From Phyllobacterium zundukense (GTDB lineage Bacteria; Pseudomonadota; Alphaproteobacteria; Rhizobiales; Rhizobiaceae): 64,000 bases of DNA. The notes beneath the pieces were generated by a model that worked only from the letters and a program-made list of their open reading frames with translations, ran no database searches and was not told the DNA's origin. Shown piece after piece: positions 1 to 64,000 of this stretch. The stretch spans positions 904,501 to 968,500 of the forward strand of contig NZ_CP017940.1 in the NCBI RefSeq assembly GCF_002764115.1. The letters run 5' to 3'. Numbering within the stretch: position 1 is the first letter of the stretch; each line of letters opens with the position of its first letter. A program made the position numbers and the translations under genes.

Positions 1-1014
1 AACAAGCGTCTCGTTCAGAACGAAGGCCGCCTGTTGCGTCTTGCCGAATCCTATGGCGTGCGCCGCGAGGATTTCCTGAAGGAATATCAGGGCAACGAGC
101 TTGACCCGAACTGGCTGAAGGCCGTTTCGAACCTGACGACGCGTGGCTGGAAAGAGTTCACCAAGAACGAAAAAGACACGATCAAGAACCTGCGTACGGA
201 AATCCAGAACATGGCGCAGGAAACCGCCATTTCGATTTCGGAATTCCGCCGCATCGTCAATCAGGTGCAGAAGGGCGAGCGCGAAGCTGCGCTGGCCAAG
301 AAGGAAATGGTCGAGGCCAATCTGCGTCTCGTTATTTCCATTGCCAAGAAATACACCAATCGCGGCCTGCAGTTCCTCGATCTCATCCAGGAAGGCAATA
401 TCGGCCTGATGAAGGCGGTCGACAAGTTCGAATACCGCCGTGGTTACAAGTTCTCGACCTATGCAACCTGGTGGATTCGTCAGGCGATCACCCGTTCGAT
501 CGCCGATCAGGCACGTACCATCCGTATTCCGGTGCACATGATCGAAACGATCAACAAGATCGTCCGTACCTCGCGCCAGATGCTGCACGAGATCGGTCGC
601 GAGCCGACACCGGAAGAACTGGCTGAAAAGCTCGCGATGCCGCTGGAAAAGGTGCGCAAGGTCCTGAAGATTGCCAAGGAGCCTATTTCGCTCGAAACGC
701 CGGTCGGCGACGAGGAAGATTCGCATCTGGGCGATTTCATCGAGGACAAGAACGCGCTCCTGCCGATCGATGCTGCAATCCAGGCCAATTTGCGCGATAC
801 GACGACACGGGTGCTGGCTTCGCTGACACCGCGTGAAGAGCGCGTGTTGCGCATGCGCTTCGGCATTGGCATGAACACCGACCACACGCTGGAAGAAGTC
901 GGTCAGCAGTTCTCGGTAACACGTGAACGCATTCGTCAGATCGAGGCGAAGGCGCTGCGCAAGCTCAAGCATCCGAGCCGGTCGCGCAAACTGCGTTCGT
1001 TCCTCGACAGCTGA
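1..1014 (+). CDS. rpoD: RNA polymerase primary sigma factor RpoD (3' part)
   Basis: The reading frame is open from base 1, so the gene begins upstream and only the C-terminal 337 codons are present. It encodes the housekeeping sigma-70 factor, which directs core RNA polymerase to -10/-35 promoters. Visible parts are region 2 (core binding and -10 recognition, around [20 protein letters not shown] and WWIRQAI), region 3, and region 4 with the -35 helix-turn-helix ([20 protein letters not shown]). It ends in [25 protein letters not shown] sequence, the usual tail of alphaproteobacterial RpoD and unlike RpoH. A strong hairpin terminator follows 30 bases after the stop. Confidence 0.97.
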
Positions 1015-1044
1015 TTTCCTGCGGCTTGCAGAGCCATGAATATG

Positions 1045-1076
1045 AAACGGGATGGGTGTGAACCCATCCCGTTTTG
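1045..1076 (+). terminator. Rho-independent terminator of rpoD
   Basis: An 11-bp perfect stem (1047-1057 with 1062-1072), loop GTGA and flanking A/T runs lie just after the rpoD stop. The hairpin could also serve the convergent DUF2798 gene on the other strand, because A residues flank the stem on the left. Confidence 0.85.
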
Positions 1077-1086
1077 CATTTGCGCA

Positions 1087-1353
1087 TCAACGGGAGGGCG
1101 GTTCACAGAGCCAGCCCACGATCCGCCGCACCGCCGGCAGAACGAGCAGCAAGGTAGGGAAGGCGACAAGCCATGAAAGGCCCCAGGCCATCATCCAATT
1201 GTGCGGAAGCTCGGGACGAATGCCGAGATTCTTGACCGTCGAGATGAAGGACACGATGAAGGTCATGAGCACCGACAGAATGAGCGGGGTCACGATGGCA
1301 ATGTACCGCGCTGGAAGCTTCCGGCGTGGGGGCAACGATTGATTGGAGTTCAT
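1087..1353 (-). CDS. DUF2798 small membrane protein
   Basis: An 88-residue protein with two hydrophobic segments (about residues 17-38 and 55-77) separated by a short polar loop with STVKNLG and a tryptophan-rich stretch (NWMMAWGLSWLVAFPT). This pattern is typical of DUF2798 proteins, which have no known function and probably sit in the inner membrane. The ATG at 1353 was chosen because ACGGA precedes it at normal distance. A TTG start at 1386 would add 11 residues but has no clear ribosome binding site. It is convergent with rpoD. Confidence 0.75.
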   Translation of the reverse strand: MNSNQSLPPRRKLPARYIAIVTPLILSVLMTFIVSFISTVKNLGIRPELPHNWMMAWGLSWLVAFPTLLLVLPAVRRIVGWLCEPPSR

Positions 1354-1522
1354 GGTTTTTCCGTAAGATAGCGGTCCCATATGCAACGATCCTGAGCCGG
1401 ATGAACGGCCAATGCCGGTGAACGAGACCGGAGTGGATGCGTTGCCTGACGTAAGACGCTTACGGTGGAACTGAATTTCAGCTCACGGTGGTCCTATACA
1501 ATTGCGCAAATGTTCTGGCAAC

Positions 1523-1554
1523 AAAAAAGCCCGGCAGTGATGGCCGGGCTTTTG
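1523..1554 (-). terminator. Terminator of the UPF0114 gene
   Basis: Read on the minus strand, an 11-bp stem of GCCCGGC type (1525-1535 with 1543-1553) is followed by a run of six T. It lies 18 bases beyond the stop of the UPF0114 gene. Confidence 0.85.
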
Positions 1555-1571
1555 CTTGTCATTGCTCGCTC

Positions 1572-2096
1572 TCAGAGCGATGGTTCGTTTGATTTCTTTC
1601 CGGCCTTTTCCTTGACCATCAGCTTGTCGATATAGGCAAGGAACAGCGCCGAGAAGACGAAGGCAAGGTGGATCAGCGTGAACCACGTCAATTGCTCGGT
1701 GCTGAATTGGGTCAGGTTCAAAAACACCTGCAGCAGATGGATCGAGGAAATGGCGACGATGGTCGATGCGACCTTGATCTTGAGTGATCCCGCGTCGATG
1801 GTCCCCAGCCAATGCACCTCTTCGGCTTCATCGAAGCGGCTGACGAAGTTTTCATAGCCGGAAATGATCACCATCACGACGAGGCTGGCAACCAGCGCCG
1901 CATCGATCAGGCTCAACATTTTCAGGATCGTGTCGGTCTCGTTCAGAATGGTAACCTTGGAGACGAAGTCGACGAGCTTGCCTGCAAAGGAAAAGGCATA
2001 GATGGCGAGCGCGAGGGCAAGGCCAAGGTAGAAAACCACCAGAAGCCAGCGCGAGGCGAGGATGATGTTTTCGATGAAGATTTCGATACGTTTCAT
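1572..2096 (-). CDS. UPF0114 (YqhA-type) inner-membrane protein
   Basis: A 174-residue protein with three or four hydrophobic segments. It starts with MKRIEIFIENIILASRWLL, the characteristic N terminus of the UPF0114/TIGR00645 family (E. coli YqhA). The family motifs LKIKVASTIVAISSIHLLQVF and HLAFVFSALFLAYIDKLM region are present and the length matches the family. Its biochemical role is unknown. The upstream OmpA-family gene on the same strand is separated from it by a strong terminator, so the gene is probably transcribed on its own. Confidence 0.88.
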   Translation of the reverse strand: MKRIEIFIENIILASRWLLVVFYLGLALALAIYAFSFAGKLVDFVSKVTILNETDTILKMLSLIDAALVASLVVMVIISGYENFVSRFDEAEEVHWLGTIDAGSLKIKVASTIVAISSIHLLQVFLNLTQFSTEQLTWFTLIHLAFVFSALFLAYIDKLMVKEKAGKKSNEPSL

Positions 2097-2173
2097 AAGG
2101 TGGGGTCCGGTTGCGGGAAGCTGGGCTTATGCCATCACATAGCGATGAAGGTCATGAACTCAAGCGATAATCA

Positions 2174-2204
2174 CAAAAAACCCGGACCGAAGCCCGGGTT
2201 TTTG
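2174..2204 (-). terminator. Terminator of the OmpA-family gene
   Basis: On the minus strand this is a GC-rich stem around a TTCG-type loop, flanked by five A before and six T after, just beyond the stop of the OmpA-family gene. The near-symmetric A/T flanks would allow bidirectional use. Confidence 0.85.
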
Positions 2205-2225
2205 CCTGCCGATGTGTTGCAGCCG

Positions 2226-4370
2226 TCAGTTATTGCTGGCCATAGGGGCGACCAGAGGGGTGATGCGACGGATGGCAACACGGCGGTTCTGCTGTTCCGG
2301 ACCGTCGGCTTTAATTTTCAGATAACGCTCGCCATAGCCCTGGGTTGCCATGTTTTCCGGCGGAATGTCGAACACGTTGGTCAGGGCTTGGGCAACCGAC
2401 TCGGCACGCTTGTCCGAAAGGACAAGGTTGGCCTGATCCGAACCGACAGCATCCGTATGGCCCTCGATCAGGAACGTCTCGGCCGGGTTCTTCTTGAGGA
2501 TTTGTGCCATGGCCTTTGCGACGCTTTCGATGCGAACAATCTGGTCCTCGCCAATTTCGGCTGAACCGAACTGGAAGGTGATCGTGTCGAGATCGACGCG
2601 GCGAACCTTGTCGCGGATACGGGCCGAGCGTTTGACTTCGTCCACCGAATAGATGCGTTCCACCCGTTCGACCGGCGGCTGCGCAAAGAACTCGTAGACA
2701 TCCTCTTCAGGCGCTTCTTCGGCATCCATAATGTAATCGCGGACGGGAATAGTCAGGCGAAGCGGCGGCAAGTCATCGCCCGGATCACGCCATTCAAGAC
2801 GATCCTCGCGGTCGTAGTCAGGCGTATAGGTGAGCAACACCTCACGTCCATCGGGCGTGACGCGGGAACGCTGGATCACATCGCCATAGCGGTTGCGGAT
2901 CGTGATGATCTGTACGCCATTGTCGCGGACGATGGTTTCGCGTGTACGGCGGCGCGGCAGGTCTTCGTAATAGACCTCCTGCGCATTGCGCGACATGCGG
3001 GGGCGATCAGAACTCTCAACGAAGACGTTGTTGTTGACTTCGACGATGGTGCGGTTGTCGAACTGCTTGATCACCTGAACATCAGCTGGACGCTCGTCGG
3101 GCCGGCGGTCCCTGGTACGCGTACCCTTTTCGGTCAGGACCGGCTCGATCTTGACGGGAGTGAGTTGCTGCTGGACCTCGGCGTCGGTCGTGGGTGGCGT
3201 TGCGGGCTCCTGAGCGACCGGCTTTGCTGCAGCGGGTGCTTCTGTGGCCAGTCCCTTGTCGCCCTTGCCCTTACCCCGATCCTTGCCTTCACGAACAGCT
3301 GCTGGCTTGTCGCTGTCGAGAACCGGCGCTGCGTTCTCCGGCAGGGGCGATGCCTCCTGTTGTGCAGGCTGGGTGGCATCGGCGGGCGCCGTCGCGGGAG
3401 CAGTTGCATTGCCTTCGGGAACAGGTTGTCCGGTCGCCGGATCTGCAGGTTTTGCAGGCTTGGCTTCGTCGACGGGTACTGCCGGCTTTTCGCCTGTTGT
3501 TTGGTCCGGAGTGGTCGCGGGCTGTTCGCCAGCAGGTTTTTCTGCGGTCGCCGGGGTTTCAGGTGTAGCAGCCTGGGCGGGCGCCTTCGGGGCAGCTTTG
3601 TCCGCCGCTTTCTTTGCGTCTTCAGCAGCTTTTTCGGTTTGCTTGTCAGCTGCCTTCTGGGCGCCGTCAGCTTTCTTGCGCGCTTCTTCTTCGGTCGCCT
3701 TTTGAGCTTCGGCAGCCTTGGCTGCTTCCTGTTCCGCGGCCTTCTTGGCTTTTTCTGCTTCCTTTGCAGTTTCCTGTTCGGCTGCCTTCGCGGCTTCAGC
3801 CCCGGATGCTGCCTTCTTGCGTGCTTCTTCCTCGACAGCCTTCTGCTGTTCAGCCGCCTTGTTGGATTCAGCCTCGGTAGCCCGCTTGGCTTTCTCGGCT
3901 TCCTGAGCAGCTTCCTTTTCGGCGGCCTTTGCCGCCTTCGCTTCCGCAGCAGCTTTCCGTTTTACTTCTTCTTCGACGGCCTTCTGCTGTTCTGCTGCCT
4001 TATCGGCTTCAGCCTGCGCGGCGCGCTGGGCTTCGTCAGCCTTCTGGGCAGCTTCCGCTTCGGCGGCTTTGGCAGCCTGGTCAGCCTGTTGCTTCGCCTG
4101 CTTTTCGGCCTGTTGCTGCGCCTTTGCTGCAGCATCGGCCTCTTCCGCGGCGCGCTGTTGGGCTTCCTCGGCCTGCTGTCCAGCCTTCTTTTTCAACACC
4201 TCAGCCTCTGGGTCGGCCTGCGGCGCTGCTTCTTCAGCCTGCGCCAGCATCAGCGGCATATTGGAATTGGAGGAGATGAAAGGCCGGTTGAGAGGGGCCT
4301 GATCAGCCATCGCCGATGGCGAGGAAAAGAGGATTGCAGTTGAGGCAAAAAAGAGCGCTGTTCGTTTCAT
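2226..4370 (-). CDS. OmpA-family envelope protein with long Ala/Lys/Glu coiled coil
   Basis: A 714-residue exported protein. A signal peptide ([20 protein letters not shown], cleaved near AMA) is followed by a low-complexity Ala/Lys/Glu/Gln segment (about residues 45-275) that should form a long helix or coiled coil and contains 47-residue tandem repeats. A Pro/Ala-rich linker comes next. The C-terminal OmpA-like peptidoglycan-binding domain (about residues 575-700) has the hallmark [22 protein letters not shown] and NRRVAIRRI motifs. It probably links the outer membrane to the peptidoglycan. The ATG at 4370 is preferred because AGGG lies six bases upstream; an ATG at 4376 abuts that site. 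Confidence 0.85.
3606..4019 (-). repeat. In-frame tandem repeat (47-residue units) in OmpA-family gene
   Basis: Three consecutive units of 47, 47 and 44 residues share the skeleton [12 protein letters not shown], then KAAKAAE and EAEKAKRA. They correspond to units of about 141 bp at the DNA level. In-frame length changes could occur by recombination without breaking the reading frame. Confidence 0.75.
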
Positions 4371-4592
4371 TTTCATCCCTGTCTCGCGTTCCTTCTTGTT
4401 GAAACACGTCAAATGTTTGTGATCGCAACCTGGTTCCGCTTTGTGGCAACGAATTGTCCGTTGCGATCTTCATTGCAGTTTTATTGCCGGTGGCAATGTG
4501 TCGGACCTCGACAATGGCCGAGTCCGAATGCAGTCAGTTTTGCAATGCCAGCCTGTATGTCATGTGAAGAGGCCGTTCATCTTGCGTTCATG

Positions 4593-4854
4593 TTAGAGCG
4601 TCGGGCGGTAAATAAGACGCAGTTCTGTTTCTCGGATGGCGAGACAATCCCACGCGGAAGGTGGCGAGGCCGATGTCTTTCCATCGGACGAAGCAGCCTG
4701 ACAAAGTGGTTGGCCGCCAGCCGGAAACCCGAAGGCCAAATCCATCGGGCTTCGGCTTCGTCCGATGCACACACATCGGCCTCGCCAAACCCCTCGACCT
4801 TGTCCCGAATTCCCTCCGGCAGAACGCGTCCTATTTGCCGTCCGACGCTCTTAA
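4593..4854. repeat. Palindromic intergenic repeat element, copy A
   Basis: A 262-bp imperfect palindrome fills most of the 522-bp gap between the OmpA-family gene and the UPF0260 gene. Its outer arms (TTAGAGCGTCGGGCGG at left and its near complement ending in CGCTCTTAA at right) pair over about 27 bases. An inner pair (GGCGAGGCCGATGT with ACATCGGCCTCGCC) lies inside. It contains CTGTTTCTCGGATGGCGAGA and a CCGCCAGCC core, both of which recur in the element at 36618-36763. No open reading frame in it looks real. The rest of the gap (4371-4592) holds the divergent promoter region, with no site identified. Confidence 0.8.
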
Positions 4855-4892
4855 GTTATGGACGCGCAACTACATGCGATGTATTGGAGCGC

Positions 4893-5354
4893 ATGCCTAC
4901 GGAACCATTCTGGAAAACCAAAACTCTCGACGAGATGAACCGCTCGGAGTGGGAGAGCCTGTGCGACGGCTGTGGCCGTTGCTGCCTGCACAAGCTGGAA
5001 GACGAGGACACGGAAGAAATCTATTTCACAACAGTGGCTTGCACCTTGCTGGATGCGGGCACGTGCCAGTGTTCGGACTATGTCAACCGCAAGAAGAAGG
5101 TGCCCGACTGCGTCTTCCTGACGCCAGAGATCGTGCGCAGTGTCGATTGGCTGCCGGAGACCTGCGGCTACAGGCTGATCGATGAGGGCAAGGATCTTTA
5201 CTGGTGGCACCCCCTCGTATCGGGCAGTGCAGAAACCGTACATGAGGCCGGTATTTCGGTCCGGGGCAAAGTCACTGCCTATGACCATGATCTTTCAAGC
5301 GATGAAGACTATTTCGAGCACATGATGCAGGCTGAATTGCCATCCCGAGCCTGA
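4893..5354 (+). CDS. UPF0260 (YcgN-type) cysteine-cluster protein
   Basis: A 153-residue protein with the UPF0260 arrangement of conserved cysteines: [11 protein letters not shown] near residues 26-36, then CTLLD, CQCSDY, CVFLTP and CGYRL. The cluster resembles Zn or Fe-S ligands of the CxxCxxCC family, and the function is not known. The start at ATG 4893 gives the family length. The GGAG before it is only three bases away, so an upstream TTG at 4884 is possible. Longer in-frame extensions run into the palindromic repeat and are not credible. Confidence 0.85.
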
Positions 5355-5469
5355 TCGAGCTGAATGGCGCGTGAACGACGCGTTGAGGGTTTGTTCAGCT
5401 CATCTGTGAAAGAAAGGGCGCCTGTCCGGATTTCATATCCCCCAGTCCCGGACAACAGGAGAACACCCC

Positions 5470-5826
5470 ATGGCTAGTCTTTCATTGAAGTTGCTGGCAG
5501 TCGGTGCTGCGATCAGCATCGGTGCAATTCTTGGTGCAAACACATCTTACGCCGCGCCGGTTGCTGCTGCCCCGACAGTTGTCGAGCTTGGCGCTGCCGC
5601 TGCCCCTCTCGTGCAGGTTGAGTATCGCCGCGGTTATTATCGCCCGCCATATCGCCCCATTGCTGCCTGCACGCCGGGTCAAGCCGCCAGTAAGGCGAAC
5701 CGCATGGGCATTCGCAATGCGCGCGTGATCGTAAACCGGAACGTCGTCCGTGTTGCCGGCTGGAAGCGCGGCCTGCGCACCTCGGTTGTCTTTGCCCGTG
5801 CGCCGGGCTGCCCTTTCATTCGCTAA
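5470..5826 (+). CDS. Small exported protein of unknown function
   Basis: A 118-residue protein with a clear signal peptide (about residues 1-28, ending near SYAAP). An alanine/proline-rich segment and a Tyr/Arg-rich patch (RRGYYRPPYRP) follow, then a basic C-terminal domain with two cysteines (ACTPGQA and GCPFI) that could form a disulfide. A GGAG sits eight bases before the ATG. The C-terminal half resembles small secreted proteins annotated as hypothetical in Hyphomicrobiales. No enzymatic motif is visible. A terminator follows at once, so it is monocistronic. Confidence 0.75.
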   Translation: MASLSLKLLAVGAAISIGAILGANTSYAAPVAAAPTVVELGAAAAPLVQVEYRRGYYRPPYRPIAACTPGQAASKANRMGIRNARVIVNRNVVRVAGWKRGLRTSVVFARAPGCPFIR

Positions 5827-5844
5827 GGGCTTCGACAGCAATAA

Positions 5845-5875
5845 AAAGGGTGCCGCAGGGCACCCTTTCGTTTGT
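5845..5875 (+). terminator. Terminator of the small exported protein
   Basis: A 10-bp stem (5845-5854 with 5859-5868) with a four-base loop and a T-rich tail lies 18 bases after the stop codon. Confidence 0.82.
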
Positions 5876-5932
5876 TGTGATGAACTGGATCGTGACAATT
5901 TCTACAGCTGAGTAATTGCTCAAGTTTATTGA

Positions 5933-6155
5933 ACTTTTAGGGCTCCGAAGAGCTTAAGCCCAAAAGTCCGATTTAACCCGCTGCGGGTAAGTCCATTTAT
6001 GGGACAGACCCAAACTCCCCACGGGTGTAGTCTGCCCCTCGGCTTACCGCGAAGACACCTTACACACAGCGCCCCGTCTTCGGGCTTGGCCATTAGGGAG
6101 GAGCAAACAAAGTACGGTTCCCCAACCGCGTCTTTGTGCTCCTCCCCCTTTTTTT
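5933..6155 (+). ncRNA. Probable structured small RNA (unidentified)
   Basis: This 223-base stretch lies between convergent genes, has no credible reading frame and is packed with nested hairpins. They are ACTTTT/AAAAGT around GGGCT/AAGCCC (5933-5967), ACCCGC/GCGGGT (5976-5988), and a GGGACAGAC with GTCTGCCCC pairing. It ends in a very strong terminator with seven T at 6149-6155. It does not match what I know of SRP RNA, RNase P RNA or the tmRNA acceptor end. 6S RNA or an alphaproteobacterial trans-acting sRNA remain possible. The terminator stem contains GCTCCTCCC, an anti-Shine-Dalgarno-like sequence common in rhizobial sRNAs. Confidence 0.45.
6096..6155 (+). terminator. Strong hairpin terminator of the putative sRNA
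   Basis: A long stem (GGGAGGAGCA from 6096 with TGCTCCTCCC to 6146, plus an inner AAAG/CTTT and GGTT/AACC helix) is followed by seven T on the plus strand only. It therefore terminates a plus-strand transcript and not the SIMPL gene that runs towards it. Confidence 0.8.
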
Positions 6156-6206
6156 GGAGCCTGCCTTCACGGCCGGCGCCTCCATAATTTGGTCCGATCT
6201 GTGCGG

Positions 6207-6938
6207 CTAGTTTTTCAATTCGAACGTCACGTTCACATTCACATTATAGGTGTTTTCACCTGCGGCGACCGGAACGGAATCGGCGGGTGCCGCGGCCATC
6301 ATCTTGGACTCCCTCATCGGCATGGGGCGCGGATTGAACGACTGCTCGCTGATCTCGATGACCTTACCAAGGCTGACACCTGCCGCCTCCGTCAAGGTCT
6401 TTGCCTTGGCCACGGCATTGGTGACGGCCTTCTTGCGCGCCTCTTCGAGGATCGCTTCGGGCTTGTCATTGGTGAAGAAAAGATTACCGCCCTGGTTGAC
6501 GCCAAGCGTTACTGACTGATCGAGGATCTCGCCCACCTTCTTCAGATCGCGCACGCGCACCGTCAGCGAATTGGAGACCGCATAACCAACGATCTTCGGT
6601 GCCTGCGGCGGCTGCGTATTGTCCTTGTTTTCCGGATAGACATAGCGCGGGTCGATGCTGAAACCCGACGTCTGCAGGTCGCGATCGGCAATACCCGCTT
6701 TCTTCATTGCATCCAGCACCTTGGCCATGGCTTCGTTATTGGCCGTCAGGGCCTCGCGTGCCGTTGGCTTTTCCTGCAGAACGACCAGCGAAAGTACCGC
6801 CATGTCCGGAGCGGCAGCAGCTTCGCCTTCTCCCGTAACCGTAATACGCGGATGCGGTGCTTCGTCTGCTACAGCAGCGAAAGGTACAGCCATCATTGCA
6901 GTTGCTGCGAAAGCCAGCGTCAGAAGTTTTGGTGTCAT
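6207..6938 (-). CDS. SIMPL-domain periplasmic protein, BP26/Omp28 homologue
   Basis: A 243-residue protein with a signal peptide (about residues 1-24, cleaved near AVA-DEA) and a SIMPL (DUF541) domain over the rest. Stretches such as [39 protein letters not shown] and [15 protein letters not shown] sequence closely follow Brucella BP26 (Omp28), an immunodominant periplasmic protein that assembles into large rings. Length and C terminus (VNVTFELKN) also fit. The biological role of the family is unclear. The ATG at 6938 starts a good signal peptide. Confidence 0.9.
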
Positions 6939-7085
6939 GGATATCTCCCCAGATGAAGTGACGCTGCTGCGTCGCAGGTGATTATGGGTGGATTAGGGCA
7001 AAAGGCAAAACTTTTGGCGGCGTTATGCTTCGTGCATCCAAATGCCTTTATGCGCGTTTCTCTTTCAGGAAGAAGGAAGAGAATT

Positions 7086-7379
7086 ATGACAAGCGAAAAA
7101 AACAAGAACAGCCCTGAAAAGACCAAGGGGCGCGAAGGTCCGGCAGAAGTATCGATAAAGCCGCAGGATTGGAGTGACGTCAATTCGCAGGAAATGCCGA
7201 TCGATGACGAGTTGGCAATTCGCGGCGAGCGGCACATAGCATCGGAGGATGCGGGTGACCTGTCAGAAGACGATGATGACAACCCCTATCAGAACAGCGA
7301 TGACGCCTTGCCCGACGATGAAGAGGAGGACGAAATTACCCGCGACCCGGAGCGGGAAGGGCACCGCTTCGGCGACTAG
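7086..7379 (+). CDS. Small acidic protein of unknown function
   Basis: A 97-residue highly acidic hydrophilic protein. The N-terminal third is Lys/Glu-rich, followed by IKPQDWSDVNSQEMPIDDEL and an Asp/Glu cluster (SEDDDDNP, PDDEEEDE). No membrane segment or known domain is visible and the protein may be disordered. The ATG at 7086 follows an AGGAAGAG ribosome site. An in-frame ATG at 6978 would add a hydrophobic N terminus with no ribosome site and is less likely. Confidence 0.65.
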   Translation: MTSEKNKNSPEKTKGREGPAEVSIKPQDWSDVNSQEMPIDDELAIRGERHIASEDAGDLSEDDDDNPYQNSDDALPDDEEEDEITRDPEREGHRFGD

Positions 7380-7395
7380 CCCCTCCCGCAATTGC

Positions 7396-8067
7396 TCAGT
7401 CATTGGGCGCGCGCATCCAATAGGCGATGTCCTTCCAGTCGGCGAACACCGCCACCGCGCCCTTGTCGAGGAGGGCTTGCGCATGTGACCCGTAGGTGTG
7501 CGCACCGCCGGTATAGCCGATGGCGGTCATGCCGGCGGCGACCGCGCCTTCAACACCGAAGGGTGAGTCCTCGATCACCACGCAGCCCTTTGGATCGGCC
7601 TTCATCTCGCTGGCGGCATGCAAAAAGAGGTCCGGTGCGGGCTTGCCGCGCTTGACCATGGATGAACTGTAGATCGCATTGCCAAAACAGGCAGCAAGGC
7701 CTGTCGTCTCAAGGCTGAAATGAATGCGTTCCAGTGATGAGGACGAGGCGACGCATCGCCGTGTCTCCAGCTTTTCAAGCAGTGCCTTGATGCCGGGTGT
7801 CGGCTGTAGTGACTGGCTGAACACACGTCTGGTTTCCGGCCACAGTCCGGTTTCCGCTGTATCCGGGAGCTGGTGGCCGGTCAGTTCGGCGATTCGCTTG
7901 ATGATGTCGGACTGCTTCATGCCAACGCATTGCGCGATCGTGCCTTCCGGGAGCGGCATTCCCTGATTGGCATAGACATTGTGATAGGCAAGAGCTGCCA
8001 GGGGCTCGCTGTCAACAAGCACGCCATCGCAATCAAATATCACCAGATCAAATCGGTTCTGCGGCAT
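7396..8067 (-). CDS. HAD-family sugar-phosphate phosphatase / phosphoglucomutase-like
   Basis: A 223-residue haloacid-dehalogenase-superfamily protein. Motif I is FDCDGVLVDSEPLA (nucleophile and acid Asp, residues about 9-15), the motif II serine lies in ASSSSLERI, the motif III lysine in KRGKPAPD, and motif IV is VVIEDSPFG. The helical cap after motif I and the DSEPL sequence place it near beta-phosphoglucomutase and GPH-type phosphatases; the substrate is not predictable. The start at 8067 has AGGA five bases upstream. It is divergent from the DRL gene, and a role in dephosphorylating a sugar phosphate of that locus is only conceivable. Confidence 0.85.
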   Translation of the reverse strand: MPQNRFDLVIFDCDGVLVDSEPLAALAYHNVYANQGMPLPEGTIAQCVGMKQSDIIKRIAELTGHQLPDTAETGLWPETRRVFSQSLQPTPGIKALLEKLETRRCVASSSSLERIHFSLETTGLAACFGNAIYSSSMVKRGKPAPDLFLHAASEMKADPKGCVVIEDSPFGVEGAVAAGMTAIGYTGGAHTYGSHAQALLDKGAVAVFADWKDIAYWMRAPND

Positions 8068-8140
8068 TTTCGTCCTCTTTATCACGCGCTTCACGGGCTT
8101 TTACCCGCCCGTCCTTACCGTTCTTATAATGCACATAGGT

Positions 8141-8187
8141 CTTGACTAAAATACAAATGTTCAATATTCGATGATTGTAATTTGAAC
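8141..8187 (+). promoter_or_regulatory. Promoter and putative operator of the DRL-aco operon
   Basis: A CTTGAC -35-like hexamer at 8141-8146 is followed by ACAAATGTTCAATATT at 8153-8168. The same 10-base box ACAAATGTTC plus an ATATT element recurs before gutM (13696-13711). Here GTTCAA (8159-8164) is also matched by an inverted TTGAAC (8182-8187). I infer a shared regulator site, most simply for the SorC-family protein encoded at 19369. Confidence 0.55.
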
Positions 8188-8225
8188 GGCTTCGGACACC
8201 GAACAGAGGCCGCGGAGGAGACATT

Positions 8226-9545
8226 ATGGCTACGAATGTTGCATTGACGGGATTGGCGCGAGACATGCAGGCCCGGGCGGAGACGGGCCGACCGATCCGC
8301 ATCGGCCTGATCGGTTCGGGCGAGATGGGCACGGACATCGTTACCCGGGTGGCGCATATGCCCGGCATCGAGATCGGGGCGATTTCCGAACTGAACCTGC
8401 CGAACGCCCTGAAGGCGGTCGATATCGCCTATCAGGAACAGGGCCATTCGCGCGAAGTCGCCACTGCCTCCAGCTTGAGCGCGGCGATGGAGGCCGGCAA
8501 GATCGCCGTCACCAGTGATGCCAATCTCATCCTCGAGAACGATCTGATCGACGTGGTCATCGATGCGACCGGCGTGCCGGCGGTCGGGGCGGAGATCGGC
8601 CTGCGGGCGATGGAACACGGCAAGCATCTGGTGATGATGAATGTCGAGGCGGACGTGACCATCGGCGCCTATCTGAAGAGCGAGGCCGACCGGCTCGGCG
8701 TCACCTATTCGCTGGGGGCGGGCGATGAGCCATCGTCCTGCATGGAGCTGATCGAGTTCGTCTCGGCCATGGGCCATCCGATCGTTGCCGCCGGCAAGGG
8801 CAAGAACAACCCGCTCAACATCGATGCCATTCCCGACGATTACGAGGAAGAAGCCGCCCGCCGCCACATGAATGTGCGCATGCTGGTCGAGTTCGTCGAC
8901 GGCTCGAAAACCATGGTGGAGATGGCGGCGATCGCCAATGCCACCGGGCTGGTGCCGGACCGGCCGGGCATGCATGGCCCGGCGGCCACGCTGGATCAAC
9001 TGTCGAAGGTGCTGGTGCCGGAAAAGGATGGGGGCGTGCTGTCGAAGGTCGGTGTCGTCGACTATTCGATCGGCAAGGGCGTGGCGCCCGGCGTCTTCGT
9101 CGTCGCCGACATGTCGCATCCGCGCATTTGCGAACGCATGGAAGATTTGAAGATGGGCAAGGGCCCGTATTTCACCTTCCACCGGCCGTATCATCTGACC
9201 TCGCTCGAGGTGCCGCTGACCTGCGCCCGCGTCGTGCTCTACGGCAAGGCCGACATGGTGCCGCTGGCCAAGCCGGTCGCAGAGGTCTGTGCGGTGGCGA
9301 AGAAGGATCTGAAGCCCGGCGACACCCTCGATGCCATCGGCGAATATTGCTACCGCGCCTGGATCATGACGGCGGGCGAAGCGCGCAGTGCCGGCGCCAT
9401 CCCCTGCGGCCTGTTGCAGGGCGGCAGCGTCACCGCCCCGATCGCCAAGGGCGAGCTGATCACCAGCGTCAATGCCGCCCCGGCCGCCGGCTCCAAGATC
9501 GTCGAATTGCGGGCACGGCAGGACAGGCTCGTCTACGGCGCGTGA
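8226..9545 (+). CDS. DXR-like (DRL / DXR-II) oxidoreductase with C-terminal SAF-type domain
   Basis: A 439-residue protein of the homoserine-dehydrogenase-like COG4091 family. It has an N-terminal Rossmann fold (GLIGSGEMG, residues 27-35), a middle region with MNVEADVTIG, SLGAGDEPSSCMELIEFV and GKGKNNPLN, and a C-terminal SAF-type domain (about 350-430). This matches my recollection of Brucella abortus DRL, which converts 1-deoxy-D-xylulose 5-phosphate to 2-C-methyl-D-erythritol 4-phosphate with NADPH. GGAG precedes the ATG. The codons are GC-richer than those of most neighbours. It lies upstream of acetoin-type dehydrogenase genes, so a catabolic (reverse) role is possible. Another substrate cannot be excluded. 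Confidence 0.75.
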   Translation: MATNVALTGLARDMQARAETGRPIRIGLIGSGEMGTDIVTRVAHMPGIEIGAISELNLPNALKAVDIAYQEQGHSREVATASSLSAAMEAGKIAVTSDANLILENDLIDVVIDATGVPAVGAEIGLRAMEHGKHLVMMNVEADVTIGAYLKSEADRLGVTYSLGAGDEPSSCMELIEFVSAMGHPIVAAGKGKNNPLNIDAIPDDYEEEAARRHMNVRMLVEFVDGSKTMVEMAAIANATGLVPDRPGMHGPAATLDQLSKVLVPEKDGGVLSKVGVVDYSIGKGVAPGVFVVADMSHPRICERMEDLKMGKGPYFTFHRPYHLTSLEVPLTCARVVLYGKADMVPLAKPVAEVCAVAKKDLKPGDTLDAIGEYCYRAWIMTAGEARSAGAIPCGLLQGGSVTAPIAKGELITSVNAAPAAGSKIVELRARQDRLVYGA

Positions 9546-9604
9546 GCGACGCAGACTCATCGACGCAGAGAAAAGTTCAAGGCAACCAGACAAGGAGTGC
9601 CGAC

Positions 9605-10636
9605 ATGGCATCCGCCAGAAGTTCAAGTGCCAAGCGACAAGATGACGGGAGCAATCTTCCCTTCGCGTTCCGGCATTATCCCCCGGAACAGCTGAAGGAA
9701 GCCCTGCGCAAGATGTATCTTATCCGCCGGTTCGAAGAGGGTGCGGAGGAATCCTATACGCGTGGCCTCATTCACGGCACGATGCATCTTTCCATCGGTC
9801 AGGAAGCCAGCGCAGTCGGCATTTCCCTGCCGCTCAGCGAGGATGACATGATCACCTCGACCCATCGCGGTCATGGTCATTGCATCGCCAAGGGTGCGGA
9901 AGTGTCGAAGATGTTCGCAGAGTTCTTCGGCAAGGAGACCGGATATTGCAAGGGCCGCGGCGGCTCGATGCATATTGCCGATGTCTCGAAGGGCAATCTC
10001 GGCGCCAACGGTATTGTCGGCGGCGGCATCCCGATTGCCGTCGGTGCAGCGCTTTCGGCCAAGAAACAGAAGAACGGCAAGGTCGTCATCTCCTATTTCG
10101 GCGATGGCGCCAACAATGAGGGTGCCTTTCACGAGGCGCTCAACATGGCTTCGGTCTGGAAGCTTCCGGTCGTTTTCGTCTGCGAAAACAATGGCTATGG
10201 CATGTCGACTTCGACCAAGCGTTCCACCGCCGTCGCCAATGTCGCCGACCGCGCCGTTGCCTATAACATGCCGGGCGTGATCGTCGACGGCAACAATCTG
10301 TCGGATGTCGCCGAGGCCTCGCATGGGGCGGTCGAGCGAGCACGCCGGGGCGAGGGGCCGACGCTGATCGAGTGCAAGACCTATCGCCACCGCGGCCATT
10401 CCAAGAGCGATCGCAACCGATATCGCACCAAGGAAGAAATCGAGGACTGGATCACAAATCGCGATCCTATCCATCTGTTCGAAGATCAGCTGAAGGAATT
10501 CGGTTTCGTCAACGACGCCGATATCAAAGCAATCCGTGCGGATGCCGAGAAGGAAATCGCCGAAGCGATCGAGTTCGCCAAGAACAGCCCATCGCCAACC
10601 CTCGATAATCTGACACGCGACGTTTACACGGACTGA
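9605..10636 (+). CDS. acoA: Acetoin/pyruvate dehydrogenase-type E1 alpha subunit
   Basis: A 343-residue TPP-dependent dehydrogenase E1 alpha subunit. The thiamine-diphosphate motif is visible as GDGANNEGAFHEALN ending in ENNGYG (about residues 165-200), together with GLIHGTMHLSIGQEA and the histidine-rich THRGHGHCIAKG loop. The length fits AcoA and PdhA. I favour AcoA because the E2 partner carries an alpha/beta-hydrolase domain, a hallmark of acetoin-cleaving complexes. AAGGAG lies seven bases before the ATG. The acceptor substrate may be a larger 1-deoxyketose rather than acetoin. Confidence 0.85.
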   Translation: MASARSSSAKRQDDGSNLPFAFRHYPPEQLKEALRKMYLIRRFEEGAEESYTRGLIHGTMHLSIGQEASAVGISLPLSEDDMITSTHRGHGHCIAKGAEVSKMFAEFFGKETGYCKGRGGSMHIADVSKGNLGANGIVGGGIPIAVGAALSAKKQKNGKVVISYFGDGANNEGAFHEALNMASVWKLPVVFVCENNGYGMSTSTKRSTAVANVADRAVAYNMPGVIVDGNNLSDVAEASHGAVERARRGEGPTLIECKTYRHRGHSKSDRNRYRTKEEIEDWITNRDPIHLFEDQLKEFGFVNDADIKAIRADAEKEIAEAIEFAKNSPSPTLDNLTRDVYTD

Positions 10637-10642
10637 AATTAG

Positions 10643-11641
10643 ATGAATGAGATAATCCGCGAACTGAGCTACTCGCAAGCGATCCAGGAAGCCATGGCGA
10701 TTGCCATGGAGGCCGATGACCGCGTGTTCCTGATGGGTGAGGATATCGGCGTCTATGGCGGTGCCTTTCAGGTGACCGGCGATCTGGTGCAGCGTTTCGG
10801 CGAAGACCGGGTAATGGATACGCCGATCTCAGAACTTGGCGGTGCGGGTGTCGCCGTCGGTGCGGCATTAACTGGCATGCGGCCGATCTTCGAATTCCAG
10901 TTCTCGGATTTTGCCGCGCTGGCGATGGAGCAGATCGTCAACCAGGCGGCCAAGATCCGCTACATGCTTGGCGGCGCAGTCTCGGTGCCGCTGGTGATGC
11001 GATTTCCAGCGGGTTCCGGCACCGGCGCGGCGGCACAGCACAGCCAGAGCCTGGAAGCGTGGTTCGGCCATGTGCCGGGGCTCAAGGTGATCCAGCCTTC
11101 GACGCCTTACGATGCCAAGGGTATGCTGCTGGCGGCTATCGAAGACCCGGATCCTGTGATGATCTTCGAACACAAGCTTCTCTACAAGATGAAAGGTCCA
11201 GTGCCCGAGGGCCATTACACCGTGCCGATCGGCAAGGCCGCGGTCGTTCGTGAAGGCACGGACCTGACCATCGTTGCCTCTGCCATCATGGTGCACAAGG
11301 CGCTCGAAGCGGCGCAGGAGCTCGCAAAGGAAGGCATCAACGTTGAGGTCGTCGATCTGCGTACCGTGCGGCCGATGGACAAGGAGACGATCATCGCCAG
11401 CGTCAAGAAGACGTCGAAGCTGATGTGCGTCTATGAAGGCGTCAAGACGCTGGGCGTCGGCGCGGAAGTCAGCGCGATGATCGCCGAGAGCGAGGCCTTC
11501 GACTATCTCGATGCGCCGATCGTGCGCCTTGGCGGTGCCGAAACACCAATTCCCTACAATCCTGAGCTGGAAAAGGCGACCGTGCCGCAAGTACCAGGCA
11601 TTCTGAAGAGCGCCCGTGATCTGGTTAAAGGGGTTCGTTAG
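10643..11641 (+). CDS. acoB: Acetoin/pyruvate dehydrogenase-type E1 beta subunit
   Basis: A 332-residue transketolase-like beta subunit that pairs with the preceding alpha subunit to form the TPP active site. Typical elements are [17 protein letters not shown], the [20 protein letters not shown] region, [20 protein letters not shown] and [13 protein letters not shown]. It starts six bases after the alpha subunit stop and is followed three bases later by the E2 gene, so the three are translationally linked in one operon. Confidence 0.87.
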
Positions 11642-11644
11642 GCC

Positions 11645-12973
11645 ATGCCCGTCGAAGTGATCCTGCCCAAGGTCGATATGGATATGGAGAGCGGCCAGAT
11701 CTCGCGCTGGTACGCCAAGGATGGCGACAGCGTATCCAAGGGCCAGCTGCTGTTCGAAATCGAAACCGACAAGGCGGCCATGGAAGTGGATGCGCCGTCC
11801 TCGGGTATCTTGCGCGATGTGAAGCCGCAGGGCGCAGTCGTACCTGTGGGACAGGCTGTGGCGTGGATCTACGGCGAGGGCGAAGTCTATAACGCGGCGG
11901 CACCAGCCAAGGAGCAGGCCGAGAAACCTGTCGTGGCCGAAGAAGCAAAGTCTGCCGTTCAACCGGCTGAAACTGCGCCCGTGAAACCTGCTCCAGTCGC
12001 TCCCGAGACCAATGGGGTCCGGGCCACGCCTCTGGCACGGCGGATCGCCAGGGAAGCCGGGATCGATCTAAGCTCCCTCAAGGGCTCCGGCCCGAAAGGC
12101 CGTATCCAGAAAAAAGACGTCGAGGGTGGTTTTGCCGTAACGGCGCCTGTTGTTGCCAGGCCATCAGCGCCCGCACGATCGCCGGTGGTTCAAGACAGCG
12201 ATGCTCCCCTGCACGCGGTCTGGCTGCGCCAGGGCAATGGTTCAGGCCGGGCGCCGCTGGTCCTTATCCATGGCTTCGGGTCCGATCTCAACAGCTGGCG
12301 TCCGATGCTGGGCGGCGGAACACTGGACAATCCCATCCTTGCTATCGATCTGCCGGGTCATGGCGGTTCGACGCACACTATTCCGGACGAGCTCGACGGG
12401 ATCGCCACCCAAGTCGAGCAAACCATTGCTGCCCATTATTCGGGCCCGATCATCCTGGTCGGACACTCCTTTGGCGGCGCGATAGCAACGGAAATTGCTG
12501 CGCGCAGCAATCTCGATATCCGTGCTTTGACGCTGATCGCGCCGGCTGGGCTCGGTCCGGAAATCAATGGTGCATTCCTTTCAGGATTTGTCCGCGCCCG
12601 CACGGAGGCAAGCCTCGTCGCCTGGATGAAGCAGCTGGTGCCGGATGAAAGCCTGCTGACCAAGCCATTCATCAACGCGACGCTGGCGCAATCACAAGAT
12701 GTGGCGTTGCGCGATGCGCAGCAGCTCGTTGCCGACCGGTTCTTTGCCGACGGGACTCAGGTTTTCGGTATAAGGCAAAGCCTCGGCAAGCTGACAATTC
12801 CCGTCCGCGTCATCTTCGGCGCGGCGGACCGTGTCATTCCTGCGGTGCATGCGACCGGCCTGCCAGGCGAGATTGCGGTGCACGTCTTTGCCGGGACGGG
12901 CCATATGCCCCAGCTCGAGCAGCGCGAGAAAATCATGCGGATCCTGCGCGAGGTCAGCCAGTCGGCAGGGTAG
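11645..12973 (+). CDS. acoC: Acetoin-type E2: lipoyl domain plus alpha/beta-hydrolase (AcoC)
   Basis: A 442-residue protein. An N-terminal lipoyl domain has the lipoylated Lys43 in ETDKAAMEV. A Pro/Ala linker follows, then an E3-binding domain (about 125-160, RATPLARRIAREAGIDL), and then an alpha/beta-hydrolase fold in place of the normal acyltransferase domain. The oxyanion loop is HGFGSD (209-214) and the nucleophile elbow GHSFGG (Ser275); a histidine in GTGHMPQLE is probably catalytic. This layout is that of AcoC from acetoin dehydrogenase complexes. No E3 gene is present in the window, so a shared dihydrolipoamide dehydrogenase must serve it. Its last 20 bases overlap a convergent gene. 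Confidence 0.87.
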   Translation: MPVEVILPKVDMDMESGQISRWYAKDGDSVSKGQLLFEIETDKAAMEVDAPSSGILRDVKPQGAVVPVGQAVAWIYGEGEVYNAAAPAKEQAEKPVVAEEAKSAVQPAETAPVKPAPVAPETNGVRATPLARRIAREAGIDLSSLKGSGPKGRIQKKDVEGGFAVTAPVVARPSAPARSPVVQDSDAPLHAVWLRQGNGSGRAPLVLIHGFGSDLNSWRPMLGGGTLDNPILAIDLPGHGGSTHTIPDELDGIATQVEQTIAAHYSGPIILVGHSFGGAIATEIAARSNLDIRALTLIAPAGLGPEINGAFLSGFVRARTEASLVAWMKQLVPDESLLTKPFINATLAQSQDVALRDAQQLVADRFFADGTQVFGIRQSLGKLTIPVRVIFGAADRVIPAVHATGLPGEIAVHVFAGTGHMPQLEQREKIMRILREVSQSAG

Positions 12974-13592
12974 TGTTGCCGGACTTTGACGGGACCATCG
13001 CCCGCTGAATGGCGCTGCGGGCGGAAGCCAGGTTGGGCATGACCCAATTGGGTTCGGCGCCAAGAAACTTGTCAAGAAATGCAATGGCATAGCCCGGCAT
13101 TTCCTGAACGTTTTCGCGGTAGGACCACCAAGTACGCAGATCATCGGCGCATTTATCGATCTGCGGCGCCGTACCGAATTCCTGCTCGCATATGGCCGCA
13201 ATCGCCCCGACGCAGTAGTTCGTATAAAGGAAGCCTTCAGGCCAGAATGCGATGATATCCTGCTTCTCGGAGGCTTGAGAATCGCCGTGCTTGGGCTGGC
13301 CGCGTACCTTTGCCGGAGCTTCGGTGATGAGCTCCTTGAGAACGAGACCGGCGGCGAAAATAATGAAATCCTTCCGGTCGAGCCGGGCGTAGGATTTCTG
13401 CTGTTCGACCGTTTCGATCCAGTTGAGAAACGCCCGTGTCAGCTTGGTTTCATCAATGGCAAAGTGATAGCCATAATGATCGGCAATGACCGCGGCATTC
13501 TTGCGAAAAGCCATGCGGAACCAGCGCAGTTGGCGCAGGCGATGCCGTAAATCCGGCATGTGGACCAATTCGTCTCTAAACAGAAAATCCAT
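12954..13592 (-). CDS. Unknown protein in the PTS/aco locus
   Basis: A 212-residue protein that I do not recognise. The N-terminal part is basic and helical (RHRLRQLRWFRMAFRKN). A central part has LDRKDFIIFAAGLVLKELI, and the C-terminal part has aromatic and Cys residues (EGFLYTNYCVGAIAAICEQEF, WWSYRENVQEMPGY). No signal peptide or membrane anchor is evident. It runs against the aco operon and overlaps the last 20 bases of acoC tail to tail. Start ATG 13592 has AAGG only one base upstream, so an internal ATG such as 13559 could be used. Its position between two units sharing an operator suggests a link to the locus, but that is inference. Confidence 0.65.
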   Translation of the reverse strand: MDFLFRDELVHMPDLRHRLRQLRWFRMAFRKNAAVIADHYGYHFAIDETKLTRAFLNWIETVEQQKSYARLDRKDFIIFAAGLVLKELITEAPAKVRGQPKHGDSQASEKQDIIAFWPEGFLYTNYCVGAIAAICEQEFGTAPQIDKCADDLRTWWSYRENVQEMPGYAIAFLDKFLGAEPNWVMPNLASARSAIQRAMVPSKSGNTTLPTG

Positions 13593-13680
13593 GCCTTCTC
13601 ACTTTCAATTTCAGTGTAGCACGTCATACGCTTTCATGCAGCACAAGCCAAGTTTTCAGCGGCTCAGGAAATCATACATA

Positions 13681-13711
13681 TTGACATTGCAAAAAACAAA
13701 TGTTCTATATT
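13681..13711 (+). promoter_or_regulatory. Promoter and putative operator of the gutM-PTS operon
   Basis: A consensus -35 TTGACA (13681-13686) is followed at 18 bp by CTATAT (13705-13710). The overlapping box ACAAATGTTC plus TATATT (13696-13711) is nearly identical to the one before the DRL gene. The box covers the -10 region, a position that fits repression. Confidence 0.6.
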
Positions 13712-13764
13712 TTTTCGTTCGATCATAGCATATGTTGGCGGTCGGGCATTGGGAGGTTGAAGAC

Positions 13765-14199
13765 ATGGCGATGTGGCAATGGGGATTGCTGGCCCTTGGT
13801 TTCTTGTGGGCGTTGCAGTCACTGGGCGTCTGGTACCAGATGCGCCACTACAGCGATGTGATGAAGGGCATCACTTCCAAATATAATGATGGATTTGTCG
13901 GCGCGGGCAATGTTCGCGGGCGGTTTGGCAAAGGGGTGATCGTTCTCATTCTCGTCACGCCTGATCTCACCATCCAGCGTTTTTTGGTTATGAGCGGCCG
14001 GTCGGTTTTTGCGAAATTCAAGCGGCGCACGGAGTTCGAGGGTATCTCGCTCGATGCACTGCGGACAGATCCGGTCATGGCCGGTGTGGAGGAGCCCGCT
14101 ATGGCCAAGGCGGCAGAACGGGCGATTGAACAAATAGACAAGGCAAGGGCAGAACCGACGCGGCCGGGTCTAATTGGGATTAAGGCAGTCAACGCATAG
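13765..14199 (+). CDS. gutM: GutM/SrlM-family glucitol operon activator-like protein
   Basis: A 144-residue protein with one N-terminal membrane helix (WQWGLLALGFLWALQSLGVW) followed by a cytoplasmic domain with GNVRGRFGKGVIVLILVTPD, as in the GutM/SrlM family that accompanies glucitol PTS operons. In enteric bacteria GutM modulates operon expression; its mechanism is poorly known. The ATG at 13765 has GGGAGG upstream. An upstream in-frame start at 13732 lies close to the -10 region and is rejected. It is the first gene of the PTS operon. Confidence 0.8.
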   Translation: MAMWQWGLLALGFLWALQSLGVWYQMRHYSDVMKGITSKYNDGFVGAGNVRGRFGKGVIVLILVTPDLTIQRFLVMSGRSVFAKFKRRTEFEGISLDALRTDPVMAGVEEPAMAKAAERAIEQIDKARAEPTRPGLIGIKAVNA

Positions 14200-14241
14200 G
14201 GACGGCCGTTTCGGAAGGGCGGTCGATTAGGAGGAGGGAAC

Positions 14242-15000
14242 ATGTCAATTCTAACAATGTTGGCGCAACATGCTGACATCGCCGCGCACCATATTTCGGT
14301 GGCGGGAGCGATGGTTTCGGATGCTGCGCTTCACGGCAAACAGGCCATTGACCATGCAGGCAATGACCTTGTGGTGCTGGCGCAGTCGACTGGCGACATT
14401 ACCGTCGAGGAATTCAAGGACAAGCTGAAGAACGTCCAGCAGGAAGAGCAGCTTGGCTGGCTCACCAGCGCTGGTAAATACTTCATCGGTATTTTCCAGA
14501 AGGGCGGCGAGGTCTTTGCCGGCTTCGTTACGGGCATCATCCCAACCCTCGTTGTGCTGATGACGGCATTCTACGCACTGACAGAGCTTGTCGGTGAAGA
14601 GCGCGTGCATGGCATCGCCCGCGGCGCAGGCCGTATCGCCCTGACGCGCTACACGGTCCTGCCAGTGCTTTCCGTGTTCTTCCTGACCAATCCAATGGCC
14701 TATACGTTCGGATCGTTTCTTGAAGAAAAGCACAAGCCAGCCTTCTACGATGCGGCTGTTTCCTATGTGCATCCGCCACTCGGCCTGTTTCCGCACATCA
14801 ATCCCGGCGAATATTTCGTCTGGGGCGGTATCCTCGTCGCGCTTCTCGAACTGGAGAAGAAGGGCGCTGTTCCCACCGGCTATCACATCAACGTCGCCAT
14901 CTGGTATGCGCTCGTTGGTCTGGTGGTCATCCTGCTCAAAGGCATGCTGACCGAACGCATTACTGCGATCATGGCGCGCCGTCAGGGCATCGAGCTTTAA
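14242..15000 (+). CDS. srlA: PTS glucitol/sorbitol-family EIIC component
   Basis: A 252-residue membrane protein. From about residue 73 it matches SrlA/GutA: FIGIFQKGGEVFAGFVTGII, then FLTNPMAYTFGSFLEEKHKP and GLFPHINPGEYFVWGG. It should form the sugar channel together with the following EIIBC subunit. The enteric SrlA is about 187 residues, so this one carries an extra N-terminal segment of roughly 65-70 residues (MSILTMLAQH onward) that is amphipathic and unrelated to the family. AGGAGGAGGG-like sequence precedes the ATG. The true substrate may be another polyol than glucitol. Confidence 0.88.
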   Translation: MSILTMLAQHADIAAHHISVAGAMVSDAALHGKQAIDHAGNDLVVLAQSTGDITVEEFKDKLKNVQQEEQLGWLTSAGKYFIGIFQKGGEVFAGFVTGIIPTLVVLMTAFYALTELVGEERVHGIARGAGRIALTRYTVLPVLSVFFLTNPMAYTFGSFLEEKHKPAFYDAAVSYVHPPLGLFPHINPGEYFVWGGILVALLELEKKGAVPTGYHINVAIWYALVGLVVILLKGMLTERITAIMARRQGIEL

Positions 15001-15021
15001 TCCGGGGCGGGGAACAGTAAA

Positions 15022-16038
15022 ATGTCAAAGACTTATACAGCAGTCAAAATATCCAGGGGCTCCAATGGTTGGGGCGGCCCGCTCGTCATCCAGTTGACGC
15101 CTCAGCGCAACAAGGTTGTGTCCGTCACCGGTGGTGGCATCCATCCGGTCGCACGCCGTATTGCCGAACTCACCGGCGGCGAAGCCGTTGACGGCTTCAA
15201 GGCGCCGCCCGTTGAAGGTGAAATGGGCGTTGTGGTCGTCGATTGCGGCGGCACGGCGCGCTGCGGTGTCTATCCGCGCAAGCGTATTCCGACCGTCAAC
15301 CTGACACCGGTCGGTCAGGCAGGCCCGCTCGCCCAGTTCATCACCGAGGACATCTATGTCTCCGGCGTGAAGGAAGGCAATATCGAGCTCGCCGACGGAT
15401 CGCAGCCCGCAGCTGTTGCCGGAGCAAGGTCAGACCCGACGCCGGCAGAACTGGCAGCCTCGATGGCCAGCCGCACACAGGCTGGATCCGACGCAGGTGA
15501 AGGCGGACTGATTGGCTTCATCAGTACCATTGGCCGTGCCATGGGTCGCGTGGTTGGCATTTTCTTCAATGCCGGTCGCCGTACCATCGACCAGGTTGTC
15601 CGTAACGTTCTGCCGTTCATGGCGTTCGTCACCATGCTCATCGGCTTCATCCTCTATACGGGGATCGGCGATGTTCTGGCCCAGCCCCTGGGACCGCTTG
15701 CCAACAATATTGTCGGCTTGCTGATCATTTCCGCCATTTGCGGTCTGCCCTTCCTGTCGCCCATATTGGGACCGGGTGCGGTCATTGCGCAGGTCATCGG
15801 TGTTGCGATCATCGGTCCGCAGATTGCCAATGGCACGATCTCGCCGGCAATGGCTCTGCCCGCGCTGTTTGCCTATAATACGCAGGTGGGCTGCGACTTC
15901 GTCCCGGTCGGCCTGGCACTTGGTGAAGCCAAGCCCAAGACCATCGAAATCGGTGTTCCGGCGGTGTTGATCAGCCGCCAGATCATGGGACCGATTTCGG
16001 TGTTGATCGCCTGGGTTGTCAGCCTGATCGTATTCTGA
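15022..16038 (+). CDS. srlE: PTS glucitol/sorbitol-family EIIBC component
   Basis: A 338-residue protein. The N-terminal EIIB domain (about residues 1-125) has the VVVDCGGTARCGVYPRK signature with Cys75 and Cys81, one of which is the phospho-carrier. A charged linker (about 125-170) is followed by a membrane domain with FMAFVTMLIGFILYTGIGD, GLPFLSPILGPGAVIAQVIG and VGCDFVPVGLALGEA. This is the SrlE/GutE pattern. It receives phosphate from SrlB and completes the permease with SrlA. It starts 21 bases after srlA. Confidence 0.9.
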   Translation: MSKTYTAVKISRGSNGWGGPLVIQLTPQRNKVVSVTGGGIHPVARRIAELTGGEAVDGFKAPPVEGEMGVVVVDCGGTARCGVYPRKRIPTVNLTPVGQAGPLAQFITEDIYVSGVKEGNIELADGSQPAAVAGARSDPTPAELAASMASRTQAGSDAGEGGLIGFISTIGRAMGRVVGIFFNAGRRTIDQVVRNVLPFMAFVTMLIGFILYTGIGDVLAQPLGPLANNIVGLLIISAICGLPFLSPILGPGAVIAQVIGVAIIGPQIANGTISPAMALPALFAYNTQVGCDFVPVGLALGEAKPKTIEIGVPAVLISRQIMGPISVLIAWVVSLIVF

Positions 16039-16071
16039 TCTTCAACCAACAAGAAAATGAGGTTCGCCATC

Positions 16072-16449
16072 ATGTCAGTCCTATTGAAAACACGGGTAAC
16101 AGCCGTCGGACCTGAGGTGGCGGATCTTGCAGAGGGGGGCGTTGTCATCCTGTTTGCAGATGGCGCGCCGCCTGAACTTGCGGAAGTTTCGATCCTGCAT
16201 AGCGTGGAAGGCAAGCCTTCCGACACGACGCCGCCCGTGGGATCGGCAATCCAGATCGGCGATGTATCTGCAAAAATCACCGGTATTGGCGATTATGCCT
16301 GGCAGAAGGTAAAAGACATTGGCCACGTGGTCATCACGTTCAACGGTTCCGACCAGGTTGAACGGCCGGGCGAGATTTGCGCCTCGGAAATCGATACCGA
16401 AAAATTGGTGTCAGCGTTGAAGGTTGGAACGACAATTACCATCGGGTGA
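16072..16449 (+). CDS. srlB: PTS glucitol/sorbitol-family EIIA component
   Basis: A 125-residue cytoplasmic EIIA of the glucitol class. His43 in EVSILHSVEG corresponds to the phospho-histidine of enteric SrlB. Length and motifs DIGHVVITFNGSDQVERPGEI fit the family. ATG 16072 was chosen because GAGG lies nine bases upstream, inside the short extension that begins at ATG 16057. It passes phosphate from the HPr-EI fusion encoded next to the EIIB domain of SrlE. Confidence 0.88.
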   Translation: MSVLLKTRVTAVGPEVADLAEGGVVILFADGAPPELAEVSILHSVEGKPSDTTPPVGSAIQIGDVSAKITGIGDYAWQKVKDIGHVVITFNGSDQVERPGEICASEIDTEKLVSALKVGTTITIG

Positions 16450-16493
16450 TTATCTGAACCAGTAACAGAATGAACTGCCGAAGAGAGAACTGA

Positions 16494-18491
16494 ATGGAAC
16501 GCTCGACTATTGTGCGGGTGCATGACGGATTGCATGCGCGGCCAGCCACCCGATTTGTCAAACTCGCCAAGAGTTTCGAATCGGATATCGAGCTGATCAA
16601 GGCGGACAAATCGGTCAGTGCCAAAAGCTCGGTCAAGTTGATGCTGCTCGGCGTCAAGGAGAATGAGGAAGTCACTGTTCGGGCAACCGGCGCCGACGCG
16701 ATTGAAGCTATCGAGGCGCTGATCGGTTATCTCGAAAATCCTCATTCCGGCACGGCAGAAGACGGTGCTCCCGCAGGCGAGACAAAACCGGTGGAACCGG
16801 GTCCCTCCAAGGCGCAGGTGGTTCTCTCTTCGGACGAAACGAACGCCGCAGGTAATTTGCGCGGGGTCGCGGCAAGCGAAGGCGTTGCAATCGGACCCGC
16901 ATTCGGGTTTTTTCCTGCAGAAATCAAACATGAAAACCGGCTGCTCAGCGCGGAAGAAATCTCGAATGAAATCGCACGGCTGAAGCAAGGTTTCGCCACT
17001 GTACAACAGCGGATGGATAAATCGCTGGCGACGAAGAATCTGGCCGAAAGCGATCGCGGTATCATCGCTGCACTCAAGGACATTGCCTGCGACGATGAAC
17101 TGACCGGTGCGGCCACGGCACTTGTCCATGGCGGTATCGATGCGGTGTCGGCGGTCATCGGCGCGACATCGAGGATCGCCGCCGATTTCGCGTCGATGGA
17201 TGATCCTTACCTCGTTGCCCGCGCCGATGATGTGAATGCCGTCGGGCGGCAGATATGCCTTGCCCTTCTGGGCCAGGACGACGCCAATCTCGATGCGATT
17301 CCGGCAGGTGCCATCCTGATCGCCGAGGATATCGGTGCCTGGGACCTGGCCCGCGCCCCGCTGAAACGCATTGCCGGCGTTATTTGCGGGCACGGCGGCG
17401 CAACCTCGCATGTGGCGATCATCGCGCGTGCGCACGGCATTCCGGCAGTCCTCGGGCTTGGCCGCTCCGTGCACGAACTGCAACATATCAAGACTGTCGC
17501 GCTGGATGGCAACAATGGCGATGTCTTTGCCGATCCCGATCAGGCGACAGCCGATCGCTTCCGCGAGCAAATCGGCAAGGCGGAAACCGAAAAGCTGGCG
17601 CTGCGGGCTTACAAGGACGCGATACCGAAGCGGGCCGACGGGACGATCATTGAGATCGCCGCCAATCTGGGATCGCTGGAAGAGATCGAAGCTGCCCAGG
17701 AGGCAGGCGCGATGGGAGTTGGATTGTTCCGCACCGAGCTTCTGTTCATGCGGCACATCCATTTGCCTTCGGAAGATCTGCAGGCAGAGACCTATGCAAC
17801 GCTCGCCAAGGCTTTTGCACCCTATCCGGTGATTGTCCGCACGCTGGATATTGGCGGTGACAAGCCGATCTCCGGCATCGATTTCCCCGACGAGGAAAAT
17901 CCCTTTCTCGGCTGGCGCGGTATCCGCATGTGCCTGGACCGGCCGGACGTGTTCAAACCGCAGCTGCGCGCGCTTCTGCGGGCGGCAGTGCATGGCAATA
18001 TCAAGGTGATGCTGCCAATGGTTTCAGGTCTCGATGAAGTCCGTGCAACACGCGCACTGATCGAGGAGTGCGCGGTAGAACTGAAGGCAGAGCACAAGGC
18101 TTACGCCATGTTCGATCTTGGTATCATGGTCGAAACGCCGGCGGCGGTGATGATTGCGCCAATACTTGCCAAGGAAGTCGCGTTTTTCTCAATCGGCACC
18201 AATGATTTGACACAGTATATCATGGCCGCCGACCGTCTTAACCCGACCGTCGCCAAGCTGAACGATGTGACCCACCCGGCAGTGATGGCCGCCATTGAAC
18301 TGACGGCGAAGGCTGGCGTTGAAGCGGGCATCATGGTCGGTATGTGCGGTGAGGCGGCTGGCCGTCCGGATCTGATCCCGGCATTTGTCGGGATGGGCCT
18401 GACAGAGCTCAGCATGAGCCCGTCATCGATCCAGCGCGCGAAGAAATGCGTTCTTGCCCTAGGGCAAATGGGGGATCAGGAAGGCAAATAG
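16494..18491 (+). CDS. HPr-Enzyme I fusion phosphotransferase of the PTS
   Basis: A 665-residue fusion. Residues 1-85 form HPr with His14 in DGLHARPATR and Ser46 in KSSVKLM (the HPr kinase target in other bacteria). A linker (about 86-120) is followed by Enzyme I with phospho-His306 in GHGGATSHVAIIARAHGIPA, the PEP-binding barrel (GLFRTELLFM, RTLDIGGDKP, FFSIGTNDLTQY) and the catalytic Cys in MVGMCGEAAG. It takes phosphate from PEP and feeds SrlB. The GAF domain of nitrogen-PTS EI is absent, so this is a sugar-type EI. It is the last gene of the operon and overlaps a convergent gene by 33 bases. Confidence 0.93.
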   Translation: MERSTIVRVHDGLHARPATRFVKLAKSFESDIELIKADKSVSAKSSVKLMLLGVKENEEVTVRATGADAIEAIEALIGYLENPHSGTAEDGAPAGETKPVEPGPSKAQVVLSSDETNAAGNLRGVAASEGVAIGPAFGFFPAEIKHENRLLSAEEISNEIARLKQGFATVQQRMDKSLATKNLAESDRGIIAALKDIACDDELTGAATALVHGGIDAVSAVIGATSRIAADFASMDDPYLVARADDVNAVGRQICLALLGQDDANLDAIPAGAILIAEDIGAWDLARAPLKRIAGVICGHGGATSHVAIIARAHGIPAVLGLGRSVHELQHIKTVALDGNNGDVFADPDQATADRFREQIGKAETEKLALRAYKDAIPKRADGTIIEIAANLGSLEEIEAAQEAGAMGVGLFRTELLFMRHIHLPSEDLQAETYATLAKAFAPYPVIVRTLDIGGDKPISGIDFPDEENPFLGWRGIRMCLDRPDVFKPQLRALLRAAVHGNIKVMLPMVSGLDEVRATRALIEECAVELKAEHKAYAMFDLGIMVETPAAVMIAPILAKEVAFFSIGTNDLTQYIMAADRLNPTVAKLNDVTHPAVMAAIELTAKAGVEAGIMVGMCGEAAGRPDLIPAFVGMGLTELSMSPSSIQRAKKCVLALGQMGDQEGK

Positions 18492-19265
18492 ACCGGACAA
18501 CGCTCCGGCCGGCTCCGCTGCTGCGATGGCTTGATCGAACTTGTCCTGCCGGGCCTGCAGGGCCAGGAGAGCGCTTTCGACCAGTTTCTCGTCGCCCGGT
18601 TCATTGTCCGCATAGGTTGCAAGTCCGATGGCAAGGGCGATCGACGAGAAGCACAGATATTCAACGTCCTTGCCCGGCTGAGCGTCTTGATGCGCGGGCA
18701 GTGTCAAAGGTTCGCAGTGGTAGTGCGACTGAAGTTCGATCGCCAAGGTGGCGCAGGCCGTCGCGATATCGTGCAGCCCGCCATCTTCCTTTGCCGCCCG
18801 CAAGAATACGGCGTGACGGCGAATCATTGTGGCGTGGACAGCGGAGAAGGTTGCTTCATGAATCAGGGCATTGTTCGATCCGAGAACGCTCAACACGCGT
18901 TTTGTCAGATAATAGATATCGCGGCGGAAAAGCGCCTCGCCCGTGCCGGCATCCGCCGGGAAATAGGCGGCGAGACCGCGGGCCTCGATTGTCGTCGAGT
19001 GCGCGGCGGGGTCTTGCGATACGAGGGAAATCGAAATGGTCTCGGCCGCAGTCAGAGCCTTGTCCACCGCGCGTGCGGCCTTGCCGAACAGGATATCCGG
19101 CAAATTCTGCGGCACCGGCTCTGCGCCCTGGCGGCTCGCCCTGATCAGATGGCGAACGTCGCGCAACCGGTCCTTCAGACTGACGACGATCTCGTTCGAA
19201 ATGTCCCTGATCATGGTGGCAAACCTTTGCTCGCAAGTGGATAAGACTTTGTATCTGTTTTTCAT
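18459..19265 (-). CDS. Unknown protein convergent with the PTS operon
   Basis: A 268-residue, mostly helical soluble protein that I do not recognise. Visible stretches include MIRDISNEIVVSLKDRLRD, LFRRDIYYLTKRVLSVLG, ATMIRRHAVFLRAAKEDGG and HYHCEPLTLPAHQD with a His/Cys cluster. No signal peptide is evident. Its 3' end overlaps that of the HPr-EI gene by 33 bases, and it is divergent from the SorC regulator with which it shares a short promoter region. Start 19265 has no good ribosome site; ATG 19214, with AAGG nine bases upstream, is a reasonable alternative. Position suggests a role in the same pathway or its control. Confidence 0.68.
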   Translation of the reverse strand: MKNRYKVLSTCEQRFATMIRDISNEIVVSLKDRLRDVRHLIRASRQGAEPVPQNLPDILFGKAARAVDKALTAAETISISLVSQDPAAHSTTIEARGLAAYFPADAGTGEALFRRDIYYLTKRVLSVLGSNNALIHEATFSAVHATMIRRHAVFLRAAKEDGGLHDIATACATLAIELQSHYHCEPLTLPAHQDAQPGKDVEYLCFSSIALAIGLATYADNEPGDEKLVESALLALQARQDKFDQAIAAAEPAGALSGLFAFLIPHLP

Positions 19266-19368
19266 GGCTTGCTAAACAACATTCTGGTGGAGTGTACTGT
19301 GGATAATGCGTTGCTTCGATGCAGCGTCGCCGCTGCCGGGGAAACGAAAACAATCAAAGGGGGGACGA

Positions 19369-20397
19369 TTGGCCGATCGACGCAAGCGAACGAATGGTAC
19401 GGCGCACAGCTCCCAAAAGACTCCTTCGGATGCGGGGCAGCCTGACACGAAGATCAGCCGCATGCGCATGCGCGCTGCCTGGATGTACTATATCGAGCAA
19501 ATGACGCAGAACGAGATTGCCGAGATCCTCGGCGTCGGGCGTGTGACGATCGTGCGTATGCTGGCCGAAGCGCGGGCACGCAACGAGGTCAAGATCGGCA
19601 TTCAGGGCTATCTTTCTGACCTCGTCGCGCTCGAAAGACAGGTCGAAAAGCAATTTGGCCTCGAAAAGGTGATCATCGCGCCTCTGTCCCATCCGGACAA
19701 TGATCCAATCCCGGCGATCGCCGCTGCAACGGGCGATTATCTTTCGAGCGTCGTCAGCAACGGCATGCGTGTTGGTGTTGGCTGGGGGAGGACGCTGCTT
19801 AACACATTGTCCTATATCGAGGCCAAGGCGCTGGAGGATTTCACCGTCATTTCGCTGCTGGGCGGCATCAGCCAGCCGCGCCGGTTCAATCCGGCGGAAT
19901 TCGCCTGGCAGTTTGCCCAGCTGTTCCAGGGCGATGGCTATCTCATTCCCGCCCCGGCCATGGTGGACAGTATCGAGACCAAGACGGCGCTGATCGAGCG
20001 TTGTGGCCTGAAAAGCGTGTTCGAGATGGCCGAGGACCTCGATCTCGTTCTCCTCAGCGTCGGTGCGATCGAAACGGCGTCGAGCACGCCTTATCACATC
20101 GGCTTTCTCAACGAGGGTCATCAGTCGTCCCTGGCGGCACGCGGGGCCGTGGGCGATCTGCTGTTCCATTTCTACGACAAAGCGGGCCGTCTCGTCGATC
20201 ACCCGATCCATGATCTCGTCATGTCCGTCGGCATCGACACGGTGCAGCGTGTGCCGGCGCGGGTGCTGACCTCGGGCGGCAAGGAAAAGATCAGGGCGCT
20301 TTACGGCGCGATGACGCTGGTTCGCCCGACCGTGTTCATTACCGACGAGGAAAGTGCCCGGCGCTTGCTCGTGCTGGCCGAACAGGAGAAGGGCTGA
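19369..20397 (+). CDS. SorC/DeoR-family sugar-phosphate-responsive regulator
   Basis: A 342-residue SorC-family regulator. The N-terminal helix-turn-helix (AAWMYYIEQMTQNEIAEIL, then GVGRVTIVRMLAEARA) is followed by a sugar-phosphate-binding domain with GVGWGRTL, LLGGISQP and the C-terminal SVGIDTVQRVPARVLTSGG. Members such as EryD, SorC and DeoR-like regulators sense polyols or phosphosugars of the pathway they control. TTG 19369 follows a very strong AAAGGGGGGA site; ATG 19306 in the same frame would add 21 residues but has a poor site. It is the most likely reader of the ACAAATGTTC boxes at 8153 and 13696. Confidence 0.88.
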   Translation: MADRRKRTNGTAHSSQKTPSDAGQPDTKISRMRMRAAWMYYIEQMTQNEIAEILGVGRVTIVRMLAEARARNEVKIGIQGYLSDLVALERQVEKQFGLEKVIIAPLSHPDNDPIPAIAAATGDYLSSVVSNGMRVGVGWGRTLLNTLSYIEAKALEDFTVISLLGGISQPRRFNPAEFAWQFAQLFQGDGYLIPAPAMVDSIETKTALIERCGLKSVFEMAEDLDLVLLSVGAIETASSTPYHIGFLNEGHQSSLAARGAVGDLLFHFYDKAGRLVDHPIHDLVMSVGIDTVQRVPARVLTSGGKEKIRALYGAMTLVRPTVFITDEESARRLLVLAEQEKG

Positions 20398-20537
20398 TCA
20401 CCCTCGTGCTGCATTTTCCGTGGGAAATCAAAACAAGGGGGCAGGGTAAACCAAGTCGGGGATTGCATTCGCCATTTTTCCCGTTATTGATCGCGGGGCG
20501 ACGCGCCGGCAGCTGCCGGTACGTCGGATTTCAGGTG

Positions 20538-20614
20538 GGGCCTGTAGCTCAATTGGTTAGAGCCGGCGGCTCATAACCGCTTGGTTGGGGGTTCGAGTCC
20601 CTCCGGGCCCACCA
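20538..20614 (+). tRNA. tRNA with anticodon CAT, probably tRNA-Ile2 (lysidine type)
   Basis: A complete cloverleaf: acceptor GGGCCTG with CGGGCCC, D stem GCTC/GAGC, anticodon stem GGCGG/CCGCT with loop CTCATAA (anticodon 20572-20574), T arm GGGGG-TTCGAGT-CCCTC, discriminator A and encoded CCA. A CAT anticodon could mean Met or Ile2. The anticodon stem-loop resembles E. coli tRNA-Ile2 (GGCGACTCATAATCGCT), and the C4-G69 and C5-G68 pairs match known TilS recognition features, so I prefer Ile2, reading AUA after lysidine modification. Confidence 0.9.
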
Positions 20615-20623
20615 TTAATTTCA

Positions 20624-20656
20624 AAGGCTTAGCGAGAAATCGCTGAGCCCTTTTTG
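20624..20656 (+). terminator. Terminator of the tRNA gene
   Basis: A 10-bp stem with one mismatch (20626-20635 with 20640-20649), GAAA loop and five T lies ten bases after the tRNA CCA end. Confidence 0.8.
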
Positions 20657-20700
20657 ATTTTAGAAAATTCAGGGGCAACATTTGGGGCAACAACGCATCA

Positions 20701-20829
20701 TCAGGCAGATTGGGATTTCTCGATTTTCTCGATCCCGGCAACGATGACGTCATTGCCAAACTGCAGAAGCGTAGCCATCACCTTGTGCTCTTCCCACTTG
20801 CAGCTATCTAAGCGGCCGGCAGGGTTTTG
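20701..20829 (-). pseudogene. Possible remnant of an element integrated at the tRNA
   Basis: The gap 20615-20922 contains no complete gene. On the minus strand, an open stretch without its own start reads ...WEEHKVMATLLQFGN then DVIAGIEKIEKSQSA before a stop at 20701. It looks like the C-terminal tail of a phage- or island-type protein. It lies next to two GGGGCAAC direct repeats (20672-20679 and 20684-20691) just downstream of the tRNA 3' end, the usual place for integration scars. The assignment is weak; no integrase motif is present. Confidence 0.25.
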
Positions 20830-20922
20830 ACCCTAAACTTTCGTAGCGCTGGTCCTAACCAATAAGGATGACGGGACCCAGAACCCCTTGCATGGTAAAG
20901 TGCGCGGTTTAGGAGGGGTGCC

Positions 20923-21915
20923 ATGTGGTATTTGCGTGGCGCCGCAATCGCGGCGCTTTGTGTCACGCTTTGCAGTCCGTTGCCGGCAATGGCGGCCGAG
21001 TCAGTCGGCGAAGCCGTGCTGATCAAGACCGAAGTGAGAGGTAACAGTGGTCCACTGACGGTCAGAGACCAGGTTCACCGGGATGAACGGATCAAGACCT
21101 CCCAATCCGGGCTCGGTCAGTTTATTTTCCAGGACGGAACCAAGCTGGCTGTGGGATGGGGCTCGTCCGTGGTCATCGACAAATTCGTTTACGACGACAC
21201 AAAATCGGTAAAGCGGCTCACCATCAAGGCGGCAAAGGGAACTTTTCGCTGGATCAGCGGAAACTCGAAATCCTCAGCCTATGAGATCCTGACACCTGCC
21301 GGAACCATTGGGGTGCGTGGGACTGCCTTCGACTTCACCATTGGCGCCGATGGGACGACTGCCGTCGTCCTGTTGAGCGGCCGGGCCGAGTTCTGTGGCG
21401 CAGGTGGCTGCAAGCAATTGACGCGGCGCTGCGATTGCGTGGTGGCCAAGCGCAATGGCAGCGTGACCGATCCCCGCCGGGTCAATCGCGACGTTCTCAA
21501 TACGCTTGGCAGCCAGAAAGCCTTGCCATTCCTTTCCGGCAGTCAACAATTATCCGGAGGAATGGGGAGCGTAGGTGTCGGAGGGTGTGGCCTCGCGTCG
21601 GTCGAAAACCCAAAGGATCGCACCCCTCAACGAGCTACCCCGCAAAACGCCCCGGAGCGGCCGGCGCCACCGGACCGACCGGCCCCGCCTGCGCCACCAG
21701 ATCCGCCTGCGCCACCAGATCCGCCTGCGCCACCGGAGAAGCCTGCTCCGCCGGAAAAACCTGCTCCGCCGGAAAAACCGCACAAGGTGGATAAGCCCGA
21801 CAAACCCCACAAGGACAATAGCCGGCACCATCGGGGGCACCGCGACACGGATCACGGTCGTCATGACACCGACCGCCATGACAGGGGGCACCACGACAAA
21901 GGCGGACACCATTAA
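20923..21915 (+). CDS. FecR-domain exported protein with Pro-rich and His-rich tail
   Basis: A 330-residue protein. The signal peptide (about residues 1-25, ending AMAAE) is followed by a FecR domain (about 40-190) with RDERIKTSQSGLGQFIFQDGT-type sequence, TPAGTIGVRGTAFDF and LLSGRAEFC. A proline-rich repeat region (about 245-285) and a very basic His/Asp/Arg tail (HHRGHRDTDHGRHDTDRHD) come last. The stop lies 49 bases from the end of a convergent CHASE2 adenylate cyclase, a frequent neighbour of such FecR proteins. AGGAGG precedes the ATG. The His-rich tail may bind metal ions (inference). It is not a TonB-transducer anti-sigma factor of the classical type, because there is no sigma-factor gene nearby. 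Confidence 0.85.
   Translation: MWYLRGAAIAALCVTLCSPLPAMAAESVGEAVLIKTEVRGNSGPLTVRDQVHRDERIKTSQSGLGQFIFQDGTKLAVGWGSSVVIDKFVYDDTKSVKRLTIKAAKGTFRWISGNSKSSAYEILTPAGTIGVRGTAFDFTIGADGTTAVVLLSGRAEFCGAGGCKQLTRRCDCVVAKRNGSVTDPRRVNRDVLNTLGSQKALPFLSGSQQLSGGMGSVGVGGCGLASVENPKDRTPQRATPQNAPERPAPPDRPAPPAPPDPPAPPDPPAPPEKPAPPEKPAPPEKPHKVDKPDKPHKDNSRHHRGHRDTDHGRHDTDRHDRGHHDKGGHH
21691..21780 (+). repeat. Five 18-bp in-frame repeats encoding APPxxP units
   Basis: Five consecutive 18-bp units. The first two (21691-21726) are identical, the third differs at a few positions, and the last two are nearly identical to each other. Each encodes APPDPP or APPEKP, giving a stiff proline-rich linker in the FecR protein. 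Confidence 0.85.
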
Positions 21916-21963
21916 TAGCAAGAATCTCTCTTTGGAGCATGGCGAGCAAAGGCTTCCGGGTCA

Positions 21964-24135
21964 TTACTCGGCGGCGCCGGCCTCTTTTTCTGCCGCCTCA
22001 CGGAGAAAATGTTCGGACCTGCGGGAAATCCGGCGATAGAATTCCGGCAACCCTTCCGCCATTCCTGCACTCTTGAGTTTTGCGGTGCTAACGAGCTTGC
22101 GGCTGGACGGCGACCGCGAACTCAACGCCTCGACAAGCTGCTGGTGGATCGACCGCAGTTCAGCAAACTCAGCAGATGCTGCAAGACGCTGATCGCCAAT
22201 GACGGCGAAGAGTTTGGTTCGTGTGCTCTTGCCTTTGAGGCCGAGCGCCCCCGCCTCGAGCAAGGCACAGTCCGGCAGCATCTTTGCCGTGGTCTCCGAC
22301 ACGAGAATGTCGAAGTTGACTTCTTTGCAGGAAGACTCGATCCGCGCAGCGATATTGACGGCATCGCCCACCGCCGAATAATTGAAACGCGTCTCGGCGC
22401 CCATGTTTCCAACGCAGGCAAGTCCCGTGTGTATGCCAATCCCGATGCCGACTTTCTGCTCGCCGCCGAAGCCAAACGCGTCACCGGCATTGAGACGCGC
22501 AAGTGTCTCGCGCATGGCCAACGCGGCGTGAACAGCCTTGCTGCCATGGTTGGCGACATCGACTGGAGCGTTCCAGAAGGCCATGATCGAGTCTCCGATG
22601 AACTTGTCCAGTGTCCCTTCGTTTGCAACGACATGATGGCTAAGCGCGTCAAGAAGCGTGTTCAGAAAACCGACGACGGCGGCGGGCGCCAACTGCTCGC
22701 TGATCTGGGTGAAATTTCGCACATCGACGAACATCACCGTCAACTCGCGGTCATCCCCACCAAGGCGCAATGCATTTGGCGTATGCTCGATGCGATATAA
22801 CAGCGACGGCGAGAGATACTTGCCAAAAGCCCGCCGGACTTCGCGGCGCTCCCGGTCGATCACCAGAAAGCGGAACGCCGTGGCACCGAAATGCGTGATC
22901 GACCCGCTGACGATTGGAGCCAGTGGATCGAAGAGTAGCCCCGTGTAGAAGAAGGCGAGCCAGGAGGCGAGAAGCGCGAACACAGTGATCAGGAGACCGC
23001 AGGCGAGGGCGACGGCTGGACTGACGAAGGTGGTCACGATCACAAGAAAGCTGCCGGCGACGGCAATGGACAGGATCTCGAGGCCGTCTGCCCAATCCGG
23101 CCGCGAGAGAAAGTGGCCAGACAGTATCTGCTCGACGGTTTGCGCGTGCAGCGAGACGCCAGGCACGTTCTGCCCAAGAGCCGTCGTTCGAATGTCTTGC
23201 AGCCCCGCAGCCGATGTGCCGACAAACACGATGCTGCCATCAACTGCCGCCTTTACATCAGGCGAAATGTCGCCAGCTGTGAGCACCTGTCTGGCGGAAA
23301 TATATCTCTCGGCCGTGTCGCGACTGATATAGAGCCACAATTCGCCCGCCGCCGTCACGGGAACCACGAATTCACCGATTTTGACCAGGGTCATTGTGTC
23401 CGGCACATTGGCAGCACCCGCAATCACGTAGGTGGAGGCGCCCTGCGCCACACGCAGCGCTTCGAGTGCTAGGTTGGGGTAAAGTTGCTCTCCATCGCTC
23501 AGGAAAAGCGGGACCGCGCGCACTACATTCGAAGCGCTGCCGGGATTGAGGCTGATATGCCCTATGCCGGCGGCATTGGCCTCAAGTTGCGGCCGCAATG
23601 GTGTCGCGGCCTTGATTCGGGGAGGTGCACCGAGCGGGCTTTCGCCTGTGAAGGCAAAGCCGGCTTTCACAGGCGGGCGATAATTTCCTTCGTTGGACAG
23701 ACCAAAACCGAGGACGACCGGTTTTCCAGCAATAGAACGGGCGAAGATCTCGTCATTATCCGGCAATTGGCCAAGCAGCGAGGGATCAATTCCGGGAACG
23801 TCGCGAACAACCGTGCGCGGCGACAGGCGATCGGGTTCAGCGAAGAGAATATCGAATGCGATTGCTGATGCTCCCATCTCGGAGAGTCTGTCCACAAGGG
23901 TCGCAATTCGATCTCTCGGCCATGGCCACTGACCGAACTCGCGTAGCGACGCTTCGTCGATGTCGATGACCCGGACGGGCAGATTCTCGAATGGGCGGGG
24001 CGCCACGCGCTGATATTCGTCGAAGGTCACTTCGCGGGCCTGTTTGAGCAGCTGCGGGTCACTTGCCCGCAGGATCGTGAGCACCGCCACAATCGCCAGG
24101 CCGATAATTACGCCAACTTGCTGCGCGCGTGTCAT
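21964..24135 (-). CDS. CHASE2-domain adenylate/guanylate cyclase
   Basis: A 723-residue membrane cyclase. An N-terminal helix (QQVGVIIGLAIVAVLTILRA) leads into a periplasmic CHASE2 sensor (about residues 30-340, with VIDIDEASLREFGQWPWPRD and FDILFAEPDR). Three membrane helices follow (about 350-430), then a class III cyclase domain (about 470-650) with metal-binding Asp residues in VMFVDVRNFT and FIGDSIMAFWNAP and the NYSAVGDAVNIAARIE motif. ATG 24135 starts just before the first helix; longer starts add an unlikely N terminus. It probably makes cAMP in response to an envelope signal. It converges on the FecR gene. Confidence 0.87.
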   Translation of the reverse strand: MTRAQQVGVIIGLAIVAVLTILRASDPQLLKQAREVTFDEYQRVAPRPFENLPVRVIDIDEASLREFGQWPWPRDRIATLVDRLSEMGASAIAFDILFAEPDRLSPRTVVRDVPGIDPSLLGQLPDNDEIFARSIAGKPVVLGFGLSNEGNYRPPVKAGFAFTGESPLGAPPRIKAATPLRPQLEANAAGIGHISLNPGSASNVVRAVPLFLSDGEQLYPNLALEALRVAQGASTYVIAGAANVPDTMTLVKIGEFVVPVTAAGELWLYISRDTAERYISARQVLTAGDISPDVKAAVDGSIVFVGTSAAGLQDIRTTALGQNVPGVSLHAQTVEQILSGHFLSRPDWADGLEILSIAVAGSFLVIVTTFVSPAVALACGLLITVFALLASWLAFFYTGLLFDPLAPIVSGSITHFGATAFRFLVIDRERREVRRAFGKYLSPSLLYRIEHTPNALRLGGDDRELTVMFVDVRNFTQISEQLAPAAVVGFLNTLLDALSHHVVANEGTLDKFIGDSIMAFWNAPVDVANHGSKAVHAALAMRETLARLNAGDAFGFGGEQKVGIGIGIHTGLACVGNMGAETRFNYSAVGDAVNIAARIESSCKEVNFDILVSETTAKMLPDCALLEAGALGLKGKSTRTKLFAVIGDQRLAASAEFAELRSIHQQLVEALSSRSPSSRKLVSTAKLKSAGMAEGLPEFYRRISRRSEHFLREAAEKEAGAAE

Positions 24136-24433
24136 GACTGCAGTATCGGACCCTTTGTGCCGGAAGCCTAACGGCAACGGGGGCAAACCCGCGAGATAGT
24201 CCGGCCTTGGCCTGCCGCCGCACCAAGGGTACGGTATGCTGCATTTTTCTTGGGTTCTATGCAATCATGAACGTTGTTATGCGGTCCACGACGCGAGTGC
24301 CGGGATGATCGCCGATTAATGAATTCCGGCCTGCCGACAATTCTTCTGCGTCCCGAAAAATGAAAATAGCAGCTGAAATGAAAGCGGCTTATGATAAAGG
24401 GAACGCCGACGCAAATCAGGCGGGAGGCTTAAT

Positions 24434-24772
24434 ATGGACACACCCGATATCGCTCAAAATTGGGAGGCCTTGACCAAGTACGTCGAGTATTTTTGGGGCC
24501 GGAGGGAACACCAGCAATTATATCGCTTCGAAGCTGATGTTTCTTTCCGAAGTGAAAGGGATGTTGATCAACGCACGCATGTCTACATCGATTTTCATGC
24601 CGGTGCTGTTTCACCCGTGCGGTTTGCCGAGAAAGGTGAATTGAATCCCGTATTCGTGCATACGGAATTCAGGCCCACAAACACTGCGATAAAGTTCGAA
24701 GATGGCGAACTGCACATTATCGGTATGTCCCCGAAGGTCGGGCGATACATCGTAAGAATCACAGCGGTATAG
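24434..24772 (+). CDS. Hypothetical protein
   Basis: A 112-residue soluble protein with no domain that I recognise. It starts MDTPDIAQNWEALTKYVEYF and contains several aromatic and charged residues and predicted beta strands towards the C terminus (HVYIDFHAG, ELHIIGMSPKVGRYIVRI). GGGAGG sits six bases before the ATG, which supports translation. It stands alone between two minus-strand cyclase genes. Confidence 0.65.
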   Translation: MDTPDIAQNWEALTKYVEYFWGRREHQQLYRFEADVSFRSERDVDQRTHVYIDFHAGAVSPVRFAEKGELNPVFVHTEFRPTNTAIKFEDGELHIIGMSPKVGRYIVRITAV

Positions 24773-24848
24773 CCAGGCCGGGATTCCGGTCGGCCTAAGC
24801 TGATCTCGCCAGTCTGTTCACAATGCTGATCGACTGGCTTCCGGTTCG

Positions 24849-26753
24849 TTAGCGGTCCATCTCCGATTCCAGGTCCAGCTCTTTCAGCCTTGCCGCGTAC
24901 ATCCGCTGAAACCGCGGGTGATCGCGCAGCGGATCAAGGTCGGAATCATTATCGAACCACAACATCTGCTCGCGTGTGTTACGCGTAACCACACGTTCAA
25001 GAAGATCAAGCGCCGGTTCAATATCGCCGAGGATCGAGTAGGCACAGGCGATGTTGTAAAAGGCATAAATATCATCTGGAGCGATCGCGAGGGCACGAGC
25101 CGCCCAATCCCTGGCCCTTTCCCGCTCGCCAAGATGAGCGAGAGCCAGCGCGCCCCGGTGGGCGGGACTTGAATTTTCCGGATGCAGGAGAAGTGCACGC
25201 TCGGCCCGCTCGATGCCGCGCTGTGCCCAGTTTTCAGTCTCAGTCGTCTGACCAAGTGTTCTGTAGACGGAGGTGAGAAGGATCGGTGAGACGTAGTCGT
25301 CGGGCCGAATTTCAGCGGCCTTGACAAAATACCTGGCGGACGCTTCCATTTCGCCCTGCGTATAGAGCAGTCGCGCATAGAAATAATTGGCCTCGTAGAG
25401 ATCGGGCTCGAGCTCGAGGGCCCGTTCGAATTCGGTGATCGCTTCCACCCGGCGCTCGTTGCTATGCAGCGCAAGGCCTCTCGCCGCATGGGCTTCGGCC
25501 AGTTCCGGGTCAAGCGCCAGTGCCCTCGCGCTCATCTCCAGGATATCGTCGAGCGCGACTTCTTCGGAGTGCCATCCATGCAGAGCCGAGTCGCAATTGG
25601 CAATGCCGGCATAGGCGCGGGCATAGTGCGGGTCGAGTTCGACTGCCTTCTTGAACATGCGGCGTGCCAGCAGCAAATAAGCCTTGGTCCATTCATGCGA
25701 GAATTGCCGGCCCCGAAGGTAGTAGGTGTAGGCTTCCACGTTTTCGGTGGGCGCCCGCGCTACAGCTGCTTTTTCTTCTGGCAGCAGCTTGATCTTCAAC
25801 TGTTCGACAATAGCGCGCGTAATCTCGTCCTGGATGGCGAAAATATCGGTCATGCTACGATCGTAGCGATCAGCCCAGAGATGTCCGCCATTCTTGGCAT
25901 CGATGAGCTGGCCCGTGATGCGGATACGCTGGCCGGCCTTGCGAATGCTGCCTTCCAGAACGAAACGGACGCCAAGTTCCTGCGCTACCTGCTTCACCTT
26001 GACTGACTTGCCCTTGTAGGTGAACACGGTGTTGCGAGCGACCACATACAGGCCGGAGACTTTTGACAGGTCCGTGATGAGATCCTCGGTAATGCCGTCG
26101 GAAAAATATTCCTGCTCGGGATCGCCGCTCATATTGGTGAATGGCAGGACGGCGATCGACAGGTCCAGCATATCCCTGGCAGCGACAGCCGCCGGAGGGC
26201 GTGGCTGGGTCGCCGAGGCGGGATTGAGCACGATGTTGTAGACATGGATGACGCGCTCGATATTCTTGAGCCTGTGCTCGCCCAGATCTTCGAAGGCGAG
26301 ATCGAGCCGGCTGCCGACATGTTCCCGTACCGAACCTGAAACCGCAATGCTGCCCGGGGCCGCAATGCCTTCGAGCCGCGCGGCGACATTGACGCCGTCG
26401 CCAAAGATGTCGCCATTCTGGACGATGACGTCGCCCAGATTGACGCCGATGCGAAACTCGATGCGACGGTCGGGCGGCACGTTCTCGTTGCGCTCGCGCA
26501 TGCCACGCTGGATTTCAGCAGCACAGCCAACCGCGTTGACGACGCTGGAGAATTCGACCAGCAAGCCATCGCCCGTCATCTTGACGATCCGGCCCTGGTT
26601 TTCCGCGATCCGCAGATCGATCAGCTCGGCCCTGTGCCCATTGAGCGCGGCCAGCGTGCCGGTCTCGTCCGTGCTCATAAGTCTGCTGTAACCCGCAACA
26701 TCGGCAACAAGAATGGTGGTCAGTCGACGTTCCAAGCAGCCCCCACGAAACAC
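24849..26753 (-). CDS. Class III adenylate cyclase with TolB-like and TPR domains
   Basis: A 634-residue soluble protein. An N-terminal class III cyclase domain (about residues 8-170) has metal-binding Asp residues in LVADVAGYSRLM and KMTGDGLLVEF and the GDGVNVAARLEGIAAPG motif. A TolB-like N-terminal segment (about 200-320; IAVLPFTNMSGDPEQEYFSD and VRFVLEGSIRKAG) and a run of TPR repeats (about 360-600) follow. This is the common rhizobial cyclase-TPR family. The start is GTG 26753; the alternative TTG six codons in is possible. Signal input is unknown and probably involves protein contacts through the TPRs. Confidence 0.88.
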   Translation of the reverse strand: MFRGGCLERRLTTILVADVAGYSRLMSTDETGTLAALNGHRAELIDLRIAENQGRIVKMTGDGLLVEFSSVVNAVGCAAEIQRGMRERNENVPPDRRIEFRIGVNLGDVIVQNGDIFGDGVNVAARLEGIAAPGSIAVSGSVREHVGSRLDLAFEDLGEHRLKNIERVIHVYNIVLNPASATQPRPPAAVAARDMLDLSIAVLPFTNMSGDPEQEYFSDGITEDLITDLSKVSGLYVVARNTVFTYKGKSVKVKQVAQELGVRFVLEGSIRKAGQRIRITGQLIDAKNGGHLWADRYDRSMTDIFAIQDEITRAIVEQLKIKLLPEEKAAVARAPTENVEAYTYYLRGRQFSHEWTKAYLLLARRMFKKAVELDPHYARAYAGIANCDSALHGWHSEEVALDDILEMSARALALDPELAEAHAARGLALHSNERRVEAITEFERALELEPDLYEANYFYARLLYTQGEMEASARYFVKAAEIRPDDYVSPILLTSVYRTLGQTTETENWAQRGIERAERALLLHPENSSPAHRGALALAHLGERERARDWAARALAIAPDDIYAFYNIACAYSILGDIEPALDLLERVVTRNTREQMLWFDNDSDLDPLRDHPRFQRMYAARLKELDLESEMDR

Positions 26754-26848
26754 AACTATTGATTGAACGATCAGTCTATCGCAATCGTTTCGTTACGTCG
26801 CCTGATTACATTTCTGTATAAGAAGCACCGCTACAATGGGTGTCTGCA

Positions 26849-26989
26849 TTAGTTGGATTGGTCCAGCGCGTGAGGCGAAGGCTGTCCGGGGCTGCCGGCA
26901 TCATTCGTCCGGTTACTCGTCATGAAGACGGCAGCAATGGCCAGTACCGCGATTATTGCCGTTACCAGAATTGTCGTCCGTCCCTGCAT
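26849..26989 (-). CDS. Small single-span membrane protein (46 aa)
   Basis: A 46-codon reading frame. It starts ATG at 26989 with CGGAG seven bases upstream and encodes MQGRTTILVTAIIAVLAIAA followed by VFMTSNRTND and a Pro/Ser-rich tail ending HALDQSN. One clear membrane helix with a short basic N terminus is visible. It follows the cytochrome-oxidase-like gene by 87 bases on the same strand, which suggests an operon and perhaps a partner role. It is short enough to be missed by gene callers. Confidence 0.6.
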   Translation of the reverse strand: MQGRTTILVTAIIAVLAIAAVFMTSNRTNDAGSPGQPSPHALDQSN

Positions 26990-27076
26990 GATCTCGCTCC
27001 GTGTTCCTCAAGAGTACTGGATAAACACGGGCAGCGGCGGATTGTTCCGCGTCGAAGGGCACTTACAGCCTGGATT

Positions 27077-27475
27077 TCACGCTCGCCTGGCTTCATGAAC
27101 GCCCACGGATTCCCTGGAGAAGATCACCACCGCGAAGACCAGAACACCGGCAAAGGTTATGAGCGATGCGATGCCGAGCAGCGGTTCCAACTGGGGATTA
27201 CCGAGTTCCATGAAATAAAGTGCAGGCAGCATGATAATGAGGCCAAACGTGTAGATGGCGTAGTGAACCATCGCCAGCCGCTTCTGTGCCTTTGCAGGAT
27301 TGAGGGCATAATAACCGCCGAATATGGCACTTGTAACCCATCCCAGCAGATTCACATGCGCATGGGTCGCGATCGTGTTGTGGTTTCCCGACATTCCCAT
27401 TTGCAGGCCTATCCCCAGGCCAATGATCAGCCATATGACTGCCGTTTTAAAAAACAGCTGAGAAATCTGTGGCAT
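27077..27475 (-). CDS. Small haem-copper-oxidase-subunit-I-like membrane protein
   Basis: A 132-residue protein with four hydrophobic segments. The N-terminal half contains ATHAHVNLLGWVTSAIFGGYY, which resembles the haem-ligand helix of NorB and cbb3-type oxidase subunit I (THAH followed by LLGW). The usual six-His set of a real oxidase is missing, and at about 130 residues it is far shorter than the 450 or more of true subunits. Such proteins are often labelled cytochrome-c oxidase automatically; true activity is doubtful, and haem binding or sensing is possible. GGAGGGG lies eight bases before ATG 27475. Confidence 0.72.
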   Translation of the reverse strand: MPQISQLFFKTAVIWLIIGLGIGLQMGMSGNHNTIATHAHVNLLGWVTSAIFGGYYALNPAKAQKRLAMVHYAIYTFGLIIMLPALYFMELGNPQLEPLLGIASLITFAGVLVFAVVIFSRESVGVHEARRA

Positions 27476-27594
27476 TGCGGTTCCCCTCCGAACAGCGATT
27501 TTGTATGCCGTGAACAATACACGCGTGCGCGCAGTCTTTCCAGCGACGGAGCCTAAGCAGAAATAGCGAGTTTTGAGCCTTGTTAGCGCAAGCG

Positions 27595-28992
27595 TCAGAT
27601 GATCGTCGCCGCGATATTTTCCATCGGTGCGCGTACGGTCCAGACGATGCGATTGGAGCTGGTTCCAAGAATGCCTTCCCCACCCAAAGACAGTGGCGTG
27701 ACGCGCTCCAGGACTGTCTTGCCAAAGCCTTGCTTGCGGCCAAGCTTTACCGGTGGGCCGCCGGATTCGGTCCAGGCAAGATAAAAACTCTGTCCCTCTT
27801 CGCCAACATGCCAATCGACGGTAATGTTGCCGCGTTCCGCGGAAAAAACCCCATATTTGGCGGAATTCGTCGCCAATTCATGGAACGCTATTCCTAGATA
27901 CTGAACGGCGTTGGGTTGAAGGACGATCAACGGCCCTGACATCGTAATACTGTCTTCGGTGCCGAACGGTCTGACTTGTGCCATGATCAGATCGGAAACT
28001 GTTGCCCCGCGCCACTCGGCATGGACGAGGAGATCATGCGACCTGGCCAAAGCCATGATCCTTTCGCGAACCCGTTGTTCGAATTCAGCCGTGTCGCCGG
28101 TGCGATTGCTGGTTTCGCGGATCATGGACAGGATCACCGCATACTGATTCTTTACGCGGTGGTTTACCTCGCGCATGAGCATCAATATCCGATCTTCGTT
28201 TTCCTTCTTTTCAGTGATGTCACGGGCGATCTTCGATGCGCCGATGACGCGGCCGCTGGAATTTTTAACCGGGGAAACAGTCAGCGAGACGTGAATACGA
28301 GAACCATCCTTGCGCAGCCGTACGGTTTCGTAGTGGTCGATCCGTTCGCCCTTGCGGATTCGGTCGACGATGCTCGGTTCTTCATTCGCCCTGTCGAATG
28401 GGATCAGAACCGTGATCGAGCGACCGATCATTTCTTCCGCCTCGTAACCGAAAATTCGCTCAGCGCCCTTGTTCCAGCTTCTGATCGTGCCGGTAAGATC
28501 CTTGCTTATGATCGCGTCGTCCGATGATTCAACGATTGCCGCAAGGCGTTGCGACGATTCTTCTTCCTTATTCCGGTCGCTCACATCTAGAAGCATATTC
28601 AGTGCGCCGACAACCTCTCCAGCACTATCACGCAGCAAGACAGGGAAGGGCATGAATGTCACGCGGCTGCCATCGGGCCTTTCGGCAATCGCTTCCGCGC
28701 CACGCACCTCCTGCTTTTCGCGCAGTGTAACAGCCATGGGGCATTCATCATGCTCCATGTGCGTTCCGTCAGGCCAGTATAATTTCCACGACCCGCACCA
28801 TTCATCCTTGCCAATCTGAGGCTCTCTGCCCCAAAGCTCAGCTGCTGCCTTGTTATAGAAAGTAATGATGCCGGATGTATCTGTTGTATAAACTGCAGCC
28901 GGCAGTAACATTAGTATCGAGTCACGGCTCAAACTATCCATGTCATGTAAGGCTGCAAGTGAAGAGGCGAAGTTGCTTTGCGGAATTTCCAC
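27595..28992 (-). CDS. PAS-PAS sensor histidine kinase of the HWE family
   Basis: A 465-residue soluble kinase. PAS 1 (about residues 25-140) is followed by PAS 2 (about 148-265, RLAAIVESSDDAIISKDLTG). The kinase core has the HWE-type H box LMREVNHRVKNQYAVILSMI (His about 281), an N box in FHELATNSAKYG and a shortened ATPase with WTESGGPPV and GFGKTVLERVTP. There is no receiver domain and no adjacent response regulator. HWE kinases in this order commonly act in the general stress response or light/redox sensing; the input here is unknown. Confidence 0.87.
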   Translation of the reverse strand: MEIPQSNFASSLAALHDMDSLSRDSILMLLPAAVYTTDTSGIITFYNKAAAELWGREPQIGKDEWCGSWKLYWPDGTHMEHDECPMAVTLREKQEVRGAEAIAERPDGSRVTFMPFPVLLRDSAGEVVGALNMLLDVSDRNKEEESSQRLAAIVESSDDAIISKDLTGTIRSWNKGAERIFGYEAEEMIGRSITVLIPFDRANEEPSIVDRIRKGERIDHYETVRLRKDGSRIHVSLTVSPVKNSSGRVIGASKIARDITEKKENEDRILMLMREVNHRVKNQYAVILSMIRETSNRTGDTAEFEQRVRERIMALARSHDLLVHAEWRGATVSDLIMAQVRPFGTEDSITMSGPLIVLQPNAVQYLGIAFHELATNSAKYGVFSAERGNITVDWHVGEEGQSFYLAWTESGGPPVKLGRKQGFGKTVLERVTPLSLGGEGILGTSSNRIVWTVRAPMENIAATII

Positions 28993-29315
28993 AATTTTTC
29001 CTGGTTCAGGTGCAATTCTTTCGGGTTGAATTCTAGAATCAAGAGCAGTTGTTTACAACAAGATTCCGGTTTCTCGTCGTGATTAAACTGCTTACGAGAA
29101 ACTTGGTTCCATCGATGGCGCCAGTGAGACTATTTTTTTGACAAAGAGCTACCCAAGGGGCGAGGTAATTGCATATTTCACCAGCTAGCCGCATTGCGAA
29201 CATGAGTGCGGGCTGATTTCGCAATGAAACCAGCCCGCAACATTTCGCTGCGCATTGTTCCGAATGCGCCGAGATCCTTTAAGGTCTACTCATAGATCGA
29301 GCTCAAGCCCGACAA
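28993..29315. other. Intergenic region upstream of the HWE kinase
   Basis: 323 bases separate the kinase start from the stop of the small membrane protein on the same strand. It is AT-richer than the surroundings and should hold the kinase promoter. A GGAAC near 29262 on the minus strand with a GTT about 15 bases on is only a poor match to the EcfG stress promoter, and I do not call it. Otherwise I see nothing in it. Confidence 0.4.
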
Positions 29316-29420
29316 TCAAACCGCAAAGACGACAGCTGCAACCGCCAGCGCGCCAAACAAAATCATTGAGCATGTCATCCAATTGGAGATATCGCCGTTT
29401 TCTTTCGTATGCCGCATCAT
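29316..29420 (-). CDS. Small single-span membrane protein (34 aa)
   Basis: A 34-codon reading frame. It starts at ATG 29420 (followed directly by a second ATG) and has a perfect AGGAGG nine bases upstream. The protein has a hydrophilic N terminus (MMRHTKENGDISNWMTCS) and one hydrophobic helix to its end (MILFGALAVAAVVFAV). Similar tiny one-helix proteins are frequent and mostly unannotated in Hyphomicrobiales. It stands alone between the NtrY-like gene and the HWE kinase gene. Confidence 0.6.
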   Translation of the reverse strand: MMRHTKENGDISNWMTCSMILFGALAVAAVVFAV

Positions 29421-29680
29421 CGCCTGTATCCTCCTGAGCGTAACCGGATGGGGACCGGTGCGTTCTCAAAATCACGAACACCCGTCGTTGACTTAGTCGC
29501 CAGCGATCTTTCAAATTGTGGTGATCATGGTCTGCCGCCGGAACGCGCGGAAGGCTTAGTCCCGCCATCCCGATTTCAGCTGAGGGGACTATAGCACTTT
29601 CAGGTTAGTCCCTCAATTATCTGCAACGTTCCGCTCATCACATTTTGATATTGAGTGAAAGGAAAGAAGTGGTTTTGAGC

Positions 29681-31870
29681 CTAGCTCGGAACCGGATCGA
29701 CGAGTTTCGGAAAAATCATTCGAACCGTGGCGCCGCGACCGCCGTGAAAGCTCACCGGAGCGTCCAGCATCTCGATATGCCCGCCATGATCCTCGACGAT
29801 TTTCTTGACGATTGCGAGGCCAAGGCCAGTGCCCTTTTCGCGCGTTGTCACATAGGGTTCGAGTAGTTGATGCCGGTTTTCAGCGGGTAGTCCCTTGCCG
29901 TTGTCGAGAACTTCGACAATTACGGATGAATCGGCACTCGCCGCGCGAACAAGGATATACCCCTTGTCGATCACACCGGTCTGAAGCACTGCATCAATGG
30001 ATTCCGAGGCGTTCTTGATGATGTTGCCAAAGGCCTGGCCAAGCATGCGGTTGTCGAAGTTGCCGATAAGCGGTTCGTTGGCAAAGTCATGTTCGAACTG
30101 GATTTGACTATTGCTGATCTCGACCAGGAAGGACGCGTCGCGCAGCACATCGCGAATATCGGTTGCTGCCAGTTGCGGCTTGGGCATGCGGGCGAACTCG
30201 GAGAATTCATCCACCATGCGGCCAATGTCACCGACTTGCCGGATAATGGTTTCGGTACACTGGTCGAAGACCTCGCGATCCTCGACAATGACCTTGCCGT
30301 AACGGCGGCGGATACGTTCGGCGGAAAGCTGGATCGGCGTCAGCGGGTTCTTGATCTCATGCGCGATGCGTCTGGCGACGTCGGCCCATGCGGATGAGCG
30401 GTGAGCGGCCACCAGGTCAGTAATGTCGTCGACGGTTACCACATAGGATGTGTTTTTTGTGTCGGCGTCTTCGCGCGTGATCTGGACATTGAAGGAGCGC
30501 GCAACACCACCGCGCGTGATGTTGATCTGTTTGCGACTGGAAGACCGGCCATTTTCCCGCGCGGCTTCGAAGACCGCGCCGATTTCCGGCAGGAGCTGGG
30601 TCAGACCCTTGCCGATCGCTTGCTGGCTGTCGATCGATAACATGGATTCAGCCGGCCGGTTGAGGCCGGCAATGTGACCTTGCGCATTGACGCTGATCAC
30701 ACCTGCCGTCACGCCCGACAAGACTGCTTCGGTAAACCGCCTGCGCTCGTCGATCTCGTCCTTTGCAGAAATCAGGTCGCTGTGCTGGGTTTTCAACTGC
30801 TCGACCATATTGTTGAACGTGAGAGACAGCGAGCCAATGTCGCCATCCGACCCGCGCACAGGCACCGAAACGTCAAAATTGCCGGTGGCAACGTCTTCCG
30901 CTGCGCCAATCAACAGGCGAATGGGCTGAACGACGCGATTGGCGACGGCTATACCTGTCCACACGGCTGTCAGCAAAAGCAGCAGCGTCAGTTCGATATA
31001 AAGCAGAGCATAGGCAATTTGCGTGTTGGACCTGTTGCTTGCCAGCGATTGATACTCGATGTTGTTGTCGTTCATGACGCGCATGTTATCCAGCGCCGAA
31101 GAATCAACCGCGCGGATCGTGTAGAGGTACAAATCCGGTAGTGCCTGGGTCTTGATCACTGCGCCGACAAGGTTGGTGGCGCCGGGCGGTATCAGCACGG
31201 GCTTGTCGCCCGCGGCGCCCTTCAATGCCTCCAGAGGCACGGCGGGAAGCGTGTGATCGTTGAAGAGTTCGGCGCCGACGACAACTTCACCGGTGGACTT
31301 GACCAGCGACGCACCGAGCAGATTATTGCGCCCGGCATCATAGGTCAGCCAATCCGCAAAGGCGCCGCGGTCGAGACTATAGAGCATCCGTCGCTGATCG
31401 AGATCGATAACCATGGAAAGCGTTGTCGTCAGAAGGCTCTGCGCATTGTCCTCCGTGTAGGATTGCGCCGCCTTGATCGACATGTCGATAATCTGGTTGT
31501 TCTCCGGATTGATCCATGAATTCAATCTGTTATCGAGGACGATGAGTGAAAAGAGGGCAACGATGATCGAAGGGATCGACGCGATCAACGCAAAGATGAT
31601 CGTGATGTTGGTGTGCAGGTCCCGGTTCTTATCCTTGCTCTTGAACAGGAAGAGCTTCCTGAGCGTGGCATAGGACAGATAGATCAGCACCAGGATCGAA
31701 ACGGCATTGGCGGCAATAATGAACTGTGTCGTCTGCTGCGTGGGCGAAATATTGGTGATGCCCATCATGATGACGAAGGAGACAATCATCGTCGCCAATG
31801 CCAGGAGCGTCATGACCAACGCGCCTCTTGGCAGAACCTGCTGTTTGATTTTGGTCTCGCTGGAGGACAT
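29681..31870 (-). CDS. NtrY-type membrane sensor histidine kinase
   Basis: A 729-residue kinase. Two N-terminal helices and a third near residue 85 (TIIFALIASIPSIIVALFSL) flank a periplasmic sensor (about 110-280). Another helix follows (LLYIELTLLLLLTAVWTGIA), then HAMP (about 310-365), PAS (about 380-490), HisKA with DVARRIAHEIKNPLTPIQLS (about 500) and a complete HATPase with NIIKNASESI and TGLGLAIVKKIVEDHGG. This order is that of NtrY, which partners NtrX in nitrogen and redox control. No response regulator gene is adjacent, unlike the usual ntrBC-ntrYX cluster. ATG 31870 has GAGG at seven bases. Confidence 0.85.
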   Translation of the reverse strand: MSSSETKIKQQVLPRGALVMTLLALATMIVSFVIMMGITNISPTQQTTQFIIAANAVSILVLIYLSYATLRKLFLFKSKDKNRDLHTNITIIFALIASIPSIIVALFSLIVLDNRLNSWINPENNQIIDMSIKAAQSYTEDNAQSLLTTTLSMVIDLDQRRMLYSLDRGAFADWLTYDAGRNNLLGASLVKSTGEVVVGAELFNDHTLPAVPLEALKGAAGDKPVLIPPGATNLVGAVIKTQALPDLYLYTIRAVDSSALDNMRVMNDNNIEYQSLASNRSNTQIAYALLYIELTLLLLLTAVWTGIAVANRVVQPIRLLIGAAEDVATGNFDVSVPVRGSDGDIGSLSLTFNNMVEQLKTQHSDLISAKDEIDERRRFTEAVLSGVTAGVISVNAQGHIAGLNRPAESMLSIDSQQAIGKGLTQLLPEIGAVFEAARENGRSSSRKQINITRGGVARSFNVQITREDADTKNTSYVVTVDDITDLVAAHRSSAWADVARRIAHEIKNPLTPIQLSAERIRRRYGKVIVEDREVFDQCTETIIRQVGDIGRMVDEFSEFARMPKPQLAATDIRDVLRDASFLVEISNSQIQFEHDFANEPLIGNFDNRMLGQAFGNIIKNASESIDAVLQTGVIDKGYILVRAASADSSVIVEVLDNGKGLPAENRHQLLEPYVTTREKGTGLGLAIVKKIVEDHGGHIEMLDAPVSFHGGRGATVRMIFPKLVDPVPS

Positions 31871-32040
31871 CCATTTGCCTCGTTGGGTCAATCCGATTGT
31901 CCGGAATGGACCACATAATTCCCTTGTCGATTATCGGTCGTGGCGCTGCTTGTAAAGGAAGCTTGCGTTGGGGGCACGGTTTGAGGCAAGAGCTCGGACT
32001 GGCGTTGCCGATGTGCCACGCACAGCATCGGAGCAGGTTC

Positions 32041-32547
32041 ATGACGATCCGCACAATCCTGAGGTTTCCGCATCCCGCTCTGCGATTGCATGCCGAGCCT
32101 GTCACCGAGTTCGGGGACGACGTGCGGATTTTGGCCCAAGATCTGCTGGCGACGATGCGGGGTGCTCCTGGAATTGGTATCACCGCACCGCATATTGGCG
32201 TCCTGAAACGGCTTGTTGTCATCGAGCTCGACCAGGACAAGGAGGCTCGGTTCTATATCAATCCCGAAATCGAGTGGGCTTCAGCCGAGATTGTCCGGCA
32301 CGAAGAAGGCAGTGTTTCAATGCCGGGGGTTTCGGATGAGATAGAGCGGTCTTCCTCGGTCCGTGTCCGCTACCAGGATCTTTCAGGTGCGTTGCAGACC
32401 GAGGAAGCGACCGGTCTACTGTCCATCTGCCTGCAGCATGAAATCGATCAACTGGATGGTCTCTTCTGGATATACCGCTTGTCTAAACTGAAACGTGATC
32501 GCCTGATCAAGCGTTTTGAAAAGCTGCAACGTGCGTCAAAAGGGTAG
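32041..32547 (+). CDS. Peptide-deformylase-like protein lacking metal ligands
   Basis: A 168-residue protein with the deformylase fold signature, TIRTILRFPHPALRLHAEPV at the N terminus and all three motif positions recognisable. Motif I is GIGITAPHIG, where the usual Gln is His. Motif II is EGSVSMPG, where the metal-binding Cys of EGCLS is Ser. Motif III is QHEIDQLDG, where the second His of HExxH is Gln. Two of three metal ligands are therefore lost and classical deformylase activity is unlikely. The ATG at 32041 matches the family N terminus; longer starts are not supported. A different activity or a regulatory role is possible. Confidence 0.82.
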   Translation: MTIRTILRFPHPALRLHAEPVTEFGDDVRILAQDLLATMRGAPGIGITAPHIGVLKRLVVIELDQDKEARFYINPEIEWASAEIVRHEEGSVSMPGVSDEIERSSSVRVRYQDLSGALQTEEATGLLSICLQHEIDQLDGLFWIYRLSKLKRDRLIKRFEKLQRASKG

Positions 32548-32557
32548 GGGTTGCGGC

Positions 32558-33052
32558 TCAACGATGGATGGGATCCTTCCATAGGACCCCTTCCGGCTTT
32601 TCCGCCGGTTCGATATCGAGATTGACAACAACCGGTTCCTGGCCAGAGCGAACCAGCACGCATTCCAGTGCTTCGTCGGGACTGGCATTGATCTCCTGAT
32701 GCGGCACATAGGGAGGAACGAAAATAAAATCGCCGGGTCCGGCTTCCGCAACATATTCGAGCTTCTCGCCCCAGCGCATGCGTGCCCGGCCTTTCACAAC
32801 ATAAATGATGCTTTCGAGATCGCCGTGGTGATGCGCGCCCGTCTTGGCGTTGGGGTGAATGACCACCGTCCCCGCCCAGATTTTCTCCGCGCCTGCCCGG
32901 GCGCGATTGATCGCAGCCGCCCGGTTCATGCCCGGTGTCTGGGCCGTATTCGGATCAAGCGAGTCGCCGGGAATGACCTTGACGCCATGCTCACGCCAGT
33001 CGATCGGGTGGTCGTGCTCACGCGCGCCGCTATGCTGGTGATCGTCCGACAA
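32558..33052 (-). CDS. Cupin-domain protein
   Basis: A 164-residue single-domain cupin (core about residues 55-150). Cupin motif 1 is visible as KTGAHHHGDLESIIYVVKGR with the metal-binding His/His/Glu set, and motif 2 as GDFIFVPPYVPHQ with the final His. The enzyme or binding function cannot be told. TTG 33052 is chosen as start because GGGAGG lies five bases upstream; a longer TTG start at 33088 lacks such a site. It converges on the deformylase-like gene with only ten bases between stops. Confidence 0.8.
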   Translation of the reverse strand: MSDDHQHSGAREHDHPIDWREHGVKVIPGDSLDPNTAQTPGMNRAAAINRARAGAEKIWAGTVVIHPNAKTGAHHHGDLESIIYVVKGRARMRWGEKLEYVAEAGPGDFIFVPPYVPHQEINASPDEALECVLVRSGQEPVVVNLDIEPAEKPEGVLWKDPIHR

Positions 33053-33242
33053 GAATGCCTCCCGGGTTATCGCGAACAACCCGATCAATGTAGTGGCCGT
33101 CGCGGCGCGGCGCCAGACCCGCCTGCCTCGTGACGAATAATTAACCTCAGCTCGGAGTATTTATCTTGACGATTTAGCTCTTCGCTCGCCAATGTAGCTA
33201 GACTGCGGTGCAATCCTTCCGCAGTTCAGCGGAAGCCGGGTG

Positions 33243-34637
33243 ATGCCAATCAGTAAATCGCGACAATCACCGTTCGATACCCAGAATGAGCGCGGTGCCG
33301 ATCGTCTGCTGCAAATCGAGGCGGTTTACGACAAGGTTCCGGTCGGGCTGTGCTACCTCAATCGCAATGGCACTTTTGTTACAATCAATGATCAGCTTTC
33401 GCGCATGTTCGGTATCACCAGCGAGAAGGCAGTCGGCCATTCCGTCGAAGACATTCTACCCGAACACGCAGCTCTCTTGCGCAACAGCCTCCGAGCCGCT
33501 TTGGCTGGCGCACCAATTCCCGATCAGGAGATCCAGCGTTCAGAGGAGACCTTTATGGTCTCAGCTGCGCCCGTCACAAATGATCTGGGCGAGATCGCCG
33601 GCATCTCCGTCGCCTATACCAACATTTCGAACGTAAAACGAATTGCGCAGAAGCTGCACGACACGGAACAGCGGACATCCTATGCGCTCGAAAGCGCTGG
33701 CCAGTGGATATGGGATTTGGACATTGCGACGATGCGCGTCTGGCGCTCGCCGCAGTACAGAGTGCTGCTTGGCCTTGATCCGAACGGCGCCGAAACCGAA
33801 AGTGTTGCCTGGGATATTGTTCACCCTGACGACAAGGCCAATGCCGTTCAGGCATTTGAGGACGCCGTCAGTGGTCGCAAGCCACACTTTGAAGCGGTTT
33901 ACCGCGTTCCCCGTGGGGGAGGCGGTGATGCCTGGATATTGAGCCGTGGCAAGATCGTCGAATACGGCCCTGACGGCGCGCCATTGCGGCTTCTTGCGAC
34001 GAGCGTCGATATCAGCATGCAGAAACATGTCGAGGAACAACTCTCGACCACTGTTCAGCTGCGACTGGAGTTGGAACAGAAACTGCTTGAGGCGAACCGC
34101 AAGCTGCGGAAGCTGTCGGAACGCGATCATCTGACCAATCTGCCGAACCGGCGGAAATTCAACCATTTGTTGAAACGCGAGTTTGTCGATGCCGCCGAAC
34201 ACGCACAGACGCTCGCCGTCCTGATGATCGATATCGATCATTTCAAAGCCTACAATGATTTCTACGGGCATCTGGCCGGAGACAAGTGCCTGGTGCAGGT
34301 GGGGCGAGCCTTGAACAAAGTTATCAAGCAAAGCGGTGGGTCAATTGCCCGCTTCGGCGGTGAGGAATTTGCGGCGCTCTTGTCCGGCGTTACGACAGAG
34401 CAAGCCTCTGCAACCGCCGCTCAGATGCTCGATACAGTTTCTGCGATGCAGCTCGAGCACAGTGGCAGTCCGACCGGGATAATTTCGGTCAGCATTGGCA
34501 TGGCCGTCCTCGAAGACGCGAATCGCACGATAATCGACGGACCGGACAATATTTTGAACTTTGCAGACAGCGCTCTCTATGAGTCTAAGCGCAACGGCCG
34601 CGGCAGGCTGAGCGTCTGGGGTGATTTTGCGAAATAG
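33243..34637 (+). CDS. PAS-PAS diguanylate cyclase (GGDEF)
   Basis: A 464-residue soluble protein with two PAS domains (about residues 22-135 and 145-265), a short coiled coil (LELEQKLLEANRKLRKLSER) and a GGDEF domain (about 295-460). The active site reads RFGGEEFAALL, a functional GGEEF form, and DHLTNLPNRR, DIDHFKAYNDFYGH and GRGRLSVWG are conserved. An RxxD inhibitory site is not evident. It should make cyclic di-GMP in response to a ligand or redox cue sensed by the PAS domains. ATG 33243 or the GTG just before it can serve as start. Confidence 0.88.
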   Translation: MPISKSRQSPFDTQNERGADRLLQIEAVYDKVPVGLCYLNRNGTFVTINDQLSRMFGITSEKAVGHSVEDILPEHAALLRNSLRAALAGAPIPDQEIQRSEETFMVSAAPVTNDLGEIAGISVAYTNISNVKRIAQKLHDTEQRTSYALESAGQWIWDLDIATMRVWRSPQYRVLLGLDPNGAETESVAWDIVHPDDKANAVQAFEDAVSGRKPHFEAVYRVPRGGGGDAWILSRGKIVEYGPDGAPLRLLATSVDISMQKHVEEQLSTTVQLRLELEQKLLEANRKLRKLSERDHLTNLPNRRKFNHLLKREFVDAAEHAQTLAVLMIDIDHFKAYNDFYGHLAGDKCLVQVGRALNKVIKQSGGSIARFGGEEFAALLSGVTTEQASATAAQMLDTVSAMQLEHSGSPTGIISVSIGMAVLEDANRTIIDGPDNILNFADSALYESKRNGRGRLSVWGDFAK

Positions 34638-34787
34638 GCTGTCGTGGCCGTTGCGGGAGGCTGACGTTAAGCAAAAATATCGAATTCTTCAGCCCGCATG
34701 AAACGCAAATCATTGACTTATTTCAGCGAATAACATCGACTAAAGTATGATGCTGCAGGTCAGCGTATCTTGAAAAGCTGGATAGTC

Positions 34788-36605
34788 ATGACGGTCGTGC
34801 GAAATCTTTTGTGGGCGCCAACAATAGGCTTATCCTGGTTGTGGGGATTGGGATTCTTTTATTCGATCCATGTCACACTGACCTATGGGTGGCTTGGTTT
34901 CTTCGGGTTTGCGATCGCCAATGTCGGCGGTTTGTGGCTATTCGGTTATATTTTGGGGCGGAGCAAGCGTCCGCCAGACCAGATCATAAAGGATATTGAG
35001 GGACGTTACGCGGGTGTATTCCTGCTGTTCCAGATGGCTGCCCTGGTCGTGACGATCTTCGGATTTGTGGCCTATCTCTGGCAGCCGATCGTTGGCGAGG
35101 GTTCGGCGCTTGGTGTCGCCCTGCTGCTTTTGTTCGCCTGCGCCATCGGTCACGCGCTGTCGTTGCAGCAGATCAAATTGCTGCACATTGTCTATACGGT
35201 GATTGGCGTTGCCGCCGGAATCGTCCTGCTCGTTGGATTGCGACAGACATCGAATTATCCGGGCGTTCCGCTCCAGCAGTTCGACAGTCGCTTCTACGGC
35301 CTCATCATGCCAACCCTGATCGGCTTTCTCCTGGGACCCTGGCTCGACATTCAACACTGGCAACGGGCAGTTACCATCAAGCGGGAAGGCGGCAATGTCG
35401 GTCTGGCCTATGGCGCCGGCGCGCTTCTCTTTTTCGGCTTTCTCTATCTCAATGCCTTGACGGCTTCGGCCGTTGGCCCGATCGGCAGCATTCTTTCCAT
35501 CGATGGCTTGCCCAGCGCTCAGGGGGCCGTGTCTGCGGCGACTGTGCTTGCTGCGGAAAATGGTCAGTCGTACTTGGCTGTTGCCTTTGTTATCTGGACT
35601 GTCATTGCTCTGGCCTCGACGGTCGACAGCTTCTACTGCGCAACCTCCTGGTTTCTCAAGGGCAAGAATTTGCGCAGCAACAGCCCGCTTTTGGCCCTGA
35701 TCCCTGACAGCGTTGCCTCATCGCCGCTGTGGCTCTTGATCGGCGCTGCGTGGGTTGCTTTTACAGCGGTACCGGCAAATTTTTCGCTGATGTACTTCAT
35801 GATGCCGTTTGCGACATTGTTTATCAGTGCGTCGGCGAATCTGGTCGGTGAGGCCTTGGGGGCGAAGCCGAAATTTGATCCGGTTCTGAGTTTCCTGATC
35901 GGATGTGGTTCAGCGCTGATATTCGTGATCGGCTACATTCAGCCCATACCAGGCTTCCTCTTTATCGCGCCGTTCATTGGCTTGATCGGCGCCTTGCCGG
36001 TCATCATCGAACTGATCGGACCGCGTACAAAAGCCATTCCTGTGGAGATCGTCGATCAGCCCATTCGCATGATGTCGCCGTCGCCTCTCACAGGTGTACA
36101 GGGAAGCGACGAGATTACGCCATCGCATGGCTTCGACGGCGAGTGGTTTGTAATGCAGCTCGTGCCGACCTATGACGACACCAACTCGGTCGGAAACGTC
36201 TATTTTGCCAATTACGTCCGTTGGGTAGGCAAGGCGCGGGAATTGTTCTTCAACGTCTGTATGCCGGACTTCGATTTGGCCACCACGCGGTTCTATATCC
36301 TTACGCGCTCCTTTACCCATGATTACCGTCGCGAGTCGAAGGAGTTCGAACAGATCACCGTGCGCATCAAGATTGCACGTCACAACCGCAAATTCGTGAC
36401 CCTGCAGCATGAAATCCACAGCGCTACGCAAGGATTGCTGGGGCACGGCGAGCAGTCACTGATGTTCGTTGACCGGGAACACTATAATCCGCTCGATATT
36501 CCGGGCGAGGTGATCAAAGGTTTCCTTGCCTATTGGCCTAAAGACTCTCGCCTGTCACCGGAATTTCGCCCGAAGATCGAGGATGTGGCCAAGCGCCAGG
36601 CTTGA
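34788..36605 (+). CDS. SSS-like membrane transporter fused to a hotdog thioesterase
   Basis: A 605-residue two-part protein. Residues 1-425 contain about 11-12 hydrophobic helices; the sequence IALASTVDSFYCATSWFLKG resembles the sodium-solute symporter (SSS) signature, and LLGPWLDIQHWQRAV is also SSS-like. After a linker, residues about 453-575 form a cytoplasmic hotdog thioesterase of the 4HBT/YbgC type: YDDTNSVGNVYFANYVRW and KARELFF match the catalytic-Asp helix, with THDYRRESKEFEQITVRIKI strands following. TTG 34770 would add six residues. I know of no characterised protein with this fusion. It may couple uptake or sensing of a carboxylate to CoA-thioester chemistry. Confidence 0.75.
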   Translation: MTVVRNLLWAPTIGLSWLWGLGFFYSIHVTLTYGWLGFFGFAIANVGGLWLFGYILGRSKRPPDQIIKDIEGRYAGVFLLFQMAALVVTIFGFVAYLWQPIVGEGSALGVALLLLFACAIGHALSLQQIKLLHIVYTVIGVAAGIVLLVGLRQTSNYPGVPLQQFDSRFYGLIMPTLIGFLLGPWLDIQHWQRAVTIKREGGNVGLAYGAGALLFFGFLYLNALTASAVGPIGSILSIDGLPSAQGAVSAATVLAAENGQSYLAVAFVIWTVIALASTVDSFYCATSWFLKGKNLRSNSPLLALIPDSVASSPLWLLIGAAWVAFTAVPANFSLMYFMMPFATLFISASANLVGEALGAKPKFDPVLSFLIGCGSALIFVIGYIQPIPGFLFIAPFIGLIGALPVIIELIGPRTKAIPVEIVDQPIRMMSPSPLTGVQGSDEITPSHGFDGEWFVMQLVPTYDDTNSVGNVYFANYVRWVGKARELFFNVCMPDFDLATTRFYILTRSFTHDYRRESKEFEQITVRIKIARHNRKFVTLQHEIHSATQGLLGHGEQSLMFVDREHYNPLDIPGEVIKGFLAYWPKDSRLSPEFRPKIEDVAKRQA

Positions 36606-36617
36606 TTTCCCAGATCC

Positions 36618-36763
36618 TAGAGCGAGTTTTGTCTATTTGGAGTTGCTCTGGCGAATTCACCCGGCCCTTGGGGGTTTGCGGCTGGCGGCCATCGATGTTG
36701 TCAGGCGGCATCGTCTCGCCATCCGAGAAACAGATCTGACCCGTGTAAACAAAATTTGCTTTA
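36618..36763. repeat. Palindromic intergenic repeat element, copy B
   Basis: A 146-bp element between convergent genes. The terminal inverted repeats are CTAGAGCGAGTTTTGT at left and ACAAAATTTGCTTTAG at right (four mismatches). On the minus strand it shares CTGTTTCTCGGATGGCGAGA and the following CCGCCAGCC-AAACCC block with copy A at 4593-4854, though the middle differs in length. Its right terminus includes the TAA stop of the EAL gene. It may act as a bidirectional terminator. Confidence 0.78.
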
Positions 36764-39103
36764 GCTTGCGACCTGGTAGCGATCGCGGTCGAAGGCCAGG
36801 AGTTCGAAGGTTTTCTCGACAGGCTCGGCAGGACTGAAAAGGAAGCCCTGGACCTGATCGCAACCTTCCTTCTGGAGACAGGCAAGCTGTTCGCGCGTCT
36901 CGACACCCTCGGCGGTGATCTTCATGCCCATGCTGGCTCCCAGACCCATCACCGCGCGGATAATCGCAAGGCTTCCCCTGTTGTGGGGAAGATCGCGGAC
37001 GAAGGACTGGTCGATCTTGATCTTGTCGAAAGGCATTTTGCGCAGGTAGCTCAAGCTGGAATAGCCAGTACCGAAATCATCGAGCGCAATGCTGACGCCC
37101 ATGGCGCGGAACTGGCGCAGCAGTGAAATCGCCGCGACGTTGGCTTCGAGGAAGACGGACTCGGTGATTTCGAGTTCCAGGCGGTTTGGCTTGAGCTTGT
37201 TCTTGGTCAGAGCCTCCCGAACAATCGACGCAAGGTCGGAGTGCCGGAACTGGATTGCCGATATGTTGATCGCAACATGAATGTCTTGCGGCCATGAGAC
37301 AGCAATGCGGCACGCTTCCTGGATGATCCATTCGCCAAGCGGGATGATATTGCCGGTTTCCTCGGCGATCGGAATGAAGATCGTGGGCGAGATAAAGCCG
37401 TGCACTGGATGTTTCCAGCGGAGCAGGGTCTCGAAGCCGACTGTCTTCAGGCTCTGCGCCGAGACGATGGGCTGGAAGTGCAGGATGAATTCTCCCCGGG
37501 CCAATGCGCCGCGCAGATCCATGGCAAGCGCGCGTTTGGCCTCGATACGCGCATCCATTTCGACTTCGTAGAAACGGAAGCTGTTGCGGCCTTCGTTCTT
37601 GGTGCGATAGAGGGCGAGATCGGCGCAGCGCATGATGTCGTTGACGCTATCGGTCGGGGCAATCGCGATGCCGACACTGATGTGGATGTTGATCTGGATG
37701 CCGTCAATCCAGAATGGCTGCGAAATGCTCTGGACCAATTGCTCAGCGAGTTCTGTCGCAGCAGCCTGGTCGGCACCGCGCGCCAGAATTGCAAATTCGT
37801 CGCCAGACAGGCGGGCAACGACGTAAGTTGCGGGGGAAGAATTCCGAAGGCGCTCCGCCACTTGTTTGAGCAATTGGTCGCCGATCCCGTGACCAAAGCT
37901 GTCGTTGACCGTCTTGAACTCATCAAGATCGATACAGAAGACAGCAAAGCTGCGAAGGCCCTTCTCAAGATCCTTGGTCGCTTGGCCGAGCTGGTCAGTG
38001 AACAGCGTGCGGTTTGGCAGGTCGGTCAGCACGTCATAGCGGGCAAGATAGGACAGCTGGTCGTCCGACTGCTTCGCTGCCGTCACATCCGAGCCAACAC
38101 CACGGTAACCGACGAACTGGCCGGCATTGTCAAAGATGGCCTTGCCGGTCAGCGACCACCAGCGGGTTTCACCCTTGATGTTAACTGGCAGGATGTGGTT
38201 GCGGAACGTGGTGCGGTTCTCGATGGCTTGCCAGATGGAGCCTACCCTGACGGCTTCCTCCGCATGTGACTGATCGATCTTGAACAGTTGCGCGAAGGGC
38301 ATGCCCTGCAGCTCTTTGGTCGTCTTCGCGGCAATCTGCGCCAAACGCGGGGAAGTATGCTGAAGTTTGAGATCAGCATCGGTTTCCCAGATCCAGTCGC
38401 TGGCATTTTCTTCGAAATCATACAGCAGAAGGCTGATGACCTCTTTCTGCTGCTCGACCTTGATCTGATCCAGTGTGCGCATGACAATGAGATTGCTCAT
38501 GTGGACAATGGTGAACAAAATGAAGAGAGCATAGAACGCCAGCAGGATGGCTATGAAGAGGAAGAAATCCTCTCCTGTCGAGGCAAGGGCAAAGAACGAT
38601 CCAGTGATGATCGTACCCGAATAGGCGATGGCAGCGAGCGGAACAACCGCAACGCCGATGCCGGTCGCCATCAATCCGGCAGCCGTACAGGCGATCAGAA
38701 GCCGATGATAAGCGTCTGCGTCGAGAAACAGCATCAAGGGAATACTGGCAAGACAAATGCCGTAGAGCGACGAAACGATGATCAGATATTTGATCGCATC
38801 GAAACTGAGTTCCTTGACCTTTGGCACCTTGTACCATTGCCAGCATGCAAGGAGCGAGCCAGCAGTCATGAGGGCAACCAGTGTTGCAACACCTGCTAGA
38901 TAGAGGCGCGGCCCGAGATCCCAAAAGACAAAAGCAACGACAAACACCACGCACATTGCCACGAGGACGGTAAAAGGCGCCAATCTGAGTGCTACGTCCA
39001 TCTGTTCGGCATAAACACGGCGCTTGACCGCCGGGTTTATGGCCCCACGCATTCCGAACATGGATCGGATCGCGTCAAAGGTATGAAAGTTGGACAATCG
39101 CAC
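36761..39103 (-). CDS. Membrane PAS-GGDEF-EAL cyclic di-GMP protein
   Basis: A 780-residue protein. An N-terminal membrane region has about six helices (residues 40-215), then a PAS domain (about 225-345), GGDEF (about 355-515) and EAL (about 530-770). The GGDEF site reads RLSGDEFAIL (first Gly replaced by Ser, often tolerated). The EAL site reads ETLLRWKHP, keeping the catalytic Glu but with Thr for Ala; DDFGTGYSSLSYL, EITESVFL and KIDQSFVRD keep the other metal and catalytic residues, so phosphodiesterase activity is likely. The start is GTG 39103 with GAGG upstream. The stop codon lies in a palindromic element. Confidence 0.9.
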   Translation of the reverse strand: MRLSNFHTFDAIRSMFGMRGAINPAVKRRVYAEQMDVALRLAPFTVLVAMCVVFVVAFVFWDLGPRLYLAGVATLVALMTAGSLLACWQWYKVPKVKELSFDAIKYLIIVSSLYGICLASIPLMLFLDADAYHRLLIACTAAGLMATGIGVAVVPLAAIAYSGTIITGSFFALASTGEDFFLFIAILLAFYALFILFTIVHMSNLIVMRTLDQIKVEQQKEVISLLLYDFEENASDWIWETDADLKLQHTSPRLAQIAAKTTKELQGMPFAQLFKIDQSHAEEAVRVGSIWQAIENRTTFRNHILPVNIKGETRWWSLTGKAIFDNAGQFVGYRGVGSDVTAAKQSDDQLSYLARYDVLTDLPNRTLFTDQLGQATKDLEKGLRSFAVFCIDLDEFKTVNDSFGHGIGDQLLKQVAERLRNSSPATYVVARLSGDEFAILARGADQAAATELAEQLVQSISQPFWIDGIQINIHISVGIAIAPTDSVNDIMRCADLALYRTKNEGRNSFRFYEVEMDARIEAKRALAMDLRGALARGEFILHFQPIVSAQSLKTVGFETLLRWKHPVHGFISPTIFIPIAEETGNIIPLGEWIIQEACRIAVSWPQDIHVAINISAIQFRHSDLASIVREALTKNKLKPNRLELEITESVFLEANVAAISLLRQFRAMGVSIALDDFGTGYSSLSYLRKMPFDKIKIDQSFVRDLPHNRGSLAIIRAVMGLGASMGMKITAEGVETREQLACLQKEGCDQVQGFLFSPAEPVEKTFELLAFDRDRYQVAS

Positions 39104-39541
39104 GCAAAGACCTCAGGCAGGTGAGTTCATCGTTTCCCCATGTTAGTTTTTTTACGTTCGGCATTGGTTAATATACTTAACATTTTTTGTAATAGTTACC
39201 AATGTCTTTATGCCCGCCCGGTTCGCTCCGGTAAAGATGTTTTTTTCAGCTGGCGCTAATAAATGGCGATAATCAATACAATTTTATCTAGTTATAAATG
39301 TAAAAAAAGTAGATTTCGGTACATCTGATAGTAATGTTTAAAATTATGCGATTTTCTATCAAGATATATTTTTGATAGTGGGCTGAAATTTTGAAATTTG
39401 TTCAATAGGGACGGGTCCGCACGCGCTTTGAAGCAATTCAGGCTAAATTGAGGATCGAGCCGGCGGATTTTGCAAAAGGCAGCGGTTCACCCGACAACTG
39501 CATGTAAATGGTGCCGATTTGAGAGCTGCACCGCCCAGCAT
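39104..39541. other. AT-rich intergenic region
   Basis: 438 bases without a gene between the EAL gene start and the ArsR gene stop. Bases 39150-39400 are strikingly AT-rich for this genome and include an inverted repeat CTATCAA...TTGATAG (39356-39378). It must hold the EAL gene promoter. No reading frame or RNA could be supported. Confidence 0.5.
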
Positions 39542-39844
39542 TCAGCCCGGAGTAGCAAGAATTGCTGTCAGCAGGCCCGGAAAAGCTGATTCGAGATCGC
39601 TCCTGCGCAGCTCATTCATGCGAGACGTGCCGTCATTTCGGGTTTTCACGATACCTGACTCGCGCAAAACGCGGAAATGATGTGACATGCTGGATTTCGG
39701 TCGTCCGCCGTCGAGCGCGGCGCATGTTGCCTCGCCCTCACGCGCCAACTGGCGGACGATCGACAGGCGGACCGGATCACTCAAGGCGTATAAGACCGAC
39801 TCAAGTTGTATCTCGGAGACGGGGGGATGGCGATACTCTCTCAT
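39542..39844 (-). CDS. ArsR-family winged-helix regulator
   Basis: A 100-residue ArsR-type repressor. The core ALSDPVRLSIVRQLAREGE is followed by the recognition helix KSSMSHHFRVLRESGIVKTR and a wing (NDGTSRMNELRR). The CxC metal site in helix 3 of classic metal sensors is absent; only one Cys (ATCAAL) is present, so the cue is more likely organic or redox. It is divergent from an old-yellow-enzyme gene, which it probably represses from the 112-base region between them. Confidence 0.88.
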   Translation of the reverse strand: MREYRHPPVSEIQLESVLYALSDPVRLSIVRQLAREGEATCAALDGGRPKSSMSHHFRVLRESGIVKTRNDGTSRMNELRRSDLESAFPGLLTAILATPG

Positions 39845-39857
39845 ATGCAGACGCTAG

Positions 39858-39898
39858 CACAAAATTTTGTGTATTGCTATTGTTCGAATATTATCGAA
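39858..39898. promoter_or_regulatory. Putative ArsR operators between divergent genes
   Basis: Two dyads lie in the divergent promoter region: the perfect 14-bp palindrome CACAAAATTTTGTG (39858-39871) and TTCGAATATTATCGAA (39883-39898), imperfect at the centre. Either could be the ArsR-protein site controlling both genes. Confidence 0.5.
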
Positions 39899-39956
39899 AT
39901 ATAGAAAAATGACAAAAGACAATCGTCTTCGTGATAAAAAATTGGAGCAATAGCAT

Positions 39957-41054
39957 ATGGCCTCTCTCTTCGAACCCTTCACCCTGAAGGACGTGACATT
40001 ACGCAACCGGATCGCGGTGTCCCCCATGTGCCAGTACTCGGCACATGATGGTGTTATCAATGACTGGCATCGCGTGCATCTTGGTGCGTTGGCGCGTGGC
40101 GGGGCAGGCCTGTTGGTTGTCGAGGCAACCGGCGTTTCGCCGGAAGGCCGCATCACTCCCGGTTGCCTGGGCCTGTGGAACGACGAACAGGCTCACGCTT
40201 TGGCGCCGTCAGTACAGGTCATCAAGAACGCCGGCGCAGTGCCGGGGATCCAGATCGGCCATGCCGGACGCAAAGCCAGCGCCAATCGGCCGTGGGAAGG
40301 TGACGATCACATTGCAGCCGATGATCCGCGCGGCTGGGAGACCATCGCGCCATCGGCCATTGCCTATGGCGGAGGTCTGTCGAAGGTTCCACACGAAATG
40401 ACCAAGGCTGACATCGATCGCGTCAAGCAGGCATTCGTTGATAGCGCGAAACGCGCGCTTGCAAGCGGCTTTCAATGGCTGGAGCTGCATTTCGCTCACG
40501 GCTATCTGGCACAGAGCTTCCTGTCGAAACATTCCAACCATCGTACCGATGAATATGGCGGCAGCTTCGAAAACCGCAGCCGGTTCATTCTCGAGACCTT
40601 GCGGGCAGTCCGTGCCGTGTGGCCGGAAAACTTTCCCCTGGCGGCTCGGCTCGGTGTCATCGAATTCGACGGCAATGATGAAGCGACGCTCAGCGAGGCG
40701 ATCGAACTCGTCAGACAGATGAAGGCAAACGGGCTCGATTTCATCGATGTGAGCATGGGCTTTTCGCTCGGCAAGGCGAACATTCCCTGGGGGCCGGCTT
40801 TCCTTGGTCCGATTGCAGCCCGTGTGCGCCGCGAAGCCGGTCTTCCAGCCTCCACATCTTGGTATATCAGCACGCCGCAGCAAGCAGATGGGCTGGTGCG
40901 CGACGGCTCGGTCGATCTCGTCATGCTGGCGCGGCCGCTTCTCAATGATCCGCATTGGCCGTACAAGGCTGCCAAGGAGCTTGGCGTTGAAAACCCGGCC
41001 TGGGTTCTTCCGGCGCCCTATGCCCATTGGCTCGACCGGTATCGCGCCGCTTAA
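39957..41054 (+). CDS. Old yellow enzyme family NADH:flavin oxidoreductase (YqjM class)
   Basis: A 365-residue FMN-dependent ene-reductase. VSPMCQYSAHDG with the redox-tuning Cys, the GIQIGHAGRKAS strand, LELHFAHGYLAQSFLSKHSN with the substrate-binding His, and TDEYGGSFENRSRF identify the YqjM-like subclass. It reduces activated C=C bonds in electrophiles such as enones or quinones with NAD(P)H. It is divergent from an ArsR regulator and is probably induced by such electrophiles. A terminator follows about 130 bases after the stop. Confidence 0.93.
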   Translation: MASLFEPFTLKDVTLRNRIAVSPMCQYSAHDGVINDWHRVHLGALARGGAGLLVVEATGVSPEGRITPGCLGLWNDEQAHALAPSVQVIKNAGAVPGIQIGHAGRKASANRPWEGDDHIAADDPRGWETIAPSAIAYGGGLSKVPHEMTKADIDRVKQAFVDSAKRALASGFQWLELHFAHGYLAQSFLSKHSNHRTDEYGGSFENRSRFILETLRAVRAVWPENFPLAARLGVIEFDGNDEATLSEAIELVRQMKANGLDFIDVSMGFSLGKANIPWGPAFLGPIAARVRREAGLPASTSWYISTPQQADGLVRDGSVDLVMLARPLLNDPHWPYKAAKELGVENPAWVLPAPYAHWLDRYRAA

Positions 41055-41183
41055 GCCTAACTGTTAAATCTGGCCGGTAGCCAATCTGAAATCTGAGGTT
41101 GCTTGGATTTCCGCGCAACGTACAATATACTTCTGGAGTGAGGAGTGGGCTTTCACCCACCCTTGTTTTCTAGAAGTTGAATC

Positions 41184-41224
41184 GAACCCGGATTACCAGC
41201 GTCCAGCCAGTCCGGGTTCTTTTC
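41184..41224 (+). terminator. Terminator downstream of the old-yellow-enzyme gene
   Basis: A 9-bp perfect stem (GAACCCGGA 41184-41192 with TCCGGGTTC 41211-41219) is followed by TTTT. A weaker GTGGG/CCCAC hairpin with a T-rich tail at 41145-41168 precedes it. Confidence 0.75.
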
Positions 41225-41682
41225 ATTTCTAGTGTGATGCAAAACGGCAGACGCCGCATTGTTCACCTCCAGCTTTGACGGCAAGGCCTTTGCCTGGGTC
41301 GGGAGGCCAATCTTCCCGATGCACCGGCTGGCACGGTGCTTTCTGCTTCTGCCGTCAATACTTGATTGCACTTGCGTGCTCGCCAAATTCATCGCGTGGT
41401 TTGAGGTGTTGCACAACGAACGCAGGGTTGAATCCGGCGATGTAAGCGGTTGTTTTGGAATAGCGTTTTCAGAATCCACGGAAATATGGAATGCCCTGCG
41501 TGTCCGTTTGCGAAGGCATTGCCTAAGTTGGCTTGCCGGTGGGAACGCTTGTCCTCACTCAAAATTGTCACCCCAAACTGCGTTGAAATGTTCATGCCTG
41601 TCGTCAAGGTCTATCGAAAATCGTGGATGGTCTGTATAGACGGTCGCAAAAAGACAACAGGGCGGATGTGCGAGCACCGCAA
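41225..41682. other. Intergenic leader of metNIQ
   Basis: 458 bases precede metN. I looked for a SAM riboswitch, as expected for a methionine transporter, and could not support one. The only structure seen is an AATGCC/GGCATT dyad near 41491-41518. Several open frames here have no ribosome site or coding character. Confidence 0.45.
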
Positions 41683-42813
41683 ATGAATATGGCGATTGTG
41701 AAAAACAGGGCAAAGAGCCCGCTTGATGTAGCTGCGAATGACGAACCGGCCGTCCAGAAGACGGCCAATCCCATGGTTGCATTCGAAGGCGTTTCCAAAC
41801 GCTTTGCGGCGGGCCGCACCAGCGCGGAAGTGGTGGCGCTGGACGATATCAACCTTATCGTTCCTCGTGGTTCGGTGACAGGTATCATCGGCCGGTCGGG
41901 CGCTGGCAAATCCACGCTGATCCGGCTGGTCAACGGGCTGGAGAAGCCAAGCTCAGGACGTGTTCTGGTCGACGGTGTGGATGTTGCCGGCCTGGATGAG
42001 AAAAGCCTGCGTGCTGTACGCCGCTCGATCGGAATGATCTTCCAGCATTTCAATCTGCTCTCTTCGCGCACAGCTTTCGACAATATCGCGCTGCCGCTGG
42101 AAATTGCAGGCGTTGGCAAACAGTCGATCGAAAAGCGCGTTACGCCGCTGCTCGAACTCGTTGGCCTATCTGACAAGCGCGATCGCTATCCTTCCGAACT
42201 TTCCGGCGGGCAAAAACAGCGCATTGGCATTGCCCGTGCACTGGCCACCGAGCCAAAGCTCTTGCTTTCAGATGAGGCGACATCGGCGCTCGATCCGGAA
42301 ACGACGCGCTCGATCCTTGCCCTGCTCAGGACGATCAACAAGGAGCTGGGTCTGACTGTGCTTCTGATCACCCATGAGATGGAGGTGGTGAAGACCATTG
42401 CCGATCATGTGGCGGTGATCGACGGCGGTCGCATTGTCGAGCAGGGACCTACGTTCGACGTCTTTACCGGCCATGCGCATGAGACGACGCGGGCGTTGCT
42501 CGGCGGGCTTGCGGGTATGCATCTGCCGGAGTTTTTGACCAGCCGCATGTCGGAACAGCCGGGGCCAGGTTTCCGGACCATTCTCCGCGTCATCTTCAAG
42601 GGCGAGAAAGCGACGGAGCCGATGCTTGCCCGGCTTGGCAGCGATCTTGGCATCGAGGTCAATATTCTGGCTGGCGCCGTTGACGAGATCGCCGGGCGTC
42701 CCTTCGGAATGCTCGTGGTTTCGCTGCGTGCCGATGAGGCAAAGATCGCGCAAGCGCAGCAGTTTCTCTCTAGTCACGGCTTGTCATCGGAGGTGGTCGG
42801 TTATGTCAGCTGA
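41683..42813 (+). CDS. metN: Methionine ABC transporter ATP-binding protein MetN
   Basis: A 376-residue ABC ATPase. Walker A is GRSGAGKST, the signature [12 protein letters not shown] and Walker [13 protein letters not shown]; the H-loop is in [12 protein letters not shown]-terminal regulatory ACT-like domain (about residues 285-370) follows, as in MetN, where methionine bound there inhibits transport. The start is uncertain: ATG 41683 is used, but GTG 41668 and ATG 41773 are in frame. It overlaps metI by 11 bases. Confidence 0.92.
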
Positions 42814-43468
42814 TATTCTCGCGCTTCTTCTGAAAGCTACCGGACAGACGCTCTACATGGTTGCCGTGGCTGGACTTATCGGTTCGCTTTTCGGCATACC
42901 GCTCGGTGTGTTCCTGGCAACAAGCGGCCGGGGCGAACTCTTTCCTGCGCCTTGGGTGAACAAGGTGCTCGGCGCCATCGTCAATGCGACGCGCTCGACC
43001 CCGTTCATCATCCTGGTCGTGGCTATCATTCCGTTCACGCGCCTTGTCGCCGGAACATCGATAGGCACGACAGCTGCGATCGTGCCATTGACGATCGCGA
43101 CCATTCCCTTCGTAGCGCGACTGGTGGAGACGGCAATCCGCGAGGTGGATCCCGGTCTTACCGAAGCGGCGCGGGCCATGGGTGCAAGCCCGATCCAGAT
43201 CGTGTTCAAGGTTCTGCTTGCCGAGGCGCGGCCTGGCATCGCTTCGGCCCTGACCCTGACGGTCGTCAGCCTGATTGGCTATGCGGCCATGGTTGGCGCG
43301 ATCGGCGGCGGCGGTCTTGGTGACCTTGGCATTCGCTATGGCTACCAGCGCTTCATGCCCGATGTCATGGCCATAGTCGTCGTGGTGCTGATCGTGCTTG
43401 TGCAACTCGTGCAGAGCGCCGGCGACAGGCTGGCCCGGCAGTTCGACAAGCGCAGCCGTCCCCGTTGA
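42803..43468 (+). CDS. metI: Methionine ABC transporter permease MetI
   Basis: A 221-residue permease with five hydrophobic segments and the family motifs [13 protein letters not shown], the EAA loop [22 protein letters not shown] and [20 protein letters not shown] 42803 has GGAGG nine bases upstream and overlaps the metN end, which indicates translational coupling. It forms a dimer that pairs with the MetN dimer. Confidence 0.93.
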
Positions 43469-43493
43469 GTTCTTCATAAAACAGGAGTTTGAA

Positions 43494-44276
43494 ATGCTGA
43501 AGAAAATCCTTGTCACCGCCACATTGGCGGCAATCCTGAGCGCGACCGGCGCCCTGGCCGAAACAATCAAGATCGGTGTCACGCCAGGTGAGCACGCGCA
43601 GATCCTGGAAAAGGTCAAGGAAGTTGCCAAGCCCAAGGGACTCGATATCGAGATCTTCGAATTCTCGGACTATGTCGTGCCGAACCAGGCGCTGAATGAT
43701 GGCGAGCTCGATGCCAATTCCTTTCAGCACAAGCCCTACCTGGACAACCAGATTGCCGACCGCAAGTTCGACCTGGTCGATGTCGCCTACACCGTCAATT
43801 TTCCGATGGGCGTCTATTCGAAAAAAGTGAAGAGTTTCGATGAGTTGGCGGATGGAGCTACCATCGCGATTCCGAACGATCCGACCAATGGCGGCCGCGC
43901 GTTGCTCATCCTCGCAGACAAAGGTGCAATCAAATTGAAGGATGGCGTTGGCCTCAAGGTCACGACTGCCGACATCACCGAAAACAAGAAGAACTTCAAG
44001 TTCGTCGAACTCGATGCCGCGCAGCTGCCACGTTCGATCGACGACGTGGATGCTGCGGCGATCAACACCAATTATGCCCTCGAGGCCGGCCTTGATCCGA
44101 TGAATGGTACAATCCTCAAGGAAGGCGAGAAGGCTCCGTACATCAACCTGATTGCTGTTCGCACGGCCGACAAGGACAAGCCGTGGGTCAAGACGCTGAT
44201 CGAATCCTACCATTCGGATCCGGTGAAGCAGTTCATCCTCGACAAGTACAAGGGTGCCGCTGTTCCTAGCTGGTAA
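43494..44276 (+). CDS. metQ: Methionine ABC transporter substrate-binding protein MetQ
   Basis: A 260-residue NlpA/MetQ-family binding protein. The signal peptide MLKKILVTATLAAILSATG ends near ALAE and lacks the lipobox Cys that anchors enteric MetQ, so this protein should be soluble in the periplasm. Conserved stretches are KIGVTPGEHAQIL, YLDNQIADRKFDLV, AIPNDPTNGGRALLIL and INTNYALEAGL. AGGAG lies just before ATG 43494. The gene is followed by a mosaic palindromic element. Confidence 0.92.
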   Translation: MLKKILVTATLAAILSATGALAETIKIGVTPGEHAQILEKVKEVAKPKGLDIEIFEFSDYVVPNQALNDGELDANSFQHKPYLDNQIADRKFDLVDVAYTVNFPMGVYSKKVKSFDELADGATIAIPNDPTNGGRALLILADKGAIKLKDGVGLKVTTADITENKKNFKFVELDAAQLPRSIDDVDAAAINTNYALEAGLDPMNGTILKEGEKAPYINLIAVRTADKDKPWVKTLIESYHSDPVKQFILDKYKGAAVPSW

Positions 44277-44286
44277 GGCCGAATAT

Positions 44287-44458
44287 CTCCCCCCTTGTGG
44301 GGGAGAACGCGATTTCAGCATCTTAGCTCTTGCTAAGTGCTAGAAATCGCAAGGAGGGGATTTCAAATCCCCGACTGATCCCCTCTCTTGGATTTTCTAA
44401 GGATTTAGCAAGACCTAAATCCAAGAAAATCCTTTCTCTCCCACAAAGGGGAGAGATA
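44287..44458. repeat. Mosaic hairpin element between metQ and ugpC
   Basis: About 170 bases between convergent genes hold several nested hairpins. They are CTCCCCCCTTGTGGGGGAG at the left end and CTCTCCCACAAAGGGGAGAG-like sequence at the right end; GCGATTTC-AGCA...TGCT-GAAATCGC (about 44309-44350); GGGGATTTcAAATCCCC; and CTTGGATTTTC/GGATTTAG arms. The CTCCCCC-TTGTGGGGGAG ends are typical of mosaic intergenic elements in this bacterial order. It probably terminates both genes. Confidence 0.75.
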
Positions 44459-44495
44459 AGCCTTCATCAAATTTGCGCTAATAAGCTGCGCGCCC

Positions 44496-45566
44496 CTAAA
44501 CCCGTTTTCCGTCTGCACCAAACAGATGCAGCTTTTCCTTCGGGATGATCACCCGCAAATGGTCGCCGGTCTGTGAAATCGAACGTCCGGCCACCCGAAC
44601 GACGACCCGCTCACCGCCGACAATGCCGTAGACATAGCTTTCCGCGCCGACCGGCTCGACGCCCAGCACCTGGATGTCCAGGAGCAAACCGCCAATATGC
44701 GTTTCGCTTCCGGCGGCGATTTCCAGATCTTCTGGACGAAAGCCGATCACCGCACCGGCAGCCGGCACGGCCAGGCCTTCCGCACCAATGCGTGTCCCGT
44801 CCTTCAGGATGAGCCCGGTGCTGTCTGCCGTGACATGGACGAGGTTCATTGGCGGGGCACCGATGAAGCTGGCAACGAAGGTGCTCGCCGGCCTCTCGTA
44901 GATATCGAGCGGCGCGCCGATCTGTTCGACCGAGCCGGCATTCATCACGACAAGTGTATCTGCCAGTGTCATCGCCTCGAGCTGATCATGGGTCACGTAG
45001 ACGCTGGTCACGCCCAGCTGGCGCTGCAGGTTCTTGATCTCGACGCGCATTTGCCCGCGCAGCTTGGCATCGAGATTGGACAACGGTTCATCGAAGAGAA
45101 ACACTTTCGGGCTTCGGACAATGGCACGGCCCATCGCGACGCGCTGGCGCTGCCCGCCAGAAAGTTCCTTAGGGCGGCGCTCCAGAAGGTGAGTCAATTC
45201 AAGTATTTGCGCGGCGTCTTTCACGCGCTTGTCGATCTGGTCTTTTGGCATGCCGCGATTGCGCAGGCCGTAGGCCATGTTGTCGTAGACTTTCATATGC
45301 GGGTAGAGCGCATAATTCTGGAACACCATGGCGATGTCGCGCTCGGCCGGTCCAAGATTATTGACCACCGCATTGTCGATCTTGACCGTTCCATCGGTAA
45401 TGGATTCGAGACCCGCGATCATTCTGAGCAAAGTCGATTTCCCGCAGCCGGAAGGACCAACGAGCACGCAAAGCGCGCCATCCTCAATGGCAATGTTGAC
45501 GCCTTTGACCGCTTCGACTGAGCTTCCATAGACCTTGCGGACATTGGTGAGTTCTACGCTTGCCAT
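44496..45566 (-). CDS. ugpC: sn-glycerol-3-phosphate ABC transporter ATP-binding protein UgpC
   Basis: A 356-residue MalK/UgpC-type ATPase. Walker A is GPSGCGKST, the signature [14 protein letters not shown] and Walker [13 protein letters not shown]; the C-terminal OB-fold regulatory domain (about residues 235-350) includes [10 protein letters not shown]. It energises the UgpAE permease. It starts seven bases after ugpE on the same strand and ends beside a mosaic repeat. Confidence 0.92.
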
Positions 45567-45573
45567 TTCGGTA

Positions 45574-46422
45574 TCATTTCTCCGTTTCGACCAGTCCGCG
45601 CACGAACCAGCGTTGCATCAGAACGACAACGAGGATCGGGGGAAGAATGGCGAGAATGCAGGTGACCATCACCAGATGCCATTCCGTATCGGCATCGGCG
45701 AAGGAAATCATTTTGCGCAGACCAATGACGATCGTCGTCATGTCGTTGCGGTTGGTCATCAGCAGCGGCCAGAGATACTGGGTCCAGCCATAGATGAAGA
45801 GGATCACGAACAGCGCTGCAATATTGGTCTTGGATAGCGGAAGGAGGATGTCCTTGAAGAAGCGCCACGGTCCTGCGCCATCGACGCGTGCGGCTTCGAC
45901 GAGCTCGCCGGGGATTGTCATGAAGAACTGCCGGAACAGCAGCGTTGCCGTGGCCGATGCCATCAGCGGCAGCGTTAGCCCCGTATAGGTATCGATCAGG
46001 CCGAGATCGACCATCACTTTGTAGGTTGGCAGGATGCGTACTTCGACCGGCAGCATCAGCGTGATGAAGATCAGCCAGAAGAAAACCATACGGCCAGGAA
46101 AGCGGAAGAAGACGATCGCATAGGCCGACAGGATCGAGATGACGATCTTGCCGACGGCAATGGCGAGCGCCATGACCACCGTGTTAAAGAGAAGGCGGTC
46201 GACGCCGACACCGCCAATACGGCCGACACCGCCGAAGAGTGCTGCTGAATAGTTCTCCCAGAAATGGCTGCCGGGCAGCAGCGACAGCGGGGGATGCATT
46301 ATTTCCTGCAGCGACTGCGTCGAGGCGACGAAGGTGTAATAGATCGGGAAAGCCACGACCAGAATGCCGATGATCAGTATGATATGGGCAACGAGGCGGC
46401 CGATGGGATTGTTCTGGATCAT
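45574..46422 (-). CDS. ugpE: sn-glycerol-3-phosphate ABC transporter permease UgpE
   Basis: A 282-residue inner-membrane permease with six hydrophobic segments. The EAA loop is visible as [20 protein letters not shown], and the C-terminal [10 protein letters not shown] tail fits UgpE/MalG proteins. GAGGGCGG precedes the ATG. It sits between ugpA and ugpC in the order B-A-E-C. Confidence 0.92.
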
Positions 46423-46431
46423 GTTCCGCCC

Positions 46432-47322
46432 TCAGCCGTAATGGACTTTGCGCTCGACATAGCGGAACTGGATCGCCGTCAAGCCGATGACGATGACCAT
46501 CAGGATCACCGATTGCGCTGCCGAGTCGCCAAGGATCAGATTGACGAAACCATCATTGTAAACCTTGTAGACCAGCGTTTCCGTCGCCTTGCCGGGGCCG
46601 CCGCCAGTGACCGCGTGAATGATGCCGAACGTGTCGAAGAAGGCATAGACCGTGTTCACGACCAGCAGGAAGAACGTTGTCGGCGCCAGCAGCGGAAAGA
46701 CGATGGTCCAGAAACGTTTTGTCTCACCTGCGCCATCGATGGCGGCGGCTTCGATCAGCGATTTGGGAATCGACTGCAGACCCGCGACGAAGAAGAGGAA
46801 ATTGTAGCTGATCTGTTTCCAGGCTGCGGCTGAAACGACGAGCACCATGGCCTGATCGCCGTTGAGCAGGGGGTCCCAATTATATCCTGCCGTTCGGACG
46901 AGATAGGCCAGCGTACCCATCGACGGATTGAACAGGAAGAGCCAGAGCATGCCGGCGATAGCCGGTGCAACCGCATAGGGCCAGATCAGCAGCGTGCGGT
47001 AGATGCCTTTGCCGCGGACAACCTTGTCGGCCATGACTGCGAGGAGCAAAGCGAGCACCATTGCTATAAGTGCTGTCGCTATGGAGAAAATCACCGTGAC
47101 CTGCAGCGAGTTCAGGTAGTTCGGATCGCCCAGGACGCGCCTGAAATTGTTGAGGCCGACAAATTGCGTCGACAGCCCGAAGGGGTCCTCGCGCAGCACC
47201 GATTGATAGATAGCCTGCGATGCGGGCCAGTAAAAGAAAATCGCAGTAATGGCGAGCTGCGGTGCCAGCAGCAGATAGGGCAAAAACTTGTTTGGAAAAG
47301 TGACGCGTGTTGACGATGCCAT
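46432..47322 (-). CDS. ugpA: sn-glycerol-3-phosphate ABC transporter permease UgpA
   Basis: A 296-residue MalF-type permease. After [20 protein letters not shown] come six membrane segments and the EAA loop [20 protein letters not shown]; the ending [12 protein letters not shown] is characteristic of UgpA. It pairs with UgpE. A perfect hairpin separates it from the preceding ugpB gene and may lower its expression relative to the binding protein. Confidence 0.93.
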
Positions 47323-47344
47323 GCATGCCTCGTGTGAAAAATTA

Positions 47345-47371
47345 CCCTGTCCGTAGCGTGTACGGACAGGG
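47345..47371 (-). terminator. Intercistronic hairpin between ugpB and ugpA
   Basis: A perfect 11-bp stem CCCTGTCCGTA (47345-47355 with 47361-47371) and five-base loop, followed on the minus strand by TAATTTTT. It looks like a partial terminator or mRNA-stabilising hairpin after the highly expressed binding-protein gene. Confidence 0.7.
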
Positions 47372-47388
47372 CGATCATGAGGGGATAA

Positions 47389-48699
47389 TTACTGGCCGAT
47401 GGCCTGCTTTATCGCAGCGTTGCCGCGCTTGACGGCATTGTCGAGAGCCTGCTGGGCCGTCTGCTTACCTGCCAGCATGTTCTCGAACTCCTCGTTCTCG
47501 ATGTCGCGAACCTGCGGGAGGTTTACGAGGCGAACGCCCTTGGAGTTTTCGGTTGGAGCCTTGCCCATCATCTGCTTGATCGGAATTTCCCGGGCAGGGT
47601 TCTTGTCATAGAAGCCGGATTTCTTGGTTTCCTCATAGGCAGCCAGCGTTACCGGCAGATAACCCGAAACCTGGTGCAGGCGTGCCTGGATGTCGGTCTT
47701 GGACAGGAAGCCGAAGAAGGCAGCGACGCCTTTGTATTGCTCATCGCTCTTGCCGGCAAAGACCCAGAGGCTGGCGCCGCCCGGTATCGTGTTCTGTGGC
47801 GCACCCTTGGCTTCCGGATCATAGGGCAACGGACCAGTTCCGTAATTCATCCCCGATTTGACCACATCACCAAGCCCGCCCGATGAATCATTGTAGATGC
47901 CGCATTCACCCGAAAGGAACAACGGCTTGGCTTCCGAAGTGCGTCCGCCATATCGGAACGTGCCATCCTTGGCGAGATCCGCCAGTTCCTGGAAGTGCTT
48001 GACGAAGAGCGGTGCGTTGATCTTCAGCTCAACGTCGACACCGGCAATACCATTTTCATTTGAACCGAAGGGAACGTCGTTCCAGGCGGCAAAATTTTCC
48101 GTGTGAATCCAGGTCAGCCAAGCGGAAGTGTAGCCGCATTTGGCGGCGCCGCTGGTCTTGATCTTCTTTGCAGCGTCCCAGACTTCCGGCCATGTCTTTG
48201 GCGGGTTGTTTTCGTCAAGGCCGGCCTTCTTGAAGATGTCCTTGTTGTAGTAAAGGATCGGCGACGAGCTGTTATACGGGAAGGACAGCATCGTGCCGTC
48301 TGGCTTCGAATAATACGAAACGATGCCGGGCAAATAGAGGCTCTTGTCGAACTTTGCGCCACCCATCGACAGGATGTCGGCAACCGGCTTGACCGCGCCC
48401 TCAGCGCCCATCATGACGCCCGTACCGGCATCGAAAACCTGGAGGATATCAGGGGCCTGCTTGGCACGGAATGCGGCAATGCCGGCATTCAGTGCTTCCG
48501 GATAGGTACCCTTGAATACCGGAACCACCTTGTATTCGCTCTGACTCGCATTGAATTCCTTTGCCAGCGTCTCAACGACTTCGTTGTTGGCGCCGGTCAT
48601 TGCATGCCACCAACTGATTTCGGTGACGGCAAAGGATGAGGTGGATGAAGCGAGAATAATGCCAAGAGCAAGGCTTAAGCGTGTACCGCGATAAGTCAT
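47389..48699 (-). CDS. ugpB: sn-glycerol-3-phosphate-binding protein UgpB
   Basis: A 436-residue periplasmic binding protein that follows enteric UgpB along its whole length: ISWWHAMTGANNEVVETLAK, FKGTYPEALNAGIAAFR, ILQVFDAGTGVMM, GGASLWVFAGKSDEQYKGVA and GYLPVTLAAYE. The signal peptide covers about residues 1-24. GGGAG precedes ATG 48699; a longer frame to 48795 is not needed. It binds glycerol 3-phosphate or glycerophosphodiesters, a phosphate and carbon source, and is typically controlled by PhoB; no clear Pho box was identified. Confidence 0.93.
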   Translation of the reverse strand: MTYRGTRLSLALGIILASSTSSFAVTEISWWHAMTGANNEVVETLAKEFNASQSEYKVVPVFKGTYPEALNAGIAAFRAKQAPDILQVFDAGTGVMMGAEGAVKPVADILSMGGAKFDKSLYLPGIVSYYSKPDGTMLSFPYNSSSPILYYNKDIFKKAGLDENNPPKTWPEVWDAAKKIKTSGAAKCGYTSAWLTWIHTENFAAWNDVPFGSNENGIAGVDVELKINAPLFVKHFQELADLAKDGTFRYGGRTSEAKPLFLSGECGIYNDSSGGLGDVVKSGMNYGTGPLPYDPEAKGAPQNTIPGGASLWVFAGKSDEQYKGVAAFFGFLSKTDIQARLHQVSGYLPVTLAAYEETKKSGFYDKNPAREIPIKQMMGKAPTENSKGVRLVNLPQVRDIENEEFENMLAGKQTAQQALDNAVKRGNAAIKQAIGQ

Positions 48700-48861
48700 T
48701 TCAATCTCCCATGATAAGGCGTCATCTGAAGTGCGCTTGAGGGCAGTATCTCCATTATGTGACAGAGAAACAACAGCTTTATGACTTTGGACCAATACCT
48801 CGGTTCAAGCCTGTGGAAAAAATGCTCAGCTGTTCAATTTTGCGCCATGTAATTCGGATTG

Positions 48862-49461
48862 TTAGACCAATGTGACGCCAGCCTTGCGCATTTTTGTTAT
48901 CATCGCGGCCAGCGAACCACCGAGGTTGATACCCCGGCATGCGTCGAGAAGCACATCGGCGGCAAATCCGTTTTCTATCGCGTCCAGCGCGGAATAGGCT
49001 ACGCAATAGTCCGTCGCGAGACCGGCGAAGGTCACGTTGGTGATTTCACGCTCACGGAGATAACCGGCGAGGCCGGTAGGGGTCGTGTGGTCGTTTTCGA
49101 AGAAGGCCGAATAGCTGTCGACGTGCGGCCTGAAGCCCTTGCGGATCACCAGTTCAGCCTTGGTCCATTGCAGATCGTGATGGAAGTCAGCGCCTGCGGT
49201 TCCCCGGATACAGTGGTCCGGCCATAGCGTCTGCTCGCCATAGGGCATCATGATCGTTTCAAAGGGGGCATTGCCGGGATGCGACGACGCAAAGCTGGAA
49301 TGCCCGGCGGAATGCCAATCCTGGGTAAGGATGACATGGTCGAAGCGCATGATGAGCTTGTTGATGATCGGAACGATCTCGTCGCCGCCATCCACGCCAA
49401 GCGCTCCACCCGGGCAGAAATCATTCTGCACGTCAATGACGATCAGGGCGTCCTTGGCCAT
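48862..49461 (-). CDS. pncA: Nicotinamidase / pyrazinamidase
   Basis: A 199-residue cysteine hydrolase of the isochorismatase-like fold. The catalytic Asp is in ALIVIDVQNDFCPGGAL, metal ligands are in LTQDWHSAGHSSF, a lysine is in VIRKGFRPHVDSYSAF, and the nucleophile Cys is in GLATDYCVAYSALDA. It converts nicotinamide to nicotinate for NAD salvage. GGAG lies seven bases before ATG 49461. It follows nagA on the same strand by 53 bases but belongs to another pathway. Confidence 0.93.
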   Translation of the reverse strand: MAKDALIVIDVQNDFCPGGALGVDGGDEIVPIINKLIMRFDHVILTQDWHSAGHSSFASSHPGNAPFETIMMPYGEQTLWPDHCIRGTAGADFHHDLQWTKAELVIRKGFRPHVDSYSAFFENDHTTPTGLAGYLREREITNVTFAGLATDYCVAYSALDAIENGFAADVLLDACRGINLGGSLAAMITKMRKAGVTLV

Positions 49462-49514
49462 TCTCATTCTCCGGCTGGTTGACGTTGATGAGTATGGCCA
49501 ATCGGTTCGCGGCG

Positions 49515-50675
49515 TCAACGCGCGTAGTGCGAGTCTCCGTCGATCCAGACGTGATTGACATCGAGCTTGTCATCGAGATGGACGATGTTGGCGACGTAAT
49601 CCGCCGTCAGCCGGCCATAGTGATGATCGATGCGGATGCTCTGTGCCGGATAGAGCGAGGCCATGCGCAATGCTTCGTCGAGCGGGAGCCCCAGTTCGCG
49701 GTGGACGAAGCGCACGGCGGAGATCATGTCGAGATCGGCGCCGGCAAGCGTGCCATCTTCCAGCGTCAAACGGCCACCGGCACGTGTGATCTTGCGGCCA
49801 TTCAGCGTGAAAGAGGTAATGTCCGTGCCTATGGTCGACATGGCGTCCGTCACGAGGAAAATCTTTGCCGGCCCCCGCTTGGCACGCAGCGCAATAGCCA
49901 TCGAGGCCTTGTCGACATGAAAGCCGTCGGCAATCAGGCCCGCGGACAGTTCGCCCGATTGCAAAACCGCTCCGACCATGCCGGGAGTGCGATGCCCAAG
50001 CTGGCTCATCGCGTTGAACAGATGTGTCGCCATGGTGGCACCCGCATCTTTGGCTGCCATCGCAACTTCGTAGGAGGCACCGCTGTGGCCGAGGCTGACG
50101 ATCACTCCGGCGTCGGCCAACGCCCTGATCTTGTCTATGGGGACTGTCTCCGGCGCTATTGTCGTGAGAAGAACCGGCAGTTCCTGCACCGCCTCGATAA
50201 GGGCAACGAGATCCGCATCGTCCATCGGGCGGATCAGTTTTGGATCATGCGTGCCCTTGTGCGTTACCGACAGATGCGGACCCTCGATGTGGAGGCCGAT
50301 GAAGCCTGCAACCTTTTCCTGGGCCGCAGCCTTGCCGGCAGTCAGCGCCGCCGCCGTTATCTCCGGCGTATCGGTAATCAGGGTTGGCAGCAGGGCGGTC
50401 GTGCCAAAGGCAAAATGTGCGTCGCATATGGTGCGGATAGCCTCGACACTCGGGCCATCGTTCAGAAGCACGCCGCCGCCGCCATTGACCTGGACATCGA
50501 TGAATCCGGGCACGAGCATGCCGCCCTTCAACTCAACCTTGCGAATATTACCGGGCAGGGCCGATGCCGCCGCGATATTCTTAACGACGCCGCCATCGAT
50601 AATCAGGGCTGAATCTGCATGCCAGTTTTCGCCGTCGAATATTTCGGCACCGGTGAGTGCGTAAGCGGTACTCAT
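49515..50675 (-). CDS. nagA: N-acetylglucosamine-6-phosphate deacetylase
   Basis: A 386-residue amidohydrolase. PGFIDVQVNGGGG, LHIEGPHLS with the metal-binding Glu, VSLGHSGASY, THLFNAMSQLGHR and FLVTDAMSTIG with the catalytic Asp identify NagA. It removes acetate from GlcNAc-6-phosphate. Its start overlaps the end of the upstream SIS-domain gene by four bases, so nagK, the regulator, the deaminase and nagA form one operon. Confidence 0.95.
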   Translation of the reverse strand: MSTAYALTGAEIFDGENWHADSALIIDGGVVKNIAAASALPGNIRKVELKGGMLVPGFIDVQVNGGGGVLLNDGPSVEAIRTICDAHFAFGTTALLPTLITDTPEITAAALTAGKAAAQEKVAGFIGLHIEGPHLSVTHKGTHDPKLIRPMDDADLVALIEAVQELPVLLTTIAPETVPIDKIRALADAGVIVSLGHSGASYEVAMAAKDAGATMATHLFNAMSQLGHRTPGMVGAVLQSGELSAGLIADGFHVDKASMAIALRAKRGPAKIFLVTDAMSTIGTDITSFTLNGRKITRAGGRLTLEDGTLAGADLDMISAVRFVHRELGLPLDEALRMASLYPAQSIRIDHHYGRLTADYVANIVHLDDKLDVNHVWIDGDSHYAR

Positions 50676-51703
50676 ATCGTCTCAGTCACTTTTCTCAAAT
50701 GCGGCGGTTCATCCGGGTTCAATCCGCGGCTGCGGGCAAAGCCTTCCACAAACGCATAGAATGAAACGAGCAATGCAAGCGGATCCGTCAAGGGATGCGA
50801 CGTTGCGACGAAGGGCAGCGCCGTTGCTTTCGACGGCTTTGCCGATGTGAGGAATACCGCTGCGCCTTGCTCGGCAAGACGATCTGCGGCATCGACGAGC
50901 GAATCTTCCGCGGCATCGCGCGAGGCCAGAATCAGGACAGGGAAGCCTTTGCCGACAATGGCCTTCGGTCCGTGCATGACTTCCGCGGCGCTGTAGGACT
51001 CCGCATGAACGCCACTGGTTTCTTTGAATTTCAGGGCAACCTCGTTGGAAATGGCGAGCGACGGTCCGCGTCCAAGGATAAAGAGCGAGTTTTCGTCCTT
51101 CAACGCGCTGACAAAGGGCGACCAGTCGCAATCGATGGCCTTGGCCAGGGCTGCAGGAAGCGCGTCGATTGCGGCAAGCAGTTTCTTGTCTTCGGTCCAA
51201 TGGCCGATGAGCGCGAGACCGGCAACGGCCGAACTGACAAAGGACTTGGTCGCGGCGACACTGCGCTCGGGCCCGGCCAGGATATCGATCGGAAAGTCAC
51301 TGGCATTGGCAAGATCGGAATTGATCACATTGGTGATGGCTATGGTCAGCGCGCCGCTCTCGCTGGCTGCCTTCGTCATGCTGACAATGTCGGGGCTCTT
51401 GCCCGATTGCGAGATGGAGAGCGTTGCGGCACTGCCAAGTTTGAGCGTCACGCCATAGATCGACGCCACGGATGGGCCGAGCGAGGCGACGGGTATGCCG
51501 GCGGTGAGTTCGCTTGAATATTTCAGGAACGCGCAGACATGATCGGATGATCCTCGGGCGATCGACGCCAGGAAGGGTGGGTTCTTCTCGCGCAACTTCT
51601 CGCCGGCTGCGGCAAGCGTGTCACGCGAGGCATCCAGAAACCGCGCGGTGACAGCGGGAATGGACAGGATTTCTTCCCGCATCAATGTGGTCTTGGTCGT
51701 CAA
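50672..51703 (-). CDS. SIS-domain glucosamine-6-phosphate deaminase (NagB-II type)
   Basis: A 343-residue protein with two SIS domains, related to the isomerase half of GlmS: FLASIARGSSDHVCAFLKY, SISQSGKSPDIV, LGRGPSLAISNEVALKFKET and AAEVMHGPKAIV. The glutaminase half is absent, as in NagB-II enzymes that turn GlcN-6-phosphate into fructose-6-phosphate and ammonia. The start is TTG 51703 with GGAG seven bases upstream, overlapping the stop of the GntR gene as TTGA. It takes the place of classical NagB. Confidence 0.9.
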   Translation of the reverse strand: MTTKTTLMREEILSIPAVTARFLDASRDTLAAAGEKLREKNPPFLASIARGSSDHVCAFLKYSSELTAGIPVASLGPSVASIYGVTLKLGSAATLSISQSGKSPDIVSMTKAASESGALTIAITNVINSDLANASDFPIDILAGPERSVAATKSFVSSAVAGLALIGHWTEDKKLLAAIDALPAALAKAIDCDWSPFVSALKDENSLFILGRGPSLAISNEVALKFKETSGVHAESYSAAEVMHGPKAIVGKGFPVLILASRDAAEDSLVDAADRLAEQGAAVFLTSAKPSKATALPFVATSHPLTDPLALLVSFYAFVEGFARSRGLNPDEPPHLRKVTETI

Positions 51704-52488
51704 AGCACTGCTCCTGATATTTCCGAAGAATCGCCAAGCTTCAGTTCGGCGACAAATTCATAGGCATCGGCCCGGTAGATCGATCGTGTGAATTCGATCA
51801 CCTTTCCTGATTCCAGATAGGATATGCGCTCGATGTTCAGGCTGGCAGAGCCGGCCGGAACCTGGAGCAGTTTAGCATCATTCTCTTTGAGGATGGCTGC
51901 TGAAATGCGCTGGATGGCCCTGACGGGGCGATTGCCGCTTTCTGCCAGAACGGCATAGAGCGAAAGCGTGACCAATTCCGGATTGGGCAAAACGTGAATT
52001 GACAGAGCCGCCCGTTCGATTGCCATCGGCGTATCATTGGCGACGCGCAGGCGGCTGATCCGCGCCACCTTCTCGCCTGACGACAGGCCAAGTGTCACCA
52101 TTTCTTCCGGCGAAGGCGCATAGATGCCGCGGTCGAGCCAGGTCGAGCGGACGATCATGCCCCGCCGTGCCATGTCTTCGGTGAATGATGTGAGATGCGA
52201 AAGCGATTGCTCGACACGCTCGGAACGTGGTGCAACGAATGTGCCGGACCCGTGCCGCTGTACCAGCAGGCCGCTATTGACCAAGCCCTGGACCGCCTTG
52301 CGCACGGTAACACGGGAGATGTCCGCCATGGCTGCAAGCTCGCGTTCGGGCGGCAGGGCGTCACCGGGGTGAAGCAGCCCGTCACGTACTGCATTCTCTA
52401 TAAGCCGCTGCAGCTTCACATAGAGCGGACCGCCGACGGCTGAGCCATCGTTGAGCGAGGGCAGGATATCGATCAGACCATCAGCCAT
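51700..52488 (-). CDS. GntR-family (HutC subfamily) amino-sugar regulator
   Basis: A 262-residue regulator. The N-terminal winged helix has PLYVKLQRLIENAVRDGLL, LPPERELAAMADISRVTVR and a wing. The C-terminal UTRA domain (about residues 105-250) is the HutC/NagR type that binds GlcNAc-6-P or GlcN-6-P. GGAGG lies seven bases before ATG 52488, which overlaps the kinase stop. It most likely controls this operon and the divergent murQ operon from AATACCA-type boxes near 53392-53531. Confidence 0.9.
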   Translation of the reverse strand: MADGLIDILPSLNDGSAVGGPLYVKLQRLIENAVRDGLLHPGDALPPERELAAMADISRVTVRKAVQGLVNSGLLVQRHGSGTFVAPRSERVEQSLSHLTSFTEDMARRGMIVRSTWLDRGIYAPSPEEMVTLGLSSGEKVARISRLRVANDTPMAIERAALSIHVLPNPELVTLSLYAVLAESGNRPVRAIQRISAAILKENDAKLLQVPAGSASLNIERISYLESGKVIEFTRSIYRADAYEFVAELKLGDSSEISGAVL

Positions 52489-53374
52489 GGATGGCCTCCA
52501 CGGATGTTGACGCAAAATGACGAACCGCCAACTGGACAGCTCCGGTTAGCGCATCATTGAGAGGCGTCTGCAATTTGGCCCGATAGCGTTGTGACAGAAG
52601 CGGGCCATAGAGCGCACCAAGGCCTCCCAATAAGGAAAGACGCATTGGAGTTCCCGCCATGATCGCATCGAGTCCTTCTTCAATCTGGCCGACCGTTTTC
52701 CGCAGGATGGCATCCGCCACAGCGTCTTCTTGTGCCGCATATTCAAAGACCATCGGAGCAAACGAACCGAAATCGCTTGGACGTGCCGAATGAGCGAACT
52801 GGACTATGCGATGGGGATTACCGCCGAACCTTTCCATGACCGCATCGGTCAGGGGAGAGGCAGGGTGGAACCTGTCATAGGCCAGCAGTGCCTCTTCGAG
52901 CAGATCCCGGCCCAGCCGCGCACCGCCGCCAAGATCGCTGACCTTGAAGCCCCATCCCCCCGCGAAGCGTATCTCGTTTCCGGACCGGGTAACAAAGGCT
53001 GAACCGGTGCCAAGGATGACCACGGTTCCATCATGGTCGCCGAGCGCGCCCTGAAGCGCGATCACGCCGTCGGAATAAACAAGGGAATTTTTGAACGGCA
53101 GCATGGCTTGCAGTTGTGCGCCATTGCCGCCGACATTTGCACCCGCAAGGCCAAGGACTGCCGATATGGAGGCGATCGCCGAAGGATCAATCTTTGCGTC
53201 AGCGAGGGCTGCCTCTGCGGCATCAAGAATGTTGAGACGTGCTGTATTCATGTCGGTCATGATATTGGCCGAACCGCTCTTGCCGGTGCCCAGAACCTGG
53301 CCGTTCATATCGGCCAGTGCTGCCCTGCAGCCCGTTCCACCACCATCAATGCCCAGGAGATAAGTCACGTTCAA
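52481..53374 (-). CDS. BadF/BadG-family N-acetylglucosamine kinase
   Basis: A 297-residue sugar kinase of the ASKHA fold. The phosphate-1 loop is LLGIDGGGTGCRAAL, phosphate-2 VVILGTGSAFVTRSG, and GWGFKVSDLGGGARLGRDLL is the adenosine-side motif typical of GlcNAc and GlcN kinases. It would phosphorylate free GlcNAc (or MurNAc) imported by the ABC system opposite. The start is TTG 53374 (GGAGG four bases upstream) or GTG 53368. It is the first gene of the leftward operon. Confidence 0.88.
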   Translation of the reverse strand: MNVTYLLGIDGGGTGCRAALADMNGQVLGTGKSGSANIMTDMNTARLNILDAAEAALADAKIDPSAIASISAVLGLAGANVGGNGAQLQAMLPFKNSLVYSDGVIALQGALGDHDGTVVILGTGSAFVTRSGNEIRFAGGWGFKVSDLGGGARLGRDLLEEALLAYDRFHPASPLTDAVMERFGGNPHRIVQFAHSARPSDFGSFAPMVFEYAAQEDAVADAILRKTVGQIEEGLDAIMAGTPMRLSLLGGLGALYGPLLSQRYRAKLQTPLNDALTGAVQLAVRHFASTSVEAIHG

Positions 53375-53391
53375 TCATCCTCCAAAAACAG

Positions 53392-53531
53392 AATACCAAT
53401 AAAATACCAATAGCCAAGCGTTAATTTATGCTTTTTCAGATTTTCCTCAGTATCATTGATTTTATTGAATAAAAATACCTAATTCAAAATCATTGCGGAA
53501 ATTTTTTAAGATTTGCTGGACAAGTGGTATT
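53392..53531. promoter_or_regulatory. Divergent control region with AATACCA boxes
   Basis: Between the kinase and murQ, AATACCAAT occurs twice as a direct repeat (53392-53400 and 53403-53411), AATACCTAATT once near 53474, and the inverted form TGGTATT at 53525-53531 just before the murQ ribosome site. I infer binding sites for the GntR/NagR-like regulator acting on both operons. Confidence 0.5.
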
Positions 53532-53566
53532 TTTTTGGCATTAATTATCGCAACGAGGAGAGAGCA

Positions 53567-54478
53567 GTGGGAACAACCCGTACCGAGCAGCGCAACGACA
53601 AGGCATCCGGACTGGACGAGCGATCGCCAGAAGATGTTCTTCGTTTGCTGCACGATGCGCAGATCGAGGCGGCGGCTTCGGTGGCGCGCGCCACGAGTTC
53701 CATTGCCAAGGCTGCTCTTCTGGCCGCCGATACGCTTCGCGCCGGCGGGCGTCTCGCCTATGCCGCCGCGGGTAGCTCTGGTCTGATGGCGCTGGCCGAT
53801 GCGCTCGAATTGCCAGGGACCTATGGTATCGACCCGGATCGCATTGTCATCCTGCTGGCAGGCGGGGTCTCCAGTCTCAGCCGTCTCGCGGGCACATACG
53901 AAGATGACACAACCCAGGCGGCAAGTGACATTACTGCAGCCGGTCTTGGGCAGGGCGATTGCCTGATTGCGATCTCCGCCAGTGGTACGACACCCTATGC
54001 GCTTGCCGCAATCGACGAAGCGAAGAAGCGTGGGCTCAAAATCATCTCGATCGCCAACAATCCCGATGTTCCGCTGTTTCAGAGGGCGGACGTCGCTATC
54101 ACGCTGGAAACGCCGCCGGAAATGGTTGCGGGATCGACCCGCATGGGGGCGGGCACCGCCCAGAAGATCGCGCTCAACCTCCTGTCGACATTGATGGCCG
54201 TGCATCTCGGGCACGTGCATGACGGTTATATGGTCAATCTCACTGCCGACAACATCAAGTTGCGCGAGCGGGCGGCGAGGATCGTATCGGCGATTAGCGC
54301 CTGCGATATTACCGACGCAGCAAAGCTGCTCGAAGCGAGCGGCGGGTCGGTCAAGTCGGCAATTCTGCTCGCGGCTGGCGCGGCCAATGTAGAAAAAGCA
54401 TCAGAAATTCTCGAAAGCAATCAACAGAGGCTTCGCCCGGCGCTTTCGGAACTGAAGGGGAGCCTCGGCTCTCGTTAA
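53567..54478 (+). CDS. murQ: N-acetylmuramic acid 6-phosphate etherase
   Basis: A 303-residue SIS-domain etherase. GRLAYAAAGSSGLMALADAL, DCLIAISASGTTPYALAAI and AGSTRMGAGTAQKIALNLLS are MurQ signatures; the last carries the catalytic region. It cleaves the lactyl ether of MurNAc-6-phosphate to GlcNAc-6-phosphate and lactate and so feeds NagA. GTG 53567 with GAGGAG upstream is the start; upstream frames contain the operator region. It opens the rightward operon. Confidence 0.92.
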   Translation: MGTTRTEQRNDKASGLDERSPEDVLRLLHDAQIEAAASVARATSSIAKAALLAADTLRAGGRLAYAAAGSSGLMALADALELPGTYGIDPDRIVILLAGGVSSLSRLAGTYEDDTTQAASDITAAGLGQGDCLIAISASGTTPYALAAIDEAKKRGLKIISIANNPDVPLFQRADVAITLETPPEMVAGSTRMGAGTAQKIALNLLSTLMAVHLGHVHDGYMVNLTADNIKLRERAARIVSAISACDITDAAKLLEASGGSVKSAILLAAGAANVEKASEILESNQQRLRPALSELKGSLGSR

Positions 54479-54513
54479 CGGCACTGCTCATAAGGGTGCA
54501 ACAGGAGACTAAA

Positions 54514-55773
54514 ATGGGAAGCACGACACTAAAAACACTGCTTATGGCGACCAGCATCCTGGCTACGGCCGGCTTTGCTCACGCCGCAGACACCACGCTG
54601 ACGATTGAAAGCTGGCGTACTGACGATCTCGCGATCTGGCAGGAAAAGCTGATTCCGGCTTTCGAAGCCAAGAATCCTGGCATCAAGGTCAAGTTCGCGC
54701 CGACACCGCCAACCGAATATGACGCGGCTCTGGGCGCGCGCTTCGATGCGGGCAGCGCCGGTGATATCATTACTTGCCGTCCCTTCGACAAGTCGCTGGA
54801 GCAGTTCAAGCGCGGCAATCTGACGAGCCTGAATGATGTTCCGGGCATGAAGAACTTCTCGGACGTAGCCAAGGCTGCCTGGACAACTGACGATGGCAAG
54901 GACACGTTCTGCGTGCCGATGGCCTCCGTTATCCACGGCTTCATCTACAACAAGGATGCCTTCGACAAGCTCGGCATCGCCATTCCGACCACGGAAGCCG
55001 AATTCTTTGCTGCTCTCGACAAGATCAAGGCAGACGGCACCTACATTCCGATGGCCATGGGTACGAAGGATCTTTGGGAAGCCGCAACGATGGGCTACCA
55101 GAACATCGGACCGACGTACTGGAAGGGTGAAGAGGGCCGTGCCAAGCTCATCAAGGGCGAAGCCAAACTGACCGATCCGGAATGGGTCGAGCCTTACAAG
55201 GTTCTTCTCAAGTGGAAGGATTACCTCGGTGACGGTTTCGAAGCCCAGACCTATCCGGACAGCCAGAACCTGTTCACGCTTGGCCGTGCTGCAATCTACC
55301 CTGCCGGTTCCTGGGAAATCGGTCTGTTCAATACGCAGGCCCAGTTCAAGATGGGCGCATTCCCGCCGCCGGTCAAAAATGCCGGTGACGCTTGCTACAT
55401 CTCCGATCACAACGATATCGGTGCTGGCCTCAATGCCAAGAGCGCCCATCCGGAAGAAGCCAAGAAGTTCCTGGAGTGGGTTGCTTCGCCAGAATTCGCC
55501 GACATCTATGCCAACGCACTTCCAGGCTTCTTCAGCCTGAACTCGACACCGGTGAAGATGGCCGATCCGCTGGCACAGGAATTCGTCTCATGGCGTGAAA
55601 AGTGCAAGCCGACGATCCGTTCGACCTATCAGATCCTGGCACGCGGCACGCCGAACCTCGAGAATGAAACCTGGGTTGAATCGGCCAACGTGATCAACGG
55701 CACCGATACGCCGGAGGCTGCTGCCAAGAAGCTGCAGGATGGTCTCGACAGCTGGTACAAGCCTGCCAAGTAA
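54514..55773 (+). CDS. ABC transporter substrate-binding protein (amino-sugar locus)
   Basis: A 419-residue family 1 extracellular binding protein. The signal peptide covers about residues 1-24 (SILATAGFAHAAD), and the mature part begins TTLTIESWRTDDLAIWQEKL. Aromatic residues such as WEAATMGYQNIGPTYW likely line the sugar site. With its partners it resembles the NgcEFG/Ngt class for GlcNAc or chitobiose. MurNAc or peptidoglycan sugars are also possible, given murQ upstream. GGAGA precedes ATG 54514. A strong hairpin follows the stop. Confidence 0.88.
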   Translation: MGSTTLKTLLMATSILATAGFAHAADTTLTIESWRTDDLAIWQEKLIPAFEAKNPGIKVKFAPTPPTEYDAALGARFDAGSAGDIITCRPFDKSLEQFKRGNLTSLNDVPGMKNFSDVAKAAWTTDDGKDTFCVPMASVIHGFIYNKDAFDKLGIAIPTTEAEFFAALDKIKADGTYIPMAMGTKDLWEAATMGYQNIGPTYWKGEEGRAKLIKGEAKLTDPEWVEPYKVLLKWKDYLGDGFEAQTYPDSQNLFTLGRAAIYPAGSWEIGLFNTQAQFKMGAFPPPVKNAGDACYISDHNDIGAGLNAKSAHPEEAKKFLEWVASPEFADIYANALPGFFSLNSTPVKMADPLAQEFVSWREKCKPTIRSTYQILARGTPNLENETWVESANVINGTDTPEAAAKKLQDGLDSWYKPAK

Positions 55774-55781
55774 AGCAATCG

Positions 55782-55820
55782 ATAGCCGGAGCGTCCATTA
55801 CGGGACGTTCCGGCTATTTT
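55782..55820 (+). terminator. Intercistronic hairpin after the binding-protein gene
   Basis: A stem of about 15 bp with one mismatch (ATAGCCGGAGCGTCC 55782-55796 with its complement at 55802-55817) is followed by TTTT. It probably terminates part of transcription, giving more binding protein than permease. Confidence 0.78.
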
Positions 55821-55923
55821 CTTATCTGAAGCAAGACGCTCGTCGTTAAGCTATCATCTTCCAAAGGCAGTCGTGAGCCGGTTTAGACACGACCAAAAAT
55901 CACAAGCAGGGGTCGCGGATTTA

Positions 55924-56874
55924 ATGAGCACAGTCGAACATTCATCGGTCGATCGAGGCGAGGACAAACACCGCCGGCGCTGGCACATTCTGGTGTTCCT
56001 GCTGCCAGCCCTGCTCGTCTACACGGCTGTAATGATCCTGCCGCTCGTCGAAACGCTGCGGCTCTCCCTGTTCAACGTCAAGGATGGCCAGAGCGTTTTT
56101 GTCGGCTTCGGCAACTTCCAGGTGCTTTTTGGCGATCCGCGCTGGGCAGCCAGCTTCTGGAATGCGCTGGGCAACAATTTCATTTTCTTCCTGATCCACA
56201 TGCTCGTGCAAAACCCGATCGGCGTAGCGCTTGCCGCCCTATTGTCCGTGCCGAAGCTGCGCTTTGGCGCTTTCTACCGCACCGCAATGTTCCTGCCGAC
56301 GCTGCTGTCCTTCGTGATCGTCGGTTTCATCTGGAAGCTGATCCTGTCGCCGATCTGGGGCGTCTCCCCCTATCTGCTTGATCTCGTCGGCCTGAAGTCG
56401 ATGTTCTCGCCATGGCTGGGCAAGCCGGGCACCGCGCTGATCGCCGTATCACTCATCTCGGTCTGGCAATATGTCGGTATCCCGATGATGCTGATCTATG
56501 CAGCCATGCTCAACATTCCCGATGAGGTGCTGGAAGCTGCCGAGTGCGATGGCGTTACCGGCTGGAGCCAGTTCTGGAAGATCAAGCTGCCGCTGATCCT
56601 GCCTTCCATCGGTATCATCTCCATCCTGACTTTTGTCGGCAATTTCAACGCGTTCGACCTGATCTATACGGTGCAGGGTGCGCTGGCGGGGCCGGATGGA
56701 TCGACGGATATTCTGGGCACCTTGCTCTACCGCACCTTCTTCGGCTTCCAGCTGCAGATCGGCGATAAATCGATGGGCGCGACGATCGCGACGGTGATGT
56801 TCCTCATCATCCTGTCCGGTGTCTGCCTCTACCTCTTTGCCATCCAGCGGCGCATGCGCCGGTACCAGTTCTAG
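55924..56874 (+). CDS. ABC sugar transporter permease (MalF type)
   Basis: A 316-residue permease with six membrane segments after a basic cytoplasmic N terminus (DRGEDKHRRRWHILVFLLPA). The EAA loop is visible as IPDEVLEAAECDGVTGWSQF, with the FQLQIGDKSMGATIAT loop near the end. ATG 55924 is used; an upstream frame from 55873 has no support. It pairs with the next permease, which begins ten bases after its stop. Confidence 0.9.
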   Translation: MSTVEHSSVDRGEDKHRRRWHILVFLLPALLVYTAVMILPLVETLRLSLFNVKDGQSVFVGFGNFQVLFGDPRWAASFWNALGNNFIFFLIHMLVQNPIGVALAALLSVPKLRFGAFYRTAMFLPTLLSFVIVGFIWKLILSPIWGVSPYLLDLVGLKSMFSPWLGKPGTALIAVSLISVWQYVGIPMMLIYAAMLNIPDEVLEAAECDGVTGWSQFWKIKLPLILPSIGIISILTFVGNFNAFDLIYTVQGALAGPDGSTDILGTLLYRTFFGFQLQIGDKSMGATIATVMFLIILSGVCLYLFAIQRRMRRYQF

Positions 56875-56884
56875 GATCAAGCTC

Positions 56885-57724
56885 ATGGCAAAACCAACCG
56901 CTTCACCCATCCGTACCGGCTTCGTTCATCTGGCGCTTGGCGCCTACACGCTGATCGCGCTGTTCCCGGTGTTCCTGACTGTCATCAATTCGTTCAAGGA
57001 CCGGGCATCGATCTTCCGTGATCCGCTCGGTCTGCCGACGCCGGCAAGCTTCAGCCTGGTCGGCTATGAAACGGTTCTGAAACAGGGCGATTTCATCCTG
57101 TATTTCCAGAACAGTTTCATCGTCACTGCCGTGTCGATCTTCTTCGTCCTGCTGTTCGGTGCCATGGCTGCCTTCGCACTTTCGGAGTATCGTTTCCGCG
57201 GCAACACGATGATGGGGCTTTATCTCGCACTTGGCATCATGATCCCGATCCGTCTCGGCACGGTGGCTATCCTGCAGGGCATGGTGGCGGCGGGGCTCGT
57301 CAACACGCTTACGGCGCTCATCCTCGTCTACACGGCGCAAGGCCTGCCGCTTGCCGTCTTCATTCTCACGGAATTCATGCGCACCGTGTCGGATGATCTG
57401 AAGAATGCCGGGCGTATCGATGGTCTTTCCGAGTACTCGATCTTCTTCCGGCTGGTCCTGCCGTTGGTAAGGCCGGCGATGGCAACAGTCGCGGTCTTCA
57501 CCATGATTCCGATCTGGAACGATTTGTGGTTCCCGCTGATCCTCGCGCCAAGTGACGCCACCAAGACGGTGACACTCGGCAGCCAGGTGTTCATCGGCCA
57601 GTTCGTGACCAACTGGAATGCTGTTCTCGCGGCCCTGACACTGGCGATCGTGCCGGTCCTGGTTCTCTATCTCATCTTCTCGCGGCAGCTGATCCGCGGC
57701 ATCACATCGGGAGCGGTCAAATGA
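56885..57724 (+). CDS. ABC sugar transporter permease (MalG type)
   Basis: A 279-residue permease with six membrane segments. The EAA loop is visible as VSDDLKNAGRIDGLSEYSIF, in which the usual EAA is replaced by KNA. The tail [14 protein letters not shown] is typical of this class. It overlaps the following dehydrogenase gene by four bases (ATGA), showing one operon. Confidence 0.9.
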   Translation: MAKPTASPIRTGFVHLALGAYTLIALFPVFLTVINSFKDRASIFRDPLGLPTPASFSLVGYETVLKQGDFILYFQNSFIVTAVSIFFVLLFGAMAAFALSEYRFRGNTMMGLYLALGIMIPIRLGTVAILQGMVAAGLVNTLTALILVYTAQGLPLAVFILTEFMRTVSDDLKNAGRIDGLSEYSIFFRLVLPLVRPAMATVAVFTMIPIWNDLWFPLILAPSDATKTVTLGSQVFIGQFVTNWNAVLAALTLAIVPVLVLYLIFSRQLIRGITSGAVK

Positions 57725-58782
57725 CGGCACAGAAGCCGATCCGGGTTCTTGTGGCGGGGCTCGGAAATATGGGGCGGAGCCATGCGCTCGCCTATCATAA
57801 CAATCCGGGTTTCGAGATAGTCGGACTGGTCAACCGCTCGGTCGTGGCTCTGCCGGAGGAATTGCGCTCCTATACGATCCACCCGTCGTTCGATCAGGCA
57901 CTTGCCGAGCTGAAGCCCGAGCTCGTCTCGATCAATACCTATTCCGACAGTCACGCCGACTATGCCGTGGCGGCGATGGAAGCGGGCGCGGATGTCTTCG
58001 TCGAAAAGCCGCTCGCGACCACGGTTGCCGATGCGGAACGCGTTGTTGCTGCCGCCAGGAAACACGGCCGCAAGCTGGTGATCGGCTATATTCTCCGTCA
58101 TCACCCGTCCTGGGTGCGGCTGATCGAAGAGGCGCGCAAGCTTGGCGGTCCTTACGTGTTCCGCATGAATCTCAACCAGCAGTCGAGCGGCGCGACGTGG
58201 GAAACCCATAAGTCGCTGATGAAGACGACATCGCCGATCGTCGATTGCGGTGTGCATTATCTCGACGTGATGCTGCAGATCACCGATGCCAGGCCGGTGC
58301 AGGTGCGCGGCATGGGCGTGCGTCTCACCGATGAGATCGACCCGAGCATGTACAATTACGGCCATCTGCAGGTGTTGTTCGATGACAATACGGTCGGCTG
58401 GTACGAAGCCGGCTGGGGTCCGATGATGTCGGAGACAGCCTTTTTCGTGAAGGACGTGATCTCGCCCAATGGTTGCGTGTCCATTGTCATGGACCAAAAC
58501 GCCAAGTCGGATGACATCGACTCGCATACCAAGACGTCGACCATACGGCTGCACTCGGCAAAGACGGGACCGGACGGACGCTTCGCCAAACCGGACGAAC
58601 TTCTGAACATGGCGGGTGAGCCGGGACACCAGGATCTTTGCGATCTTGAGCAGGCCTTTGTCCTCAAGGCAATTCGCGAAGATCTCGACCTTGGCCGCCA
58701 CATGCAGGACGCCGTCCGGTCGCTCAGCGTCTGCCTTGCGGCGGATGAGAGTGTGCGCACCGGCAAGCCAGTAGACTTATAA
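57721..58782 (+). CDS. Gfo/Idh/MocA-family dehydrogenase
   Basis: A 353-residue NAD(P)-dependent oxidoreductase. The Rossmann motif [18 protein letters not shown] lies at the N terminus, the [15 protein letters not shown] lysine motif near residue 95, and the catalytic-type [13 protein letters not shown] motif near 175. It sits between the permease and ATPase genes of the importer, so it presumably acts on the imported sugar or a derivative (for example oxidation at C3, as in other members). The substrate cannot be read from sequence. Confidence 0.88.
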
Positions 58783-58810
58783 ATTTGAATCAAGAAACGG
58801 GAACAAGACA

Positions 58811-59812
58811 TTGGGTTCTTTGAAGATTGAAAATATCCGCAAGTCCTTCGGCCATGTGGACGTGCTGAAAGGCATCAACCTCGAGGTCAAGGACGGCGAG
58901 TTCGTGATTTTTGTCGGGCCGTCCGGTTGCGGCAAATCCACCTTGCTGCGGGTTATCGCGGGACTCGAAGATGCGACGTCGGGCGACATCCTGATCGATG
59001 GCAAGAAGGTGAACAACACGCCGCCTGCCAAGCGCGGCATTGCCATGGTGTTCCAGACCTACGCGCTTTACCCGCATCTCTCGGTTCGCGACAATATGGG
59101 GCTCGGCCTGAAACAGGCAGGCAAGCCGGCGGAAGAAATCAAGGAACGAACCAGGATCGCCTCGGCCATGCTGTCGCTCGATGATTATCTTGAACGTCGC
59201 CCGGCAGAACTTTCCGGCGGTCAGCGCCAGCGCGTCGCCATCGGCCGCGCCATTGTGCGTGAGCCGCAACTGTTCCTCTTTGACGAACCGCTGTCGAACC
59301 TCGATGCCGCACTGCGCGTCAACACGCGCCTGGAGATCGCACGCCTGCACCGGCAGCTGAAGGCAACCATGATCTATGTGACGCACGATCAGGTCGAGGC
59401 GATGACCCTCGCCGACAAGATCGTCGTGTTGAACCAGGGGCGGATCGAGCAGGTCGGTTCGCCGATGGAGCTCTATAATTCGCCGCAGACGATCTTCGTT
59501 GCCGGGTTTATCGGCTCGCCGCAGATGAACCTGATCGATGCGGCAAAGCTTGGTCAGAGCGGCGCCAAGACGATCGGCATCCGCCCGGAACATATTCAGG
59601 TGAGCAAGACATCAGGCGACTGGAAGGGCTCGGTCATACATGTCGAGCATCTGGGCGCCGACACGATCATCTATCTCCAGACCGATTTCGGTCCGCTCAC
59701 CGTTCGTCTCTTCGGCGAGCACAATTTCGAGGTGGACGGTGTGCTTTACGCTTCGCCGGACGCTGGCCGGACATATCGTTTTGACAATGAAGGGCAGGTT
59801 ATCAAGGGCTGA
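58811..59812 (+). CDS. ABC sugar transporter ATP-binding protein (UgpC/MalK type)
   Basis: A 333-residue ATPase. Walker A is GPSGCGKST, the signature [14 protein letters not shown] and Walker [13 protein letters not shown], with a shortened C-terminal OB region containing [10 protein letters not shown]. The start is TTG 58811; no ATG fits the conserved N terminus ([11 protein letters not shown]). It completes the importer of the murQ operon and is its last gene. Confidence 0.9.
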
Positions 59813-59919
59813 TTTCGTCAATTCATGTCATGACATGATCAAACGTTTGGGTCATAGTCCGGCGCGCTGCGGAATCATTGCCGTGCGCTGCTGATACAGA
59901 CAAGAACAGGACGACGACC

Positions 59920-60981
59920 ATGGGCTGGACACCGGATTCCAAACGCTACGACACGATGAAATATAATCGCTGCGGCAGGAGCGGTCTCAAGCTCCCGGCC
60001 ATTTCCCTCGGGCTGTGGCACAATTTCGGTCATGACACGCCGCATACGGTCAAGCAGGCGATCTGCCGTCAGGCCTTCGATCTCGGTATAACCCATTTTG
60101 ATCTTGCCAATAATTACGGCCCTCCGCCCGGTTCGGCTGAAGAGGCATTCGGCGAAATACTGCGAAATGATTTCAAGGGTTACCGCGATGAGCTGATCAT
60201 CTCCTCGAAGGCTGGCTATGGCATGTGGCCCGGGCCCTATGGCGAGTGGGGCAGCCGCAAATATATGATTGCCAGTTGCGATCAGAGCTTGAAGCGGCTC
60301 GGTCTCGACTATGTAGACATCTTCTATTCCCACCGCTTCGACCCCGATACGCCGCTTGAAGAGACGATGATGGCCCTGGATCAGATCGTAAGCTCGGGCC
60401 GTGCCCAATATATCGGCATCAGCTCCTACAATTCTCATCGCACGCGTGAGGCTCAAGCCATCCTGGAAGAGCTTGGTACGCCCTGCCTCATCCATCAGCC
60501 CAGCTATTCGATGATCAATCGCTGGATCGAAGAAGATGGCCTGATCGACACGCTGGAAGATTTGGGGATTGGGTCGATCGTGTTTTCACCACTGTCGCAA
60601 GGCATGCTGACTGACAAGTATCTCAAGGGCGTACCCGAAGCGAGCCGCGCTGCTCAGGGCAAATCGCTCAATCCGAATTTCCTGAGCGAGAGCAACGTTG
60701 CCAATATTCGTGCACTCAATGAAATTGCCGGCAGGCGCGGTCAGACGCTTGCCCAGATGGCGATTGCCTGGGTTCTCAGGAGGGGGCGGATCACGACGGC
60801 ACTGATTGGCGCAAGCAAAGCCCAACAGGTCGTCGATTGCGTCAAGGCACTCAACAATCTTGAATTCACAGACGCCGAGCTTGCCGAGATCGACACATAT
60901 GCCAACGATGCCAATGTCAATCTCTGGGCAGCGTCCGCCGAACGCGAAGGTCCGCAGCGTGTGCCGCCGAAACTCGCTTGA
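59920..60981 (+). CDS. Aldo-keto reductase (YghZ/GprA-like)
   Basis: A 353-residue AKR14-type enzyme. The catalytic Asp and Tyr are in HFDLANNYGPPPGSAEEAFG, the Lys in IISSKAGYGMWPGPYGEWGS and the His in DIFYSHRFDP; the NADPH site appears as GIGSIVFSPLSQGMLTDKY and LIGASKAQQVVDCV. E. coli YghZ reduces L-glyceraldehyde 3-phosphate and methylglyoxal. ATG 59920 follows AGGA; an upstream in-frame start at 59878 is weaker. It appears to be transcribed separately from the importer. Confidence 0.9.
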   Translation: MGWTPDSKRYDTMKYNRCGRSGLKLPAISLGLWHNFGHDTPHTVKQAICRQAFDLGITHFDLANNYGPPPGSAEEAFGEILRNDFKGYRDELIISSKAGYGMWPGPYGEWGSRKYMIASCDQSLKRLGLDYVDIFYSHRFDPDTPLEETMMALDQIVSSGRAQYIGISSYNSHRTREAQAILEELGTPCLIHQPSYSMINRWIEEDGLIDTLEDLGIGSIVFSPLSQGMLTDKYLKGVPEASRAAQGKSLNPNFLSESNVANIRALNEIAGRRGQTLAQMAIAWVLRRGRITTALIGASKAQQVVDCVKALNNLEFTDAELAEIDTYANDANVNLWAASAEREGPQRVPPKLA

Positions 60982-61062
60982 AGTCGCAACCAGAGATTGG
61001 CAGCGCACCACTAATATGCGAAACGTCTGCGCCTGGAAATTGATACGGATTGGAATCGTTCG

Positions 61063-62382
61063 ATGAAGATTGCGATGATCGGGACCGGATATGTCGGTCT
61101 GGTGTCGGGTGTTTGCTTTGCGGAGTTCGGATTTCAGGTCACCTGTGTAGACAAGAATCCCGCTATCATCGAACGCTTGCAGGCGGGTGAAGTCACGATC
61201 TACGAGCCCGGTCTCGATGAACTCCTGTTGCGCAATGCGCGCGACGGGCGATTGGTCTTCACGACGGATCTCGAAACCACTGTTGCCGATGCCGATGTCA
61301 TTTTCATTGCGGTCGGCACGCCGTCCCGCCGTGGTGATGGCGAGGCAGACCTGCAGTACATCTATGCGGCCGCTGATGAAATCGCCGCTGCGATGAAGCC
61401 GGGCGCGGTCATTGTCATCAAGTCTACCGTGGTCGTCGGCACCAATGCCGATGTGCGTGCGCGCATTGGCAAGGCACGTCCGGGCGTTGCGTTCTCCATG
61501 GTCTCCAATCCGGAGTTCCTGCGCGAAGGCTCGGCAGTCGAGGACTTCCTTCGTCCCGACCGTGTCGTGGTTGGTGTTCACGACGACGCCGGTGCAGCGG
61601 CGATGAAACGCGTTTATCGCCCGCTTTATCTGCGTGAGACGCCGATGATCGTGACGACGCTCGAAAATGCCGAGATCATCAAATATGCGGCCAATGCCTT
61701 CCTGGCGATGAAGGTGACCTTCATCAACGAGGTCGCCGACCTTTGCGAGAAGACGGGCGGCAATGTACAGGACGTGGCGCGGGCGATCGGCATGGACAAC
61801 CGTATCGGCTCAAAATTTCTGCATGCAGGGCCGGGATTTGGCGGTTCCTGCTTCCCCAAGGATACGCGCGCCTATGCTGCGACGGGCCGCAAGATGAATG
61901 CGCCGCAGACGCTGATCGAACAGGTCGTCACGATCAACGAACAGCGCAAGCGTTCCATGGCGACAAGGGTTATCGAAGCCGCACAGAAGAACGGCGAGAA
62001 GTCCGTTGCGGTTCTCGGGATCGCCTTCAAGCCCAATACCGACGATATACGCGAATCTCCGGCACTGGACATCATTCCCGTGCTGCAGAAGGCAGGCTTG
62101 GCTGTGCGCGCGCACGACCCGGAAGCACGGGTTGCGGCGGAACCGGTCTTGCCCGGCGTCACTTGGTGCAAGTCCGCTTACGAAGCCGTTGAAGGGGCAG
62201 GGATCACCGTCCTCCTGACCGAATGGAATGCCTATCGCGCGCTTGACCTGAAGCGGGTGGCAAACCTGATGAGCGGCAATCTCCTGTTCGACCTGCGCAA
62301 TGTCTATAGTGCGCAGGACCTCGACGGAACCGGCCTCGAATACCATTCGGTAGGAAGGCCGCTGGTGGGGAAAGTCAGCTAG
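61063..62382 (+). CDS. UDP-glucose 6-dehydrogenase
   Basis: A 439-residue enzyme oxidising UDP-glucose to UDP-glucuronate for exopolysaccharide and capsule (Ugd/RkpK/ExoY-pathway type). The NAD motif MKIAMIGTGYVGLVSG, NPEFLREGSAVEDFL, the catalytic Lys in ANAFLAMKVTFINE, the active-site Cys in GPGFGGSCFPKDTRA and GIAFKPNTDDIRESPAL are all intact. The start ATG 61063 matches the conserved N terminus. The neighbouring glycosyltransferase on the other strand suggests an envelope-polysaccharide context. Confidence 0.95.
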   Translation: MKIAMIGTGYVGLVSGVCFAEFGFQVTCVDKNPAIIERLQAGEVTIYEPGLDELLLRNARDGRLVFTTDLETTVADADVIFIAVGTPSRRGDGEADLQYIYAAADEIAAAMKPGAVIVIKSTVVVGTNADVRARIGKARPGVAFSMVSNPEFLREGSAVEDFLRPDRVVVGVHDDAGAAAMKRVYRPLYLRETPMIVTTLENAEIIKYAANAFLAMKVTFINEVADLCEKTGGNVQDVARAIGMDNRIGSKFLHAGPGFGGSCFPKDTRAYAATGRKMNAPQTLIEQVVTINEQRKRSMATRVIEAAQKNGEKSVAVLGIAFKPNTDDIRESPALDIIPVLQKAGLAVRAHDPEARVAAEPVLPGVTWCKSAYEAVEGAGITVLLTEWNAYRALDLKRVANLMSGNLLFDLRNVYSAQDLDGTGLEYHSVGRPLVGKVS

Positions 62383-62516
62383 TCGCGCTTGACTAGCCGC
62401 ACTGCAGCTCCAATGGAAATGGCGTTCGCTCCAAAGGACTATAATCCTATTCATGACTGAGGCCGTCAATTCGACATTAGTCACAAATCGATGTTTTAAA
62501 TGCCGTTTACGCGCCT

Positions 62517-64000
62517 CTAAGGCACTGCCTTGTAAAGCGTGATCGTCGTCTTGCGGCCCTTGCTGTAATTGATGCCCGAAACGGTTGCGACGGCCGCAAC
62601 CGATTTTTCGCCTTGCGGCAGGCTCTTGATGAAGGCGTCGTGTTCGCGCTCGTCGACGGCGGAAATCGCGCATGCGGGGTCGCTGGTGAGGTGTTGCGCA
62701 GCGCCCGGACCATCGGTGAGGAGGGTTTTCGTGCCTGCCAGAAAGACAAGGCTTGGTTCGGAGTAGCTCGCAGATGCAAGCACGCTGTTGTCGCATTGCT
62801 TCGCGGCTTTGAACGCATCGGCAACGGCAGGGCTCAGCCACATTGGCGTGATGGCCGGAATGACGCCCCAGGTGAGCAGCCCCAAGGTAATAATCGCAAA
62901 AATTGCAGCAGCTTGCAGCGCGCCCTTGAGATTATGATTCAGGATGAGGCCGCTGGCGAAGACGCCCGCCGCCAGGGCTGTGAAGAAGACAACGATCCCC
63001 GGAAACGAGAAGGAACCGGTCATGACGTAAGGGAGGACGAGGCCGGCACCCATAATGCCCAGCGTTGCGACCACGAGCCCGAAAAGCGTCAGACGCTCCA
63101 GCCAGATTTGCCAGCGCCCGCGATAGGGCTGCGCGGCGATGCCGGTGTCGACCGCCCATGCCATCATCAGCAGCAGGGCCGGATAGGCCGGCAGGACGTA
63201 ATGCGGCAGCTTGGTCGGGATAAGTTCCGTTACCAGCCAGAATGGCACATACCAGGCAGTCAGAAAGGCGAGGCGGGGGTCGTCGCGCAACCGGCTCAGT
63301 GCCTGCAGCCCGCCCCGAATGGCAAGCACGCCGAACGGCCAGATGAAGACCACGAAGATCAGCGCGAAATAGCCGGGCGGTGCGCCATGGCTTTCCTGCG
63401 CATCGCCGACTTTCGACAGGAAATCCTTGTTGACGGATTCGTTGAAGAAGGCGCCGCCGCTTTTCAGCGTGATCAGGACGAGCCACGGCAGCACGATCGC
63501 CAGCAGGATGAGAATACCACTCAATGGCTTCAGCCGTTTCAGCCAGCGCCACTCGCGGTAGAAAAGGCTGAGCGTGCCCATGGTGAGGAGGCTGACAAAG
63601 GGTGTGATCGGGCCCTTGATCAGGACGCCGGCGGCGGTTGCTACCCAGAAGATGAGGGCAGGAGTCCATCGCGCCGCCGCGTGTACGCGGCTGGCCATCC
63701 AGATCCAGGCAAGCGCGCCTTGAGCGACGACGACAGTTGCCAGCACCATCGCATCGGTCTTTGCCACGCGTGCCTCAAACCCGAGCATGACGATGGCGGC
63801 GAGCGCAATTCCGGCAAGAAGGCCGGCACTCTGGCCAAAGAAGAATGCGCCGAGCGCCGCGGTTCCCAGCACCGCCAGCGTCGCCCCCAGCACCGAGACC
63901 AGCCGGTAGGCCCAAACCGGCGCATTATCGTCGTAGCCGGTGAGCTTGAGCGCTGCGCTCTGCAGCCAGTAGATGCCGATCGGCTTCTTGTAGCGCGATG
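62517..64000 (-). CDS. GT39/ArnT-family membrane glycosyltransferase (5' end missing)
   Basis: The frame stays open to the right edge of the window, so the N terminus lies outside; 493 codons are visible. The most upstream part reads KKPIGIYWLQSAALKLTG, the KPxxxYWL motif of polyprenyl-phosphate-sugar transferases such as ArnT. At least nine hydrophobic segments follow, with FFNESVNKDFLSKVGDAQ and TKLPHYVLPAYPALLLM also typical. A periplasmic tail ends it. It transfers a sugar from a lipid carrier to an envelope acceptor, possibly lipid A; the sugar is not known. Confidence 0.9.
   Translation of the reverse strand, partial: SRYKKPIGIYWLQSAALKLTGYDDNAPVWAYRLVSVLGATLAVLGTAALGAFFFGQSAGLLAGIALAAIVMLGFEARVAKTDAMVLATVVVAQGALAWIWMASRVHAAARWTPALIFWVATAAGVLIKGPITPFVSLLTMGTLSLFYREWRWLKRLKPLSGILILLAIVLPWLVLITLKSGGAFFNESVNKDFLSKVGDAQESHGAPPGYFALIFVVFIWPFGVLAIRGGLQALSRLRDDPRLAFLTAWYVPFWLVTELIPTKLPHYVLPAYPALLLMMAWAVDTGIAAQPYRGRWQIWLERLTLFGLVVATLGIMGAGLVLPYVMTGSFSFPGIVVFFTALAAGVFASGLILNHNLKGALQAAAIFAIITLGLLTWGVIPAITPMWLSPAVADAFKAAKQCDNSVLASASYSEPSLVFLAGTKTLLTDGPGAAQHLTSDPACAISAVDEREHDAFIKSLPQGEKSVAAVATVSGINYSKGRKTTITLYKAVP

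Follow-up and report, generated by a model that had tools for sequence, protein, structure and literature searches.

The DXR type II enzyme of Brucella abortus, DRL (PDB 3UPL), has a known role in isoprenoid biosynthesis. The locus described here encodes a DRL that resembles the Brucella enzyme in its full-length match, its signature residues and its predicted DXP/MEP pair; unlike that enzyme, it forms part of an operon-like unit with E1-E2 genes, next to an importer, and its reaction is predicted to go in reverse. The E1-alpha, E1-beta and AcoC-type E2 of this unit, together with the motif THRGHGHC, recall the acetoin dehydrogenase AcoABC, from which the cassette differs in that its E1 belongs to its own alphaproteobacterial clade, carries the loop GHS[KR]SD rather than GHFEGD, is partnered by DRL and is without butanediol or acetoin genes. 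EIIC, EIIBC, EIIA and GutM are shared with the glucitol (srl/gut) PTS operon, whereas the cassette has its own HPr-EI and shows no sorbitol-6-phosphate dehydrogenase among the 13 genes scanned.

Gene content and proposed pathway

The window, by which we mean the whole stretch of 64,000 nucleotides that was analysed, covers positions 904,501 to 968,500 of Phyllobacterium zundukense NZ_CP017940.1 (GCF_002764115.1), and the locus lies within window positions 8226 to 20397. Its features and their immediate surroundings, in window coordinates, are as follows.

7396–8094, minus strand: HAD-family sugar phosphatase (best NCBIfam match, a 6-phosphogluconate phosphatase model, below cut-off)
8153–8168, plus strand: operator-like box ACAAATGTTCAATATT, before DRL
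8226–9545, plus strand: DRL (DXR type II), DXP/MEP reductoisomerase (Pfam PF21135, DRL_cat, 230 bits)
9605–10636, plus strand: E1-alpha of a ThDP-dependent complex (motif THRGHGHC, loop GHSKSDRN; start taken as the ATG at 9605)
10643–11641, plus strand: E1-beta (domain matches and tree)
11645–12973, plus strand: E2 of the AcoC type (lipoyl, E3-binding and alpha/beta-hydrolase domains)
12954–13592, minus strand: protein of 212 amino acids, function unassigned by domains (without Pfam or NCBIfam match)
13696–13711, plus strand: second operator-like box ACAAATGTTCTATATT, before gutM
13765–14199, plus strand: GutM (Pfam PF06923; an upstream ATG at 13732 is a possible start)
14242–15000, plus strand: glucitol-class PTS EIIC, SrlA (Pfam PF03608)
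15022–16038, plus strand: glucitol-class PTS EIIBC, SrlE (Pfam PF03612 and PF07663)
16057–16449, plus strand: glucitol-class PTS EIIA, SrlB (Pfam PF03829)
16494–18491, plus strand: HPr-Enzyme I fusion (Pfam PTS-HPr and three PEP-utilising domains)
18459–19265, minus strand: protein of 268 amino acids, function unassigned by domains (without Pfam match)
19306–20397, plus strand: SorC/DeoR-type regulator with sugar-binding domain (Pfam Sugar-bind PF04198; NCBIfam DeoR model below cut-off)

The named genes (DRL, E1-E2, GutM, glucitol PTS, HPr-EI and SorC) all lie where the first-pass annotation had placed them; it had overlooked the HAD phosphatase and the two minus-strand proteins. The real start of the SorC-type regulator is possibly further in than 19306. 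Homologues of the HAD phosphatase are found within many PTS-type clusters, and the enzyme is likely a vent for surplus sugar phosphate; the HPr-Enzyme I fusion likely serves the PTS of the cassette. Relatives of the 212-residue protein are present in PTS-type and ABC-type cassettes, and those of the 268-residue protein occur in other cassettes, with weak similarity between the PTS and ABC types. Models of the two proteins (mean pLDDT 76.1 and 70.3) matched no solved fold below E 0.7. Pfam and NCBIfam scans of 13 cluster genes detected no acetoin reductase or butanediol dehydrogenase and no SrlD, and the latter absence is the ground on which an ordinary sorbitol operon was rejected.

The locus is a conserved cassette that probably serves to break down 2-C-methyl-D-erythritol, by way of MEP and DXP, into acetyl-CoA and glyceraldehyde 3-phosphate. 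The importer would take up 2-C-methyl-D-erythritol, which the cassette's own glucitol-class PTS likely phosphorylates to MEP. DRL, likely working in reverse and replacing the polyol-phosphate dehydrogenase of a glucitol operon, would turn MEP into DXP, and the E1-E2 complex likely splits DXP into the two end products. The DXR reaction is reversible, with its equilibrium on the MEP side; oxidative thiolysis is in effect irreversible and, acting on DXP, would drag the DRL equilibrium backwards. We infer the substrate, the site of phosphorylation, the direction of DRL, the cleavage of DXP and the regulation of the two units by SorC. In plants, methylerythritol builds up both in free form and as glucosides (PMC11192765). 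The first-pass annotation knew of no described pathway of this type, and searches of open-licence papers, judged by the opening lines of their abstracts, showed no methylerythritol catabolism; the accessible part of PMC5864225 contains nothing on methyltetrols.

DRL and the E1-E2 complex

The cluster DRL gives a full-length, ungapped match to the B. abortus structure (E 4.9e-216), and in the alignment it keeps K191, K193, T229, H250 and R320, the DXR-II signature residues set out in section 6 of PMC3847144. Canonical dxr was not found in the window genome, which has one clear dxs and, on another contig, a second strong DRL whose protein is identical to that of the cluster. Given this gene complement, the DRL of the cluster should function as a true DXP/MEP enzyme.

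The twin DRL genes differ at 13 of 1320 bases, all synonymous, whose 60-base flanks agree at just 17 and 24 positions. The two DRL copies within each of five other Phyllobacterium genomes are 6 to 38 bases apart; between species, cluster copies are 111 to 145 bases apart (three comparisons). A third DRL paralogue of the window genome is without T229, H250 and R320 in the alignment and is likely of the DLO1/DLO2 kind, DXR-II-like related oxidoreductases covered in the accessible sections of PMC3847144. Two Deinococcus relatives lie in nucleotide-sugar clusters without an adjoining PTS or E1. Those sections also describe the second DRL paralogue as functional in both M. loti and O. anthropi. All eight genomes searched in the Brucella/Ochrobactrum group (seven by name and one neighbouring Rhizobiales isolate) have one E1-linked DRL (89–90%) and one at 75–76%; because of these pairs, we infer that one member of each M. 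loti and O. anthropi pair is E1-linked.

These data also bear on an unlikely reading in which the chemistry is the same and the substrate another, the importer bringing in 2-C-methyl-D-threitol, the product of a methylerythritol glucoside or some other 2-C-branched polyol, on whose phosphate DRL and E1-E2 act. Importers vary among cassettes, and the specificity of PTS, ABC and MFS systems is unreadable from sequence. However, the cluster DRL is identical in protein sequence to the one other strong DRL that this dxr-less genome has, so MEP and DXP should suit it, and 167 of the 170 DRL loci scored, a count that includes overlapping fetches, retain the signature residues.

The motif THRGHGH[CS] is present in all 93 distinct DRL-linked E1-alpha sequences scored and also in L191 and L192, two E1s that come from butanediol/acetoin clusters. 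At this site the window genome's own PDH-like E1 has GYRDHGHM, and the PDH form is absent from the cluster E1-alpha. The loop GHS[KR]SD is found in 92 of the 93, the remaining sequence not being covered there; GHFEGD, which is absent from the cluster E1-alpha, stands at the loop site in L191 and L192. An E1 not accompanied by DRL, on a C. difficile plasmid, shares the GHSKSD loop. Our guess is that the lysine of this loop binds phosphate.

In a quick tree (97 rows left after near-copies were removed from 164), alphaproteobacterial DRL-linked E1s form their own clade. The Priestia E1 joins the C. difficile plasmid E1 weakly, with no firm grouping with the alphaproteobacterial E1s, and the tree does not unite all DRL-linked E1s in one clade. 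L164 is a DRL without E1; its E1-linked label had rested on a 26% match. The E2 scores 395 bits against the NCBIfam acetoin E2 model (cut-off 307). The first-pass description of the E1 as acetoin-type therefore stands for one motif common to acetoin E1s, but not for the loop, which is distinct, or for the clade. Acetoin catabolism was rejected on the basis of the loop and partners, which are unlike those of the E1s in the two butanediol/acetoin clusters. Purified PDH forms 1-deoxy-D-xylulose, as stated in the accessible part of a 2012 paper (PMC3424233), which cites a 1986 paper whose title says that pyruvate and acetoin dehydrogenases form 1-deoxyketoses.

Recurrence of the cassette and its box

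The two boxes are identical at 15 of 16 positions, and the operator-like box first noted before both DRL and gutM is real. It occurs with at most four mismatches in 79 of 84 distinct but related regions upstream of E1-linked DRLs that are at least 80% identical to the DRL of the window, and in 22 of 1300 shuffled upstream regions; its recurrence exceeds chance. At the same tolerance, it precedes 3 of 17 unlinked DRL copies of like identity. Upstream of the window's twin DRL the best site has 8 mismatches, that is, the box is missing, and an unlinked Phyllobacterium copy (L012) has it with zero mismatches. By these counts the box marks E1-linked DRL genes, and the SorC-type regulator is predicted to bind both boxes and control both units.

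The cassette recurs with different entry modules. These comprise the gut PTS; an ABC importer and PfkB kinase, accompanied by genes for E3 and lipoyl synthase (L123 and L124); and, on a plasmid of Priestia (Bacillota), a PTS with MFS and FGGY kinase. Cassettes are also found on other plasmid records. At the level of sequence, the methylerythritol reading is supported by the exchange of the PTS for an importer and sugar kinase, by the acyloin-type E1 motif and by the gene set of the Bacillota plasmid. Partial arrangements occur as well: four loci with DRL and an FGGY-like kinase are without E1 (L138, L151, L159 and L188), and a cluster of Phyllobacterium G003 has E1-E2 and PTS without DRL. No tie to the cassette was established for an ABC importer downstream in L057. 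Listeria, Enterococcus and Ligilactobacillus clusters combine DRL and gut PTS with no E1 in the stretches read, so DXP must have another use there.

In a sample of 199 family genomes, a strong DRL (E below 1e-100) is present in 130 and DXR in 72, with both in only 7. Five of these seven have DRL beside E1, inside the cassette (L074, L130, L131, L132 and L133). In L134 the locus is cut by a contig end and a PfkB kinase adjoins DRL; L135 is without E1, and its DXR match is only partial. EII-GUT occurs in 25 of the 199 genomes, 24 of them with a strong DRL, and lies within 9 kb of DRL in 17 of the 25.

That DRL and DXR substitute for each other across the family, and that the window genome is without canonical DXR, favours a reading in which DRL is merely an isoprenoid enzyme parked beside an unrelated polyol or acetoin operon. 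We consider this very unlikely, given the identical-protein DRL elsewhere in the genome, the cassettes on plasmid records and those of Shinella sumterensis and Pseudohoeflea, both of which give a full match to the DXR domain, the recurrence of the arrangement with different importers and in Bacillota, and the box on E1-linked copies; a purely biosynthetic DRL was rejected on these grounds. The first-pass annotation had held that, were dxr lacking, DRL would simply be the biosynthetic enzyme. The gene is literally absent, but the conclusion fails because of the twin on another contig, and also because Shinella sumterensis and Pseudohoeflea, with just one DRL each, have the cassette.

Among the 80 nearest DRL loci, 69 have E1-alpha no further than 3.5 kb from DRL, and of these 27 also have a gut PTS in the fetched stretch; 11 are without E1, and none has a PTS without E1. 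For the other 42 E1-linked loci, the sequence fetched contains no PTS; it falls short of full flanks in 25 of them but not in 17. MEP is the direct entry to the IspD step, and several clusters are without E1, so imported methylerythritol could feed MEP straight into isoprenoids while E1-E2 serves another acyloin or 2-oxo acid, but this is very unlikely, since DRL would be needless for salvage, E1 lies near it at most of the loci just counted and no PTS among the 80 is without E1.

Wider meaning

Beyond the methylerythritol pathway itself, it is possible, and we propose it tentatively, that DXR-II is catabolic at heart, having arisen in methylerythritol-eating cassettes and been captured for isoprenoids; Phyllobacterium would show such capture through gene conversion of the food and housekeeping copies. 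To our knowledge, Finegoldia and Anaerococcus have DXR-II and are without other MEP or MVA genes, a published puzzle for which a catabolic origin, if true, would account. Sections 7 and 9 of PMC3847144 ask why bacteria with DXR also keep DXR-II; the pathway, if true, gives DXR-II a purpose in such bacteria. It would also expose mis-annotation, in that most E1 names are PDH or alpha-ketoacid dehydrogenase (E1-beta names among the 120 relatives listed). According to PMC3424233, fosmidomycin is an inhibitor of DRL as well as of DXR, so a pool of catabolic DRL may bear on the use of the drug.

Organization of the cluster and exchange of its entry genes

Gene reading confirmed that DRL, E1-E2, GutM, a glucitol-class PTS, HPr-EI and SorC lie together, as the first-pass annotation had it. 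Unit 1 (DRL-E1alpha-E1beta-E2) and unit 2 (gutM-srlA-srlE-srlB-HPrEI) are arranged head-to-tail in the same orientation, the SorC-type regulator follows unit 2, and a HAD phosphatase gene diverges from DRL. The claimed operator-like box recurs before both units, with 15 of its 16 bases identical. Two minus-strand genes occupy gaps in the cluster.

8153-8168: box before DRL
8226-9545 (+): DRL (DXR type II)
12954-13592 (-): protein of uncharacterised type
13696-13711: box before gutM
18459-19265 (-): protein of uncharacterised type
Contig C6:177881-179197 (L128:9379-10698): twin DRL, protein-identical to the window DRL
Contig C1:2432229-2433497 (L003, L129): third DRL-domain paralogue, 33% identical

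The two minus-strand proteins match no Pfam family, and their predicted, mostly helical models matched no solved fold. Relatives of both are found in cassettes of the PTS and ABC types, with a clear likeness for 12954-13592 and a weak one for 18459-19265.

Among the best 80 of 580 confirmed DRL loci, in which the closest relatives of the window DRL are from Phyllobacterium, E1-alpha lies within 3.5 kb of DRL in 69 and is joined by the gut PTS in 27; none of the 80 has the PTS without E1. Of the 11 loci lacking E1, seven are from Phyllobacterium and two from Aminobacter. Few genomes of the family have EII-GUT (25 of 199); 24 of the 25 carry a strong DRL (E below 1e-100), within 9 kb in 17. Five of the remaining eight have EII-GUT and DRL on separate contigs, and one (G174) has no strong DRL listed. 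DRL-E1-E2 and PTS-SorC occupy two separate places in genome G200. Genome G003 retains E1-E2, PTS and SorC in a Phyllobacterium cluster without DRL (L137, contig C16); its only DRL match is on contig C3 and may therefore serve both pathways.

In a plasmid collection with 110 DRL-matching records, 20 chosen from the 60 listed were examined, four of them, unannotated, by tblastn. E1-E2 adjoins DRL in 11 (Sinorhizobium, Agrobacterium, two Rhizobium, Shinella, Nitratireductor, Terrarubrum, Pseudoroseomonas, Paracoccus, Allorhizobium and Priestia). The gut PTS occurs without E1 in five (two Listeria, Enterococcus, two Ligilactobacillus), a Pararhizobium record has an FGGY-like kinase and no E1, and three distant records (two Deinococcus, Natronococcus; DRL 35-38% identical) have neither. 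S. meliloti Rm41, Agrobacterium and Rhizobium sophoriradicis carry, instead of the PTS, an ABC importer with a sugar kinase, which Pfam assigns to PfkB in S. meliloti, and E3 is added. The plasmid of Priestia, a member of the Bacillota, combines DRL, E1-alpha, E1-beta, E2, E3 and two SorC-type regulators with GutM, gut PTS, HPr, an MFS importer and an FGGY kinase. Complete cassettes have in common DRL, a lipoyl-type E1-E2, a regulator that binds sugar and a means of import with phosphorylation. On the Rhizobium sp. B21/90 plasmid, the cassette is followed by an operon for thiamine biosynthesis (thiC, thiS, thiazole synthase, thiD; L168:20813-26040); ThDP is required by E1, and thiazole is made from DXP.

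The DRL-linked E1 and the shared box

In trees, the alphaproteobacterial DRL-linked E1s (n=7) group together as a separate clade, with support of 99/99 in alpha and 100/99 in beta; neither the two other E1s of the genome nor the acetoin E1s from Acinetobacter and Enterococcus fall within it. Measured against the window's E1-beta, the proteins of the alphaproteobacterial cassettes compared are 80-91% identical and that of Priestia 62%; PDH, the acetoin E1s and the two other E1s of the genome reach 44-48%. We scored motifs in 93 distinct DRL-linked E1-alpha sequences, excluding partial alignments. THRGHGH followed by C or S is present in all 93, whereas the genome's PDH-like E1 reads GYRDHGHM; a GHSKSD or GHSRSD loop is present in 92, and one does not cover it. 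The acetoin E1s of two butanediol/acetoin clusters (L191, L192) share THRGHGH but have GHFEGD as the loop. The earlier designation "acetoin-type" thus holds for the first motif and fails for the loop and the clade. Because the motif is that of acetoin E1s and the loop differs, we read the DRL-linked E1 as a probable acyloin-cleaving type with an altered substrate pocket. As a guess, the lysine of GHSKSD might hold the DXP phosphate.

This loop is found outside DRL-linked E1s too: GHSKSD also occurs on a Clostridioides difficile plasmid where a SorC-type regulator, E1-alpha, E1-beta, E2, E3 and an MFS importer lie beside glycoside hydrolases (L181:7014-12934). DRL is absent from this stretch, possibly another acyloin-type sugar pathway. 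On a Shinella sp. H4-D48 plasmid (L183:2012-12957), genes for a class II aldolase, a transaldolase-family protein, triose-phosphate isomerase and a HAD protein accompany an acetoin-like E1-E2-E3; this may be one more sugar route that relies on an E1-E2 complex.

With up to 4 mismatches, the box precedes 79 of 84 E1-linked DRLs (distinct upstream regions) and 3 of 17 unlinked ones (L012, L135, L166) at 80% identity or above, and 7 of 10 and 2 of 19, respectively, at 50-80%; the query was the window's own box and close relatives have a common origin, which makes these counts dependent on one another. Shuffled regions gave 22 of 1300. The upstream region of the twin has 8 mismatches, and for this absence before a protein-identical gene ancestry is no explanation.

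DRL copies and the question of biosynthesis

The window genome (6.2 Mb, 6 contigs) has one clear dxs match (406 bits; others at most 32 bits) and no canonical DXR by Pfam PF08436, a search positive in 9 of 14 control genomes. Of its three DRL-domain genes, the window copy and its twin show 13 base differences, none of which changes an amino acid; the likeness ends at the gene boundaries. In five further Phyllobacterium genomes the cluster and other copies differ by 6, 22, 27, 18 and 38 bases, against 111 to 145 between cluster copies of different species (three comparisons). A quick tree pairs copies within the genome for the window's own and for P. pellucidum, P. sp. 628 and P. endophyticum, the three of the five with both copies kept as rows. 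Since within-genome differences are smaller than those between species, gene conversion is the simplest account of how the copies are kept alike, and the biosynthetic reaction should be within the capacity of the cluster copy.

The window DRL carries the DXR-II signature residues (set from PMC3847144). The third paralogue lacks them in the alignment and is likely a DLO-type oxidoreductase. Second DRL paralogues of Mesorhizobium loti and Ochrobactrum anthropi are described as functional (PMC3847144). All eight Brucella/Ochrobactrum-group genomes searched (G066-G068, G071-G075; seven so named, one Rhizobiales isolate) hold one E1-linked DRL (89-90%) and one at 75-76%; on this ground we take one of these functional paralogues to be E1-linked. 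By ORF reading, the genes ahead of the twin, which comes last, appear to encode a sugar importer of the ribose ABC type, with two permeases, an ATPase and a binding protein; several further Phyllobacterium copies likewise have ABC ATPase matches at their flanks. In Aminobacter anthyllidis, the E1-linked DRL (L085:10001-11317) has one in-frame TAG and the stand-alone copy (L077) is open.

A strong DRL is found in 130 of 199 family genomes (150 rows less 20 weak) and canonical DXR in 72. Because only seven have both (G108, G129, G162, G163, G165, G184, G263), DRL substitutes for DXR in general. E1 adjoins DRL in five of the seven; in G165 the contig ends 146 bases behind DRL, which a PfkB kinase adjoins, and G129 has DRL without E1 and a partial DXR match. 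Among 37 DRL carriers, a chosen subset of the genomes behind the best 80 of 580 loci that includes the window genome, two have a DXR match covering the full domain: Pseudohoeflea (L074, with the same coordinates as G263) and Shinella sumterensis, each with a single DRL within an E1-PTS-SorC cassette. The first-pass annotation had proposed comparing DRL/aco/srl co-occurrence, dxr genomes included, and had named a genome lacking dxr, with DRL simply the biosynthetic enzyme, as a case against its pathway. The window genome does lack canonical dxr; the protein-identical twin and the dual-enzyme genomes with E1 beside DRL argue against "simply biosynthetic".

Proposed pathway and its variants

The proposed net reaction would convert methylerythritol, PEP, NADP, NAD and CoA to glyceraldehyde 3-phosphate, acetyl-CoA, pyruvate, NADPH and NADH. 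Cleavage would reverse the carbon-carbon bond formation of DXS, the two-carbon unit passing to lipoyl and then CoA. Purified PDH is reported to form 1-deoxy-D-xylulose from pyruvate and glyceraldehyde, and mutant E. coli PDH to lead to DXP in vivo (PMC3424233). Free methylerythritol and its 1- and 4-glucosides are reported in plants (PMC11192765), and 2-methyltetrols in Amazonian air masses (PMC11868990).

E1 is missing from several clusters of Bacillota and from several FGGY-type loci, where DXP must therefore be used in some other way. Ligilactobacillus plasmids (L122:8007-15578, L185) carry DRL, gut PTS, GutM and a regulator, then fructose-6-phosphate aldolase (fsa) and transketolase; the aldolase may stand in for E1-E2. 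In four loci without E1, DRL is accompanied by ABC importer genes, weak SorC matches and an FGGY kinase, the last confirmed by Pfam in L151 and seen as weak tblastn matches in L138, L159 and L188; these may represent another class of sugar locus linked to DRL.

Searches of open-licence papers showed no methylerythritol catabolic pathway of this type, in agreement with the first reading. What may be new is the pathway itself; its parts belong to known families, and polyol catabolism is of a known kind.
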